A DNA stretch of 48,958 nucleotides. Source: a virus. Position 1 is the stretch's first letter. Each line of letters begins with the position of its first letter. The notes beneath the pieces were generated by a model. It ran no database searches. It was not told the origin of the DNA and worked only from the letters and a program-made list of their open reading frames with translations. Positions 1-48,958 of the stretch are shown in pieces. The stretch spans positions 1 through 48,958 of IMG/VR virus record IMGVR_UViG_3300042691_013699. One strand, 5' to 3'. The translations under genes were made by a program, and so were the position numbers.

Positions 1-11
1 TGTATTTTCAT
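1..11 (-). CDS. 5' end of a minus-strand gene (partial)
   Basis: Only the first codons (ATG AAA ATA) lie inside the window; the rest is beyond the left edge. The ATG overlaps the stop codon of the preceding minus-strand gene by one base (TAATG), the same junction as the next pair upstream. This suggests continued translational coupling in a small-gene operon. The product is unknown. Confidence 0.3.
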
Positions 12-178
12 TATTTAATTACCGCATCTCTGAATCGTGTTAAGTCGAAGTTTGAATTATCTCTTTTGAAAAATGTTTGAAAGTCTGAAAGCAAATCCTC
101 AAACACTTGTGAGTCAATGTCTAAGTGATAAGCATTTAGAATTTCTGCTACTGCTACATAGTCCTTGCGTGTCATCAT
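11..178 (-). CDS. small hypothetical protein, 55 aa
   Basis: A 55-residue frame starting MMTRKDYVAVAEILNAY and ending DAVIK. It is soluble and mixed-charge with no membrane segment or cysteine pair, and I do not recognise it. Its start overlaps the stop of the gene at 178-345 by one base (TAATG) and its stop overlaps the next start in the same way, so it is probably translationally coupled within a minus-strand operon reading leftwards. The tight packing supports a real gene. Host takeover or early regulation is possible only by analogy with other early phage small genes. Confidence 0.6.
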   Translation of the reverse strand: MMTRKDYVAVAEILNAYHLDIDSQVFEDLLSDFQTFFKRDNSNFDLTRFRDAVIK

Positions 179-345
179 TACTTACCTGCCTTTAGTACCA
201 TAAATTCAATGGCTAATTCTGTGTAGGCTTGTTCCCACATCTTTTTATTTTTCTTTAGTTCGCTGATAGTTATTACAGCATAAGCAAGGAATCCAGCGAA
301 TAGGCTAGAGAGTAGGATAGTTAGTGCTATTAGTGTTAGTGACAT
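178..345 (-). CDS. small single-pass membrane protein, 55 aa
   Basis: The 55-residue product begins MSLTLIALTILLSSLFAGFL, continues hydrophobic to about residue 27, then becomes charged (ELKKNKKMWEQ). This is one N-terminal transmembrane helix followed by a short cytoplasmic amphipathic tail. An AAAGGG-like sequence lies upstream of the ATG. It sits just downstream of a repeated promoter element at 376-400 and overlaps the next gene by one base. The family is not recognised; a small inner-membrane protein made early in infection is the most that can be inferred. Confidence 0.65.
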   Translation of the reverse strand: MSLTLIALTILLSSLFAGFLAYAVITISELKKNKKMWEQAYTELAIEFMVLKAGK

Positions 346-375
346 TAGATGCCCTTTCGTTTGTTTGTTAGTTTT

Positions 376-400
376 ATCTTAGCATAGGGGTCTGACAATT
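376..400 (-). promoter_or_regulatory. repeated promoter element, copy 1 (minus)
   Basis: Read on the minus strand: AATTGTCAGACCCCT, then A, then an extended -10, TGC TAAGAT (-10 hexamer at 376-381). The same block occurs at 778-809 (minus), 986-1010 (plus) and, degenerate after TTGTCAG, at 1351-1375 (plus). It precedes the membrane-protein gene at 178-345. The box lies in what would be the -10/-35 spacer, so it may be an operator or an activator site rather than a -35. Confidence 0.6.
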
Positions 401-550
401 TTACTTGTAGACACGCCTAGTCAAGATTTCAATTTGACGATTGTAGTAGTCAATCATTAGTTGATTGGTTGGGTCATACTTTAGAGTACGCTCTAGGTCA
501 TTTACTGCATCTACTAGCAGTCTTGCATTTTTTATTTTAGTGTAAGCCAT
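401..550 (-). CDS. small hypothetical protein, 49 aa
   Basis: A 49-residue product starting MAYTKIKNARLLVDAVNDLE and ending RRVYK. It is basic and probably helical (regular Leu/Val/Ile spacing), with no cysteines or membrane helix. The start at 550 is preceded by a purine-rich stretch (GTAAACCAAA) without a strong ribosome site. It lies 14 bases downstream of the zinc-binding gene at 565-753 and just upstream of promoter copy 1, so it is probably the last gene of the unit started at 778-809. The family is not recognised. Confidence 0.6.
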   Translation of the reverse strand: MAYTKIKNARLLVDAVNDLERTLKYDPTNQLMIDYYNRQIEILTRRVYK

Positions 551-564
551 TTTGGTTTACCTTT

Positions 565-753
565 CTATTTTTTGTGGCGTGGGCAGAATGAATGTCCCAA
601 GCCTGATTGAACGGGTGCTAAACATACAACACAAGCAAGAGTTGCTTGAGGTAATGCAAACAAGATTTCTATTTCATCACCTATTGAAATTTGGTCAATA
701 GGGCTAACGGTCACGCCTGTTTCATCTAGGCTTATTATTTCTAAGTAACTCAT
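565..753 (-). CDS. small zinc-binding-type protein, 62 aa
   Basis: The 62-residue product has an N-terminal beta-rich half (MSYLEIISLDETGVTVSPID) with an acidic IGDEIEI strand. The C-terminal half carries CVVC, then HSFCPRH, which gives a CxxC...HxxxCxxH-like metal site. An AAAGGACT ribosome site precedes the ATG. Promoter copy 2 (778-809) lies immediately upstream, so this is the first gene of the leftward operon. Small treble-clef or zinc-ribbon proteins are common in phage early regions as nucleic-acid or host-protein binders; the exact role is unknown. Confidence 0.7.
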   Translation of the reverse strand: MSYLEIISLDETGVTVSPIDQISIGDEIEILFALPQATLACVVCLAPVQSGLGHSFCPRHKK

Positions 754-777
754 TTTGAGTCCTTTCTTTTTGTCTTA

Positions 778-809
778 TGGTATAACCATACCACAGGGGT
801 CTGACAATT
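778..809 (-). promoter_or_regulatory. repeated promoter element, copy 2 (minus)
   Basis: The minus strand reads AATTGTCAGACCCCT (809-795), then G, then TGG TATGGT as an extended -10 (793-785). The -10 is embedded in a perfect palindrome, TGGTAT-AACC-ATACCA (778-793), that could be an operator. It drives the leftward gene starting at 753. The 15-base box is identical to copy 1. Confidence 0.6.
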
Positions 810-853
810 TATGCCATTTAGGGGGTGTGTTTAGGTGAACATTAGATGAACAA

Positions 854-907
854 TAATCCACAGGTTCAGGGGCATTTCATACCCATCTTATACACAGGTT
901 ATCCACA
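854..907 (+). other. DnaA-box-like cluster (candidate origin, left part)
   Basis: Three sites match or nearly match the bacterial DnaA box TTWTNCACA: TAATCCACA at 854-862 (one mismatch), TTATACACA at 888-896 and the perfect TTATCCACA at 899-907. The last two start 11 bp apart, close to one helical turn. The nearby GAACAATAA and AGGTGAAC words recur in inverted orientation near 1303-1320. The matches are seen directly; origin function is inferred. Confidence 0.5.
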
Positions 908-985
908 AGGGCGCGGGCATTCGAACAGATGTTCTATGATGTACATCACAAAAATAGTTTTGCGACACGCCCGAAAAAGGGGTAA

Positions 986-1010
986 AAATGTCAGACCCCT
1001 CTGCTAGTCT
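986..1010 (+). promoter_or_regulatory. repeated promoter element, copy 3 (plus)
   Basis: AAATGTCAGACCCCT (986-1000) is followed by TGC TAGTCT (1002-1010), an extended -10. Transcription would start near 1017, about 16 bases before the first micro-ORF. It is expected to drive the zinc-knuckle gene at 1102. Confidence 0.55.
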
Positions 1011-1030
1011 AAAGACATAAGAAAAGTTAA

Positions 1031-1076
1031 GAATGAGCCTAGCAAATAAGCCTAACGGATGAGCCTAGCAAATAAG
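1031..1076 (+). repeat. pair of 20-bp direct repeats, leader 1
   Basis: GAATGAGCCTAGCAAATAAG (1031-1050) and its near-copy at 1057-1076 (GG for GA at the start) lie 26 bp apart in the leader of the gene at 1102. Two further copies are at 1396-1445. Their position between DnaA-like boxes is iteron-like. Alternatively, they are repeated because they encode the peptide MSLANK. Confidence 0.8.
1033..1062 (+). CDS. micro-ORF A, MSLANKPNG (leader peptide candidate)
   Basis: A nine-codon frame: ATG AGC CTA GCA AAT AAG CCT AAC GGA TGA. It starts about 16 bases after the predicted start of transcription, and its stop overlaps the ATG of micro-ORF B (ATGA), as in coupled genes. The upstream Shine-Dalgarno is weak (AAGAAAAG). 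It may be a regulatory leader peptide, or only a by-product of a repeated DNA or RNA element. No direct evidence of translation. Confidence 0.3.
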   Translation: MSLANKPNG

Positions 1077-1082
1077 TCTTAG
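1059..1082 (+). CDS. micro-ORF B, MSLANKS (leader peptide candidate)
   Basis: A seven-codon frame ending TCT TAG. It is coupled to micro-ORF A by an ATGA overlap and lies 19 bases before the zinc-knuckle gene. Its peptide repeats the first six residues of micro-ORF A and both halves of micro-ORF C, all with the same codons except for one AAG/AAA change. Confidence 0.3.
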   Translation: MSLANKS

Positions 1083-1101
1083 CAATACGAAAGGATTCAT
1101 T

Positions 1102-1227
1102 ATGAATGAATTACTAATTGAAAACATCACCAATACAAAATGTATTGAGTGTGATGACAAATTAACATCGTGGGAAAATACCTACTGCATTATGTGTGAG
1201 CCTGACGATTATTCTACATACGAATAA
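1102..1227 (+). CDS. zinc-knuckle microprotein 1, 41 aa
   Basis: The 41-residue product has CIECDDKL near residue 14 and CIMCEPDD near residue 29, two CxxC knuckles with 12 residues between them. This is a minimal zinc ribbon. It is a clear paralogue of the gene at 1668-1808: both share the frame ENIT..KC..CDDKLT.WE..YCI.CE and an acidic C-terminus. An AAAGGA ribosome site lies 9 bases before the ATG. It is made from promoter copy 3 and its repeat-bearing leader. The function is unknown; very small zinc ribbons often bind nucleic acid or host polymerase subunits. Confidence 0.7.
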   Translation: MNELLIENITNTKCIECDDKLTSWENTYCIMCEPDDYSTYE

Positions 1228-1256
1228 AAGTCCAGGGCATTTTTGATCACACATAA

Positions 1257-1308
1257 CGACACGCCCGACAGCGTGGGCGCGGGCAGCTGTGGATAACCTG
1301 TGATTTAT
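1257..1308 (-). other. GC-rich repeats and DnaA-box-like sites (candidate origin, right part)
   Basis: CGACACGCCCGA (1257-1268) and GGGCGCGGGCA (1275-1285) repeat words found at 963-974 and 909-919. They are followed by TGTGGATAA (1288-1296), a perfect DnaA box on the minus strand, and a weaker TGTGATTTA (1299-1307). The 15-mer TGTGGATAACCTGTG is the exact reverse complement of bases 893-907. The two clusters therefore face each other across the gene at 1102. Confidence 0.5.
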
Positions 1309-1324
1309 TGTTCACCTACTGTTC

Positions 1325-1341
1325 ATCTCAAATAGTGAGAT
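1325..1341. promoter_or_regulatory. 17-bp palindrome ATCTCA-N5-TGAGAT, copy 1
   Basis: The perfect inverted repeat ATCTCA AATAG TGAGAT has arms identical to the palindrome at 1988-2004. It sits about 10 bases before the TTGTCAG box of promoter copy 4, a typical place for a dimeric regulator to bind. The regulator is not identified. Confidence 0.55.
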
Positions 1342-1350
1342 TCAGGTAGA

Positions 1351-1375
1351 AATTGTCAGTCAGGTATGCTAAGTT
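1351..1375 (+). promoter_or_regulatory. repeated promoter element, copy 4 (plus, degenerate)
   Basis: AATTGTCAG (1351-1359) matches the start of the shared box, the GACCCCT part has diverged, and TGC TAAGTT (1367-1375) gives the extended -10. Transcription is predicted near 1382, 16 bases before micro-ORF C, matching the geometry at copy 3. It drives the genes at 1474 and 1668. Confidence 0.5.
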
Positions 1376-1395
1376 AAGACTATAAGAAAGGTTGA

Positions 1396-1445
1396 GAGTG
1401 AGCCTAGCAAATAAGTCGGGAAACCGAATGAGCCTAGCAAATAAA
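1396..1445 (+). repeat. pair of 20-bp direct repeats, leader 2
   Basis: Copies at 1396-1415 and 1426-1445 share the core TGAGCCTAGCAAATAA with the leader-1 pair (1031-1076). Spacing here is 30 bp rather than 26. Four copies in two leaders suggest that a whole promoter, leader and small-gene block was duplicated. Confidence 0.8.
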
Positions 1446-1457
1446 TCTCAACACTAA
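1398..1457 (+). CDS. micro-ORF C, 19 aa with MSLANKS twice
   Basis: A GTG-started 19-codon frame contains MSLANKS, then GNR, then MSLANKSQH, so both DNA repeats are read in the same frame. An AAAGG sequence lies seven bases before the GTG. The in-frame joining of two units that are separate micro-ORFs in leader 1 is unusual. Translation is unproven, and a DNA- or RNA-level role for the repeat is equally possible. Confidence 0.3.
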   Translation: MSLANKSGNRMSLANKSQH

Positions 1458-1473
1458 CAGAAAGAGAAAAAAA

Positions 1474-1662
1474 ATGTTTCTTTACAATCTAATCGCTCCA
1501 CTAGTGTTTATCGCTGTATTCTCACTACCAGCACTACTACTAGAACTACAACTACTAGTTATCGGTTTTGATTTTATGTCTGCCAATGTGATGATAGCAA
1601 CGGCTATCATTGGTCTACTATCTGCAATAGGTGCAGTAGTTATCGAAATGATTGAGGGGTAA
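1474..1662 (+). CDS. small two-helix membrane protein, 62 aa
   Basis: The 62-residue product has two hydrophobic helices, about residues 5-32 (LIAPLVFIAVFSLPALLLEL) and 38-57 (VMIATAIIGLLSAIGAVVI), with almost no soluble part. An AGAAAGAGAAA purine tract precedes the ATG. It lies downstream of leader 2 and five bases before the zinc-knuckle gene at 1668, so the two are co-transcribed. The size and topology fit a small phage membrane protein such as a superinfection-exclusion factor or an antiholin, but no family is recognised. Confidence 0.7.
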   Translation: MFLYNLIAPLVFIAVFSLPALLLELQLLVIGFDFMSANVMIATAIIGLLSAIGAVVIEMIEG

Positions 1663-1667
1663 TAACA

Positions 1668-1808
1668 ATGACTGAACTAGCATTTGAAAACATCACCAAG
1701 AATAAGTGCTTGACTTGTGATGATAAATTAACCGCTTGGGAAATTAACTATTGCATTATTTGCGAGAGTGACCAAGAAATAGAAAACTATTTTGAAGATG
1801 AATTCTAA
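1668..1808 (+). CDS. zinc-knuckle microprotein 2, 46 aa
   Basis: This is a paralogue of the 41-residue protein at 1102-1227. It has CLTCDDKLTAWE and CIICESDQ, two CxxC knuckles at the same spacing, then an acidic tail (ENYFEDEF) slightly longer than its sister. It starts 5 bases after the membrane-protein stop, probably coupled to it. Both copies sit behind leaders with the same repeats, so gene and leader appear to have been duplicated together. The role is unknown; the conserved cysteines argue for a structured zinc protein. Confidence 0.7.
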   Translation: MTELAFENITKNKCLTCDDKLTAWEINYCIICESDQEIENYFEDEF

Positions 1809-1853
1809 AAACTAGAATTTTTGCACTTGTCAAAACTAAAATAAATAGATATG

Positions 1854-1877
1854 GGCTCACTAATAAAAAGGTGAGTC
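1854..1877 (+). terminator. possible weak terminator hairpin
   Basis: GGCTCAC pairs with GTGAGTC (one G-T pair) around a 9-11-base loop, and is followed by TATTCT rather than a clean T tract. It may end the early transcript, or it may be only an mRNA hairpin. Confidence 0.3.
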
Positions 1878-1987
1878 TATTCTAAATATACGCATCATAC
1901 ACATTAACAAAATATTCAGATTTTCTTCAAAATGGGATCTAGCTGCAAAAATAAAAATTTTCAGAAAATCGGGGAATATGAATATAT

Positions 1988-2004
1988 ATCTCATTATGTG
2001 AGAT
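1988..2004. promoter_or_regulatory. 17-bp palindrome ATCTCA-N5-TGAGAT, copy 2
   Basis: ATCTCA TTATG TGAGAT has the same arms as 1325-1341 with a different spacer, which marks it as a specific inverted-repeat binding site. It lies about 60 bases upstream of the -35 of the promoter at 2063-2091. Confidence 0.55.
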
Positions 2005-2062
2005 GTTATGTTACAATTGTGTTACAAATAATTTCAAAGTTCAATGTTTTGTGGCACTCGAT

Positions 2063-2091
2063 TTGACAAGCATTAAAAACGTCTTTACAAT
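2063..2091 (+). promoter_or_regulatory. near-consensus sigma70-type promoter
   Basis: TTGACA (2063-2068), a 17-base spacer and TACAAT (2086-2091). Transcription would begin near 2098 and read into the HExxH gene. It is one of only two plus-strand promoters in the window with a consensus -35, the other being at 17164-17192. Confidence 0.75.
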
Positions 2092-2173
2092 ATGAACGTA
2101 GTGAATTAGAAAAAATGTAAAAATTTGCAGGGGGCAGGGGGATGAAATTATTAAAAAACAAAGAGGTAAAGAT

Positions 2174-2587
2174 ATGAATGATAGTAAAAGACATAGATTA
2201 AACAATCTTAATTTGTCAACATTTCTGGGTTTATTAATTTCAAAAATAATTGGCGGAACGACAATTCAATTAAACAATGGTATTTATATTAACTATGGTA
2301 GAAAAGGTAAATATAACAAGGCTTGGGCTATTACAATAGGAGATGTTATATTAGCAAAGCAAGATAGACATTGTAATAAATGCAAATCAGGAACTCCTCA
2401 TGATCTAGCAGATAGAATATTAAGACATGAATTAAAGCATAGTGAACAATTTGCTAAATTCGGGGGAATCATATTTCTGGCTTTATATTCATTTGCCACT
2501 ATTAAATCTTTTATTATATATAGAAATCATTGGCAAGGTAATATATATGAAATACAAGCAGGTCTTCAAGATGGCGGATATATCTAA
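2174..2587 (+). CDS. HExxH putative zinc metallopeptidase-like protein, 137 aa
   Basis: The 137-residue product has an N-terminal hydrophobic stretch (about 15-28) and a cysteine pair CNKC (67-70). The zincin motif HELKH is at 85-89, with a likely third ligand E126 in NIYEIQAG, separated from it by a hydrophobic segment (98-110). The arrangement recalls the DUF4157-like fold, where the glutamate lies in a YENEAD-type motif. The ribosome site AGAGGTAAAG is good. It has its own strong promoter and sits alone between early genes and fibres. A role in wall, capsid or host-protein cleavage is possible but unproven. Confidence 0.65.
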   Translation: MNDSKRHRLNNLNLSTFLGLLISKIIGGTTIQLNNGIYINYGRKGKYNKAWAITIGDVILAKQDRHCNKCKSGTPHDLADRILRHELKHSEQFAKFGGIIFLALYSFATIKSFIIYRNHWQGNIYEIQAGLQDGGYI

Positions 2588-2682
2588 TATCTTCATATAG
2601 GGGATATTTCTGCATATTTATAAAACCCCCGAAAAATCCTCCATATATAACGATAGTTATAAGGTGGGGTATACATATACTA

Positions 2683-2727
2683 TTTTGCGATTTTTTTGCG
2701 ACTTCATTTTTGCGGAATTTTTTGCGA
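2683..2727 (+). repeat. four phased TTTTTGCG repeats
   Basis: TTTTGCG-type units place TGCG at 2686, 2697, 2711 and 2723, about one helical turn apart, directly upstream of the extended -10 at 2739. Phased repeats in the -20 to -65 zone suggest activator binding or A/T-tract bending. A 6-bp inverted repeat, TATAAC-GATA-GTTATA, lies just before it (2646-2661). Confidence 0.6.
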
Positions 2728-2738
2728 ATTTTTTAAAA

Positions 2739-2747
2739 TGGTATAAT
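2739..2747 (+). promoter_or_regulatory. extended -10 promoter for the first fibre gene
   Basis: TGG TATAAT ends 8 bases before the ATG at 2756, so the mRNA would start within a base or two of the start codon. No Shine-Dalgarno is present, which supports leaderless translation. Confidence 0.65.
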
Positions 2748-2755
2748 TAAGCATT

Positions 2756-3802
2756 ATGGCAAATGTAACAGTTGTTAGAACAGCTACTTCATCTCAAATA
2801 GGATCCCTGCTTACTCAGGCTTCTGCCTCAGTTACATATGCACCAATAGTTCCAACAACACAAACAGGTTTTAGAAATATAATTATTAATGGCGGCATGG
2901 ATATTTGGCAACGTGGCACATCTTCATCTACTAATGGTGCTTACAACTCAGCAGATAGATGGTGGTTGTACTCAGATGCTGGAACAACAACTTGGGCAAG
3001 AGAACCTACTGTAGTTCCAACTGGATTTCAATACGCTTTAAAAGCAACACAGGCATCTGCTACAGCATCAATGGTTATTTACCAAGTTATTGAAACTGCA
3101 AATGCAGTTCGTTTGGCTGGAAAAACTGTAACTCTATCCGTTTATATTGCATCTACTGCATCTGTAACTATAAATCCAGATGTGTCGTATACAACTTCCG
3201 TTGATACAGCAGTTGGCGGTAGTTGGACAAACATAACTGCTACTCCAGCGTCTTGGTCAGTCCCATCTGGTTCTACTTACGCAAGGTACACAGCAACACT
3301 TACAATACCTAGCACCGCAAAATCAATAAGAGTTGGCTTTGGTCCAGCGTCTATAACCTCTGGAACATCTTTTTATTTAACTGGTGTCCAACTTGAAGAA
3401 GGCTCAACGGCTACTCCATTTGAACAACGTCCTATTGGTACAGAATTATCTTTATGTCAAAGATACTATCAAAATATTGTAACTCCTAATGCAACAACAG
3501 ACTTTAATGGTTTAATGGTTAGAGAAAGTACCACTCAAGCTCAAGCTTCTGTATATCTTCCAGTAAGTATGAGAATTTCTCCAGCATTAGTTGGTTCTTA
3601 TTTAGGAAGATCTGTTTTTAGAGACACATCTTTTAATGTTGCAGCAGGAGCTAACTCTGCAATATCTGTTAGCTCGTCTGGACCTAGTATTAACTGGATA
3701 ACTCTTATAATAACTCATGCAGCAGTTGCTGGAACTTATATATATGCTGAATGGGATTTATTAAATACTACAACAAATCTTGGATTAAACTCAGAACTAT
3801 AA
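2756..3802 (+). CDS. phage tail fibre/receptor-binding protein, 348 aa
   Basis: The 348-residue product begins with a short trimer-like repeat (SQIGSLLTQASASVTYAPIVP). It continues with FRNIIINGGMDIWQRGT, a carbohydrate-binding-module-like beta domain (residues about 60-225), and the hallmark VQLEEGSTATPFEQRPIGTE before a C-terminal domain starting CQRYYQ. This layout is shared by many phage fibre or tail-spike-like proteins. It is a paralogue of the next gene (3831). The start follows a promoter so closely that a leaderless mRNA is expected. It probably contributes to host-surface glycan binding. Confidence 0.8.
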   Translation: MANVTVVRTATSSQIGSLLTQASASVTYAPIVPTTQTGFRNIIINGGMDIWQRGTSSSTNGAYNSADRWWLYSDAGTTTWAREPTVVPTGFQYALKATQASATASMVIYQVIETANAVRLAGKTVTLSVYIASTASVTINPDVSYTTSVDTAVGGSWTNITATPASWSVPSGSTYARYTATLTIPSTAKSIRVGFGPASITSGTSFYLTGVQLEEGSTATPFEQRPIGTELSLCQRYYQNIVTPNATTDFNGLMVRESTTQAQASVYLPVSMRISPALVGSYLGRSVFRDTSFNVAAGANSAISVSSSGPSINWITLIITHAAVAGTYIYAEWDLLNTTTNLGLNSEL

Positions 3803-3813
3803 TTAATCTTTAA

Positions 3814-3822
3814 TGATATAAT
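3814..3822 (+). promoter_or_regulatory. extended -10 promoter, leaderless type
   Basis: TGA TATAAT ends 8 bases before the ATG at 3831. No ribosome site is visible, the same arrangement as at 2739-2747. Confidence 0.6.
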
Positions 3823-3830
3823 TAGTTATT

Positions 3831-5000
3831 ATGGCTACAATATTTCCAGGATCCGCAAGTGTTGGTCAAATTTTTAATGGATATACCTTTGATGGTACTG
3901 TATGGAATATAAATGGAATTGATTTAACTGAAAATTACCTTGAAGAATCCTCAGCAAGTGCTATATATCTTAATAAAGTTTCTGCATCTTCTACATATTT
4001 AACACAGGTAAATGCTTCTTCAACATATGCTCCAATAGTTCCAGCAGTACAAACAGGTTTCCGCAATGCCATTATCAATGGTGATTTTGGTATTAACCAG
4101 CGTGGTTTTACAAGTTTAACAACTAATGGTGCTTACGGTTTTGATAGATGGCTGACGCACGCTTCAAGCGGTGGCACTTATTCTGCACAGACGTTTACGC
4201 CTGGTGCTGCACCTGTTTCGGGTTATGAAGGAAAAAACTTTTATCGCATTGTAACCACTGGACAAAGTGGAGCAGATGTTTACACATCCTTTGAACAACG
4301 TATTGAAGATGTAAGAACTTTTGCAGGTCAAACAGTAACCGTTTCATTTTGGGCAAAAGCCGCAAGCGGAACTCCTAAAGTATCAATAGAGTTTATTCAA
4401 AACTTCGGCACTGGTGGTAGTAGCACTGTTCTTACAAACGCATCAACAGTAACACTTTCTACGTCTTGGGCAAGGTACTCAGTTAGTGTTGCCATACCTT
4501 CCATTAGTGGTAAAACTATTGGAACCAGTTCTTATTTAAGTTCCCCTTTGTTCTGGGTATCAGCAGGTACAACTTTTGCGTCTAGGGCAAACTCTATTGG
4601 TATTCAGTCCAATACTTTTGATTTCTGGGGAGTTCAAGTAGAGGCAGGTTCAACTGCCACTCCATTTGAACAACGCCCTATTGGTATAGAACTAGAATTA
4701 TGTCAGCGTTATTACATAAATAGAAAATCAGACTTTGCCGTTATCAATGGTTTTACAACAGCAAATGCACAAAAATGGTTTTCTGTTTCTTTACCGACAA
4801 CTATGAGAGCAGCACCAAACTTTACACCGTTTGACGGTGCAGGGAATTCTGGTCGTTGTACTACCATTGACGGTGCTGGAACTGGAACAAACAATGTAAC
4901 ACCTAGTTATCAAACTTCCTATCCAACTTTAGTATCAGTTTTATTTACAGGAACAAATACTGGGTTAAGTTTTGGATACATAGCAGAGATTGAGTTGTAA
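3831..5000 (+). CDS. phage tail fibre/receptor-binding protein, 389 aa
   Basis: A paralogue of the 2756 gene. Its N-terminus differs and includes FDGTVWNINGIDL, found at the ends of fibre adaptor domains, then three short repeats ending SATYL, SSTYL and SSTYAPIVP. The RNAIINGDFGINQRG motif, a beta-sandwich region and VQVEAGSTATPFEQRPIGIE-CQRYY follow. The C-terminal about 90 residues have diverged from the sister protein, as expected for the receptor-contacting tip. It is separated from its sister by 28 bases holding a promoter, and its stop overlaps the next start. Confidence 0.8.
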   Translation: MATIFPGSASVGQIFNGYTFDGTVWNINGIDLTENYLEESSASAIYLNKVSASSTYLTQVNASSTYAPIVPAVQTGFRNAIINGDFGINQRGFTSLTTNGAYGFDRWLTHASSGGTYSAQTFTPGAAPVSGYEGKNFYRIVTTGQSGADVYTSFEQRIEDVRTFAGQTVTVSFWAKAASGTPKVSIEFIQNFGTGGSSTVLTNASTVTLSTSWARYSVSVAIPSISGKTIGTSSYLSSPLFWVSAGTTFASRANSIGIQSNTFDFWGVQVEAGSTATPFEQRPIGIELELCQRYYINRKSDFAVINGFTTANAQKWFSVSLPTTMRAAPNFTPFDGAGNSGRCTTIDGAGTGTNNVTPSYQTSYPTLVSVLFTGTNTGLSFGYIAEIEL

Positions 5001-5149
5001 TGTATAAAAAAGTCCAGCATCCAACATTTGAAAATCAATTTGCAATTATCAAAAATGACACCACTTGGATTGCACTACATGAAGATAACCCAGAGTATTT
5101 TATTTATTTGGAATGGTTAGCTCAAGGTAATGAACCAGAGGAAATATAA
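5000..5149 (+). CDS. small fibre-associated protein, 49 aa
   Basis: A 49-residue frame starting on the stop codon of the fibre gene (TAATG). Sequence MYKKVQHPTFENQFAIIKND...TWIALHEDNPEYFIYLEWLAQGNEPEE. The ending, a Tyr/Leu-rich helix then WLAQGNEPEE, resembles small proteins and domains often encoded beside phage tail fibres (YLxWLAxGNTPEP type, from memory). It may be a fibre chaperone or adaptor. One-base coupling to the fibre gene supports co-translation. Confidence 0.65.
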   Translation: MYKKVQHPTFENQFAIIKNDTTWIALHEDNPEYFIYLEWLAQGNEPEEI

Positions 5150-5168
5150 TATCTTATAAAACAATATA

Positions 5169-5390
5169 TTAAATATTACTACTTGCAGACTTTTCATTAA
5201 TAGTATCTAGTTCATTAACAATATTATAAGCCCATTGAGTAATTGAATATTCATATTTGTGATAATGATGACCACAAAACATTAATTCCCCTGAAACTCC
5301 AGTGGCAAGTACAAAAGCCTGAGCACCACATCTATCACAACGATCTGCAATTTTTAATACTTTCTTTACTTCTTCTTTAGTATCAGGCAT
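5169..5390 (-). CDS. DUF7455-like zinc-ribbon protein, 73 aa
   Basis: The 73-residue product has RCDRCGAQAFVLATGVSGEL followed by MFCGHHYHKYE, a CxxC...CxHH zinc site. From memory this closely fits the DUF7455 family, small proteins typical of Actinobacteria (CDRCGAQAYV...GELLFCxHH). It is on the minus strand between plus-strand fibre genes, with its own promoter (5444-5472) and an AGGAG ribosome site 7 bases from the ATG. The function of the family is unknown. It may be an accessory gene acquired from a host, and it is the best host clue in the window. Confidence 0.8.
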   Translation of the reverse strand: MPDTKEEVKKVLKIADRCDRCGAQAFVLATGVSGELMFCGHHYHKYEYSITQWAYNIVNELDTINEKSASSNI

Positions 5391-5413
5391 TTATTACTCC
5401 TATGTTATTTATA

Positions 5414-5422
5414 TGTTATAAT
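5414..5422 (+). promoter_or_regulatory. extended -10 promoter upstream of the 5460 gene
   Basis: TGT TATAAT, with a predicted start near 5429 and a 30-base leader before the ATG at 5460. It overlaps the leader of the divergent minus-strand gene. Confidence 0.5.
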
Positions 5423-5443
5423 TGTTTTTAAGTCTTACTTTGG

Positions 5444-5472
5444 AGTATACCATAAAACAATGAATAATTCAA
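5444..5472 (-). promoter_or_regulatory. minus-strand promoter for the zinc-ribbon gene
   Basis: Read on the minus strand: TTGAAT (5472-5467), 17 bases, then TATACT (5449-5444) preceded by TGG. It reads out of the start of the 5460 gene, so the two promoters interleave and may interfere. Confidence 0.6.
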
Positions 5473-5774
5473 TATCTATGTTTGTCGAAAACTGGCAGAT
5501 GTTTTTATCTCTTACCGCTATTTTAAGCGTTGGATATATAACAGTAAGAAAATTTGAAAGAATTCTTGGTAAAGATGAAAAGGGTAGAACTATAGCAGAT
5601 CGCCTTGATCGTGTAGAACATCAAATATTTCCAAATGGCGGATCTAGCATGGCAGACAAGGTAAATAATCTTGGCTCAAATCAAAATGAAATTAAATCAG
5701 ATGTTAAGCAATTAAGTGGAGAATTAAGAATAATCCATGATGTATTAGTAGCATATATTGCAGATAAGAAATAA
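5460..5774 (+). CDS. membrane-anchored coiled-coil protein, holin-like, 104 aa
   Basis: The 104-residue product has one transmembrane helix (about residues 12-28, MFLSLTAILSVGYITV), then a basic/acidic helical region with DRLDRVEHQIFPNGGSSMADKV and a C-terminal coiled coil (EIKSDVKQLSGELRIIHDVL). Proteins of this shape (one membrane helix, FPNGG motif, heptad repeats) are common in actinophage genomes, where some are annotated as holins or DUF2746-like. Here it lies among fibre genes with no lysin next to it, so a lysis role is tentative. Confidence 0.6.
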   Translation: MNNSISMFVENWQMFLSLTAILSVGYITVRKFERILGKDEKGRTIADRLDRVEHQIFPNGGSSMADKVNNLGSNQNEIKSDVKQLSGELRIIHDVLVAYIADKK

Positions 5775-5781
5775 AATAGTT

Positions 5782-5790
5782 TGGTATAAT
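5782..5790 (+). promoter_or_regulatory. extended -10 promoter
   Basis: TGG TATAAT; predicted start near 5797, then ATAGGAG and the ATG at 5826. It appears to begin the 5826-8116 unit. Confidence 0.6.
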
Positions 5791-5825
5791 AGGAAAAGTA
5801 AGAAAATTATATAGGAGTGCCCAAT

Positions 5826-6170
5826 ATGACCCCAGGGCTTGTAAACTTTGTTTGTCCACAAGGAAGCACGTTTAGAAGGACTTTAACATACACCCTGGAT
5901 GAAGTTCCAGTAAATTTATCTGGGTATTCCTCAAGACTTCAAGTAAGAGAAGCATATTATTCTGACAATCCATTAGTTTCATTAGTATCTGGTAGTGGAA
6001 TCACATTAGGTGGATCTGCTGGAACAATTGATATATTAATTTCAGCAAGTGCAACTTCTCAATTCCCTACTGGAACACATGTCTATGACCTAGAAATAGT
6101 AAGTCCATCTAACATTGTTGATAGATTGATCGAAGGTACATTCAATGTAACTCCAGAGGTAACTAGATAA
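5826..6170 (+). CDS. fibre-module N-terminal/adaptor protein (BppU-like), 114 aa
   Basis: The 114-residue product starts MTPGLVNFVCPQGSTFRRTL. A compact beta-sandwich follows: VNLSGYSSRLQVRE, GITLGGSAGTIDILISASAT, GTHVYDLEIVSPSNIVDRLI, then EGTFNVTPEVTR. This pattern is familiar from small phage proteins resembling the N-terminal domain of baseplate protein BppU. An in-frame GTG at 5817 gives three extra residues, but AGGAG overlaps that GTG and sits 8 bases before the ATG, so the ATG is preferred. It is paralogous in layout to the 14734 gene and overlaps the next gene by one base. Confidence 0.7.
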   Translation: MTPGLVNFVCPQGSTFRRTLTYTLDEVPVNLSGYSSRLQVREAYYSDNPLVSLVSGSGITLGGSAGTIDILISASATSQFPTGTHVYDLEIVSPSNIVDRLIEGTFNVTPEVTR

Positions 6171-6643
6171 TGCCTGAAGTTAAAATAGAACTTAGTCAAA
6201 TAAACAATAATGTTTCTGTAAATGAAACAAATGTAGATGTTAGTTTAACAGAGCAAATAGTAAATGTAGATTTAGGAACTTCTGGTCCTCAAGGTGCAAG
6301 AGGAACTGGTATTTTAAATGGTGTTGGAGCTCCTTCAGCAGGTCTTGGTATTGTTGGAGATTTTTTCTTAAATACAACAAATATGAATTTGTATGGTCCA
6401 AAAACTGAATCAAGCTGGGGAACTCCAGTAGATTTGGTTGGAAGCCAAGAGCTTGGTTATATGCATATTCAAGAGAATGCTTCTACAACTTGGAGCATAA
6501 CACACGGATTGGGCTTTGTGCCTAATATTACAGTAGTTGATACAGCAGGAACAGTTGTTGAGGGGTCATACAACTATCCAAATTCAAATACTGTAGTTCT
6601 AACCTTTGTCGGAGCATTTTCGGGAAGGGCGTATTTATCGTAA
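6170..6643 (+). CDS. fibre-module protein with GPQG collagen-like motif, 157 aa
   Basis: The 157-residue product has an N-terminal beta segment rich in Asn/Val, then a short collagen-like GPQGARGTG, then GVGAPSAGLGIVGDFFLNTT..NLYGPK...SSWG, a module frequent in phage fibres. The C-terminal STTWSITHGLGFVPNITVVD..GTVVEGSYNYPN..TVVLTF is a small beta fold also common at fibre tips. Its stop is followed by AAGGAGGTGA for the next gene. It is the counterpart of the 15122 gene in the second copy of the module. Confidence 0.7.
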   Translation: MPEVKIELSQINNNVSVNETNVDVSLTEQIVNVDLGTSGPQGARGTGILNGVGAPSAGLGIVGDFFLNTTNMNLYGPKTESSWGTPVDLVGSQELGYMHIQENASTTWSITHGLGFVPNITVVDTAGTVVEGSYNYPNSNTVVLTFVGAFSGRAYLS

Positions 6644-6661
6644 TGAAGGAGGTGAATATAT

Positions 6662-8116
6662 ATGTCTAGAAAATTTTTAACAAATATTGATTTAAATAGT
6701 AATGAGCTTCGTAATGGAATTATTCATAACTTAGCTACAGATCCAGCAGGAAAAGCTGGTCAACTATATTACAATACTGTAAATAATGAATTAAAGTATT
6801 ACGATGGCGGAGCTTCTGCCTGGGTATCTTTAACTGCAGTTGACGCAGAAGTAATTGAGGACGCTGTTGCAGAACTTCTTGCTGCAGGATCTGGAATTAA
6901 TTTAAATTACAACGATGGTGCTGGAACTCTTACAATTGCAAACACAGGTGTCACTAGCATTACTGGTACAGCGAATGAAGTATCTGTAAGCGGATCTGCT
7001 GGTGCAGTAACAGTAAGCCTTCCAAACTCTATTACAGTAGATGTTACTGGTGCTTTAACTGGTAATGCAAGTACTGCTAGTACTTTGCAGACAGCAAGAT
7101 CTATTGGTCTTAGTGGTGATTTAAGTGGTAGTGTTAGCTTTAATGGAAGTCAGGATGTAACAATTGCAGCAACTATTGCAGCAAACTCTGTTGCTCTTGG
7201 CACAGATACAACTGGTGACTATGTAGCAGGTGCAAGTGCATCTGGTGCAGGTATTAGTGTAACTGGTTCAGGTGGCGAAGGTTCAAGTCTAGTTATTGCT
7301 AATACTGGTGTAACATCTGTTACTGGAACGGCTAATGAAGTAACTGTTTCAGCATCTGCTGGATCAATTACTATTGGTCTTCCAGACGATGTAACAATAG
7401 CAGGAAATCTTGATGTAACTGGAAATTTAACTATAAGTGGAAGCGTAACAACTTTAAACACAGAAACTTTGTTGGTTGAGGATAATCAAATTACCCTTAA
7501 TAGCAACGTAACGGGAGCTCCTTCAGCAAATGCAGGTATCGAAGTTGAACGTGGAAGTTCTACAAATGCTTCTTTAATTTGGAATGAATCATCTGATAAA
7601 TGGTCAGCTGGACTTCTTGGTAGCGAAACTGCTATCTCTCTTGAAGGTCACGTCCATGCAACATCTGATATAACTGGATTACAGGAGTATGTTGAAGATA
7701 CAGTTGGCACAATGCTAACAGACTCTTCAACAGTTGATTTTACATATTCAGACAATTCTGGAAGTGCTGGAACATTCACCGCTGGTATCGTTACAGCTTC
7801 AACAAGTTATTTGACAACTGGTAGTGGTCTTGCTGTTGATATTTCTGCCGTAGAATCAAAGTTAATAACTGACGGATTCCCAAAGAAATATGCAGTTAAC
7901 AATACATCGCTAACATCAACCTCTGGAGTATGCACATGGACTGTAACACACAACCTTGCAACTAAGGATGTAACAGTTCAAGTATATGAAGTTGCTGCTG
8001 ATTATAATCAAGTAGAAGTAGATGTACAACATACATCAACATCTGCTATAACTATTAAAATTAATAGTGCAACAACAATTGCTGCTGACACTTATCGTGT
8101 TGTAGTAATTGGATAA
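6662..8116 (+). CDS. long tail fibre protein, 484 aa
   Basis: The 484-residue product starts MSRKFLTNIDLNSNELRNGI, the fibre-attachment N-terminus familiar from cyanophage and related fibres (GQLYYNTVNNELKYYDGG). It continues with repeated beta units (TGVTSITGTANEVSVSGSAG, repeated near residue 220), then LLVEDNQITLNSNVTG and WNESSDKW. The tip is CTWTVTHNLATKDVTVQVYE...DTYRVVVIG. A strong AAGGAGGTGA site lies 9 bases before the ATG. It ends at a promoter-like box and terminator hairpin. It is probably a trimeric side or central fibre. Confidence 0.8.
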   Translation: MSRKFLTNIDLNSNELRNGIIHNLATDPAGKAGQLYYNTVNNELKYYDGGASAWVSLTAVDAEVIEDAVAELLAAGSGINLNYNDGAGTLTIANTGVTSITGTANEVSVSGSAGAVTVSLPNSITVDVTGALTGNASTASTLQTARSIGLSGDLSGSVSFNGSQDVTIAATIAANSVALGTDTTGDYVAGASASGAGISVTGSGGEGSSLVIANTGVTSVTGTANEVTVSASAGSITIGLPDDVTIAGNLDVTGNLTISGSVTTLNTETLLVEDNQITLNSNVTGAPSANAGIEVERGSSTNASLIWNESSDKWSAGLLGSETAISLEGHVHATSDITGLQEYVEDTVGTMLTDSSTVDFTYSDNSGSAGTFTAGIVTASTSYLTTGSGLAVDISAVESKLITDGFPKKYAVNNTSLTSTSGVCTWTVTHNLATKDVTVQVYEVAADYNQVEVDVQHTSTSAITIKINSATTIAADTYRVVVIG

Positions 8117-8118
8117 AG

Positions 8119-8124
8119 TATAAT
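8119..8124 (+). promoter_or_regulatory. TATAAT box just before a hairpin
   Basis: TATAAT begins 3 bases after the fibre stop codon, with no clear -35 or TGn. The predicted start (about 8131) falls at the edge of the GC-rich hairpin, so any transcript would begin with that stem. Confidence 0.4.
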
Positions 8125-8133
8125 ATAATGTGG

Positions 8134-8164
8134 GGGGCTGGAATAAACCCCAGCCCCTCATTTT
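8134..8164 (+). terminator. intrinsic terminator
   Basis: GGGGCTGG (8134-8141) pairs perfectly with CCAGCCCC (8150-8157) around an 8-base loop and is followed by TCATTTT. It is the first strong hairpin terminator in the fibre region and ends the 5826-8116 unit. Confidence 0.8.
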
Positions 8165-8179
8165 AAAAAAGGAATTATT

Positions 8180-10939
8180 ATGGCAAAGAAGTTTTTAACT
8201 AGTTTAAAGCTGGTTAATCTAAATTCAGATCCTTCAGTTGGATCCGAGGGAGAACTATATTTTAATAGCTCCGCTTCTGTTGCAAAAATTTATAAAAGTG
8301 GTGCGTGGTCTGAACTTGGTGCAGGTGGAGGTTCAAATATAACGGTATCTACCACAGAACCAGTATCTCCAGAAACAGGAGATGCATGGTATAAAAATAA
8401 TACTGGAGAGCTTTATATTTATGATGGAACTTATTGGGTAGAAGTAAATGGCGTAGTGGAAGGTTCAAATAATCTTTATACTCTTTCAGATGTAACTCTG
8501 ACAAGTCCTACAAACAATGAAGTATTAGCATATGATTCTTCAGGATCTATTTGGATTAATCAGACAGCAGATGAAGCAGGTCTTGCAACATCAAATTCCC
8601 CAACATTTACTGGTTCAGTAACCGTTGGAACAGATATTGGATCAGCAGGTGCATATCTTCAAATTACAAATGACACACAAACTACTATAAAAAGTTTAAA
8701 TAATTCTGTTATTGTTGCAGAAGCTACTGGAGTTACCATAGACACAGGTGGAGCTGGGGCAGCTAAAGCTTGGGTATTTAAAAATAATGGAGATCTTACT
8801 TTTCCAGATAATTCAAATCAATCAACAGCATTTCTTGGAATAGGTTCATATAGCACAACTAATATATCTGAAGGAACTAATCTTTACTATACAGATGAAA
8901 GAGCACAAGATGCTGTTGGAAACATTTTAGGTTCAGGTCTTTTTTATGATGATCCTACTGGAGTTATTTCAAACTCTGGTGTTCTTAGTATAAATGGAAC
9001 AATAAATGAAATTTCTGTAAGTGCTTCAGCTGGAAACGTTACTATTGGAGTTCCAGATTCTCCAATTTTTGTTACTCCAAATATTGGTGTAGCAACAGCA
9101 ACATCTATTAATGGAACAACCATTCCATCTTCTAAAACTTTGGTAGTAACTACTGATATTGGTTCAACCGTTCAAGCATATAGTGCAACTCTTGCAGCAA
9201 TAAATACTCTTGGATCTGGAACGGGTTTATTGAAAAATACTGCAGGTACTTTTTCCTACGATAATTCAACATATGCAACTACCTCAGGTAATCTATCTCA
9301 GTTTGCAGCAACCACATCCTCACAATTACTTGGTGTTATTTCAGATGAAACTGGCACTGGTGCTTTAGTATTTGGAACAAGCCCTACTTTTACTACAAGT
9401 GTTATCGGCGGTGCAACATTTTCTGCATTTGCAACTACGGATAATTTAACTATTGGTGAGTCTACTGGTTATACAAATGTAACTGCTACAAATAATATAT
9501 TATCTGGTGGAACCATAGAGACAAATAATGGTACTTATACAGTAACAGATAATTATTCATCTAGAAACATTTATGGAAATGGTGCGATAGCAAATTACGT
9601 TATTAATATAGCAAATGGAACATACTCAAATTCTGGTGAAGGAGAGGTAAGTAAAACTATTAATATTGCAACTACTTCATTGGGAGGAATAGGTTCATTA
9701 AATATTAATTTAGGTGCTCAATACGGATTTACTACACTGAATGGAAATGTAAGTCTTCCAAGTACCACCACTATTGCTGGTGCTACTATTGCTGGTGCAA
9801 CCTTTACTGGAGATATTGTTTTTGAAGGTGCTACAGATAACAATTTTGAAACTACACTTACCGTAACTGATCCCACCGCAGATAGAACTATTACAATTCC
9901 AAATGCAACTGGAACAGTTGCTTTAACTTCTGATCTTTCTTCCTATGCAGCACTTTCAGGTGCAACATTTACTGGTCCAGTATCTGGCACATCACTAACA
10001 CTTTCTGGGGATTTAATTATTAATGGAACTACAACTACAATTAATTCAACCAACTTAACTGTTGATGATAAAAATATTGAATTAGGGTCTGTTACTTCTC
10101 CAACAGACACTACCGCAGATGGCGGTGGTATTACACTTAAGGGTACTACCGATAAAACATTTAACTGGGTTAACTCTACCTCATCTTGGACATCATCAGA
10201 GCATATAAGCCTTGGAACAGGTAAAAATTTATTACTAAATGGTTCAACTTCAGGAACTATTACAATTACTCCCACTGCAATATCAGGCACAAATACTATT
10301 ACGCTACCAGCCTTAACTGGAACGGTTGCCCTGCTTTCATCCCCAACATTTACTGGAACGGTAACAATCCCAACCCTAAACCTTACAAATGCTTTAGGAT
10401 ACGCATATGGTGGAACTGGACTAGCAACTCTTGGAACTGCTGGTCAGGTCCTTAAGGTTAATGCTGGTGCTACCGCCCTAGAATGGGGAACAATTTCTGG
10501 TGGTGGATCATCCTTTACAGACTCTGCAGGTTTAGCAGCACTATTGTCAGATGAAACTGGTTCTGGATCTGCAGTATTTTCTACTTCTCCAACTTTTACT
10601 GGAACTGTAACAATTCCAAATCTTAGTATTAATGGACAAGCATTGATGCAAGCATCAACTGGAACAACCTCTGCAACATCCTCATTTGATACAACAACTC
10701 ATTCCTCTGCAGAATTTATTGTATATGGATCTACCTCTACTGGAAATTATGTATCAAAGGTGTTGATGTTGGCAAGAGGAACAGCAACTCCAGTCATTAC
10801 AGAGTATGCAATTCTTACGCAAGGAACTGCCCCAACAGTCACAATTACACCATCTTATTCTGCACCAAATGCAGTTCTTACTGTAGCGGTAACATCTGGA
10901 ACTAATATTGAGATTATAGCAACTGAGGTATCTATATAA
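8180..10939 (+). CDS. large tail fibre protein, 919 aa
   Basis: The 919-residue product starts MAKKFLTSLKLVNLNSDPSV with a fibre-attachment domain like that of the 6662 gene. A TGDAWYKNNTGELYIYDGTYW module follows, then long beta-repeat regions with SPTFTGTVTIP motifs at several places, FPDNSNQSTAF, and TTTINSTNLTVDDKNIELG. A small C-terminal beta domain ends IIATEVSI. These repeats are typical of extended trimeric fibre shafts. An AAAAGGAATT ribosome site precedes it and the stop overlaps the next start (TAATG). It is probably the longest fibre of the virion. Confidence 0.8.
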   Translation: MAKKFLTSLKLVNLNSDPSVGSEGELYFNSSASVAKIYKSGAWSELGAGGGSNITVSTTEPVSPETGDAWYKNNTGELYIYDGTYWVEVNGVVEGSNNLYTLSDVTLTSPTNNEVLAYDSSGSIWINQTADEAGLATSNSPTFTGSVTVGTDIGSAGAYLQITNDTQTTIKSLNNSVIVAEATGVTIDTGGAGAAKAWVFKNNGDLTFPDNSNQSTAFLGIGSYSTTNISEGTNLYYTDERAQDAVGNILGSGLFYDDPTGVISNSGVLSINGTINEISVSASAGNVTIGVPDSPIFVTPNIGVATATSINGTTIPSSKTLVVTTDIGSTVQAYSATLAAINTLGSGTGLLKNTAGTFSYDNSTYATTSGNLSQFAATTSSQLLGVISDETGTGALVFGTSPTFTTSVIGGATFSAFATTDNLTIGESTGYTNVTATNNILSGGTIETNNGTYTVTDNYSSRNIYGNGAIANYVINIANGTYSNSGEGEVSKTINIATTSLGGIGSLNINLGAQYGFTTLNGNVSLPSTTTIAGATIAGATFTGDIVFEGATDNNFETTLTVTDPTADRTITIPNATGTVALTSDLSSYAALSGATFTGPVSGTSLTLSGDLIINGTTTTINSTNLTVDDKNIELGSVTSPTDTTADGGGITLKGTTDKTFNWVNSTSSWTSSEHISLGTGKNLLLNGSTSGTITITPTAISGTNTITLPALTGTVALLSSPTFTGTVTIPTLNLTNALGYAYGGTGLATLGTAGQVLKVNAGATALEWGTISGGGSSFTDSAGLAALLSDETGSGSAVFSTSPTFTGTVTIPNLSINGQALMQASTGTTSATSSFDTTTHSSAEFIVYGSTSTGNYVSKVLMLARGTATPVITEYAILTQGTAPTVTITPSYSAPNAVLTVAVTSGTNIEIIATEVSI

Positions 10940-11589
10940 TGGCTAATTTAAAATTAAAAGAAAATTTAGATATTAAAAGTACTGGAGTATCTACATCTGG
11001 AAAAAATTCTCTTCCAAAAACTGGAGATATAATTCCATTTGCTGGAACTGTAGCACCAACTGGTTGGGCAATTTGTGACGGAACAAGTGGAACTCCTGAC
11101 CTAAGAGGATTTTTTATTGTAGGAGCATCTTCTTCAGGAAATATTGGAGCAACTTATGGAAATACAAATCATACTCATACAACTTCCGTAGCAGGTTATG
11201 GAATAGATAATGCAATTGCTTCAGAAACTCATGGATATAATTCAATAAGCTCTGGAGATGCTTCTGGAGCTACTGGTCCATCGCATGGGCACAATGCTAA
11301 CTTTACTACTACTTCTGCTACAGCTACAAATAATCTTATTGCAAATAGTACAAGTGCAGGAGGACCAATTTCTTTTGTTCCAAGACCTCATTCACATACA
11401 CAAAATGAAAATTCTTCTGCAGATGCAAGAGATACTTCTAACCATGTACATAATGGAACTACTGTAAATATGAATACAGGTGGAAGCCATAGTGCAGGTC
11501 ATTCCATAGGCGGACTTTCTGGAAATTTAACAGATCCAGGAAAACAGTATCAACCATTTATTATAATGAATTATATAATGAAGATATGA
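10939..11589 (+). CDS. tail collar-domain fibre protein 1, 216 aa
   Basis: The 216-residue product carries a phage Collar domain, GDIIPFAGTVAPTGWAICDGT (about residues 28-48) then PDLRGFFIVGA. A His-rich stretch follows with HTH, HGH, HSH, HVH and HSAGH motifs (about 73-190), and the end is PFIIMNYIMKI. In T4 gp37 such HxH motifs bind iron in the fibre tip. This is the first of four related proteins (also 11600, 12335 and 15708). It is coupled to the large fibre by a one-base overlap. Confidence 0.8.
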   Translation: MANLKLKENLDIKSTGVSTSGKNSLPKTGDIIPFAGTVAPTGWAICDGTSGTPDLRGFFIVGASSSGNIGATYGNTNHTHTTSVAGYGIDNAIASETHGYNSISSGDASGATGPSHGHNANFTTTSATATNNLIANSTSAGGPISFVPRPHSHTQNENSSADARDTSNHVHNGTTVNMNTGGSHSAGHSIGGLSGNLTDPGKQYQPFIIMNYIMKI

Positions 11590-11599
11590 GGATTTTAAT

Positions 11600-12325
11600 A
11601 TGGCAAACTTAAAAATAGGATTAAACGCAGCAGTTGATAAAAATGGATTTATTCAAAATTATCCAGTTGGAACTATTATCATTAGAAATGATTCAACAAT
11701 ATCTGACGGATGGCTATTGTGTGATGGAAGTTATGCAAATACTGCAGATTATCCAGAATTATATTCACATATTGGAACAACATATGGAGCACTAGTTGGA
11801 TCTACATTTAAACTTCCACCACTTGTTTATAATGCAACAAATAATCTTACTGAAAGAATGCCTTTTTCAACAATAGCATCTGAAGCAACATATCCAGCTT
11901 CATTTACACATGGTCATAATGTTGGAATAAATGCAACAAGTTTTTCTGCTTATGATCATTCTCACAATCATAATTCAAACACATCAGGATCAAATACTGA
12001 CTCACATAGCCATAATCATGGAAGTGTTAGTGGAAATACAAATACATCTGGTGCTGGTCTTGGGTCTTCTCCAACAAGACTCGCTGGTCCTGCAGGACCG
12101 TATGCCTCTGGTCCATCTGGAGGAGTTAATCACACTCATGGTGGTGCAGCATGGTCAGCAGCATCAAATAATTATGCATATAATCATACACACAACATTA
12201 CAATACATAATGCAACAAACCATAATCACAATCATAATACTAATATAGGAAGTTCTTCTCATTCGGTTAATACTTCAAATATGACTCCATTAAGTAAGCA
12301 GGTGTATTTCCTTATAAAAACATAG
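11600..12325 (+). CDS. tail collar-domain fibre protein 2, 241 aa
   Basis: The 241-residue paralogue has PVGTIIIRNDSTISDGWLLC then the Collar continuation ADYPELYSHIGTTYG. HxH motifs are dense (HGH, HSHNH, HSHNH, HTH, HTH, HNHNH) between about residues 103 and 220. The C-terminus is QVYFLIKT. A GAGGA ribosome site lies just upstream in the 10-base gap. Alternative or combined use of several collar proteins could broaden adhesion. The paralogues share architecture more than sequence in the His-rich tip. Confidence 0.75.
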   Translation: MANLKIGLNAAVDKNGFIQNYPVGTIIIRNDSTISDGWLLCDGSYANTADYPELYSHIGTTYGALVGSTFKLPPLVYNATNNLTERMPFSTIASEATYPASFTHGHNVGINATSFSAYDHSHNHNSNTSGSNTDSHSHNHGSVSGNTNTSGAGLGSSPTRLAGPAGPYASGPSGGVNHTHGGAAWSAASNNYAYNHTHNITIHNATNHNHNHNTNIGSSSHSVNTSNMTPLSKQVYFLIKT

Positions 12326-12334
12326 GAGAAAATT

Positions 12335-13336
12335 ATGGCAGACTTTAAATCAGACTCAATAGATGCAGAATCATCTTACTCTTATATTCCAACAGGTGGA
12401 ATAGTTACTATTGCAGGTCCATTTTCAGAATATAGTGATACATCATATGTCACAATTGGATTGATACCTTGTGATGGAAGATTGTTAATTGCTTCAGGAT
12501 ACACAAATCTTCATTCAGTAATTGGTTATTCTTATGGTGGTAGTGGAACAAGTAGTATAACCTCTACAGCACTTGGTGGTAGTTCAATAAGTTATGATGA
12601 CAATAACAACCCAGTTGAGTATTTTCAGGCATATGACATACCCAATTCTAGTAATTTATTTACTTTAGAAAATACTCTTGTTCCGTCCCTGCCTGGGTAT
12701 TCACTTTTGGGAATAGGTGCTATAAGCTCAACCTCTGTTACTCTTATTTTTGGTAATTCTAGTACTCCTGCCCAAATAACACTTACAAAAGTTGCATCCT
12801 TTAATGTTCCAAATCTTAAAGATAATAAAATGACAATTGTTGGAACATCTAGTACTTTTTATAACACAAATACTGTTGGAACAAAATTAACATCGTATAA
12901 TCATTCACATCCTGTATCAATGTCAAATAATGACTTTTCTATGAATGCAGCAAATGTAACACACTCACATAACTATAATTTTAATGCTATTGGAAATATG
13001 AGAGATGCAAATCATGGACACACTAGAACATTGTCTGCTGGCGTTATGGGGGCTTCTCAGAAAAATGGACCAGCAGGAACTGCAGGTGGAGGACTTTTAG
13101 GAAATCACACTCATAATTTTGGTGTTAATGGAAATAATTTTACTGCTGTTGGTGGGGCAGATCATACACATGCAGGAGGTATTAATGGAAACTCAGGAAA
13201 TGCTGGTGATGCAGGTCATACCCATAGCTCTTCTGCAACATCTGCTGCAAATAGTTCAGCAAGTACAGTAGATGGAACAGTTTCTAATCCAATTTCAGTT
13301 CCTTATGCAAATGTGTTATACTTTATAAAAGCATAA
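12335..13336 (+). CDS. tail collar-domain fibre protein 3, 333 aa
   Basis: The 333-residue member is the longest of the three-gene array. The Collar start (PTGGIVTIAGPFSEYSDTSY...GLIPCDGRLL) and LHSVIGYSYGGSGT are separated from FNVPNLKDNKMTIVG by an insertion of about 70 residues (roughly 88-155) absent from its sisters. HxH motifs (HSH, HSH, HGH, HTH, HTH, HTH) follow, and the end is VLYFIKA. An AGGAGA ribosome site lies 7 bases before the ATG. The insertion may be an extra surface domain. Confidence 0.7.
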   Translation: MADFKSDSIDAESSYSYIPTGGIVTIAGPFSEYSDTSYVTIGLIPCDGRLLIASGYTNLHSVIGYSYGGSGTSSITSTALGGSSISYDDNNNPVEYFQAYDIPNSSNLFTLENTLVPSLPGYSLLGIGAISSTSVTLIFGNSSTPAQITLTKVASFNVPNLKDNKMTIVGTSSTFYNTNTVGTKLTSYNHSHPVSMSNNDFSMNAANVTHSHNYNFNAIGNMRDANHGHTRTLSAGVMGASQKNGPAGTAGGGLLGNHTHNFGVNGNNFTAVGGADHTHAGGINGNSGNAGDAGHTHSSSATSAANSSASTVDGTVSNPISVPYANVLYFIKA

Positions 13337-13349
13337 TAGAAAGAAAAGT

Positions 13350-14060
13350 ATGAAGAGAAATATTATTAATTTTTATCCATATAAAGAATTTTATGATGGA
13401 ATTTTTGATAATCCAATTCCAGCTAAAGATGAAATTCCTGAGTGGTATAAAAAACAAAATAGATATACTGGTGGAGAAAAGTTTTTAAGTCCAGAAACTG
13501 GAACATATAATACAACAATAAAGGCTTGTATGCCAGTTTTTGATTTAATTTCTGCTGGATATATTATTAAAACTCCTGCAGATATTCATGTTTCTATAAA
13601 AGAAGATGGGCTTCCAAACTTTTCATGGGCTATAAATGATTATACTTGCATTGAAAGTCATGGACAAATGCAATATGATAGTTTTAATATTCCTAAAGAA
13701 TTTCATCCAATAGGATATAAATTTATAAACCCTTGGATAACTCAAACTCCAAAGGGATATTCTTCAATTTTTATGTCACCAGTTTTAAGAGATGATTTGC
13801 CATTCCAATGTCTACCAGCAATTGTAGATACGGATAATCATCCTACACCAGTAAACTTTCCATTCTTTTTAAGAAAAGATTTTGAAGGACTTATTCCAGC
13901 AGGAACTCCAATGATTCAAATTATTCCTTTTAAAAGAGAATCCTGGGGATCAAAAGTAAATAAATATAATACAGAGTTTAATAAAATTTGGAGAAAAGCT
14001 GAAAGGCATATGAAGAATAGATATAAAGATAATTTTAGAGTTTTGAAGGATTGGGAATAA
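13350..14060 (+). CDS. conserved hypothetical phage protein, 236 aa
   Basis: The 236-residue soluble product has conserved-looking segments: NPIPAKDEIPEWYKKQ, the NPWITQTPKGYSSIFMSP region (about 128-145) and PAIVDTDNHPTPVNFPFF (about 152-170). From memory it resembles a family of uncharacterised proteins in marine T4-like phages and cyanophages (possibly DUF6065-like), with no established activity. It sits between fibre genes and a His-rich partner at 14063, three bases away, so the pair probably acts together. No catalytic motif is certain. Confidence 0.55.
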   Translation: MKRNIINFYPYKEFYDGIFDNPIPAKDEIPEWYKKQNRYTGGEKFLSPETGTYNTTIKACMPVFDLISAGYIIKTPADIHVSIKEDGLPNFSWAINDYTCIESHGQMQYDSFNIPKEFHPIGYKFINPWITQTPKGYSSIFMSPVLRDDLPFQCLPAIVDTDNHPTPVNFPFFLRKDFEGLIPAGTPMIQIIPFKRESWGSKVNKYNTEFNKIWRKAERHMKNRYKDNFRVLKDWE

Positions 14061-14062
14061 TT

Positions 14063-14698
14063 ATGACAGTCATGCCAGAACATGATCATACTCATGAAGA
14101 TGCAGAAAATCATGAGCATGTTGGAAAATTTAGTTATAGACATACTCATGTGATGGATCCCGAAAATAAAATACATGACCATGAAAAGTTTCATCAAACA
14201 AATATTGAAAAGTATTTGGATGAAGTTTTGTCTCATGAAAAAGAGTGGATCTGGAAAGATTTGACATATGAAAAAGCAGAAGAATTAATTGCTGGTAAAG
14301 ATATAAATGGATTGACAGAAGATCAAGTTAGAGCATTGATTATTTACTCAGTTTTAACTTATTGTGTAAACAATATGGTTGAAGCAGAAATGATGTATAT
14401 GGCAGAAATAGCTGTTCAAGAATTAAAAAAGGCTAGTGTTGCTGAGCCAGTATCAAATATGTTTATAAACTCTTTATTTAATTTTAGAAATGTTTATAGA
14501 CCTCTATATGATTTATTAGATGTAAGATATGCAAATAGAATTGATGATCCAGATAGAATGTCTGATGAATACCGCCTTGGAGTAATAGACTGTATTTTGT
14601 CTTTAAGAAGATATGAAAGAGCAAGCGGTTTTGGCTGGGAAGATCCAAATCCAAGATTTAGTATTCCAATAAAAGACCAGCTAGAACTTGAACTATAA
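14063..14698 (+). CDS. His-rich N-terminal hypothetical protein, 211 aa
   Basis: The 211-residue product has an N-terminal metal-binding-like stretch (HDHTHED, HEH, HTH, HDHEKFH, within about the first 45 residues). An all-helical body follows with DVRYANRIDDPDRMSDEYRL and a C-terminus SIPIKDQLELEL. TTG at 14051 would extend it, but the ATG at 14063 follows GAAGGATTGGGA and is preferred. The HxH spacing matches the collar-protein tips nearby, which may reflect metal delivery to, or binding with, these fibres. The fold is unknown. Confidence 0.55.
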   Translation: MTVMPEHDHTHEDAENHEHVGKFSYRHTHVMDPENKIHDHEKFHQTNIEKYLDEVLSHEKEWIWKDLTYEKAEELIAGKDINGLTEDQVRALIIYSVLTYCVNNMVEAEMMYMAEIAVQELKKASVAEPVSNMFINSLFNFRNVYRPLYDLLDVRYANRIDDPDRMSDEYRLGVIDCILSLRRYERASGFGWEDPNPRFSIPIKDQLELEL

Positions 14699-14706
14699 AT
14701 CAAACA

Positions 14707-14715
14707 TGGTATAAT
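14707..14715 (+). promoter_or_regulatory. extended -10 promoter
   Basis: TGG TATAAT, predicted start near 14722, then AAGGTGATT and the ATG at 14734. It begins the second fibre module. Confidence 0.6.
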
Positions 14716-14733
14716 AATTTAAGGTGATTAACT

Positions 14734-15120
14734 ATGGCATTTCCAGGTACATATAATTTTAACTACTATGCTGGTGACACTTTTGAGTTTTTTGTATATC
14801 CAAAGAATTCAAGTGGTGGAGTTTTTGATGATCTTTCTAATTACACTGCACTTTTCTTAGTTTCTACAGCCAGAGGCGTATCAGCATCTGCAGCTGCTAT
14901 AAATTCTGTTACTGCTTCAACAGACGCTTCAGCGACTGTTCAAGATGGAGATCATGTTTCCTGCACAATCAAACCAGCTGGCGGTAGAAAATTAACAGCT
15001 CCAGCATATTTTTATGATCTTCAAATTCAAAACACAAGTGCATCCTCTTCTTCCTTTGGAAAAGTATTTACACTTTTAACTGGAACGATAAGTGTTACAC
15101 AAGATGTGGCGGTAACTTAG
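14734..15120 (+). CDS. fibre-module N-terminal/adaptor protein (BppU-like), 128 aa
   Basis: The 128-residue product begins MAFPGTYNFNYYAGDTFEFF. A compact beta-sandwich follows, with DLSNYTALFLVSTARG, a Ser/Ala-rich linker, and APAYFYDLQIQNTSA...LLTGTISVTQDVAVT. It has the same layout as the 5826 protein (an early aromatic or charged strand, then YDL...GT.xVT). It heads the second three-gene module and is followed after 1 base by the 15122 gene. It is probably a fibre base or adaptor domain. Confidence 0.65.
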   Translation: MAFPGTYNFNYYAGDTFEFFVYPKNSSGGVFDDLSNYTALFLVSTARGVSASAAAINSVTASTDASATVQDGDHVSCTIKPAGGRKLTAPAYFYDLQIQNTSASSSSFGKVFTLLTGTISVTQDVAVT

Positions 15121-15121
15121 T

Positions 15122-15703
15122 ATGGCAATAGATACTATTATATCTAATGATGAATTAGTTGTAGTTGGACCACCTGCTTCAGTATCTGTAAATGTTGACA
15201 TTGGTCCACAAGGAGAAAGAGGTTCTGAGTTCTACTCTGGCGTTGGAACTCCTACACAAAATGCAGCAAGTCTTGTAGATGCAAAAGTAAACGACCTTTA
15301 CATAAATAGTTTACTTGGTGGAAATTACGGTGTTGTTTATAAACTTAATGCAGTTCCTGGTGGTAGCTCCTGGCAATCTATATTAAAATTTCAGCCAATA
15401 TCTCATAGCGTTCAAAAATCAGTTAACTTTACATCTGGAACTGGATCTGTTTCAATACCTTTAGCAGATTTTTATTCTAATGCTCCAGAAAATTTAAATC
15501 CAGATAGCATTCTTGTTCAGGCAATATCAGAACTAAATAGCCCAGCTTTTATATCTATTTCTAATAAAGATATTCAAACAGTTTCGACTGTAAAAACTTT
15601 TATTGCAGAATTAAAGGGTGCACAATTTTCTTCAGGATCTGTATCTCTAATTTCATCATCTGCAGTCCCTGTAAACTTTTACATAACTGCTGGAGTAGGA
15701 TAA
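15122..15703 (+). CDS. fibre-module protein with GPQG collagen-like motif, 193 aa
   Basis: The 193-residue product has a Val-rich beta segment (VVVGPPASVSVNVDIG), GPQGERGSE, then GVGTPTQNAASLVDAKVNDLYINSLL and a C-terminal beta domain. Layout and motifs match the 6170 protein (GPQGARG, GVGAPS, VGDFFLNTT). The two tips have diverged. It overlaps nothing but starts 1 base after its partner. It is probably a fibre adaptor for the collar protein that follows. Confidence 0.65.
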   Translation: MAIDTIISNDELVVVGPPASVSVNVDIGPQGERGSEFYSGVGTPTQNAASLVDAKVNDLYINSLLGGNYGVVYKLNAVPGGSSWQSILKFQPISHSVQKSVNFTSGTGSVSIPLADFYSNAPENLNPDSILVQAISELNSPAFISISNKDIQTVSTVKTFIAELKGAQFSSGSVSLISSSAVPVNFYITAGVG

Positions 15704-15707
15704 TCTT

Positions 15708-16907
15708 ATGCCAATAAAAATTAGTGAAACAAAAGGTTTTGACAATGTTACTTTTGATACATACGTTCCACAACTTTCTGACAATGCAGATATTCAAAAT
15801 GCGTTTGAATTATTTTACTATGGAGATTCTACAGATGGAAACACAGTAGGAGATGTAAGTCTTCATGCAACAATTGTAGATCTTGATACTAGAATTACTT
15901 CAGCAACCTCTGGAATATCTGGTCATACTGGAGCAATTTCAGACGTTCATGGTGTTGGTGCAGGTAATTCAGTAGTAGGAACTGGAACAACGCAAACTCT
16001 TACAAATAAAACCTTGACTTCTCCAGCAATCACTTCTCCAACAGTTACTGGAACAGCAGTCTTACCAGCCACAACATCTATTGGAAATGTAAGTTCAACT
16101 GAAATTGGCTATATAGATGGTGTTACTTCTTCTATACAAACTCAAATTAATACAAATACTCCAACTGGAATGATTTCAATTCATTCTGCAGCTACTGCCC
16201 CAACTGGATGGTTGCTTTGTGATGGAACATCCTATTCCACAACAACTTATGCAAATCTTTATGGTGTTATTGGGTATACATTTGGTGGATCTGGTGCAAA
16301 CTTTAATGTTCCAAACTTAAAAGGAAAAGTTGTAGTTGGAATTGATGCAGCTCAAGCTGAATTTGATACCCGTGGTGAAACTGGTGGAGCAATGACACAT
16401 CAACATACAATTGCTGCAAGTAGTGCAATTGCTTCAAATAATCATGATGGTCATGGACACAACACTAACGCACATAGCCATGGAACTACTGTAAATCAAA
16501 ATAATACTGGAGATCATAATCATAACACAAATCAAATTACTAATACTGGAAACGCTAACGCTCTAAATCATAATCATGCAGATACGCTTGCAACAGGAAC
16601 CTCTAGTAGCAACCTTGGTACTCCACTTGGATCTAGTCAAAATGTGGCTAGTTCTGCACACTCCCATACAGTTAATGGCAACGTTGATAGTGGCGGTGTG
16701 GATCACGATCATGCAATTACTGCTACAAATATAGCAAATGCCACAAATCATTCACATAGTGTTGGTGTGGCTACCAATAATGATTCAACAGCTAATGCAG
16801 TTTCTGGTGGATCTCATAGTCATACCACGACTGTTCCACAGCATACATCTGACTCTCTATCAAATCTACAGCCCTATATGGCTTTAAACTATATAATTAA
16901 GATATAG
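15708..16907 (+). CDS. tail collar-domain fibre protein 4, 399 aa
   Basis: The 399-residue product joins a fibre shaft (TQTLTNKTLTSPAITSPTVT, about 100-120) to a Collar domain (GMISIHSAATAPTGWLLCDG, then FGGSGANFNVPNLKGKVVVG). A His-rich tip has HQH, HGHGH, HSH, HNHN, HNHAD, HSH, HDH, HSH and HSH. The end is PYMALNYIIKI. It is the most complete member of the collar set and caps the second module. The NKTLTSP repeat is common in fibre shafts. An AGGAGG site follows for the next gene. Confidence 0.8.
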   Translation: MPIKISETKGFDNVTFDTYVPQLSDNADIQNAFELFYYGDSTDGNTVGDVSLHATIVDLDTRITSATSGISGHTGAISDVHGVGAGNSVVGTGTTQTLTNKTLTSPAITSPTVTGTAVLPATTSIGNVSSTEIGYIDGVTSSIQTQINTNTPTGMISIHSAATAPTGWLLCDGTSYSTTTYANLYGVIGYTFGGSGANFNVPNLKGKVVVGIDAAQAEFDTRGETGGAMTHQHTIAASSAIASNNHDGHGHNTNAHSHGTTVNQNNTGDHNHNTNQITNTGNANALNHNHADTLATGTSSSNLGTPLGSSQNVASSAHSHTVNGNVDSGGVDHDHAITATNIANATNHSHSVGVATNNDSTANAVSGGSHSHTTTVPQHTSDSLSNLQPYMALNYIIKI

Positions 16908-16915
16908 GAGGAATT

Positions 16916-17155
16916 ATGGGTATAAGTTTTAAAAAAGTTGATGGAATTACTAAAAGTCAGTCTAATGGGTACGATGTTTGGGAGCTTTCAAGTATTTCTG
17001 GTGTAAGTTCAGAATTGATTGGATGGTATTTTGTACCAGAAGGTGTAGATGGAAAAGATTACTATGATGCACTATTGAGTGCAGAAAGTAAATTAATTGC
17101 TCTTGGACTAACAGATTTAGAAGTAAAAGCAATAATCGGAAGACAATTATTCTAA
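16916..17155 (+). CDS. hypothetical fibre-linked protein, 79 aa
   Basis: The 79-residue protein has an aromatic N-terminal half (SNGYDVWELSSISGVSSELI-GWYF) and a helical C-terminus (KLIALGLTDLEVKAIIGRQLF). A strong TAGGAGG site lies 8 bases after the collar gene, so it is co-transcribed with the fibres. It may be a small fibre chaperone, but the family is not recognised. Confidence 0.6.
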   Translation: MGISFKKVDGITKSQSNGYDVWELSSISGVSSELIGWYFVPEGVDGKDYYDALLSAESKLIALGLTDLEVKAIIGRQLF

Positions 17156-17163
17156 TAGCAATC

Positions 17164-17192
17164 TTGACAACTTTATACTTTTAAGATATAAT
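17164..17192 (+). promoter_or_regulatory. consensus sigma70-type promoter
   Basis: TTGACA (17164-17169), a 17-base spacer and TATAAT (17187-17192): a perfect core promoter. Transcription would start near 17199, and AGGAG leads to the ATG at 17224. It is the strongest promoter in the window by sequence. Confidence 0.85.
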
Positions 17193-17223
17193 CTTGATAA
17201 GTACTATAGACAGGAGAATTAAC

Positions 17224-17502
17224 ATGGTACTCAAGCTAACAAAGTCACAAAAAGAAATGTTGCAATCTTATGGTCGCTCATTTTTAGGTGCAGCACTTGC
17301 ACTATACCTTGCAGGTAATACAGATCTATATACATATCTATATGCTCTAGTAGCTGCATTTGCTCCAGTTGCAATTCGTTATTTTAATAAGAATGACATT
17401 GCCTTTGGAAAAATTTCTGGTAACTCAACCTCAGAAGAAGTTGCTACAGAAGTTGTTAAGGCAGTTAAAAAAGCTGCTACAAAAAAAACAGAAAGTAAGT
17501 AA
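17224..17502 (+). CDS. holin-like membrane protein, 92 aa
   Basis: The 92-residue product has a short N-terminal amphipathic helix (LTKSQKEMLQSYGRSF), two membrane helices (about 17-31 and 37-55, with VAAFAPVAIRYFN) and a Lys/Ala/Thr-rich charged tail (KAVKKAATKKTESK). This matches small actinophage membrane proteins often called holins (LxxFLGAALAL...RYxNxxDxAFG). The ATG at 17224 follows GACAGGAGAATTAAC; an upstream alternative lacks a ribosome site. It is transcribed from the best promoter in the window. The lysis role is plausible but unproven. Confidence 0.6.
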   Translation: MVLKLTKSQKEMLQSYGRSFLGAALALYLAGNTDLYTYLYALVAAFAPVAIRYFNKNDIAFGKISGNSTSEEVATEVVKAVKKAATKKTESK

Positions 17503-17510
17503 CAAAACCT

Positions 17511-18602
17511 ATGCCAACTCCGACAATTGCTTTTTTAACTTATGACTGGACTTTTGGCGTAAAGCCACTACAGCCAAACGGATGTGGTTGGTATAGAGCA
17601 TACCTTCCAATGAAGCAATTGAAGGAGCATGGCTGGGAAAGTGGAATTGGTCTGCCAGGATTTAGCGAAGAACACGCTTTTGGTATTTTAATTCCAGATG
17701 AAAAAGCAATACACGGATGGGACATAGTTGTTTTAAAACTAATTATGCTCAAAAGATTTGTTGATCATGTTACAAAAGCAAGAGAACTTGGTCAAAAAAT
17801 TGTTGTTGATATTGATGATCATATGGAAGGTCTTGAAAAAACAAACCTTGCTTATAAAACAACTCATCCAGATTCAAATCCAGACAATAATAGAGATCAC
17901 TATATTGCGATTATTGAACAAGCAGATGCTTTAATAACTTCTACCCCATTTTTAAAAGATTTTTATGAAAAAAAATATCCAGGTAAGCCAGTATTCTTAG
18001 TAAGAAATGGTATTGATATTGAAAGATGGGGAATAAAAAGAAAAGATTATGCTGGTCTTCTTCCAAAATTTGGTTGGGTTGGTGCTACTCCTTGGAGATC
18101 TGGAGACTTAGAAACATTAAGACCATTCTTTGGAGAGTTTTTAAAAAAGAAACATTTAAAGTTTCATCATGCAGGAAATGTTATTAATGCTCCACAAGCA
18201 TCAGATCAAATCGGTATTGATAAAAAATATTGTACACTTGAGCCAATGAAAACAATGATGAATGTTCCACAATTATATAGAAAAATGGATGTAGGAATTG
18301 TTCCATTAAGAGATGTTGAATTTAATCATGCAAAGTCATATTTAAAAGGTCTTGAATACGGAGCAGCTGGAATACCTTTTATTTCACAAGCATTACCAGA
18401 ATATCAACTGCTTGCTGATTCTGGAGTTGGAAGAGTTGCTAATACTCCAGATGAGTGGCTAGGTCATATGGAAGAATTGTTAGATCCAAAAGTAAGACTT
18501 GAAGAAAGAACTAAAAATTTTGAAATTATATCTGAACAGTTTTCAATGAAACAAAGAGGATATGATTGGGACGAAGTTTGTAAAAAAATTCTTGCGTTAT
18601 AA
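17511..18602 (+). CDS. GT-B glycosyltransferase, 363 aa
   Basis: The 363-residue protein has a Rossmann-like N-terminal half (IVVDIDDHMEGL around residues 96-107, LITSTPFLKDFYEKKYPG) and a C-terminal nucleotide-sugar half. The latter has KFGWVGATPWRSGD, LYRKMDVGIVPLRD and HAKSYLKGLEYGAAGIPFIS, the usual Glu/Gly-rich donor-binding segment of GT4/GT1-type enzymes. It probably transfers a sugar to a phage structural protein, DNA or host glycan. It lies between the holin-like gene and an amidase-like gene. The start at 17511 is just 8 bases after the stop. Confidence 0.8.
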   Translation: MPTPTIAFLTYDWTFGVKPLQPNGCGWYRAYLPMKQLKEHGWESGIGLPGFSEEHAFGILIPDEKAIHGWDIVVLKLIMLKRFVDHVTKARELGQKIVVDIDDHMEGLEKTNLAYKTTHPDSNPDNNRDHYIAIIEQADALITSTPFLKDFYEKKYPGKPVFLVRNGIDIERWGIKRKDYAGLLPKFGWVGATPWRSGDLETLRPFFGEFLKKKHLKFHHAGNVINAPQASDQIGIDKKYCTLEPMKTMMNVPQLYRKMDVGIVPLRDVEFNHAKSYLKGLEYGAAGIPFISQALPEYQLLADSGVGRVANTPDEWLGHMEELLDPKVRLEERTKNFEIISEQFSMKQRGYDWDEVCKKILAL

Positions 18603-18603
18603 T
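18598..18603 (+). promoter_or_regulatory. TATAAT box across the glycosyltransferase stop codon
   Basis: TATAAT contains the TAA stop of the glycosyltransferase (18600-18602) and ends 6 bases before the ATG at 18610. A transcript from it would be leaderless. No clear TGn or -35. Confidence 0.45.
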
Positions 18604-18609
18604 ATATGT

Positions 18610-19140
18610 ATGGCTAAAATATATATAAAAAGTGATGAATACTCAGAACCAGTTAAAACTTTTTTAAAGAAATATATTAGACAAAGCACTCCTCATAACT
18701 TAGCAGTGCATGAACAGAATGCTGACATATGCATTAGTCTTTTTATTCCAGAATATCCAGAAGAAGAGTTGTTTAACGCTTACTTTTATAACAATGATCA
18801 AAATATGCAAGAGCTTTCAGATAGAATTTATTATCAATGCTCAAAAGCTGAAATTAAAACTAGACCAGTTGCAAAAAGATCTATTCCAAGAGAGCAATAC
18901 GATATGGATTTTAAGTGTCCTACTCTTGGCATTAATTTAACAAATGATTCAAAAGAAATAGATGAAGAAGTTTATGCATTAGTAATTGGTCAAGGAATTG
19001 TTTCTTACTTTTCTCCTGGAACTGTCTTTGATACATTTTCAGTAAAAGAAAAGATTAGAAGACCAGGTGACAAAAGTTTTGTTAATAGAAAATATATTCA
19101 AGAGTCAACAAACAACTCTAAAATATTATTTAAGAAATAG
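18610..19140 (+). CDS. hypothetical protein, weak resemblance to amidase_3, 176 aa
   Basis: The 176-residue product starts MAKIYIKSDEY. Parts match the N-acetylmuramoyl-L-alanine amidase (amidase_3) layout: VHEQNADICISLFI (cf. ADLFISIHAN), LSDRIYYQ, IKTRPVAKRS (cf. RGVK), CPTLGINLTNDSKEID (cf. PAVLVEIGFLSN) and YALVIGQGIVSYF. The key His and Glu of those motifs are replaced (ISLFI, GINL), so it would be an inactive relative if the match is real. An extended start at 18562 lies inside the glycosyltransferase and is rejected. It is close to the holin-like gene. Low certainty. Confidence 0.5.
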   Translation: MAKIYIKSDEYSEPVKTFLKKYIRQSTPHNLAVHEQNADICISLFIPEYPEEELFNAYFYNNDQNMQELSDRIYYQCSKAEIKTRPVAKRSIPREQYDMDFKCPTLGINLTNDSKEIDEEVYALVIGQGIVSYFSPGTVFDTFSVKEKIRRPGDKSFVNRKYIQESTNNSKILFKK

Positions 19141-19363
19141 ATAAAGAAATATATCCTTTAATTTTTTCTATCAAGTTAATTCCTGGATAAAAAGATGCTT
19201 GACAAGATAAACAATAAAAATAAACTTTATCACTACTATCCATTCTGCTAATCACCATATCTGGAAATTCTTGATTTTCATTAAAGGGACAAAGAATTTG
19301 TAATGCTTTTCCATCTTTAACTAAATTGTTATATAAATTTATTTCTTGAATTGATAGTTCCAT
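19130..19363 (-). CDS. zinc-ribbon-like protein, antisense, 77 aa
   Basis: The 77-residue product has LCPFNENQEF (residue about 25) and VYFYCLSCQASFYPG (about 47-60), giving C...CxxC cysteines, between helical ends. AAGGAG lies 7 bases before the ATG, and an extended -10 promoter on the same strand is upstream (19405-19413). It converges with the 18610 gene (11-base overlap) and diverges from nrdJ. Three minus-strand genes in the structural and early parts of this window encode small Cys-rich proteins. The function is unknown. Confidence 0.65.
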   Translation of the reverse strand: MELSIQEINLYNNLVKDGKALQILCPFNENQEFPDMVISRMDSSDKVYFYCLSCQASFYPGINLIEKIKGYISLSIS

Positions 19364-19392
19364 TTGCTTCTCCTTGAATACTCGTGTAGAAT
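19364..19392 (+). promoter_or_regulatory. candidate nrdJ promoter
   Basis: TTGCTT (19364-19369), 17 bases and TAGAAT (19387-19392), with a predicted start near 19399 and AGAAGGA before the ATG at 19431. It overlaps the divergent minus promoter at 19405-19413. Confidence 0.4.
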
Positions 19393-19404
19393 ATAACTAT
19401 TCCC

Positions 19405-19413
19405 ATTTTATCA
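19405..19413 (-). promoter_or_regulatory. extended -10 promoter, minus strand
   Basis: Minus strand TGA TAAAAT, with a predicted start near 19398 and a 35-base leader to the ATG at 19363. Same TGn design as the plus-strand promoters. Confidence 0.5.
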
Positions 19414-19430
19414 GAAGGACGTGTTACACA

Positions 19431-21371
19431 ATGTCATTTATTGACTCCAACGGATCTATAACAGATCCATATCGCAATTTTATTCATATTTCAAGGTACG
19501 CTCGTTGGATTGAAAGCGAAAACCGTAGAGAAACGTGGGAGGAAACAGTTGACAGATATTGTAACTTTATGCGAGACCATCTTGTTCTTAATCATGGCTA
19601 TAGCCCAAATGCAAAAGTTTTTAATGAAGTTAGAGAAGCAATCTTACATCATCACATAATGCCATCTATGAGGGCACTGATGACCGCTGGACCTGCTTTA
19701 GAAAGAGACCACATTGCAGCCTACAATTGCTCGTTCATCGCTGTAGACAATCCTAGAGCCTTTGATGAGGCTATGTACATCCTTATGAACGGAACTGGAG
19801 TTGGTTTTAGTGTTGAACAAAAATATATTAATCAACTACCAATTATTTCAGAATCATTCTTTCAAACAGATACAACAATTGTTGTTGACGATTCAAAACT
19901 TGGATGGGCAAAAGCTTACAAAGAGTTGATTGCACTTCTTTGTCAAGGTCAAATTCCAAACTGGGATGTATCAAAGGTTCGTCCTGCTGGAGCAAGACTA
20001 AAAATATTTGGTGGAAGAGCATCTGGTCCAGCTCCTTTGGTAGATTTGTTTAATTTTACAATTGAAACATTTAAGGTTGCATCAGGAAGACGATTAAAGT
20101 CAATTGAGGCACACGACCTAATGTGTAAGATTGGAGAAGTTGTTGTTGTTGGAGGAGTTCGTAGAAGTGCTTTGATTTCACTTTCTAATCTAGACGATTT
20201 TGAAATGGCAAAAGCAAAGAGTGGTCAATGGTGGGAAGGCAATGGTCAAAGAGCATTGGCAAACAATTCTGCTGTATATAATTCAAAGCCAAATACTGCA
20301 CAGTTCCTTCGTGAGTGGAGAAACCTGTATGAATCAAAGTCTGGCGAACGTGGAATTTATAATATTGATTCTGTTCGTAAGCACATTGATAAGTTTGGTC
20401 GTAGAGACTCAAGTCTTGTTGGTGGTACAAATCCTTGTGGAGAGATTCTTCTTCGTCCAAATGAATTTTGTAATTTAACTGAGGTTGTAATTGATGCAAC
20501 TGATACAAAAGAAACTCTTCTTGAAAAAGTTAGACTTGCAACAATTCTTGGAACTTGGCAATCAACTTTAACTAATTTTAAATACATTAGAAAAACTTGG
20601 AAAGACAATTGTGAAGAAGAAAGACTTCTTGGTGTATCTTTGACAGGTATCTATGGAAATAAAATTACCGCTACAAATGGTAAGGCTTTAGAAACACTCC
20701 TTGATGAAATGAGAGATCTATCTGTTTCAGTAAATGACAAAGAGGCTAAGTCTTTAAATATTAACCCGTCAGTATCAATTACTTGTGTAAAGCCGTCAGG
20801 AACAGTCTCACAGCTTACAGGGGTATCTTCTGGCATCCATCCATGGTATTCAGAATACTACATAAGAAGTGTTAGAGCAGATAATAAAGATCCTTTAACA
20901 CAATTCTTAAAAGACTCTGGAATTCCATTTGAACCAGATGTTATGAAGCCAGAACTTACAACAGTATTTTATTTTCCAATTAAGGCTCCAAAGAATGCAG
21001 TTCTTACAAAAGATTTAACTGCAATTGATCATCTTGAAATGTGGAAAACATATAGAACTCATTGGACAGAACATAATCCAAGCGTTACCATTAATGTTGA
21101 AGAAGATGAATGGATGCGTGTTGGTGCTTGGGTATTTGATAATTTTGACTCAATTGGTGGAGTATCTTTTCTTCCATCTGTAGAGCACTCTTATAAACAA
21201 GCTCCATATCAAGAAATATCTAAAGAGGAATATGAATCTTGGGTAAAGAAAATGCCTGATTCCATTAGATGGGAAATGCTTTCACTATATGAAACAACAG
21301 ATGGAACAACTGGAAGTCAAGAGTTGTCTTGTGTTGCTGGAGCATGTGAAATTGTAGATATTACAAGGTAG
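19431..21371 (+). CDS. nrdJ: class II ribonucleoside-triphosphate reductase, B12-dependent
   Basis: The 646-residue enzyme resembles the monomeric adenosylcobalamin-dependent reductase of Lactobacillus leichmannii and makes deoxynucleotides. All key cysteines are visible: C100 in YNCSF, C336 in NPCGEIL (thiyl-radical site, with E338), C347 in FCNL (partner of C100 by family) and the C-terminal pair C634/C639 in SCVAGACE. LSVSVND and the KPSGTVSQLTGVSSGIH loop fit the barrel. AGAAGGA precedes the ATG; a longer frame from 19374 has no ribosome site. It is shorter than the 739-residue relative. It needs host cobalamin. Confidence 0.9.
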   Translation: MSFIDSNGSITDPYRNFIHISRYARWIESENRRETWEETVDRYCNFMRDHLVLNHGYSPNAKVFNEVREAILHHHIMPSMRALMTAGPALERDHIAAYNCSFIAVDNPRAFDEAMYILMNGTGVGFSVEQKYINQLPIISESFFQTDTTIVVDDSKLGWAKAYKELIALLCQGQIPNWDVSKVRPAGARLKIFGGRASGPAPLVDLFNFTIETFKVASGRRLKSIEAHDLMCKIGEVVVVGGVRRSALISLSNLDDFEMAKAKSGQWWEGNGQRALANNSAVYNSKPNTAQFLREWRNLYESKSGERGIYNIDSVRKHIDKFGRRDSSLVGGTNPCGEILLRPNEFCNLTEVVIDATDTKETLLEKVRLATILGTWQSTLTNFKYIRKTWKDNCEEERLLGVSLTGIYGNKITATNGKALETLLDEMRDLSVSVNDKEAKSLNINPSVSITCVKPSGTVSQLTGVSSGIHPWYSEYYIRSVRADNKDPLTQFLKDSGIPFEPDVMKPELTTVFYFPIKAPKNAVLTKDLTAIDHLEMWKTYRTHWTEHNPSVTINVEEDEWMRVGAWVFDNFDSIGGVSFLPSVEHSYKQAPYQEISKEEYESWVKKMPDSIRWEMLSLYETTDGTTGSQELSCVAGACEIVDITR

Positions 21372-21396
21372 CCTCTATGATAAAATAGGATAGAGG
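21372..21396 (+). promoter_or_regulatory. promoter inside a 7-bp inverted repeat
   Basis: CCTCTAT (21372-21378) and ATAGAGG (21390-21396) are perfect inverted arms around TGA TAAAAT (21378-21386, extended -10). The right arm contains the AGAGG ribosome site for the ATG at 21403. Transcripts reading through from nrdJ could fold this hairpin and hide the site, whereas transcripts starting at the -10 would lack the left arm. Confidence 0.5.
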
Positions 21397-21402
21397 TAAT
21401 CT

Positions 21403-24400
21403 ATGTCCTACACACGTTCAAGTCTTTATGCTTCAAGAGTCTACGCAGAGCATCCAGTAGCTTTATGGGCTATGGATGAGCCAAACTATTTTGTTTCTTT
21501 AATTTCAGAAGCAGAAAAGCAGGTCACTACTTCCTCTTGGGATTTTGATAACGCTGTTAGTTCTTCTGCTGCATTTACATTGTCTGGCTATCCTTTTGAT
21601 GAGTTAAATGTAAATAAAGTATATCTTGCTACAGCTTCAGCAGCAACAATAGAGTTTACAGTCTCTTTATCCTCGTCATTATCTTATTTAGAGTTTGATT
21701 CAAACAAGGGCAGTATATGTGTTTCTAATTACATATATATTCCTGAGCAAACTTCTGTTTTATATGCAGATATAGGATTTATTGTAGATGGACAAGAATT
21801 ATATACAAGATATTCATTTCTAAAAACAAATATTTGGGAAAAAATTTCTTATACAGAATCTACAGCTGGAGAAAGTTTTTATCCTTTTATAAGAGTTGTG
21901 TTTGATCAAGACGTTGATGCTAATGAGATAGAGTCTTCTATTTATTTTAATGGAGTTTCTGTCGCACAATGGTCTGAGCCTTATAATTCAATAAGTACTG
22001 GAATTTCTAGTGCTTCTTTAGTTAATTTACCAGGTAGCATTAGTTCACTAATAGATTTTCCTGAAGTAATAAAGTGTGCAATACTAGACCCGTATGGTTT
22101 AAATGATAGTTCAGACAATGGATACGTTACATGCTTAAATAATTCTTTTTCTGCAAAACTCTCAGGAATTCCAATGGTCTACGGATCTTCTGGAAATATG
22201 CAGTTAAATAAAGATGCATTAAGTATTGTTTCATCTTCTTCAGGATATGCAGAGTATCTTACAAATTCTGGATCTACTGTATATTTAAATTCTAATCAAT
22301 ATTATAATTTTCCGTCACTCGTATTTCCTGGAAAAGGATTTTTAAATCAGTACGGATATAATAAAACACTTACAACAGAATTTTGGCTAAGAATTGATCC
22401 TGAAACAACTACAAGAACAAGAATTTTTGGACCACTTTCATCAGAGGATGGAATATATGTTGATAGAGATTTCATAACTGTAAATGTTGAAAAATATACT
22501 AAATCTTATTTTATTGGAAAATGGTATAGACCAATGTTAGTCAATTTTTGTCAAAGTACAAATGAAATTTTCTTAATGATAAATGGAGAAAAGGTAATAT
22601 CAATTCCCATTGAATCATTACAGATTCCAACTTTTCCAGCAGAGAATCAAGACTACTTAGGATTTTATACAAATGAGTATATAAATATTTTTGAAATAGA
22701 TTCTTTTTCAATATTTCCATATGTCATTGCAGAGCAGGTTGCAAAAAAGAGATATGTATTTGCACAAGGAGTTGAAGAACAAGAAAATATCATTGCAGCA
22801 AAAAATGGAGTAATTTCATATGTAGACTTTCCATTTTCTGGATATAGCTCTACAGTTAGATACCCAGACAGGAGTAAATGGAATGATGGATTTTATAATA
22901 ATATTGTAGCTAGTGACAAAGGAATCACTTTACCACAATATCAATTGCCAGAGATTATATTTAATAATAACTCAGAATTAACAGGTTATCAAAAATCTTT
23001 AGTTACTTCAAGTTTTTATGAAGATAACTATTCAATACAAAATGAAGAGTATCCATACATCTCAATGGATCCAAATAATCTATATTTAACAAGTAACTCT
23101 TATGGGACAATTTATTTTTCAAAATTAAATCAAACTAAATATCAAACAAGATCTATACACTCAATACTTAAATCTTCAAACAATGTTTCAACAAGACAGT
23201 CTTTAATTTATATTTCAAATAGTTTTGATTCAAACACTTTTGAGGTAGCAATAAATTCTGGAAGCATCCAGTATATTTACAATCAAACTATTTTAAATTC
23301 ATCCCCTGTTGGTGCAAGTTCTTACTTTGCAGTTGGTATTGATTTTAATAAAATTGAGCAAACATATTTTTCAACCGTTGGATCCTTTTTTTCAAGACCA
23401 GAAAGCCTTTCTTTAAATTTTGCAGGAAATAACGAAGAGGTGTTTCTTGGAAAAATATTTTCCTTAACAATAAACAACGATTTCTTTACAGATAAAGATG
23501 GCTCTCAAATATTTAATTCTTCTGGAATAGCAATTAAAAACTTTAATACAGATTTATATGATTATATTGGATCTTATACCTTGTTGCCAAAAACAACAAA
23601 TACTTCAATAATACTAGATGTAGGTGTTTCAGGTTATTGGGAAAATTCAATACCCCTTTCATATTTTGGAAAAGACATAGTTCAGTCTAATGGCAAGTTA
23701 AAGTATGACTTAGACCTGTTGCAGTTTAATATTGACACACCAAGTTCAATATTTTCAAAGTATAACGAAACTTCCTCACTCTATGAAGATTCTTTGTCAA
23801 CAAAAGTTTATGTAACATTGCAGAATGTTGTTGAAACTGGTCAGGTAGTGTATACTCAGTTTACAAATATAGAAAACATTGGAATAAGTAAAATTTTAGA
23901 CTTGGGAGAAGTTACTTCTTCAGAAGATACAAAGTATAGAATTAATGATGGAACTATCATTTACCCTCCAAAAGATATATCTGGGTTTACCAATTATTAC
24001 ATAACTATTCATATTGAAATTTCTTCTAAAGGAATTTATACAGAAAATGTAAATATTAAAAATATGGGAATAGCTGCACTATCTTTTGATGAAGGTCAGT
24101 TTTATTCAATCAATAGCCCTGCTGCAGGAAAGTTTTATCCAATAGTAAAAAATGAAGACCAGTATGTTTATAAAAGAAATATACCAGTTATTATTGATAC
24201 AGAATCATCTCCATACCTATATCTTTCAGGAAAATCTGGAATAGAAGTTTTGCCAGATGTTGATGAAAATTTAGTAAAAGGAGTTTCAATACCAATAAAT
24301 GAATCTTTAAAAAATAATCAAGAGGTTGTTGGACTGCAAATGTTTTTAATGTACAATGAGTCTAATCAGTTTACAGAAATAAAAAAAGTTGGTAAAATAT

Positions 24401-24948
24401 TTAGTTCTGATGATTCTTATGACATTGTGTTGGAGCCTGAGGCTGATGGCAAAAGAGCTTTCTTTAAAATCTTTGATTCCAAAAATGGTACAGAGTTTAC
24501 AAATGCTAGATTCTTTTTAAATGGAAAACTTGTAAACAATGTGGTAATTGAGCCTCTTTCTTGGAACTATATTGCTATATCTTTGCAAGAAAATTCAATA
24601 CCTTTAAACGGAATTATTGGTGAAATTGAAATATATTCTGGAGTTAAGGTAGACAATGTTGCAAGCTTTATTGAGCTAAACCCTATCAAACAAGAGCTTA
24701 CTGTTTATGATGAATGGAATATTATTGATGATCAAAACTGGACTTACTGGTCTGCATCTGCAACATGGAGACAAGCCTTAGACGAACAATCTTTAGACGT
24801 TACCGTACTTTCTTTAGATGGAGAAGAAGTTTTTAACACTTACTTAGGTCTTTCATCAGGAATTGCTGACGACAACAGCATCTTAAATGTTACTCAAGAC
24901 TCAATTGTAATAATAAATGACATAACTTGGGACGAATATTTGGTCTAA
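21403..24948 (+). CDS. LamG/concanavalin-like minor tail protein, 1181 aa
   Basis: The 1181-residue protein starts MSYTRSSLYASRVYAEHPVA-LWAMDE, the usual lead-in to LamG-type beta-jellyroll domains in phage tail proteins. A second jellyroll has LTTEFWLRIDPETTTRTRIF...VNFCQSTNEIFLMINGEKV (about 320-420). The remainder is repetitive beta structure ending IIINDITWDEYLV. There is no signal peptide or enzyme motif. It lies between nrdJ and the portal leader gene. It probably binds surface glycans at the tail. Its length is typical of tail-tip or spike proteins. Confidence 0.75.
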   Translation: MSYTRSSLYASRVYAEHPVALWAMDEPNYFVSLISEAEKQVTTSSWDFDNAVSSSAAFTLSGYPFDELNVNKVYLATASAATIEFTVSLSSSLSYLEFDSNKGSICVSNYIYIPEQTSVLYADIGFIVDGQELYTRYSFLKTNIWEKISYTESTAGESFYPFIRVVFDQDVDANEIESSIYFNGVSVAQWSEPYNSISTGISSASLVNLPGSISSLIDFPEVIKCAILDPYGLNDSSDNGYVTCLNNSFSAKLSGIPMVYGSSGNMQLNKDALSIVSSSSGYAEYLTNSGSTVYLNSNQYYNFPSLVFPGKGFLNQYGYNKTLTTEFWLRIDPETTTRTRIFGPLSSEDGIYVDRDFITVNVEKYTKSYFIGKWYRPMLVNFCQSTNEIFLMINGEKVISIPIESLQIPTFPAENQDYLGFYTNEYINIFEIDSFSIFPYVIAEQVAKKRYVFAQGVEEQENIIAAKNGVISYVDFPFSGYSSTVRYPDRSKWNDGFYNNIVASDKGITLPQYQLPEIIFNNNSELTGYQKSLVTSSFYEDNYSIQNEEYPYISMDPNNLYLTSNSYGTIYFSKLNQTKYQTRSIHSILKSSNNVSTRQSLIYISNSFDSNTFEVAINSGSIQYIYNQTILNSSPVGASSYFAVGIDFNKIEQTYFSTVGSFFSRPESLSLNFAGNNEEVFLGKIFSLTINNDFFTDKDGSQIFNSSGIAIKNFNTDLYDYIGSYTLLPKTTNTSIILDVGVSGYWENSIPLSYFGKDIVQSNGKLKYDLDLLQFNIDTPSSIFSKYNETSSLYEDSLSTKVYVTLQNVVETGQVVYTQFTNIENIGISKILDLGEVTSSEDTKYRINDGTIIYPPKDISGFTNYYITIHIEISSKGIYTENVNIKNMGIAALSFDEGQFYSINSPAAGKFYPIVKNEDQYVYKRNIPVIIDTESSPYLYLSGKSGIEVLPDVDENLVKGVSIPINESLKNNQEVVGLQMFLMYNESNQFTEIKKVGKIFSSDDSYDIVLEPEADGKRAFFKIFDSKNGTEFTNARFFLNGKLVNNVVIEPLSWNYIAISLQENSIPLNGIIGEIEIYSGVKVDNVASFIELNPIKQELTVYDEWNIIDDQNWTYWSASATWRQALDEQSLDVTVLSLDGEEVFNTYLGLSSGIADDNSILNVTQDSIVIINDITWDEYLV

Positions 24949-24959
24949 GCAATAATTTA

Positions 24960-24968
24960 TGGTACAAT
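24960..24968 (+). promoter_or_regulatory. extended -10 promoter, leaderless type
   Basis: TGG TACAAT ends 6 bases before the ATG at 24975, so the first transcribed base should be at or next to the start codon. It starts the head-gene block. Confidence 0.6.
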
Positions 24969-24974
24969 GATGTC

Positions 24975-25346
24975 ATGGATTATCTAGAAGGATTACAAAA
25001 ACTGCCAAACAAGCCAAAAGTAAGGGTCGTAGAAAACGATGCTGAATACGGAATATATGTTTGGAAAACAGAAACTGGAAAAATATTTGGAGATGGCAAT
25101 GGAAGTTTTATGAATATTCCAGCTCGAAAATATGACATAGCTGCTATTAACAGAATTACACAGGCTGCAGCACACTATGGTGCTGGTCCAGGAGAAGCAA
25201 GGTTTATGGCAGGAGTTACAAGAATTACTGATGAAGAGCATTCTGTTCAGATTGACAGAATGAAGCAAGGATATATACCAAGTGAGTTTGACACTGGTGC
25301 TTTCCAAGATGCAGCAAAGGGGTTGCAAAAACATGGAGATGAATAA
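24975..25346 (+). CDS. hypothetical protein preceding the portal, 123 aa
   Basis: The 123-residue product starts MDYLEGLQKLPNKPKVRVVEN, with a beta-rich first half (YGIYVWKTETGKIFGDGNGSF) and a helical second half (NRITQAAAHYGAGPGEARFMAG, GAFQDAAKGLQKHGDE). The same frame opens at 24927, but the ATG at 24975 sits exactly where a leaderless transcript would begin. It overlaps the portal start by 14 bases. It could be a packaging or portal-associated factor; the family is not recognised. Confidence 0.65.
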   Translation: MDYLEGLQKLPNKPKVRVVENDAEYGIYVWKTETGKIFGDGNGSFMNIPARKYDIAAINRITQAAAHYGAGPGEARFMAGVTRITDEEHSVQIDRMKQGYIPSEFDTGAFQDAAKGLQKHGDE

Positions 25347-26892
25347 TGAAGTAATTGCTAGAATTGATAACTTAGATAGAAATAAGCCAACTGCAAATAA
25401 AACAGATGACTTTATGACTGAAGCTGATCTTGTAAAAGCTTTTGATGGTATAGATGCAAACTTTAAACGTAGAATTACAAGAATGAACAAAGCCTACACT
25501 GGTCAAGATGGTACAAAGTCTAAGCAGTTATTTCCAGAACAAGACATTACTACAGCGTATGGTCTTTTTGACGTTGTTTTGCCACCATACAATCTTGACG
25601 AGTTGGCATTCTTTTTTGATAATTCTTTTGCAAACCACGCTGCAATTAATGCAAAGGTTGCAAATACAGTAGGTCTTGGATATGGTTTTATAATGTCTGA
25701 CATTGTTAAAGCAAGAATAGAAGAGATTGAAGACACAAATCAAAGAGTTAGAGCACAAAGAAAAGTTGAAAGAGCAAAGTCTGAACTTGCAAATTGGCTT
25801 GAAGAATTAAATGATGAAGATACTTTTACCCATGTCCTTGAAAAAGCAATGACAGACTATGAAGCAACTGGAAATGGATACATTGAAGTTGGAAGAAAAA
25901 ATACTGGAGAGATTGGATACATTGGTCACATTCCTGCAACAACAGTTCGTGTAAGACGTATGCGTGATGGATATGTGCAAATTGTAAATCAAAGAGTAGT
26001 TTACTTTAAAAACTTTCAAGATAAAAAAACGGCAAATCCTGTAACCACAGATTTACGACCAAATGAACTTATTCATATTAAAAAGTACAGTCCAAAAAAT
26101 ACATACTATGGCGTTCCAGATGTTGTATCTGCTGCAACTTCAGTAGTTGGAGACCACCTTGCTGCAAGATACAATATTGATTATTTTGAAAACAAGGCAG
26201 TTCCAAGATATATTGTTACACTCAAGGGTGCAAAGCTAAGTTCAGAAGCAGAAGATAAGTTGTTTAGGTTCCTACAGTCTGGTCTTCGTGGACAGAATCA
26301 TAGAACCCTTTATATACCACTTCCTGGAGACGGTCCAGATAATAAAGTTGAATTTAAAATGGAGCCAGTTGAAAATGGAATTCAAGAAGGATCATTTGAT
26401 AAGTATAGAACTTCAAATGTTCACGATATTCTTATGGCACACCAGGTTCCAATTTCTAAAGTTGGTTCGGATCCTGGCAGTTCAATTGCATCAGCACTCG
26501 TATCTGATAGAACATTTAAAGAGCAGGTAGCTAGACCAGCCCAAAAGAATTTAGAAAAAACAATCAATAAACTTATTAAAGAAAAGACAGACATTCTTTT
26601 ATTAAAGTTTAATGAATTAACTTTGACTGATGAAAATACCCAGAGTCAAATTGATGAAAGATATCTAAGAGCACAGGTTGTTGTTCCAAATGATATCAGA
26701 CCTAGACTTGGACTTCCAGTGGTTCCGCAAGGAGACGCTCCAGTAGTTATGACCCCTCAACAACGTGCAGAGCAAAATGCTCAAATGGCTGGAACAAGAG
26801 AAAGAGACCAGCAAAGAACGGCACAAGCATCTGATTCTACCGCAACCACAACAGGAAGAAATCCTGGTGGCGAAGGAAGATCAGTACTATAA
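25333..26892 (+). CDS. phage portal protein, 519 aa
   Basis: The 519-residue protein matches the HK97-type portal layout: a variable N-terminus (DFMTEADLVKAFDGIDANFKR), GYGFIMSDIV, a wing region, LRPNELIHIKKYSPKNTYYG-VPDVVSAATSV (about 248-270), the helical stem (YFENKAVPRYIVTLKG), and an HDILMAHQVPISKVG crown segment. The C-terminus is Gln/Ala/Thr-rich. Portal dodecamers form the packaging motor vertex and tail attachment. AAAGGGG lies 9 bases before the ATG at 25333; the ATG at 25339 is an alternative. No terminase gene is next to it. Confidence 0.85.
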   Translation: MEMNNEVIARIDNLDRNKPTANKTDDFMTEADLVKAFDGIDANFKRRITRMNKAYTGQDGTKSKQLFPEQDITTAYGLFDVVLPPYNLDELAFFFDNSFANHAAINAKVANTVGLGYGFIMSDIVKARIEEIEDTNQRVRAQRKVERAKSELANWLEELNDEDTFTHVLEKAMTDYEATGNGYIEVGRKNTGEIGYIGHIPATTVRVRRMRDGYVQIVNQRVVYFKNFQDKKTANPVTTDLRPNELIHIKKYSPKNTYYGVPDVVSAATSVVGDHLAARYNIDYFENKAVPRYIVTLKGAKLSSEAEDKLFRFLQSGLRGQNHRTLYIPLPGDGPDNKVEFKMEPVENGIQEGSFDKYRTSNVHDILMAHQVPISKVGSDPGSSIASALVSDRTFKEQVARPAQKNLEKTINKLIKEKTDILLLKFNELTLTDENTQSQIDERYLRAQVVVPNDIRPRLGLPVVPQGDAPVVMTPQQRAEQNAQMAGTRERDQQRTAQASDSTATTTGRNPGGEGRSVL

Positions 26893-26926
26893 TATAACAA
26901 TATTATAAATATATAAAAAATACATA

Positions 26927-26932
26927 TATAAT
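26927..26932 (+). promoter_or_regulatory. TATAAT box upstream of the protease
   Basis: TATAAT, then AGGAAG and the ATG at 26943, in a very AT-rich 50-base gap. There is no TGn or -35. Possible promoter. Confidence 0.35.
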
Positions 26933-26942
26933 AGGAAGTAAC

Positions 26943-28334
26943 ATGACTAATTTAAGCAAGGCTTATTGGACTTCAGATAACGATGATATAAAGTTATCTA
27001 TGCCAATTGCTAAAGTGGATGTAGAGCGTAGAATCGTTTCTGGATTTGCTACGCTTGATAACATTGACAAACAAGCAGATATTGTTCCTACCGATGTTAG
27101 TATAAAAGCTTTTGAAATGTTCCGTGGCAATCTAAGAGAAATGCATCAATCTATTGCAGTTGGCAAGGTTGTTAATTTTAGACAAGAAAAGTTTTTTGAC
27201 AAGGCTACAGATAAACTTTACAATGGTGTTTATGTAGATGCTTATATTTCTAAAGGTGCTCAAGATACTTGGGAAAAGGTACTTGATGGTACTCTTTCAG
27301 GTTTTTCAATTGGCGGAATAATCAAAGATTCAGAAAATGCTTATGATGAAAATGTCGCTAAGACAATTAGAGTAGTCAAAGATTATGAACTTAATGAACT
27401 ATCTTTGGTAGATAATCCAGCAAATCAATTTGCAAATGTCGTGTCAATTCAGAAAATTAACAAGGACGCACAAATAGATGGTATAATTGCAAAAGCAGAC
27501 CTTGAAAATGTCTACTGGTGTGAGAATGACGGTATCGTCAGACTTTCAGAAGTTGATGATTCAAGTTGCCCATCATGTGAAGTCAGTATGAAAAATATTG
27601 GTTTCGTTGAGACAAAGGATACAGAAAAAGCTATGACAGTTAAATCAATTTTAAACAAGTTTATTGGTTCTACAGACCTTGCTAAATCTAAAGATGTTTC
27701 CGAAACCCTACAAACTTCAAGCGAAACGCTTGAAACAGCGATTGACAATAATGAGTCAATTGTTAAAAACAATATAGAGGAGGAGAACAACGTGTCAGAA
27801 GATAATACAGTAGTAGAGACCGTTGAAGAAGTTGCAACTGAAGAAGTTGTTGCTGAAGCTCCTGCCGAAGAAACCGTAGAAAAGTCAGTTGACGCAGTTG
27901 ACGCTGTTGAGGAAACAGTGGTTAAGTCTGCTGATCCAGAAGAAGCACCTGCAGAAGATGCAGAAGAAGAAGCTTCAGATAGTGTTGAGGTTGAAAAGTC
28001 TGTTGTTGAAACAGATTCAGCTGATTCTGAGCTTGTAAAAGCTGTTGACGAAATTAAGGTTTCAGTAACAGAGGCAGTGAGTGAACTTGTTTCAACAATT
28101 AAGTCACTAAAAGAAGAAGTTGCAGGTATCAAAAAGTCAGTTGATACAACCAATGAAGATATTTCTGCGGTAAAGGGCAACCTTGAAGAGTTTGGAAAGC
28201 GTGTGGATGGTCTAGAAGACGATACCGCTGTCCGTAAGTCTGGCGATCTCGGCGGGATCGTTCAGGGCAATACAATCAAAAAAGGGTCTATGTGGGGTGG
28301 ACGTTTCCTAAATTCCGCTGACCTATATCATTAA
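26943..28334 (+). CDS. prohead protease fused to scaffold, 463 aa
   Basis: The 463-residue protein has an S78/U35-type prohead protease domain (about 20-170), with H68 (EMHQS), S122 (GFSIGG) and ELSLVDNPA (151-160). It matures the capsid by cutting scaffold and capsid N-termini. A cysteine cluster follows (C193, C209, C212), then a long acidic region (about 260-360) and a coiled coil (about 365-435), typical of scaffolding. An in-frame GTG at codon 284 with AGGAGGAG upstream suggests that the scaffold is also made separately. AGGAAG leads to the start. Confidence 0.85.
   Translation: MTNLSKAYWTSDNDDIKLSMPIAKVDVERRIVSGFATLDNIDKQADIVPTDVSIKAFEMFRGNLREMHQSIAVGKVVNFRQEKFFDKATDKLYNGVYVDAYISKGAQDTWEKVLDGTLSGFSIGGIIKDSENAYDENVAKTIRVVKDYELNELSLVDNPANQFANVVSIQKINKDAQIDGIIAKADLENVYWCENDGIVRLSEVDDSSCPSCEVSMKNIGFVETKDTEKAMTVKSILNKFIGSTDLAKSKDVSETLQTSSETLETAIDNNESIVKNNIEEENNVSEDNTVVETVEEVATEEVVAEAPAEETVEKSVDAVDAVEETVVKSADPEEAPAEDAEEEASDSVEVEKSVVETDSADSELVKAVDEIKVSVTEAVSELVSTIKSLKEEVAGIKKSVDTTNEDISAVKGNLEEFGKRVDGLEDDTAVRKSGDLGGIVQGNTIKKGSMWGGRFLNSADLYH
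27792..28334 (+). CDS. nested scaffolding protein from internal start, 180 aa
   Basis: In the protease frame, GTG at 27792 is preceded by AGGAGGAG (27778-27785) with six bases between, an ideal Shine-Dalgarno that is unlikely by chance in this AT-rich coding stretch. The product (MSEDNTVVETVEEVATEE...) is the acidic and coiled-coil half alone, the usual character of a phage scaffold. Lambda makes Nu3 from inside gene C in the same way. It ends at the shared stop. Not experimentally shown here. Confidence 0.65.
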   Translation: MSEDNTVVETVEEVATEEVVAEAPAEETVEKSVDAVDAVEETVVKSADPEEAPAEDAEEEASDSVEVEKSVVETDSADSELVKAVDEIKVSVTEAVSELVSTIKSLKEEVAGIKKSVDTTNEDISAVKGNLEEFGKRVDGLEDDTAVRKSGDLGGIVQGNTIKKGSMWGGRFLNSADLYH

Positions 28335-28358
28335 AAGAAACTGGAGGTGAAATAAAAA

Positions 28359-29354
28359 ATGACAGAAAATAATGAAATTTTAGAAAAAGCGGCTGCAGCT
28401 AGTTCCATCGTATCGGGTGGTATTGGTGGAGTAAGTACTCCAGCAGCTGGAATTCTTGACAATACTAACCCAGTTGGTTCTCTAGTGTCTGATGGCGGTA
28501 TTTTGCAGCCTGAACAATCACGTCAGTTTATTGAGTATATCTTTGAACAACAGGTTCTAGCCAAAGATGGTCGTAGAGTCACGATGAGAGCTAACACAAC
28601 TGAACTTGAAAAAATGAATGTTGGAGAGCGTGTAATCCGTGCAGCAGCCCAGGCTGATGCAACCTACACCAATGCTGATGTTCAGTTCACAAAGGTTACT
28701 CTTACAACCAAGAAGATTCGTCTTGATTGGGAAGTTTCAACTGAAGCTCTTGAAGATAATATCGAAGGCTCTGGTCTGGAGGATCACTTGGTCCGTACAA
28801 TGACCCGTGCGTTTGCTAACGATCTTGAAGATCTAGCCATCAATGGTACAGGAGCTGGTACAAACAACTTCCTGAATATCCTTGAAGGTTTCGTATCAAT
28901 CGAAGCCGATGGCAATTCAGCAACTTACGGTACAACTATCGAAAGCTTGCAGGGACTTGTTCTTGCAATGCCTCGTAAATACCGTGGTTCCCGTTCAAAC
29001 ATGAAGTTCTATGCAGACACTGAAACCGTTGCAGAAATCATCAATGGTCTTGGTACTTCTGGTAACTTGAATTCAGAGCGTATCGTTGAGCGTGTTATTG
29101 ATGGTGCTGCTCCGCAGACCCTTGGTAGCCCAATCGCATATCGTGTTCTTGGTCTTCCATTAGTTGAAGTTCCTTTGATGCCACATGGTTATGTATCACT
29201 TACATTCCCAGAAAACCGCATCTGGGGCTTCCAGAGAGACGTAACAGTACACCGTGAATTCCAACCAAAGAAGGATACAGTAGAATATACCGTATTCCTA
29301 CGCTTTGGTGTAGCAGTTGAAGAAACTGATGCAGTAGCATTCATGAACGACTAA
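28359..29354 (+). CDS. HK97-fold major capsid protein, 331 aa
   Basis: The 331-residue protein has a Gly/Ala/Ser-rich N-terminal arm (SSIVSGGIGGVSTPAAGILD) and LQPEQSRQFIEYIFEQQVLA. A P-domain helix follows (EDNIEGSGLEDHLVRTMTRAFANDLE), then the A-domain with NMKFYADTETVAEIINGLG, and GYVSLTFPENRIWGFQRDVT near the end. This is the layout of Phage_capsid-type proteins that build the icosahedral head. GGAGGTGA precedes the ATG. Arginine is mostly CGT here, unlike the AGA seen in the surrounding genes, consistent with heavy expression. A terminator follows. Confidence 0.85.
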   Translation: MTENNEILEKAAAASSIVSGGIGGVSTPAAGILDNTNPVGSLVSDGGILQPEQSRQFIEYIFEQQVLAKDGRRVTMRANTTELEKMNVGERVIRAAAQADATYTNADVQFTKVTLTTKKIRLDWEVSTEALEDNIEGSGLEDHLVRTMTRAFANDLEDLAINGTGAGTNNFLNILEGFVSIEADGNSATYGTTIESLQGLVLAMPRKYRGSRSNMKFYADTETVAEIINGLGTSGNLNSERIVERVIDGAAPQTLGSPIAYRVLGLPLVEVPLMPHGYVSLTFPENRIWGFQRDVTVHREFQPKKDTVEYTVFLRFGVAVEETDAVAFMND

Positions 29355-29369
29355 TTATAGTCAAACTTG

Positions 29370-29405
29370 GAGGGGAGGCATTGATTTGTCTCCCCTCTAC
29401 TTTTT
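29370..29405 (+). terminator. intrinsic terminator after the capsid gene
   Basis: GAGGGGAG (29370-29377) pairs perfectly with CTCCCCTC (29390-29397) around a 12-base loop, followed by TACTTTTT. It ends transcription after the capsid gene. Confidence 0.8.
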
Positions 29406-29410
29406 ATGAA

Positions 29411-29419
29411 TGATATAAT
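29411..29419 (+). promoter_or_regulatory. extended -10 promoter after the capsid terminator
   Basis: TGA TATAAT directly after the T tract, with a predicted start near 29426 and the ATG at 29434. It restarts transcription for the neck genes. The leader is only about 8 bases and has no clear ribosome site. Confidence 0.55.
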
Positions 29420-29433
29420 AAGATAGATGCATT

Positions 29434-29625
29434 ATGGAAAAAGTTAAAAAAGATTTAATCTGTTTGTTTGTAGAAAATGCAAGCGTTTATGAAACAAGTC
29501 TTGGTAAGCTTAATAGAGGATATAATGTTGTAAGTAAAAAAGATGCTGATGTATGGGTTAGCAAGTTCCCAAGAATTAGAGTCGCATCTCCAGAGGAGGT
29601 AGCCGAAGTTTTCGGTGCTAAATAA
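29434..29625 (+). CDS. small head-associated protein, 63 aa
   Basis: The 63-residue product is basic and compact: MEKVKKDLICLFVENASVYE, RGYNVVSKKDADVWVSKFPRI, RVASPEEVAEVFGAK. Similar small proteins (GYNVVSKKxADxWL..) often follow the capsid gene in phages, but the role is unsettled; head-tail joining or capsid decoration is possible. Its stop overlaps the start of the next gene (TAATG). Confidence 0.65.
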   Translation: MEKVKKDLICLFVENASVYETSLGKLNRGYNVVSKKDADVWVSKFPRIRVASPEEVAEVFGAK

Positions 29626-30497
29626 TGGAAATTTTAAGAATTAATGGAAGTACTCCAGTAGCTTCATTTACAGACCTTGTTCCAAATGGTCAATATACAA
29701 TTGACTATTCAGACCTTGTGACTGATGAAGTGTTTTCAGCAAGTGCAACAGCAAATGCTACTGGAGGTATTTCTTTTGTATTAAATAGCAAGTATATTTC
29801 TTATGATGGTAATTTAGAGGCAACAGTTTATGACATATATGATGATGAAGTAATTGTTACTAATATAGATGTTTTAAGACCATACTGTGATATTTCTTCC
29901 GTTGCAACCGCTTTAGGAAAAACTGTTACACAGGTAAAAGAAATGGAAAGAATTGCAAGATATATTATAGATTCTGAAACATTTGGCGGATTTAAATTTG
30001 TAAGAAAAGAAAAAGAAGTAGTTGGAATGGGATCTGACTATCTTGTTATTGATGAAAAGATTCATAAACTTCATAAACTATATGAAAACCTAGAACTTGT
30101 TTATAATGCAACAGCAGCAGTGCACGACCAAGAGTTTGAAATTTCAAAAGATAAGACATCTATTGTACTAACACAAACTGAAACTAATAGAGTTAACTAC
30201 AATAGGGTATGGAGAGATAGATACTTAGATGTTGACTTTGCAGATGGATTTGAATACCTTGTTGATGCAGACTTTGGATGGAAAGTAATTCCTCAAGACA
30301 TCAAAGAAGCAACAGAGCTTTTGATTTCTGATATTTCAAGTGATAATATGAAGTACCTAAATAAGTATATTGAATCATTTGATAATGATGACTTTAAAAT
30401 TAAGTTTGCAAAGAATTTTAATGCATCTACTGGAAACCTAGTGGTTGACAGAATCTTGACAAAGTATAAGAATAATATCCGCATTGGGGTGTTATAA
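29625..30497 (+). CDS. head-tail connector/neck protein, 290 aa
   Basis: The 290-residue product has a beta-rich N-terminal domain (about 1-80, MEILRINGSTPVASFTDLVP) and a helical segment, DISSVATALGKTVTQVKEME. A beta-rich body follows, then a helical C-terminal end, IKEATELLISDISSDNMKYL. In position (second after the capsid) it matches neck adaptors such as HK97 gp6-like proteins that link portal and tail. The N-terminal Ig-like extension is additional. It is coupled to its neighbour by a one-base overlap. Confidence 0.6.
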   Translation: MEILRINGSTPVASFTDLVPNGQYTIDYSDLVTDEVFSASATANATGGISFVLNSKYISYDGNLEATVYDIYDDEVIVTNIDVLRPYCDISSVATALGKTVTQVKEMERIARYIIDSETFGGFKFVRKEKEVVGMGSDYLVIDEKIHKLHKLYENLELVYNATAAVHDQEFEISKDKTSIVLTQTETNRVNYNRVWRDRYLDVDFADGFEYLVDADFGWKVIPQDIKEATELLISDISSDNMKYLNKYIESFDNDDFKIKFAKNFNASTGNLVVDRILTKYKNNIRIGVL

Positions 30498-30971
30498 ATG
30501 CTTTTTAATTCCACATTTGACAACATTCTTTACCCAATGACTGCAGATATATATCATGCAGTAGAAACGCAATCAGAATATGGGAATATGACAAGAACTT
30601 GGCAGTTTGATAAAACTGTTAACTGTTCTGCAATTACTGCAACTTCTGGAGTATTAGATGCAGAACTTAAAGTAAAAGATAAATTTTTTGATTACAACTC
30701 TTCCCTATTTTTTAGAACAAATGTGGACATCAGAAAAAGCTCCTCTGGAAAATACTATCCAATAACTGCAACCGCTGTTACTAATATGAGAGATCCAAAT
30801 GGTGATCCAGTTTGGATTAATACCGAAAACCTAAAAACAAAAGCTGAGACGGTAAAAACAAAGTATGAGGTTAAAACAATTATTCCAAGTTTTGACATGT
30901 TCCACAATATTGGAATGTATAGAGTATTCTTAACCCGTTCAGCAAATCAAAAGTGGGACATACCAGAATGA
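30498..30971 (+). CDS. head-tail connector protein (stopper-like), 157 aa
   Basis: The 157-residue product starts MLFNSTFDNILYPMTADIYH. It is beta-rich (RTWQFDKTVNCSAITATSG, TNVDIRKSSSGKYYPITATAV) with no membrane or cysteine pair. It immediately follows the adaptor and overlaps the next gene by four bases (ATGA). In siphovirus order this slot encodes the head closure or stopper protein. The family is inferred from position and size, with no strong motif. Confidence 0.55.
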   Translation: MLFNSTFDNILYPMTADIYHAVETQSEYGNMTRTWQFDKTVNCSAITATSGVLDAELKVKDKFFDYNSSLFFRTNVDIRKSSSGKYYPITATAVTNMRDPNGDPVWINTENLKTKAETVKTKYEVKTIIPSFDMFHNIGMYRVFLTRSANQKWDIPE

Positions 30972-31657
30972 TAACAGCTAGAATTAAAGGTGACAAAGTT
31001 ATTAAGATGCTTAAAAACTCTGTAGAATATACGGGTGCTTTTGCTTCAGAATTAAAAAGAAACCAAGATATTTTAAATAGAAAAGTTGGTGAAGAATCAA
31101 TTGATGTTTTCTACTTGTATCTTGATGGTCTTGCAAGGTCTCATCCAGGAATGCTTCATCACGTTTATGAATGGGGAAATGTTGGAAACCCTGCAGAAAG
31201 ATTATTTGAATTAACAATGTCAGTAAACAAAACCTCTGCAGTAATTGATGCTGAATTTTTACAGTCCATGGTTCCCTCTCCAACATCAACAGAACCTTTT
31301 TATGATAAAGCAGAAATTATGGAAGAGGGAAGAACTGTAACAATTAATCAAGTTGAAGCAGATGTATTATTCTTTGAAATAGATGGTGAAGAATTTTTTA
31401 GAAGTGGACCAATTGTTATTGCAAATCCTGGAGGGGAAGCAACAAGAGGATCATTTGTACAAGCTTTTGATGAATTCTATGGATCTTACTTTACAGAGGT
31501 TCATCTAAAAGCAATTAGATTTTATCAATACTTTGCAAATCCAAAAGTTTTTGAAAAATACTTTGCTTCTGCTACAAAGGGTGGATCTTCATCAAAAGGA
31601 AGAAAAGCTGCACTATCATGGATTATGAATGCTCCAGGAGGAAAAAATGGTTTATAG
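30968..31657 (+). CDS. tail joining/neck protein (gp10-like), 229 aa
   Basis: The 229-residue product starts MITARIKGDKVIKMLKNSVE, with a long helical and charged first half (SELKRNQDILNRKVGEESIDV) and beta strands later (VTINQVEADVLFFEIDGEEFF). Basic residues enrich the C-terminus (SKGRKAALSWIMNAPGGKNG). Its position between stopper and tail completion proteins fits the HK97 gp10-like neck family. The ATG at 30968 forms an ATGA overlap with the preceding stop, better than the upstream GTG. Confidence 0.55.
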   Translation: MITARIKGDKVIKMLKNSVEYTGAFASELKRNQDILNRKVGEESIDVFYLYLDGLARSHPGMLHHVYEWGNVGNPAERLFELTMSVNKTSAVIDAEFLQSMVPSPTSTEPFYDKAEIMEEGRTVTINQVEADVLFFEIDGEEFFRSGPIVIANPGGEATRGSFVQAFDEFYGSYFTEVHLKAIRFYQYFANPKVFEKYFASATKGGSSSKGRKAALSWIMNAPGGKNGL

Positions 31658-32225
31658 ACCAGAGAATATTATTAATTTGTATGTTTGGGAACAGTTTAAA
31701 ACACATGCCCCAGCATTTTATAACTTGTACGGTCCAACATCTGGAGGACCAGACATTGTTCCATTCTTTCCTGCACCAGCAAACAATCTTCCAACGGCTG
31801 TAATTGATAATGATTTGCCATATATTATGTTTGATAAGTTTAGCAGAGTACGCTCAGGCTATAAATATTTCTACCCTATCAAGACTGACCAAATGAGATA
31901 TACAATCGTTGGTGGCTCGCTGTATGACATTAACAGGAATCAGCAGGACAGGTATGCAACAACAATAAATCTTACAAGCCTTATTCAAAATATCCTGGAT
32001 AGAGAAGATGATGCAGCTCAGGATATTAACGAATTTACTAAAAATTTGCCAGATTATAATAATGCCAATTATCCAGAATTAAACAAATATTATTTTCATT
32101 GTGTAAATGTATACCAGTCAGGATTTACAGATACACAACAAGATGTCTCTGATTTTATGGAATATAACCCTACTAGAGACCTTATTATTAAATATGATTA
32201 TCATGCTAAACAGTTTAATGAATGA
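31647..32225 (+). CDS. tail terminator/completion protein, 192 aa
   Basis: The 192-residue product starts MVYRPENIINLYVWEQFKTH. AGGAGGAAAAA lies before this ATG inside the end of the neighbour, giving an 11-base overlap; a longer frame from 31629 is less likely. Segments include YFYPIKTDQMRYTIVGGSLYD and a C-terminal YDYHAKQFNE. It sits just before the major tail protein, where tail terminator proteins are usually encoded. No single motif is decisive. Confidence 0.55.
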   Translation: MVYRPENIINLYVWEQFKTHAPAFYNLYGPTSGGPDIVPFFPAPANNLPTAVIDNDLPYIMFDKFSRVRSGYKYFYPIKTDQMRYTIVGGSLYDINRNQQDRYATTINLTSLIQNILDREDDAAQDINEFTKNLPDYNNANYPELNKYYFHCVNVYQSGFTDTQQDVSDFMEYNPTRDLIIKYDYHAKQFNE

Positions 32226-32304
32226 TGAAAACTAGAGGTATACTTAACTTAGGAAACGCCAATCTCCCCATAAATTTTAAGACTATAAAAGAGGTGAAAA
32301 AAAT

Positions 32305-32970
32305 ATGGCAACTCGTGGAAATTCCAATCAAATTATTGTTGGAGCAGCCCAACTCTTCGTTTCGAAGCTAGGTCCACTGGAATACAACTCAGCAATCAGT
32401 AACTACTCATTTAGTAGTTCTAGTGCAACTGCTGGTATTCCTGCTTTTGTTTCTGGTACTCAGTATGCAGATACTGTTGAATCAGCATCAGTAAGCTGGA
32501 GAAATGTAGGCTTTACTATGAACGGTTTAGAAGTACAGTTCCAACCAGACTTTGGTGAAGTACAGGTAGATCAGCTTCTTGACGTTGCAAAGCTTTACAA
32601 GCAAGGTATGCAGGTTAGCATGGTTACAGCATTCGCTGAAGCCACACTTGAAAACCTTGTTGTTGCAATTGCAACTCCAAGCGCAAATCTTACGGGAACT
32701 ACTACTAAGACTCTTGATGTAACAGCTGGTGATCTAGGTGACGTTCCTGTGGAACGTGCTATTATTGCTGTTGGTCCAGGTTCTGGTGATCCTGCAGCAA
32801 CTGGTGCAAACAAGATAGAGCGTGTTTATGTAGGACATCGTGTTCTCTCAATTGAGAATGTGACTGTATCTGCAAAGCGTGATGAACCTTCAATGTATGA
32901 AGTTACATTCCGTTTGCTTCCAGCATCCAATGGTTCCTATGGTAAGATCGTTGATCGTACTGTTGGCTAA
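32305..32970 (+). CDS. major tail (tube) protein, 221 aa
   Basis: The 221-residue protein begins MATRGNSNQIIVGAAQLFVS and is a beta-barrel-type tail tube subunit (LEVQFQPDFGEVQVDQLLDV, LTGTTTKTLDVTAGDLGDVP, RDEPSMYEVTFRLLPASNG). Arginine codons are often CGT, as in the capsid gene, consistent with high expression. AGAGGTGA lies ahead of the ATG and a strong terminator follows the stop. It precedes the tail chaperones and tape measure, the standard siphovirus order. Confidence 0.8.
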   Translation: MATRGNSNQIIVGAAQLFVSKLGPLEYNSAISNYSFSSSSATAGIPAFVSGTQYADTVESASVSWRNVGFTMNGLEVQFQPDFGEVQVDQLLDVAKLYKQGMQVSMVTAFAEATLENLVVAIATPSANLTGTTTKTLDVTAGDLGDVPVERAIIAVGPGSGDPAATGANKIERVYVGHRVLSIENVTVSAKRDEPSMYEVTFRLLPASNGSYGKIVDRTVG

Positions 32971-32996
32971 TCAATAAAATTAAATATAGAAACTTT

Positions 32997-33032
32997 GCCC
33001 ATCCCCTAAAAAGGGTGGGCATTGTTTATTTA
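32997..33032 (+). terminator. intrinsic terminator after the tail-tube gene
   Basis: GCCCATCCC (32997-33005) pairs with GGGTGGGC (33013-33020), one bulged T, around a short loop, followed by ATTGTTTATTT. Second strong stop among the late genes. Confidence 0.75.
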
Positions 33033-33044
33033 ATAGGGCATTTA

Positions 33045-33053
33045 TGCTATAAT
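33045..33053 (+). promoter_or_regulatory. extended -10 promoter for the tail chaperone unit
   Basis: TGC TATAAT after the terminator, with a predicted start near 33060, then AGGAGG and the ATG at 33079. Confidence 0.65.
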
Positions 33054-33078
33054 TGAATATATTCTATAGGAGGAATAA

Positions 33079-33414
33079 ATGGCAACTAGCGTATATGAAG
33101 TTGTAGAAGTAGAACTATTAGATGGTTCTGCTATTTCTATGAAACCACTTAAAATTTCTTTATTGAGAGATTTTATGAAAGAGTTTCAAAAGATTAGTGA
33201 TCCAAAAATTGCAGAAGATAATATCAAATCAATGGATCTTTTGTTAAACTGTGCAGTAATTGCAATGAAGCAATATAGCCCAGAGTTAGCAACTAAGGAG
33301 CAGTTGGAAGAAATCATGGATTTGCCAACTGTGTACAAGGTAATTGAAGTTGCTGCAGGGATTAAGTTGAATGACCCAAACGCACTGGCAGCGGCTCTAG
33401 TTGGGACGAACTAG
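33079..33414 (+). CDS. tail assembly chaperone, short form (gpG-like), 111 aa
   Basis: The 111-residue protein (MATSVYEVVEVELLDGSAIS, FQKISDPKIAEDNIKSMDLL, ending AALVGTN) is the short tail-assembly chaperone that normally covers the tape measure before tail-tube polymerisation. It lies directly between the tail-tube gene and the tape measure. AGGAGG precedes the ATG. Near its end, CCCAAAC (33375-33381) can shift ribosomes into the -1 frame, giving the longer product described separately. Confidence 0.8.
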   Translation: MATSVYEVVEVELLDGSAISMKPLKISLLRDFMKEFQKISDPKIAEDNIKSMDLLLNCAVIAMKQYSPELATKEQLEEIMDLPTVYKVIEVAAGIKLNDPNALAAALVGTN

Positions 33415-33746
33415 ATCTCGCTGAGTTAGAATCAAGAGTATTTCTTTTGGGATTCTGGAAGAATTATTCTGAAATGGAAGAAAGTATATCAATGCCTGAA
33501 CTAGTAGCAATACTAGAAGCTAAGAGTAGTCAAGACTATGAAGAAAAGAAATTCTTAGCAGCATTACAAGGTGTTAACATAGACTCTTCTTCTTCGTCTG
33601 GAAATAAATGGGAAGAGATGAAAGCCAGAGTTTATAGCAATGGTGCTACATCAAATCCTAATGACATCCTTGCATTACAAGGTGCTGCAGCTACAAGAGC
33701 TGGTTTTGGCATTGGAGAAGGCTTGGAATATGAGGTGATTAGTTAA
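33079..33746 (+). CDS. tail assembly chaperone, frameshift fusion (gpGT-like)
   Basis: Reading frame 0 through AAC at 33381 and then -1 gives 101 + 121 = 222 residues. The -1 extension reads RTGSGSSWDELDLAELESRV FLLGFWKNY..., a T-type chaperone extension rich in Glu, ending at 33746 where the tape measure ATG overlaps. In the -1 frame a TGA lies at 33372-33374, immediately before the heptamer, so the extension can be reached only by slipping there or just after. An in-frame TTG at 33447 could give a shorter protein but lacks a ribosome site. Confidence 0.8.
33375..33381 (+). promoter_or_regulatory. -1 ribosomal slippery site CCCAAAC
   Basis: It is in the required phase (C CCA AAC) in frame 0, an XXXYYYZ heptamer 30 bases before the short-form stop. 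This is the expected location for the tail-chaperone frameshift of long-tailed phages. Confidence 0.8.
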
Positions 33747-36700
33747 TGGCTGAAATTGCAAAAGGCATTATTGATATTGAGATTAATACAGGTGGTGCTG
33801 CGTCTCAACTTCAAGCTTTGCAAACCCAGATTAATGCTTTTAATTTAGCTCTTAATAAGAGTAATAAGGCACATAGCACTTTTGCAAAAGAATTTGGTGG
33901 AGAACTACAAAGTGCAATAAATAAGACTGGATTATTCACTGCTGAAACTATAAAACTTCATACTGCTGCTGCAACACTTGACAAAACTTTGTCCAAAGGA
34001 AAAACCTCCCTCGGGCAATTTTTTAGTGCAAAATTTAACAAAGACAGTGCCATTGCAGCAGAGACTATGGCACTTGCTTCAGAAAGAGCAAGAAGACTTC
34101 AAACACAATTTATTGCAACTTCTGGTGCTGCAAATGGATTTCAAGATGCTTTAGCAGTTAGACCACTTTCTGCATTCTCTTCACAAGCAGCAGTTGCTGC
34201 TCAAAGAACTCAAATTCTTTCCAATATGTTTAAGCAGGGAACTACCCAGCTAATTAACTTTGGTAAGAATGTTCAGTGGGCTGGTCGCCAGCTTATGGTT
34301 GGTTTCACAGTTCCACTTACCATATTTGGAGCAATGGCTGGTAAAACATTTATGGAACTTGAAAAACAAGGGGTCGCATTTAAAAAGGTGTATGGAGATA
34401 TTTTTACAACTCCAGCAGAATTAAATAAGAATTTAGAAGCAGTAAAAGGTCTTGCATCAGAATATACAAAATATGGTATTGCAGTAAAAGACACTATTAG
34501 TCTTGCTGCTCAAGCTGCTGCTGCTGGTAGAAAAGATGCAGAACTTACTGACGCAGTTTCTCAGGCAACAAGGCTTGCAACACTTGGTCAAATGGATCAA
34601 AATGCAGCACTTGAAACAACAATATCTTTGCAATCTGCATTTAGATTATCAGGAAAAGATCTTGCAGATACTATTAACTTTTTAAATATGGTTGAAAACC
34701 AAACCGTTGTTTCCTTGCAAGATATTTCTGCTGCAATCCCTCGTGTTGCACCAGTTATTCAAGGTCTTGGTGGAGACGTAAAAGATCTTACAGTTTTCCT
34801 TGCAGCAATGCAAGAAGGTGGAGTTGATGCAGCAGAAGGTGCTAACGCATTAAAGTCTGGTCTTGCTTCTTTGATTAACCCTACAAAACAAGCAACTGAA
34901 ATGTTAAATGGTATGGGTATCAATCTTGAAACAATTATTCAGGCTAACCGTGGAGATTTGATGGGTACTGTTAGATCTTTTGCAGAAGCCCTGCAGGGTC
35001 TTGACCAGTTCTCAAGACAACAGGCTCTTGAGCAGGTATTTGGAAAATTCCAGTATGCAAAACTTGGAGCATTATTTGAAAATATTTCTAGAGAAGGATC
35101 TCAAGCTCAACAAGTAATTGCAACAATGGGATATAGCACAGAACAACTTGGTGCAACTGCAGACAAGGAATTAAAAACAATTGAAGAGTCTTTTGGTGTG
35201 CAATTAACAGGGGCAGTAGAAAGATTTAAATTAGCAATTGCTCCTATTGGAGAAATATTTGTTAAACTAGCTATTCCACTAGTTAATTTTGCAACAAAGA
35301 TTGTAGAAGGGTTTAATGGTTTAAGTGATACTCAAAAAAGATTTACTGCAATTGCTGCAGTAATTGTTGGCGTAGTTATTCCAGCAGTTACAATGATGGC
35401 TGGTTTATTCCTAAACCTTGTTGGAACTCTTGCAAAAATAGGTCAAGGCATGGCTTTATTTGGAAAAGGATTTCTTACAGGTGGTCCAGTAGGAGCAGTA
35501 AAAGCACTTACACAAAGTTCAAAATACTTAAGTCTTGCTGAAATGGATGCAGCAATGGCTGCTCAGCAACTTTCTGGTGCAAGCAAAGTTTTAAATACTA
35601 CACTTATTCAACAAGCAATAACAGGAAACGCTGCTGCTGCTGCAATTAATAATCTAACAAGAGCATATTCTGCAATGATTGCTACTCAAGGTGCAGCAGC
35701 AAACTTGCCAATATTTGGTACAGCAGGTGCTGCTGGAAATGCTGCAAAGACTAGTGGCGTTAGAATAAGAGGATTAAGAAGAAATGCTGGTGGTGGAGTT
35801 CCAGGATCTGGAAATACAGATACTGTTCCAGCAATGCTTACTCCTGGAGAATTCGTAGTAAATAAAGAAGCAACTAAAAATAATATTGGACTTCTTAAAG
35901 CAATTAATGATGGAAAAACTCAGGGATTAAATAAGGGTGGAATAGCTAATGGAGTTCAGTATTTAAATAGAGGTGCAATAGTTTCCCAAGCAAGATCAAT
36001 TCTTGACATGGTAAGAAGAGGCGGAATGGGCTCTTTAGATGATTTTATTAAAAATGCTAAAGATCCTAAGGTTTCAGCTTTATTACAACGATACGGAAGC
36101 ATTAGTCGCTCAACTGGACCTTTAGCTCCAAAAACCCAAATGTCTCCTACTACTAAAAGAACTACAGAAAAAACACACTTTGGGGATAAAAGACAAGTAC
36201 TGTCAGTAGAAGAGTTAGGCTTAATACTTGGTACAAAAGGTGGCTCAAAAAGAGAAATTGCAGAAGCTTTAATAAAAGGTGGCATTCCAGTACAATCTTT
36301 AACAGATGATTGGATACTTTTGCCAAAATCCATCAACCAAGCAGCTAGGTCAAATACCACTACTCCAATGAATATTTCATCAGTAATTAAAGAACTTAGA
36401 CAAAATGTAGGGTCGATAAAATTTAAAGATCGTAACAAAGATTCTGCATTTTCAATATTAAATCCAACTGAAACAGCATCAGGCTTTGCAGAAAGAATGA
36501 GTAAAGAATTAGCAGAATATTTAAGCGAAAATGGAGATGTTTTAGTAACAGATGATCTTCTAACACTTTTAAGAAATAAAGCTTATCCAAACATGGTAGG
36601 TGCTGGAACATCAACAGGAATAAGGCTTCCAAGCAAATCAGATATTGGAACCTTATCTGGTGTTGATATAAATTCTCCATCATTTGCTAAATCAGTAAAC

Positions 36701-39700
36701 GATTACTTTAAACAAAATAACATACCTTTATCAACAGATCAAATAGTTCCAAGAAAACCAGGAAGCAACACTTGGTGGGCATTGCAACTACTTGATTCAG
36801 TTGGTGGAAACGTTACTAAAGTAAAGAATAAATTTGCCTCATCTACTGGATTTAATTCAGGTGGACCAGTTCCAGGATCTGGTAATACCGATACAGTTCC
36901 TGCCATGCTTACCCCTGGAGAATTTGTTGTAAATAAAAAAGCAGCTAGTCAAAATCAAGGAATTCTTGAAATGATGAATGGTGGAAAAGTTCAGGGATAT
37001 GAAGATGGCGGAGAGGTTTTAACAAGAAGACAAAGAATAGCCTCTAGAGCAAAGAGTATTGGAAAAGGTGTTGGAGTATCTTCTTTAGTAGGAATGGGAA
37101 TTGGACAAGCAGTTGGTGGACAAACTGGTGCAATGGTTGGATCTTTTGCTTTACCAATGCTAATGCCAATGATTTCTAAAGCAGCTGGACCATTTATTGC
37201 ACAACTTGGAATAAGCACAACAGCACTTGCTGGAATTGCTGCACCACTAGCTCTTGCAGGATTTGCAGTTTATAAGTTTAATAAAGGAATTGGAGAAGCT
37301 GAAAAGTCTGGTGCAGAATTTACAAATGCAATGTATGGCACAGCAAAAACAATTGAAGGAATTGCTGAACAGTTTGGAACTCAAACAAATGCTCAGGCAG
37401 CCAGAATTTCTGCAGTAGAGAGAATTGGCGGACAGGAAATTGGTCAAGAAGCCCAGCAACAATCTGCACAATTTGTACAGTCTGAAGCTGGTAAGCAAAT
37501 GCTTAAAGACGTTGGAACTGTTAAGGCTGGTGGAGGAAATGCTGTAGAGGCTTTAAGAAATCAACTTTCTGCTGCAATTATATCTGGTGCTATTGGAACA
37601 GAAGAAGCTAGGGCTATTGCAGTAGAAGTTGGAACAGCCTTAGGAGATCAATCAATTGCTGTAGGAGTCTCTGGAGAACTAACTAGACTTATGGGTCCAG
37701 ATGGTGGAGACTTATTAAAAAATCTTTCTTCAATTACTGCAGAAATTAGTCCAAAAATAGATGCAAATAAATTAGCTGCTGATGCTTCTTCTGCATATGA
37801 AAAAATGAATGTTGGAGAAAGGTTTATTCAGTCCTTCCAAGGTGGAGAAGCAGACTTTGTAAAAAATTATCAACTTAATGAAGTTAGTGCAGCTAATTCT
37901 GCAGCGTTTGCAAAAGAAACTCAAGCTAGAGAACTTCTTAATTTAGCATATCAAGAAGGAACAATTTCCTTAAAAGAGTTCCAAAAACAAAATTCTGCAA
38001 TAACAAAATCTTCTGAAGCTAATCAAGACTTAGCAGCGAAAGCTCTTGGATTTCAAAATCAAACTGATTTAGTTGCTGCTGCATCTCAAGTAACAACTAA
38101 AAGAGTTGCTGGTGGAAGAGGTGGATCATCTGGAGTCGTAGTAGGAACAGAGGAGCAAAAGCAAGCCAAGGCTGTTCTTGATGCTCAAAAATCCGAACTA
38201 GAAAAAATGCTTATAGAAATCCCTGGTCAGACAGAAGACACAGTTGCAAAAATATCAGCAAGCATTTCAAAACTTGGTGCTGGAGCATTTGGGGATATCC
38301 TATCTGGTAGATTAAATCTTGCAGATGTTGAAATTTTAGTAAAACTTAAAGATGGCGGATTAACTGAAAAAGAAATTGAGGGAGTAAATGATAAACTACA
38401 AGCCCTTAAACTAATCCCAGATATTGATAATTTAATTAATGTAAAAACTACAAGCCAAGAACAAATCACAGACATGTATGACTCTCTTGTAAAATTTCAA
38501 GATTTGCCAGATAAAGAACTTAATATTTATGCAAAGGATAATTTTTCTGAAATCATAAGACAAGCAGGAATATCATATGATCAATTTGCAGCACTACCAG
38601 ATATTGAAAAAAGAGTTGTTCTTACAAAAATGGATGTAGTAGTAAAAGTAAGAGCAGATTTTGAAATGCAACAAGGAATTCTAGATGAACATTCTAGAAA
38701 TGCTTTTGGAGAAGAAATCGGTGCTTTAATGCAGTCTATAACATCTTCTGTTACAGCTGGTGGTTCAACAGGCACTGATGGTGCAACAGGCACTGGTGGT
38801 AGTGGTGGAGGATCTGGAAAGCAAACTCTTGCAGAATACATTAAAGAATTTAAGGCTGCAACAAAAGCAAAAATGGATTACTTTAAAGCTACTAATCACA
38901 TTCTTGGAACTGAAAAACAAGAAGCACTTGCTTTAATTGATACTGCAATGTATTTAAAGGCTAATGCAGCTCAAAGAAAAACTCTTATTGCACTTGCAGA
39001 AAAGCAACTAAAAATCCAAAGAGCAACAGCATTCCTTGCTTTATCAGCAGAAGAAAAAACTTTACTAAGTTTAGAAATGCAAGAAAAGGCTTTAGATGTA
39101 AAATCACAGGCAGATAACAAAGCTTTAAGAGGTAAGCAAAGAGAGATGGAGCTTAATAATAGAGCTTTAGAAGATCTTGCTGAAAAAGAAGATGCTGTAA
39201 ATAAAACATATGATGCAAAGCTAGAAGCTCTTGATAAAATTGCTACAGCAAATGATAGACTTTCTGAGCAAGAGCGTTCAAGAATAGGTCTTGCATCAGC
39301 ACTTGCTTCTGGAGACATTGCAGCAGCAGCAAGTGCTGTTAGTGAAATACAGCAAGCAGAAGCACAGTATCAAATTGAAGACACTAGAGCTGCTCTTGAA
39401 GCACAAAGAGAAAGAGATTTAGAGTCTTTAACAGTCTCTGTAAACGGTCAACTTTTGACAAGAGAGCAAATTCAAGCTAGAAATAAAACTATTGCAACTG
39501 AAATTGAAACTATTGAAGATAGGCTATACGCTGTTGAAACACAAAGATTAGATTTAGCAGAAAAACGTGCCTCAGCAGAATTAAGAACATATTTATTACA
39601 ACAAAAACAAACCATTGAAGCTTTAAAGTATAAACAAATTAATGAAGGATTGACAAAGGATCAGAAAGCATTTTTAGGAACACTTACTCTAGACTTTAAT

Positions 39701-40252
39701 AATCTTGCAAAAACTTATAACGATAGCACCAAGGGATCTGCTGGAGACTTTGCAATGCAAAACCGTGGTGGATATATAGCAAGAATGGCAAATGGTGGAA
39801 TTGCTTATAAGGGTTCTAGAGAAGCCCCTCCAGCATTAAGAATGCATGATGGATTTACAGTTCCTGGAAATGGAATGACAGACAAGGTTCCAGCACTCCT
39901 AACTCCTGGAGAATTTGTTGTTAGAAAATCAGTAGCAGATAAGAGCAGAGGATTCTTAGAGGCTTTAAATGGTCAAGTATTCCCTGGAATGGGTAGAGCA
40001 CCAGGTGTTCCTACAAATAATTTCTTAGATGGCATAGGATCTCCAAGATACTCTATACCAGAAAGTGGTACGTCCAACATTCCAGTAGCTAGTACAAATG
40101 TTGTCTCAACCTCTGCACCAATGTATAATAGTACATATAACGTAAATGTAAACGTATCTGGAACAAATGCATCACCAGATGATATTGCAAATGTAGTTAT
40201 GGCAAAACTTTCTCAACAAAATAGAGGGAATTTAAGGAGTAGTAGATACTAA
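33746..40252 (+). CDS. tape measure protein, 2168 aa
   Basis: The 2168-residue protein sets tail length and spans the tail lumen. The N-terminus (MAEIAKGIIDIEINTGGAAS) and the TP901-type core (SLAAQAAAAGRKDAELTDAV...LQDISAAIPRVAPVIQGLGG, about 252-345) are clear. Hydrophobic segments lie near 535-562 and 1110-1165. The motif DTVPAMLTPGEFVV occurs near residues 690 and 1050, with a variant (DKVPALLTPGEFVV) near 2045. The rest is Ala/Gln-rich helix. Its length predicts a tail of roughly 0.3 micrometre by the usual proportion. It overlaps both neighbours by one base. Confidence 0.9.
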   Translation: MAEIAKGIIDIEINTGGAASQLQALQTQINAFNLALNKSNKAHSTFAKEFGGELQSAINKTGLFTAETIKLHTAAATLDKTLSKGKTSLGQFFSAKFNKDSAIAAETMALASERARRLQTQFIATSGAANGFQDALAVRPLSAFSSQAAVAAQRTQILSNMFKQGTTQLINFGKNVQWAGRQLMVGFTVPLTIFGAMAGKTFMELEKQGVAFKKVYGDIFTTPAELNKNLEAVKGLASEYTKYGIAVKDTISLAAQAAAAGRKDAELTDAVSQATRLATLGQMDQNAALETTISLQSAFRLSGKDLADTINFLNMVENQTVVSLQDISAAIPRVAPVIQGLGGDVKDLTVFLAAMQEGGVDAAEGANALKSGLASLINPTKQATEMLNGMGINLETIIQANRGDLMGTVRSFAEALQGLDQFSRQQALEQVFGKFQYAKLGALFENISREGSQAQQVIATMGYSTEQLGATADKELKTIEESFGVQLTGAVERFKLAIAPIGEIFVKLAIPLVNFATKIVEGFNGLSDTQKRFTAIAAVIVGVVIPAVTMMAGLFLNLVGTLAKIGQGMALFGKGFLTGGPVGAVKALTQSSKYLSLAEMDAAMAAQQLSGASKVLNTTLIQQAITGNAAAAAINNLTRAYSAMIATQGAAANLPIFGTAGAAGNAAKTSGVRIRGLRRNAGGGVPGSGNTDTVPAMLTPGEFVVNKEATKNNIGLLKAINDGKTQGLNKGGIANGVQYLNRGAIVSQARSILDMVRRGGMGSLDDFIKNAKDPKVSALLQRYGSISRSTGPLAPKTQMSPTTKRTTEKTHFGDKRQVLSVEELGLILGTKGGSKREIAEALIKGGIPVQSLTDDWILLPKSINQAARSNTTTPMNISSVIKELRQNVGSIKFKDRNKDSAFSILNPTETASGFAERMSKELAEYLSENGDVLVTDDLLTLLRNKAYPNMVGAGTSTGIRLPSKSDIGTLSGVDINSPSFAKSVNDYFKQNNIPLSTDQIVPRKPGSNTWWALQLLDSVGGNVTKVKNKFASSTGFNSGGPVPGSGNTDTVPAMLTPGEFVVNKKAASQNQGILEMMNGGKVQGYEDGGEVLTRRQRIASRAKSIGKGVGVSSLVGMGIGQAVGGQTGAMVGSFALPMLMPMISKAAGPFIAQLGISTTALAGIAAPLALAGFAVYKFNKGIGEAEKSGAEFTNAMYGTAKTIEGIAEQFGTQTNAQAARISAVERIGGQEIGQEAQQQSAQFVQSEAGKQMLKDVGTVKAGGGNAVEALRNQLSAAIISGAIGTEEARAIAVEVGTALGDQSIAVGVSGELTRLMGPDGGDLLKNLSSITAEISPKIDANKLAADASSAYEKMNVGERFIQSFQGGEADFVKNYQLNEVSAANSAAFAKETQARELLNLAYQEGTISLKEFQKQNSAITKSSEANQDLAAKALGFQNQTDLVAAASQVTTKRVAGGRGGSSGVVVGTEEQKQAKAVLDAQKSELEKMLIEIPGQTEDTVAKISASISKLGAGAFGDILSGRLNLADVEILVKLKDGGLTEKEIEGVNDKLQALKLIPDIDNLINVKTTSQEQITDMYDSLVKFQDLPDKELNIYAKDNFSEIIRQAGISYDQFAALPDIEKRVVLTKMDVVVKVRADFEMQQGILDEHSRNAFGEEIGALMQSITSSVTAGGSTGTDGATGTGGSGGGSGKQTLAEYIKEFKAATKAKMDYFKATNHILGTEKQEALALIDTAMYLKANAAQRKTLIALAEKQLKIQRATAFLALSAEEKTLLSLEMQEKALDVKSQADNKALRGKQREMELNNRALEDLAEKEDAVNKTYDAKLEALDKIATANDRLSEQERSRIGLASALASGDIAAAASAVSEIQQAEAQYQIEDTRAALEAQRERDLESLTVSVNGQLLTREQIQARNKTIATEIETIEDRLYAVETQRLDLAEKRASAELRTYLLQQKQTIEALKYKQINEGLTKDQKAFLGTLTLDFNNLAKTYNDSTKGSAGDFAMQNRGGYIARMANGGIAYKGSREAPPALRMHDGFTVPGNGMTDKVPALLTPGEFVVRKSVADKSRGFLEALNGQVFPGMGRAPGVPTNNFLDGIGSPRYSIPESGTSNIPVASTNVVSTSAPMYNSTYNVNVNVSGTNASPDDIANVVMAKLSQQNRGNLRSSRY

Positions 40253-40839
40253 TGGTTAGCAGTGCATATTTAAATTCTAGAAAAAAGTGGGTAAGACCTC
40301 AAGCAATTATTTTTTCTAATAATTCTGGAGGACTTTTAGATGGTGTTCCACAAATTTCTGGAGTAGAAAGAGAAGACTTTATAATTCTCTCTGATCATAA
40401 TAGAAGCGATATTAGTTTTAATACTAATAGACTTGAGAATAGAAAAAGAATGGTAAATGGTCATATGCGTTCTTACCATATTGCAGATAAGATGAATGTA
40501 TCTTTTTCTTATAATTTAATTCCTTCCAGATCTTTTGATGGAGACCCAGAATTTAACACAAGCGGAATTGCAACAGACCTTTCATTAACAGAATATACAG
40601 TAGATGGTGGTGCTGGTGGAGCAGAACTTCTAGAGTGGTACAGCTCAAATCCTGGATCTTTTTATATGTTCTTGTCTTATGATAAACCTCAAAATTTCAC
40701 CGCAGGAATATATCAAAACCTTGATAAATACTCTGACGTTCTAGAAGTTTTTATTTCAGATTTTAGTTATAATGTTATTAAAAGAGGCGGAACTAACCAC
40801 GACCTTTGGGATATTTCTATTTCTCTTGAGGAAGTATAA
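40252..40839 (+). CDS. distal tail-type minor tail protein, 195 aa
   Basis: The 195-residue product starts MVSSAYLNSRKKWVRPQAII, is beta-rich and ends SFSYNLIPSRSFDGDPE...TNHDLWDISISLEEV. It is directly after the tape measure and coupled by overlaps at both ends, as for distal tail (Dit-like) proteins that cap the tube and join the hub. The family assignment is by position. No enzymatic motif is visible. Confidence 0.6.
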   Translation: MVSSAYLNSRKKWVRPQAIIFSNNSGGLLDGVPQISGVEREDFIILSDHNRSDISFNTNRLENRKRMVNGHMRSYHIADKMNVSFSYNLIPSRSFDGDPEFNTSGIATDLSLTEYTVDGGAGGAELLEWYSSNPGSFYMFLSYDKPQNFTAGIYQNLDKYSDVLEVFISDFSYNVIKRGGTNHDLWDISISLEEV

Positions 40840-43800
40840 TGTTTTTTGATTCAGACCTAATAGATCACATTCAAACAAAGAATAGTATTGATGTAGACTC
40901 TTTAATCATTGCTGAATGGAATCAAAATGATTTATTAAACCTTGACGATTATGGAAATTATAGATTTAGACCAGATAGTGCAAGTGTTGTCTATAGAAGT
41001 TTATATCCAGAATATGACTCTCAAGATAATGCAAATGTTTATACAAATGCCTTAGATTCTAATTATATTTCTCAGTATAAAACAGAAGATCCAAATGAGC
41101 CTTTAACATTTTATTCAGGAGATACAAGTAGAGAACTTTACTATTCACTAAAAGATTGCATCAAGCCATTTAGACCAAGGTCTGGAATTAATAAAATTCT
41201 TTATGCTGAAGAGATAGATATAGCTAGTACAAAATTTGTAGACAGCATAAGATCTGGAAGAAGACCAAGATATTATTTTTGCTCAAGATTTGACAAGTTT
41301 AAGTATTGGAACTCTTATAGAAAAGAAAATGGTGAGCATTTTGGAATATCTAGTCGCTCTGCCACGTTTTTTACTGCTGGAGACCCCTCTTATAAGATAG
41401 AAGACTGTGCTCCCTTTGTTGTTTATAAAAATGAAGTTGCTACAAATAGAATAGTTGTAAAAATGCAGACTAACCTAGCAGATCCAACAGCGGTTGGAAT
41501 TGATGGAGAATTTTTAGTTCCAGGAACAATTAGAGTTGGTAATATAATAATTACAGATCCACTTCAAGATATAGCACATTCATCAGTTCCAAAAAGATGG
41601 AAAATACAATATCTTAATAGTAGTAATAATTGGATAGATGCAATAAACTTTAATGAAACATCTACAAGAAGAGACGGTTCAAGAATTGTTCCGTGGGATG
41701 GTCATGTAGAAATCTACTATGGTGTTAAAATTCCAGAACAGTTTAAAACAAATTTTCATCTATATCAATATCTTGATACAGTAGAGCAGTTGCCAGATAC
41801 TAGTATTTATAATTCTGGATTAAGTGTAAAAGATGGGGATGCTTACATACTTGGTAGCTCTACTAGCCAACCAGGAACCCTGTATGTTTGGAGTCAAGAA
41901 GATGAAGAATGGAAAATCTATAATGTAGAGTATGGATTTTCACTACTAGAAGAAGATGATACAAAAAGAATTGGATTAATTAAAAAAATATTAAATCCAG
42001 ACTATTTTAATATTGGTAGTAATGACATATATAGAGATTTTGTTTTTATTAAAGGAATTAGAGTTGTTGTAGAAACAATGTATGCTCCCAATAACATGTT
42101 TGAATTAATTGAGCTATCTCCAAGACTAAAAGTTGACATAACAAATTATGTTTTAGACTATGATATTAGTAAAAATCTTATGTCAACAGATTTTGGTCTT
42201 CCAGTTGGTGGACTTGTAGCCTCAACTGGTGGAGTTAATTTATCAAATCATGACGGAGTATTTACAGAGTTAAATATCTTTAATGCTACCACTAGAACTG
42301 GAAGCATAATTGCCAATAATCTTAAACCACAAATTAAATTTGATTTTTATGAATCTATCTTAGATGTTAATGGATACGATAAGTTTGTTCCATTAAAAAC
42401 ATTCTTTTCAGAAAATGCTGCAGTTGCAACTAGCGGTATGCAAGATGTTTCATTAAATCTAAGAGATGCTTATTTTATATTAGAATCTAATAATGCTACA
42501 TCAATATTTTTACAAAATTCTACCCTTACAAAAGCAGTAGCACTGCTACTAGACAATATTGGTTTTAGCAATTATGTATTTAAAAATATTAATACTGCAA
42601 ATGATCCAGTAATCCCATTTTTCTTTGTTGAGCCAGATGCTTCTGTTGCAGAAGTTTTACAAAGACTTGCACAAGCTACTCAGACTGCTATGTTCTTTGA
42701 TGAATATAATAATTTTGTAATTATGCCAAAAGAGTATTTAATGCCAGACATATCTATAAGAGATGATAACCCTGCAATTTCTGAAAGACTAACTACCCTT
42801 TATGGACAGAAAACTGATAGCATTGTTCCAAATATTGAAGCTATTGCGGGCTTTGAAACAAAAATATTGAATGATGGTCAAATTAATTATACAACTAGAT
42901 ACATTCAAAGAGAAGTGTCAAAGCTAGAGCAAGCAAGCTTAAGTTTAAATGAAAGAACTTACGGGTATAAGAGCTCCATACTCTGGGAACTTGGAGATCA
43001 GGAAGAAACAAGAACAATAAATCAACCAACAGCAAACGTAGGATACGCACTTGGAGCAGTGCCATTGGCAACAAGTCTTGGAAGTGCTGTGCCGTTTGTG
43101 GCAAATAATCAAATAGATATTGATACAAGCACCATTGATGTTGGAGAGAGTGCTTTTTGGCTACCAAGATTTCAAGGTTATTTATTTGCAAATGGAGAAA
43201 TTATAAGATACGATGCACAAGAATACCAAGTGGACTCAATATCTACTGACGCAACAAATGGTCGTGTTTGGATTACAAATAATAACGAATATCAAAAATA
43301 TTTTTCTAAATTAAAATTTAATGGAAAAATGATTTTAACAGGAAAACTTAGAATTTATACAGAACCGTATTATGAAAATGCTTCTGGATCTAATTTTGAT
43401 GATTTAGAAGAAAATGTTAGATATAAAAATGGTGCGGTAAGATCTCATGGCAGAGGTCAGTTTGGAACTAAGATTGTAAATCATTTTGCTGGATTAAACT
43501 CGTATTGGGAAGACCCTAATAATAAAAAATCTTTTAGAATGGATTCTAGCAAGATATTTAGCGATCAGCCTATAGAATTTTTGCCTAATGATCCGATATC
43601 TGCTTCAGTTTCAGCATCAGCATATCCACTTGGAGGTGATTCTGCATCGCAAGAAGATTTTTCAATAACTAGTAAAATTGCTAACTTTATGAAACAATCA
43701 ACTAGGTCAGAAGGTTTTTCTAGCTATAGACAACAAGATGCTGCAGGAATTCAATCATCTGCATTAATTCTTAATGGACCCTATCCAGTACCAGCTTTAA

Positions 43801-45374
43801 CAAAAGACCCCAACAATATTCTTCCAGACCTATCTGCAACAATTGATAAAGACTTGGTAAATTATGTTTACAAAGATTTGGGTGGAGACTATAGGCATGT
43901 TGGAACTAGAATGAGAATTATTGGAAAAAGAAAAGATGATAAGTCCCAATCTGCTTTAAATTCTATGGACCTTTTTAAAATTGATAAAAGTGTTGGAAAT
44001 TTAAATTTAACAAGCCTGTCTGGTGGAGCTGGTGGAATTGGATACATGGTTGATCCAGATACTAATTCTGGATATTATCTTGAAATAGCATCAATGTCTG
44101 AAGATATTTTAAAGTACTATGGTTCAACTGCAAGTGCAGCAGCAGTTTCTGGATCTGTTTCACTAAACAAAGTTCTGGAAAATATAATTTTCTATAAAGT
44201 GGAAAGAACTCCATACTCTACACAGATACCTGGAAAAACTAATATTGCAGTTCCTAAAAAACTTTTTGGATCTCTTGCAAGAATTCTTGTTGATGAAGGA
44301 AAGTTTGTGGGATCTGATAGATTAACTTCTCAAGACATACCAGTCTACGATCTATCACTAGATGCTGAAATCATAAAACAAGATTCTGTAATAACTTCTA
44401 TTCACTTTAGTATATATTTAAACAATATGTTGATAGGAAAAGTTACTGATAACAATCCTTTGCAAGCTCCAAGCAGTGGTTTAAAAGCTTGTTTATTTAC
44501 AAGAGGATCTAGTAAGTGCATGTTTGAAAACATCTATGCTTTAAAAAACTCAGAAGAAAAAGATGTTCCTGTAGAAGCAAAAATAAGAAATGTAATATCT
44601 GCTGAATCTTTAAGAAAGTATTCTCTTCCAGGAATGATTCAAAAAACTTATTTATCTTCTATTAGTGCAGAAAAAAAGCCTAGTATAGACTTTTACTTTG
44701 AAGAGTTTGGGACAATATTAAGAGAATGTGCATATTTTAACATTAAGTATGATCAAGCTTACCCAGCATTAATAGCAAAAGTTGTTCCCCCATTTACTAT
44801 AGAAAAGTCTTATCAAATTTCAGGATTTTTGCCAGGATCTTATGGGGCTGAATTTTTAATCTTTAATACAACAGATAAGGCAATAGATTTAAGTGAAAGT
44901 TCAAGTAATAGAATTATGATTCAAGGAATTACATTTACTCAAAATATATCAAATGTCCTTACTGTTGATGACTACTTTAAAGAATTGTCAAACTTTTCTG
45001 ATCCAGTTATTACAAGTAATAGTTTAATTGTTTCTCCAGGAAGATCTGAAAAGATTTATGAAAATCTTAAGAATAGTAGGTCCGTGTATGGAAACAAATC
45101 ATTTTCACTAAACTCTGTTTATATTCAAAATGCAGACTCTGCAAAAGATGTAATGAAATGGATTTTAGATAAAACAATTAGACCAAGAAAAGTATTTGAA
45201 ATAGATACCTTTGCAACAGCACACGTCCAACTTGGTGACATTATTAAGATTAACTTTGATTTACCAGAGGGAGTAAAGATGGTAGATGAAAATAAAAAGT
45301 TTGTTGTTATATCTGCTCAATATGGAAGATCTTCTTCAAATGTTAAAAGTCAATTAAGGGTCATGGAGGTTTAG
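40839..45374 (+). CDS. large tail-tip/hub minor tail protein, 1511 aa
   Basis: The 1511-residue protein starts MFFDSDLIDHIQTKNSIDVD. A hub-like region has VLDYDISKNLMSTDFGLPVG-GLVASTGGVNLSNH (about 442-478), then VEPDASVAEVLQRLAQATQT and NNFVIMPKEYL. The C-terminal domain is LDKTIRPRKVFEIDTFATAHVQLGDIIKINF. These features recur in tail-associated (Tal/hub-like) proteins of actinophages. It probably forms the tail tip and may carry the adsorption apparatus. No peptidase motif was found. Confidence 0.75.
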   Translation: MFFDSDLIDHIQTKNSIDVDSLIIAEWNQNDLLNLDDYGNYRFRPDSASVVYRSLYPEYDSQDNANVYTNALDSNYISQYKTEDPNEPLTFYSGDTSRELYYSLKDCIKPFRPRSGINKILYAEEIDIASTKFVDSIRSGRRPRYYFCSRFDKFKYWNSYRKENGEHFGISSRSATFFTAGDPSYKIEDCAPFVVYKNEVATNRIVVKMQTNLADPTAVGIDGEFLVPGTIRVGNIIITDPLQDIAHSSVPKRWKIQYLNSSNNWIDAINFNETSTRRDGSRIVPWDGHVEIYYGVKIPEQFKTNFHLYQYLDTVEQLPDTSIYNSGLSVKDGDAYILGSSTSQPGTLYVWSQEDEEWKIYNVEYGFSLLEEDDTKRIGLIKKILNPDYFNIGSNDIYRDFVFIKGIRVVVETMYAPNNMFELIELSPRLKVDITNYVLDYDISKNLMSTDFGLPVGGLVASTGGVNLSNHDGVFTELNIFNATTRTGSIIANNLKPQIKFDFYESILDVNGYDKFVPLKTFFSENAAVATSGMQDVSLNLRDAYFILESNNATSIFLQNSTLTKAVALLLDNIGFSNYVFKNINTANDPVIPFFFVEPDASVAEVLQRLAQATQTAMFFDEYNNFVIMPKEYLMPDISIRDDNPAISERLTTLYGQKTDSIVPNIEAIAGFETKILNDGQINYTTRYIQREVSKLEQASLSLNERTYGYKSSILWELGDQEETRTINQPTANVGYALGAVPLATSLGSAVPFVANNQIDIDTSTIDVGESAFWLPRFQGYLFANGEIIRYDAQEYQVDSISTDATNGRVWITNNNEYQKYFSKLKFNGKMILTGKLRIYTEPYYENASGSNFDDLEENVRYKNGAVRSHGRGQFGTKIVNHFAGLNSYWEDPNNKKSFRMDSSKIFSDQPIEFLPNDPISASVSASAYPLGGDSASQEDFSITSKIANFMKQSTRSEGFSSYRQQDAAGIQSSALILNGPYPVPALTKDPNNILPDLSATIDKDLVNYVYKDLGGDYRHVGTRMRIIGKRKDDKSQSALNSMDLFKIDKSVGNLNLTSLSGGAGGIGYMVDPDTNSGYYLEIASMSEDILKYYGSTASAAAVSGSVSLNKVLENIIFYKVERTPYSTQIPGKTNIAVPKKLFGSLARILVDEGKFVGSDRLTSQDIPVYDLSLDAEIIKQDSVITSIHFSIYLNNMLIGKVTDNNPLQAPSSGLKACLFTRGSSKCMFENIYALKNSEEKDVPVEAKIRNVISAESLRKYSLPGMIQKTYLSSISAEKKPSIDFYFEEFGTILRECAYFNIKYDQAYPALIAKVVPPFTIEKSYQISGFLPGSYGAEFLIFNTTDKAIDLSESSSNRIMIQGITFTQNISNVLTVDDYFKELSNFSDPVITSNSLIVSPGRSEKIYENLKNSRSVYGNKSFSLNSVYIQNADSAKDVMKWILDKTIRPRKVFEIDTFATAHVQLGDIIKINFDLPEGVKMVDENKKFVVISAQYGRSSSNVKSQLRVMEV

Positions 45375-45375
45375 C

Positions 45376-46266
45376 ATGGGTGAATATGCAGATTCCTTAA
45401 AGAAAACTAATAAAAGAAAAGATGCTAGTGAATCGGTTACAGCTGCAAGAGAAGCAGCAGCTAAAGAGGCAGCAAAGGCAGCAAAGGCAAGAGCAGATGA
45501 AGCAGCTAGAGCTAAAGCAAGAGAATCGGCACAAAAAGCCGCAGATTTAAAGGCAGCACAAAAAATTCCAGTAAGGGATGCTCATGATAAGCCAAAGACT
45601 GTTACTACTCCACTACCACCAGTTAAGCCTCCACCAGTTAAGCCTCCACCAAAAAAAATTCCTCAGAGCTCGGGACCTGCTGATGTTGTAACTGTAACGA
45701 CTAAAGAAGATTTTGTTGATTCAACTCCAACAATGCCTCCAACGCCAACCCCACCTGCTACAACAGTAGTTGAAGCTCCCGTTGTTAGAGTTCCAACAAG
45801 AAATGTTACAGACATATCTTCTTTAGTTCCACAACTTAACGCAGAAGAAATTCAAAGATTACTTTTTGAAAATCTTTCTGCAGTAGAACTATCAATGGTT
45901 GAAAGACATGACACAATTGAGGGTATTGATCAAAAGTACTCAATTATTTCAAACTTGTCTGAAATAAGAAAAAAGTATGACATAAGAAAACAATTAACTA
46001 TTATGGATAAGTTTAAGCCTCTTACAAGTATTTTTATAATTAATATTCAAGATAAAATACCCCAAGAAGATTACATAGCATTAGAAAGCTTAAACTCAAC
46101 ATACAAATATCTTGATGAAAATAACCAAATAGTTACCCGTGAAAAGGGATATTACTATATTGATACAAATGGTGATTTGGTTATAGAACTAATTAATTTA
46201 GAAAAAAATCAACAGGTAGAGATTCAAATAGACACAAATGGTACAATATATAAGGTGGAATTATGA
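45376..46266 (+). CDS. minor tail protein with Ala/Lys coiled coil and Pro-rich linker, 296 aa
   Basis: The 296-residue protein has an N-terminal Ala/Lys/Arg/Glu helix (about residues 15-65, AREAAAKEAAKAAKARADEA), then a Pro-rich linker (LPPVKPPPVKPPPKK) and a second Thr/Pro stretch. A folded C-terminal domain begins near ISSLVPQLNAEEIQRLLFEN and ends with a beta region (KGYYYIDTNGDLVIEL). This TolA-like arrangement can act as a flexible spacer. It starts one base after the hub protein and overlaps the next gene by four bases. Confidence 0.6.
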   Translation: MGEYADSLKKTNKRKDASESVTAAREAAAKEAAKAAKARADEAARAKARESAQKAADLKAAQKIPVRDAHDKPKTVTTPLPPVKPPPVKPPPKKIPQSSGPADVVTVTTKEDFVDSTPTMPPTPTPPATTVVEAPVVRVPTRNVTDISSLVPQLNAEEIQRLLFENLSAVELSMVERHDTIEGIDQKYSIISNLSEIRKKYDIRKQLTIMDKFKPLTSIFIINIQDKIPQEDYIALESLNSTYKYLDENNQIVTREKGYYYIDTNGDLVIELINLEKNQQVEIQIDTNGTIYKVEL

Positions 46267-47429
46267 TTACAACAAATGGCAAAAATATCGTAGCTAAATA
46301 TCTTTTAAACCAAGCTCCAGAATTTGCAAGTCATATTGCAATTGGTGTTGGAGGACAAGCCTATCCAACATCTTCTTCTGCAACATTTTCTGCAAGTGTG
46401 CAGTCTTTAGAGTTTGAAGTAGGAAGAGTTCCAATTTTATCAAAAGGTCTTTTAAAAGAGGACGGTCAAGAAAAAATTGTTTTTAAAGCAGAATTACCAA
46501 TTGAGCAAAGATATAAAATAACTGAACTTGGACTATATCCAGCAGCAACAAATGCAGTGGCTGGAAACTTTGATAGCAGAATCATTTCAACATTCTCTAA
46601 TTCAGAACCATGGGCATATTCTAATAATATAGATAATTCTGGAACCGTTTTATATATAGGACCAGTTCCAATTTCAAGTTCTCCTACTGGAAACATTGAC
46701 ATAACTGTTCAAGAATGGGATGATTTTATCTTTATAAATAGCAACTCTTCAATTTTTGAATATTCAGATAGACTAAATAGGGGAGAACCACCAAGATATT
46801 TAAATAGAAGTCTTAGTGTTTCTGGAAGCACTTCTGTAGTAGTTGGAGCGTCTGCAAACTCGTCTTTAATAGACACTTCTAGTAGTGCATCATACTACAT
46901 TGAGAATAACTCTATTAGTTTAAATCTAGGAAAGAACTTGCCAACCGATCAAATTAAACTAGCGTTTTCAGTAGTCAGTCTAGCAAGAAGTGGAGTAAGT
47001 GCACAAGCTCCAGACAATGTTAAAATTAGATTAGAGTTTTTAAATAATTCGGGAGCTTCTACTTCAAAAGCCTTTGTAAATATTGCACTTCAAGATGTAG
47101 ATGCTGTAAATCCAGAAAAATCACTGGATAATTCAAGATATCAGGTTATTACAAAAAGTCTTTCAGACTTTACAACAACACCAAATTTTTCTTGGAGTTC
47201 TGTAAATGGTGTAAGAATCTATACATGTATTCATGATGACTCTAATATTAAAACTGGAGAGCACTTTGTATTTTATGACGGCTTGAGATTTGAAAATGTT
47301 TCTAGTTACAATCCACTATATTCTTTAGTTGCTGCTGAATATGTAAAAACTTTGGATGAAAATCCAATTTTAAAGAGAGAAAATTCTACAAGCTATGTAG
47401 AATATAGGTTTGGCATAGGAGTTTCCTAA
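46263..47429 (+). CDS. minor tail protein, 388 aa
   Basis: The 388-residue product starts MITTNGKNIVAKYLLNQAPE-FASHIAIGVG, then KITELGLYPAAT, the form of a tail-fibre-like collar or adaptor protein in many actinophages. A beta-jellyroll of about 200 residues follows (SLSVSGSTSVVVGASANSSL, VNGVRIYTCIHDDSN). Its ATG overlaps the previous stop (ATGA) and its own stop overlaps the next start. It probably sits at the tail tip and binds host surfaces. Confidence 0.7.
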   Translation: MITTNGKNIVAKYLLNQAPEFASHIAIGVGGQAYPTSSSATFSASVQSLEFEVGRVPILSKGLLKEDGQEKIVFKAELPIEQRYKITELGLYPAATNAVAGNFDSRIISTFSNSEPWAYSNNIDNSGTVLYIGPVPISSSPTGNIDITVQEWDDFIFINSNSSIFEYSDRLNRGEPPRYLNRSLSVSGSTSVVVGASANSSLIDTSSSASYYIENNSISLNLGKNLPTDQIKLAFSVVSLARSGVSAQAPDNVKIRLEFLNNSGASTSKAFVNIALQDVDAVNPEKSLDNSRYQVITKSLSDFTTTPNFSWSSVNGVRIYTCIHDDSNIKTGEHFVFYDGLRFENVSSYNPLYSLVAAEYVKTLDENPILKRENSTSYVEYRFGIGVS

Positions 47430-48007
47430 TGGCAGAGATAAGAATTCCTGTAGAAAAATTGCCACCACCAGATAAAAATGGGGACCATGCTTTTCATTTT
47501 AGAATTATATCTGTTGACAAAAACCAGTGGTCAGCTTGGTCGCAACTTTATATAATTAAAAGTATTGGTCAGTATAGACCTTTAGAATCAGACGTTACTG
47601 CAGTAATTTCTTCACAAGAAGTAAGTTTAACTTGGGACACTCCAACAATTTACAACTATAACTCTGCCTCAATTACTAGTGCTTCTCTGGCTCACAATCA
47701 TTCGCAAGAATTTAAACACCACGACTCTGATGTCTTTGTTCAATGGGGATCAGGATCAGCTATGGGAAATTTTGAATACCACGATAGAGTTTCTTCAGAT
47801 ACAACAAGCATCGTTATACCGAATGGTTCTGCCTCAGTCAGGGTTGTTGGAACTGTTGCACTAAAAGATGTTCCTAGAATAGGAATTTTTCAATCGGCAT
47901 CAGCATATCAGACAATATTTGACAGCTATCTAGGAATTTCTGGATCTGTACAGGGCGTATATGATCTATTTAAAATATTTGATACAGGCATTGTATCGTT
48001 AACCTGA
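47429..48007 (+). CDS. fibronectin-like minor tail protein, 192 aa
   Basis: The 192-residue product has MAEIRIPVEKLPPPDKNGDH-AFHFRIISVDKNQWSAWSQL, resembling an Fn3/Ig-type entry, then DVTAVISSQEVSLTWDTPTI, and beta strands around VFVQWGSGSAMGNFEYHDRV. It probably decorates the tail tip. Its start overlaps the previous stop (TAATG), and its own stop TGA also forms the TG of an extended -10 promoter. Confidence 0.65.
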   Translation: MAEIRIPVEKLPPPDKNGDHAFHFRIISVDKNQWSAWSQLYIIKSIGQYRPLESDVTAVISSQEVSLTWDTPTIYNYNSASITSASLAHNHSQEFKHHDSDVFVQWGSGSAMGNFEYHDRVSSDTTSIVIPNGSASVRVVGTVALKDVPRIGIFQSASAYQTIFDSYLGISGSVQGVYDLFKIFDTGIVSLT

Positions 48008-48013
48008 TATAAT
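48005..48013 (+). promoter_or_regulatory. extended -10 promoter sharing a stop codon
   Basis: TGA TATAAT: the TGA is the stop codon of the 47429-48007 gene. Predicted start near 48020, next to AGGAG, with the ATG at 48030. Confidence 0.55.
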
Positions 48014-48029
48014 TAACTAGGAGAAAAAA

Positions 48030-48470
48030 ATGGCACAAATTGAATTACCAGATAGAGGTCAACCACTTGACATATCTTATTTATCTAAAATAGCTTTTGA
48101 AATAAATAGAGTTGCAGACCTAGTATCAGTTGGAAGTGGTCTTTCAAAAATTAAATATAGAGATACCAATACACCAACTCAAGCATTGACATCAAATATA
48201 ATATTTTATGCAGAGACTCAAAAAATTGTTGATGCAAATCTATCTGTTCAGCCAAACGCTCCATCATCATTTGACTACTCTGGAATATTTAAAACCACTC
48301 CAGTAGTCCTATGTTCAGTAACTTCTGTAACTGGCGTATCAAACTTGTATCCAGTTTTAAGTGGAGTTACTCAAAGCTCCTGTCAGGTAAATGTGTTCTC
48401 ATCAGCAACTTCTGGAGCTTTTTCTGCTGACGTTTCAATAATTGCAATTGGTGAAAGAATTAGTTCTTAG
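48030..48470 (+). CDS. hypothetical minor tail protein, 146 aa
   Basis: The 146-residue product starts MAQIELPDRGQPLDISYLSK. A helical N-terminal quarter (YLSKIAFEINRVADLVSVGS) is followed by a beta-rich body (ETQKIVDANLSVQPNAPSSF, TTPVVLCSVTSVTGVSNLYP) and ends SIIAIGERISS. It lies at the end of the tail-tip block. Small proteins with a FKTTPVVLCSVTS-like strand occur near minor tail genes of actinophages. The precise role is unknown. AGGAG supports the start. Confidence 0.6.
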   Translation: MAQIELPDRGQPLDISYLSKIAFEINRVADLVSVGSGLSKIKYRDTNTPTQALTSNIIFYAETQKIVDANLSVQPNAPSSFDYSGIFKTTPVVLCSVTSVTGVSNLYPVLSGVTQSSCQVNVFSSATSGAFSADVSIIAIGERISS

Positions 48471-48479
48471 GCAGGTATC

Positions 48480-48958
48480 ATGTCTCAACCACAGGATAAG
48501 ATAAATCCTTGTAAAAAAATATTTTTTATAAACAAAGAACTTGTTAAAGTTTTTCATATAAATAAAAGTAGCAACATTGTTAATTTTTATAATGTAAATC
48601 AAGGTAAAGAACAAAGTATGTTGTATTCAGATTTTAAGAAGCATAGAAAAAGAGCCTACTCAATTGCAAATACTGCAAGAATTTTAAATAGATCAAGAGT
48701 GCAGTTTCAAAGAATAATTGCAAAGGGTTTGATTCCTGAGCCAATTGGTGATAGTATTGGTGGAGAAAGAGGTTTTCAGATTAATGCTTATTATTCTGAA
48801 GATCATATTTTTGAAATTAGGGATATTATGGCAACCATACATGGTGGTAGACCAAGAAAAGATGGCAAGATTACCCCTAGAAACGTCTTAACAGAGCAAG
48901 ACTTGCGTTCTAGAATGGGAGATGCTATAATGCTTTATACGAAGACATCGGATGGGCG
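48480..48958 (+). CDS. HTH (MerR-like) DNA-binding protein, partial
   Basis: The frame runs off the right edge after 159 codons. After a short Cys/Phe-rich start (MSQPQDKINPCKKIFFINKE) and a basic segment (DFKKHRKRAYSIANTARILN), it has RSRVQFQRIIAKGLIPEPIG and YYSEDHIFEIRDIMATIHGG, the shape of a MerR-like helix-turn-helix plus wing. It could be an excisionase-type regulator or a small terminase subunit; the C-terminal half is missing, so this cannot be settled. It starts 10 bases after the tail gene, with AGGCAGG nearby. Confidence 0.55.
   Translation, partial: MSQPQDKINPCKKIFFINKELVKVFHINKSSNIVNFYNVNQGKEQSMLYSDFKKHRKRAYSIANTARILNRSRVQFQRIIAKGLIPEPIGDSIGGERGFQINAYYSEDHIFEIRDIMATIHGGRPRKDGKITPRNVLTEQDLRSRMGDAIMLYTKTSDG

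Follow-up and report, generated by a model that had tools for sequence, protein, structure and literature searches.

Repeats, Promoters, and Genes in the Two Leaders

The window, which is the whole 48,958-base stretch of viral DNA analyzed here, carries four exact + strand copies of the repeat TGAGCCTAGCAAATAA, starting at positions 1034, 1060, 1399, and 1429 and distributed over two leaders as an earlier sequence-only reading had described; no further copies were found across the 48,958-base record with up to three mismatches allowed. The promoters that this reading had placed ahead of both leaders are present as well. In leader 1 a TGTCAG box is combined with the extended -10 element TGCTAGTCT (989-1010, + strand; hexamer at 1005-1010), and in leader 2 a TTGTCAG box is combined with the extended -10 element TGCTAAGTT (1353-1375, + strand). 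Both were recognized from the sequence and by a promoter scan, and leaders related to leader 1 have the same promoter type. The first gene after leader 1 (1102-1227, + strand) codes for a 41-aa CxxC..CxxC protein. Leader 2 is followed by a gene for a 62-aa hydrophobic protein (1474-1662, + strand), and the second gene of this unit codes for a 46-aa CxxC..CxxC protein (1668-1808, + strand), a paralog of the former with 66% identity. The claim that the leaders precede paralogous zinc-knuckle genes is thus accurate for leader 1, where the CxxC..CxxC gene comes directly next, whereas in leader 2 the paralog takes the second place. The short reading frames across the repeats were also read correctly: two micro-ORFs in leader 1, MSLANKPNG (1033-1062) and MSLANKS (1059-1082), each ending in a stop codon, are joined by an ATGA overlap, and a single frame in leader 2 starts at GTG and encodes VSLANKSGNRMSLANKSQH followed by a stop (1398-1457).

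The same stretches are predicted to fold into two RNA hairpins, both on the + strand and both recognized by covariation across relatives (1026-1083 and 1391-1452). Their common plan has P1 as the outer stem, CUAG/CUAG as the central helix, and P2 as the apical stem, with two facing copies of an internal loop in between. P1 of hairpin 1 would be formed by GUUAAGA (1026-1032) and UCUUAGC (1077-1083), and its equivalent in hairpin 2 is GUUGAGA/UCUCAAC (1391-1397/1446-1452). In the outer internal-loop copy of hairpin 1, strand a with the sequence U-GAGC (1034-1038), which is near-invariant among 442 modules, faces CAAAUAA (1069-1075). The adjoining central helix (1039-1042/1065-1068) has compensatory variants at related loci, and the inner loop copy, assigned by module conservation, is formed by strand b, CAAAUAA (1043-1049), facing UGAGC (1060-1064). 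P2 is predicted as CC-UAAC-GG (1051-1058), with G1050 and A1059 as flanking bases. In hairpin 2, the UGAGC strands occupy 1399-1403 and 1429-1433, the central helix 1404-1407/1434-1437, and the CAAAUAA strands 1408-1414 and 1438-1444, and P2 (1416-1419/1424-1427) is capped by a GAAA loop (1420-1423). The hairpins score 77.4 and 83.9 bits, respectively, with model R1, of which each is itself a training sequence. Only one of 200 shuffled sequences was as stable as hairpin 2 (z = -2.6 to -2.7), and the folding energy of hairpin 1 taken alone is weak (z = 0.6 to 0.8). The case for structure therefore rests on covariation.

Covariation Across Relatives

The repeats are far beyond chance, as the arrangement of two repeats recurs in hundreds of viral loci and is absent from reversed controls; a structure-constrained scan found no element in the reversed sequences of the window, 12 large relatives, and two Streptomyces phages. 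A pattern scan of 2.9 million viral contigs for two repeat copies spaced 5-30 bases apart gave at least 120 matches, and in all pattern scans together the element occurred at no fewer than about 300 viral loci. In the aligned loci the two halves of a variable outer stem enclose the two repeats, between which lies a variable inner stem, often capped by GAAA or GCAA. With the four middle bases of the repeat left free, the combinations CUAC/GUAG, CUAU/AUAG, and CUCG/CGAG were obtained, and also GUAG/CUAC and AUAG/CUAU. With five free bases, CUUAG/CUAAG, CUAAG/CUUAG, CUAGG/CCUAG, CUGAG/CUCAG, CUCAG/CUGAG, and CUAAU/AUUAG were found among the matches listed. The central helix thus exists in at least 12 distinct, fully complementary combinations of 4 or 5 bp in about 300 hairpins. 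There are only three non-complementary entries, of which two (L131 and L134) mix the halves of neighboring hairpins and one (L149) comes from a repetitive stretch without relation to the element.

P1 and P2 covary too. In 35 distinct sequences, both partners have changed in 14 of the 16 pairs, and 88.8% of the cells are paired; the covariation score of 0.639 compares with 0.136 (sd 0.016) after shuffling and with at most 0.144 in controls with slid partners. Where one repeat has a substitution or a single-base insertion, the other has the complementary change, which indicates RNA pairing and not codon selection. This is the second of the two options that the sequence-only reading had offered, namely an RNA element that happens to be in frame. 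A covariance-model search gave one to three significant matches in each of the 30 records to which the first loci led. The view that the repeats form opposite sides of one RNA hairpin, whose internal loop hardly varies, is well supported by the pattern of sequence changes, and the element is almost certainly a structured RNA rather than a peptide-coding sequence.

The opposite option, a translated MSLANK leader peptide that controls the downstream gene, was examined in 192 distinct hairpins. In the window the repeats do sit in open frames with ATG or GTG, and the first repeat offers a start-like codon in 174 of the 192 hairpins. This codon is expected, however, because the module begins with R'-U-G, which reads AUG or GUG when R' is A or G. 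The offset between the repeats is not kept modulo 3 (2 in 101 hairpins, 1 in 50, and 0 in 41), and a Shine-Dalgarno-like site at the right distance is found in only 12 of the 192. The 5-bp variants encode MSLSK and a stop instead of MSLANK, and VSLANN, MSLPNK, and others occur elsewhere. Moreover, compensatory changes alter the encoded residues, and forms with a single module exist. Homologous leaders with frameshifted repeats, which had been named in advance as a sign that the peptide is not selected, were indeed found. A leader peptide or uORF attenuator was rejected on these grounds, since neither reading frame nor peptide nor ribosome site is conserved, and a controlling function of the peptide appears extremely improbable.

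The Internal-Loop Module

The module is an asymmetric internal loop, 5'-R'UGAGC-3'/5'-CAAAUAAR-3', in which R.R' usually is G.A or A.G, the former being found next to P2 of hairpin 1. In 185 exact two-module hairpins, R.R' beside P2 is A.G in 76 cases and G.A in 58 (together 134 of 185), a lone pyrimidine takes its place in 47, and the U of the module is a U in 363 of 370 places. Only 36 substitutions occur in the 442 modules with at most one mismatch, and 29 of these change CAAAUAA to CGAAUAA, a tolerated A-to-G exchange; all these counts lean toward conservation, because the loci were fetched with exact patterns. Apart from the layout with two facing copies, the module can occur singly, as in L066, where GAGC-CUC-GAAA-GAG-CAAAUAA lies within a longer stem, twice in tandem (L061), or as three nested copies (L022 and L125). 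Since it is found once, twice, or three times per hairpin, the single loop and not the pair is the unit. Ribosomal mimicry was also considered, and no close match to the module exists in the 16S and 23S rRNA of one E. coli rRNA operon.

Repeats with dyad symmetry could in principle act in DNA as an iteron, an operator, or an origin hairpin. Such a role seems highly improbable, as the stems covary without any conserved arm sequence, many P2 loops are of the GNRA type, the G.A or A.G mismatches are kept beside helices, and the element retains one orientation relative to the promoters that it follows.

Distribution, Lineage, and Host

The structure-constrained scan of twelve records of 96-118 kb detected one to three hairpins in each; one extra match (G005, position 59431) is chance-like. 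A homolog of the portal protein used as query was present in 22 of 25 environmental records tested with it, and also in the Streptomyces phages Muntaha and Comrade (Stanwilliamsviridae), with 49-50% identity. These two phages contain neither a module nor an element detectable by the structure-constrained scan. Judged by the portal protein sequences, the carriers tested belong to one lineage that is related to the Streptomyces Stanwilliamsviridae. The exact 4-bp form is absent from the genomes of 84,980 bacterial and archaeal species and from the isolated phages in the collection searched, and in the latter the 5-bp and single-module forms had only chance-like matches, of 18 exact bases or of 23 bases at 91%. 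The element of most records is separated from the portal gene by about 12-35 kb, can be on either strand, and lies toward the border of the structural block where a region of small genes adjoins. This structural block may start in the window at 2756-5000, where adjacent proteins of 348 and 389 aa look like tandem paralogs because two motifs, ...YAPIVP..QTGFRN and ...STATPFEQRPIG..., are common to both.

WhiB-, RecA-, and DnaB-like genes of the lineage make an actinobacterial host likely, and a freshwater host of low GC content would fit. A B12-dependent-type ribonucleotide reductase (window 19374-21371) belongs to a family common to all 12 large relatives. Its nearest matches in the genome collection, with 50-57% identity, are Patescibacteria metagenome bins, perhaps because phage contigs were binned with them; for host inference, the enzyme thus leads only to metagenome bins of uncertain meaning.

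Promoters, Placement, and Downstream Genes

Like those in the window, the related hairpins follow promoter-like sequences with an extended -10 element, and P1 mostly starts 10-45 nt past the hexamer. The ribosome site lies outside the hairpin, and most loci have a small gene that begins 20-80 nt past the hairpin; for 12 of 168 hairpins no callable gene was present within 400 nt, several of these being situated at contig ends. The downstream genes are very diverse small unknowns, and near-identical leaders precede unrelated genes. In arrays such as L103 and L040, every promoter comes with a separate hairpin and no gene belongs to the upstream hairpins, a layout that argues against direct control of the neighboring start codon. 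Divergent pairs of hairpins 1.1-2.2 kb apart exist in several genomes. According to a crude gene caller, the element is preceded by few co-directional genes (median 1), and the downstream gene runs have a median of 3, which equals the median for runs starting from any gene in the loci. Hence, what sets the element apart is its upstream side only. GP88 and DUF932 genes are part of some long runs that it leads, and tail-type proteins are part of others.

The diversity of these genes is relevant for a riboswitch with one or more aptamers, which could account for a nearly invariant loop with freely varying helices in one or more copies per leader. No alternative terminator or arm masking the ribosome site was seen by eye, though, the downstream genes have no evident function in common, and no Rfam riboswitch matches, so that this interpretation is quite improbable.

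Among the promoters of the lineage, one class combines a TGTCAG box with an extended -10 element, TGNTANNNT, about 10-11 bases further downstream (window 989-1010 and 1353-1375), which is not the standard sigma-70 layout, and a second class has TTGACTTTT at the normal -35 spacing. Many promoters contain a dyad with a short loop across about -12 to +3, whose arms differ and stay complementary (window 780-820, - strand, and 1005-1020; examples are TATGGT-TAT-ACCATA, GTCT-AA-AGAC, and TATACT-TGC-AGTATA). Dyad stems of at least 4 bp were found at 10 of 12 hairpin-bearing promoters vs. 19% of control TANNNT sites. Upstream of promoters, GACACGCC / GGCGTGTC boxes occur at 411, 962, and 1259 in the window and in L040, L103, and L131, and possibly represent a regulator site. 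Leaders with a CCTAG outer stem (L040, L120, L125, and L126) have a second small hairpin between the element and the ribosome site, for example GGTTAGCAAATCGCTAAC and GATAACACAAGGTTATC, with arms that differ in sequence and remain complementary.

With a strict promoter pattern, the hairpin was found after 0-2 of about 4-27 matching promoters per genome; the pattern misses some elements, because the structure scan finds 1-3 per genome. These proportions matter for a post-transcriptional function, in which a host or phage RNA-binding protein on the loops would protect, or mark, early messages at their 5' ends against decay, without affecting elongation. Such a 5' stability element would agree with the position near the transcript start, with one hairpin per promoter independent of the downstream gene, and with modules varying in number and orientation. 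However, few promoters per genome carry the hairpin although many early messages would profit, and no RNA-binding partner was found. We regard this explanation as conceivable and rather doubtful.

Proposed Function

We infer that the hairpin is transcribed as a 5' leader and that a protein docks on each copy of the loop. The loop hardly changes while helices, copy number, and orientation vary and the portal proteins of the carriers differ by up to half, which fits repeated docking of one conserved partner. Taken together, the comparative data suggest that the element probably serves early transcripts as a cis leader on which a protein docks, and a conserved host factor is a more likely partner than a phage protein. 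Once transcribed, the leader would bind either the RNA polymerase during elongation or one of the host's elongation factors, and in this state it may help the early transcript to pass pauses and terminators. The model is the protein-free put RNA of phage HK022, which binds the beta' zinc-binding domain of RNA polymerase and suppresses termination. A put-like effect of the leader is put forward tentatively, and the whole chain from a structured leader through put-like antitermination might apply with the same reservation. Intrinsic terminators are not clearly enriched in the gene runs led by the element (20 sense vs. 15 antisense in 173 kb), so they do not demonstrate that antitermination is needed. 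A terminator-like hairpin follows the second unit of the window at 1854-1877, only two genes in; its homologs in L015 and L046 have clearer T-rich tails.

If the partner were instead encoded by the phage, the hairpin could be an operator through which an RNA-binding regulator turns off the early operons or sets their timing. The nearly invariant loop would suit such a regulator, and the carriers, as one phage lineage, have many proteins in common, including small zinc-finger-like and HTH proteins. The seven families common to all 12 large genomes are, however, mostly structural or replication genes, and the one weak hint of RNA binding (MTRES1_C, E = 0.007) comes from the CxxC protein phrog_10853, which is present as well in Streptomyces relatives without the element. 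The operator model is also at odds with a hairpin that lies clear of the ribosome site and with the geneless upstream hairpins of the arrays. An operator thus appears unlikely, although the large number of genes common to the carriers keeps the shared-gene analysis from telling host and phage partners apart.

The modular design of the element is unusual in that one near-invariant loop is reused in varying number, orientation, and spacing while every surrounding helix drifts, which points to a conserved partner. Pull-down with a short RNA could then reveal how phages control expression in hosts that are hard to study. In addition, the hairpin family supplies a covariance model and a marker for the lineage.

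Comparison with Known RNA Elements

Cis-acting leader RNAs of phages are a known kind of element. The family described here and its modular loop are undescribed as far as could be tested, in agreement with the statement of the sequence-only reading that it knew of no described example. The window leaders and five loci holding several forms gave no Rfam match at the element up to E = 1, and the sequence was not found in the literature searched. The element thus represents an RNA of hundreds of environmental phage loci that is absent from Rfam. It resembles leader peptides and uORF attenuators in having short frames with start codons in the window leaders, and differs from them in that no frame is kept, ribosome sites are almost lacking, and no peptide is conserved.

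Among known internal loops, the UAA/GAN motif is a 3 by 3 loop closed by canonical pairs on both sides. Similar to this motif, UAA is placed opposite GA in the module, where it faces GAG, but the loop of the element is larger, with fixed AAA and C, and usually flanked by a G.A or A.G mismatch. In the K-turn consensus, tandem sheared G.A and A.G pairs come after a bulge of three bases. In the element the longer strand is CAAAUAA instead, and no tandem G.A/A.G step after a bulge is seen at the sequence level. As CAAAUAA is present in nearly all 442 modules, against the consensus, a K-turn was rejected at this level, leaving aside a K-turn with a non-standard three-dimensional structure. The likeness lies in a recurrent asymmetric internal loop with a GA step, K-turns serving elsewhere as modules that bind proteins (PMC4316175).

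By analogy, the closest known case in position and size is the HK022 put RNA. HK022 has two such RNAs of about 70 nt after its early promoters, putL just downstream of PL and putR about 270 nt past the start of PR, and put RNA binds the polymerase directly (PMC9378689). Like put, the element measures about 60-70 nt, is located after promoters whose early timing is inferred here, and has non-canonical pairs in its stem (PMC9378689), and the divergent pairs in several genomes resemble putL/putR. In contrast, put consists of two stem-loops and the element of one hairpin of about 60 nt with one to three loop copies; a second small hairpin stands beside it in some leaders only. The phage lineages differ as well. 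Should the analogy nevertheless extend to function, these phages would possess a new class of RNA that captures actinobacterial polymerase or elongation factors via a reusable module, present in one to three copies per leader, and without a phage protein. This would amount to a second, independent invention of put-like antitermination, an outcome that we consider unlikely.
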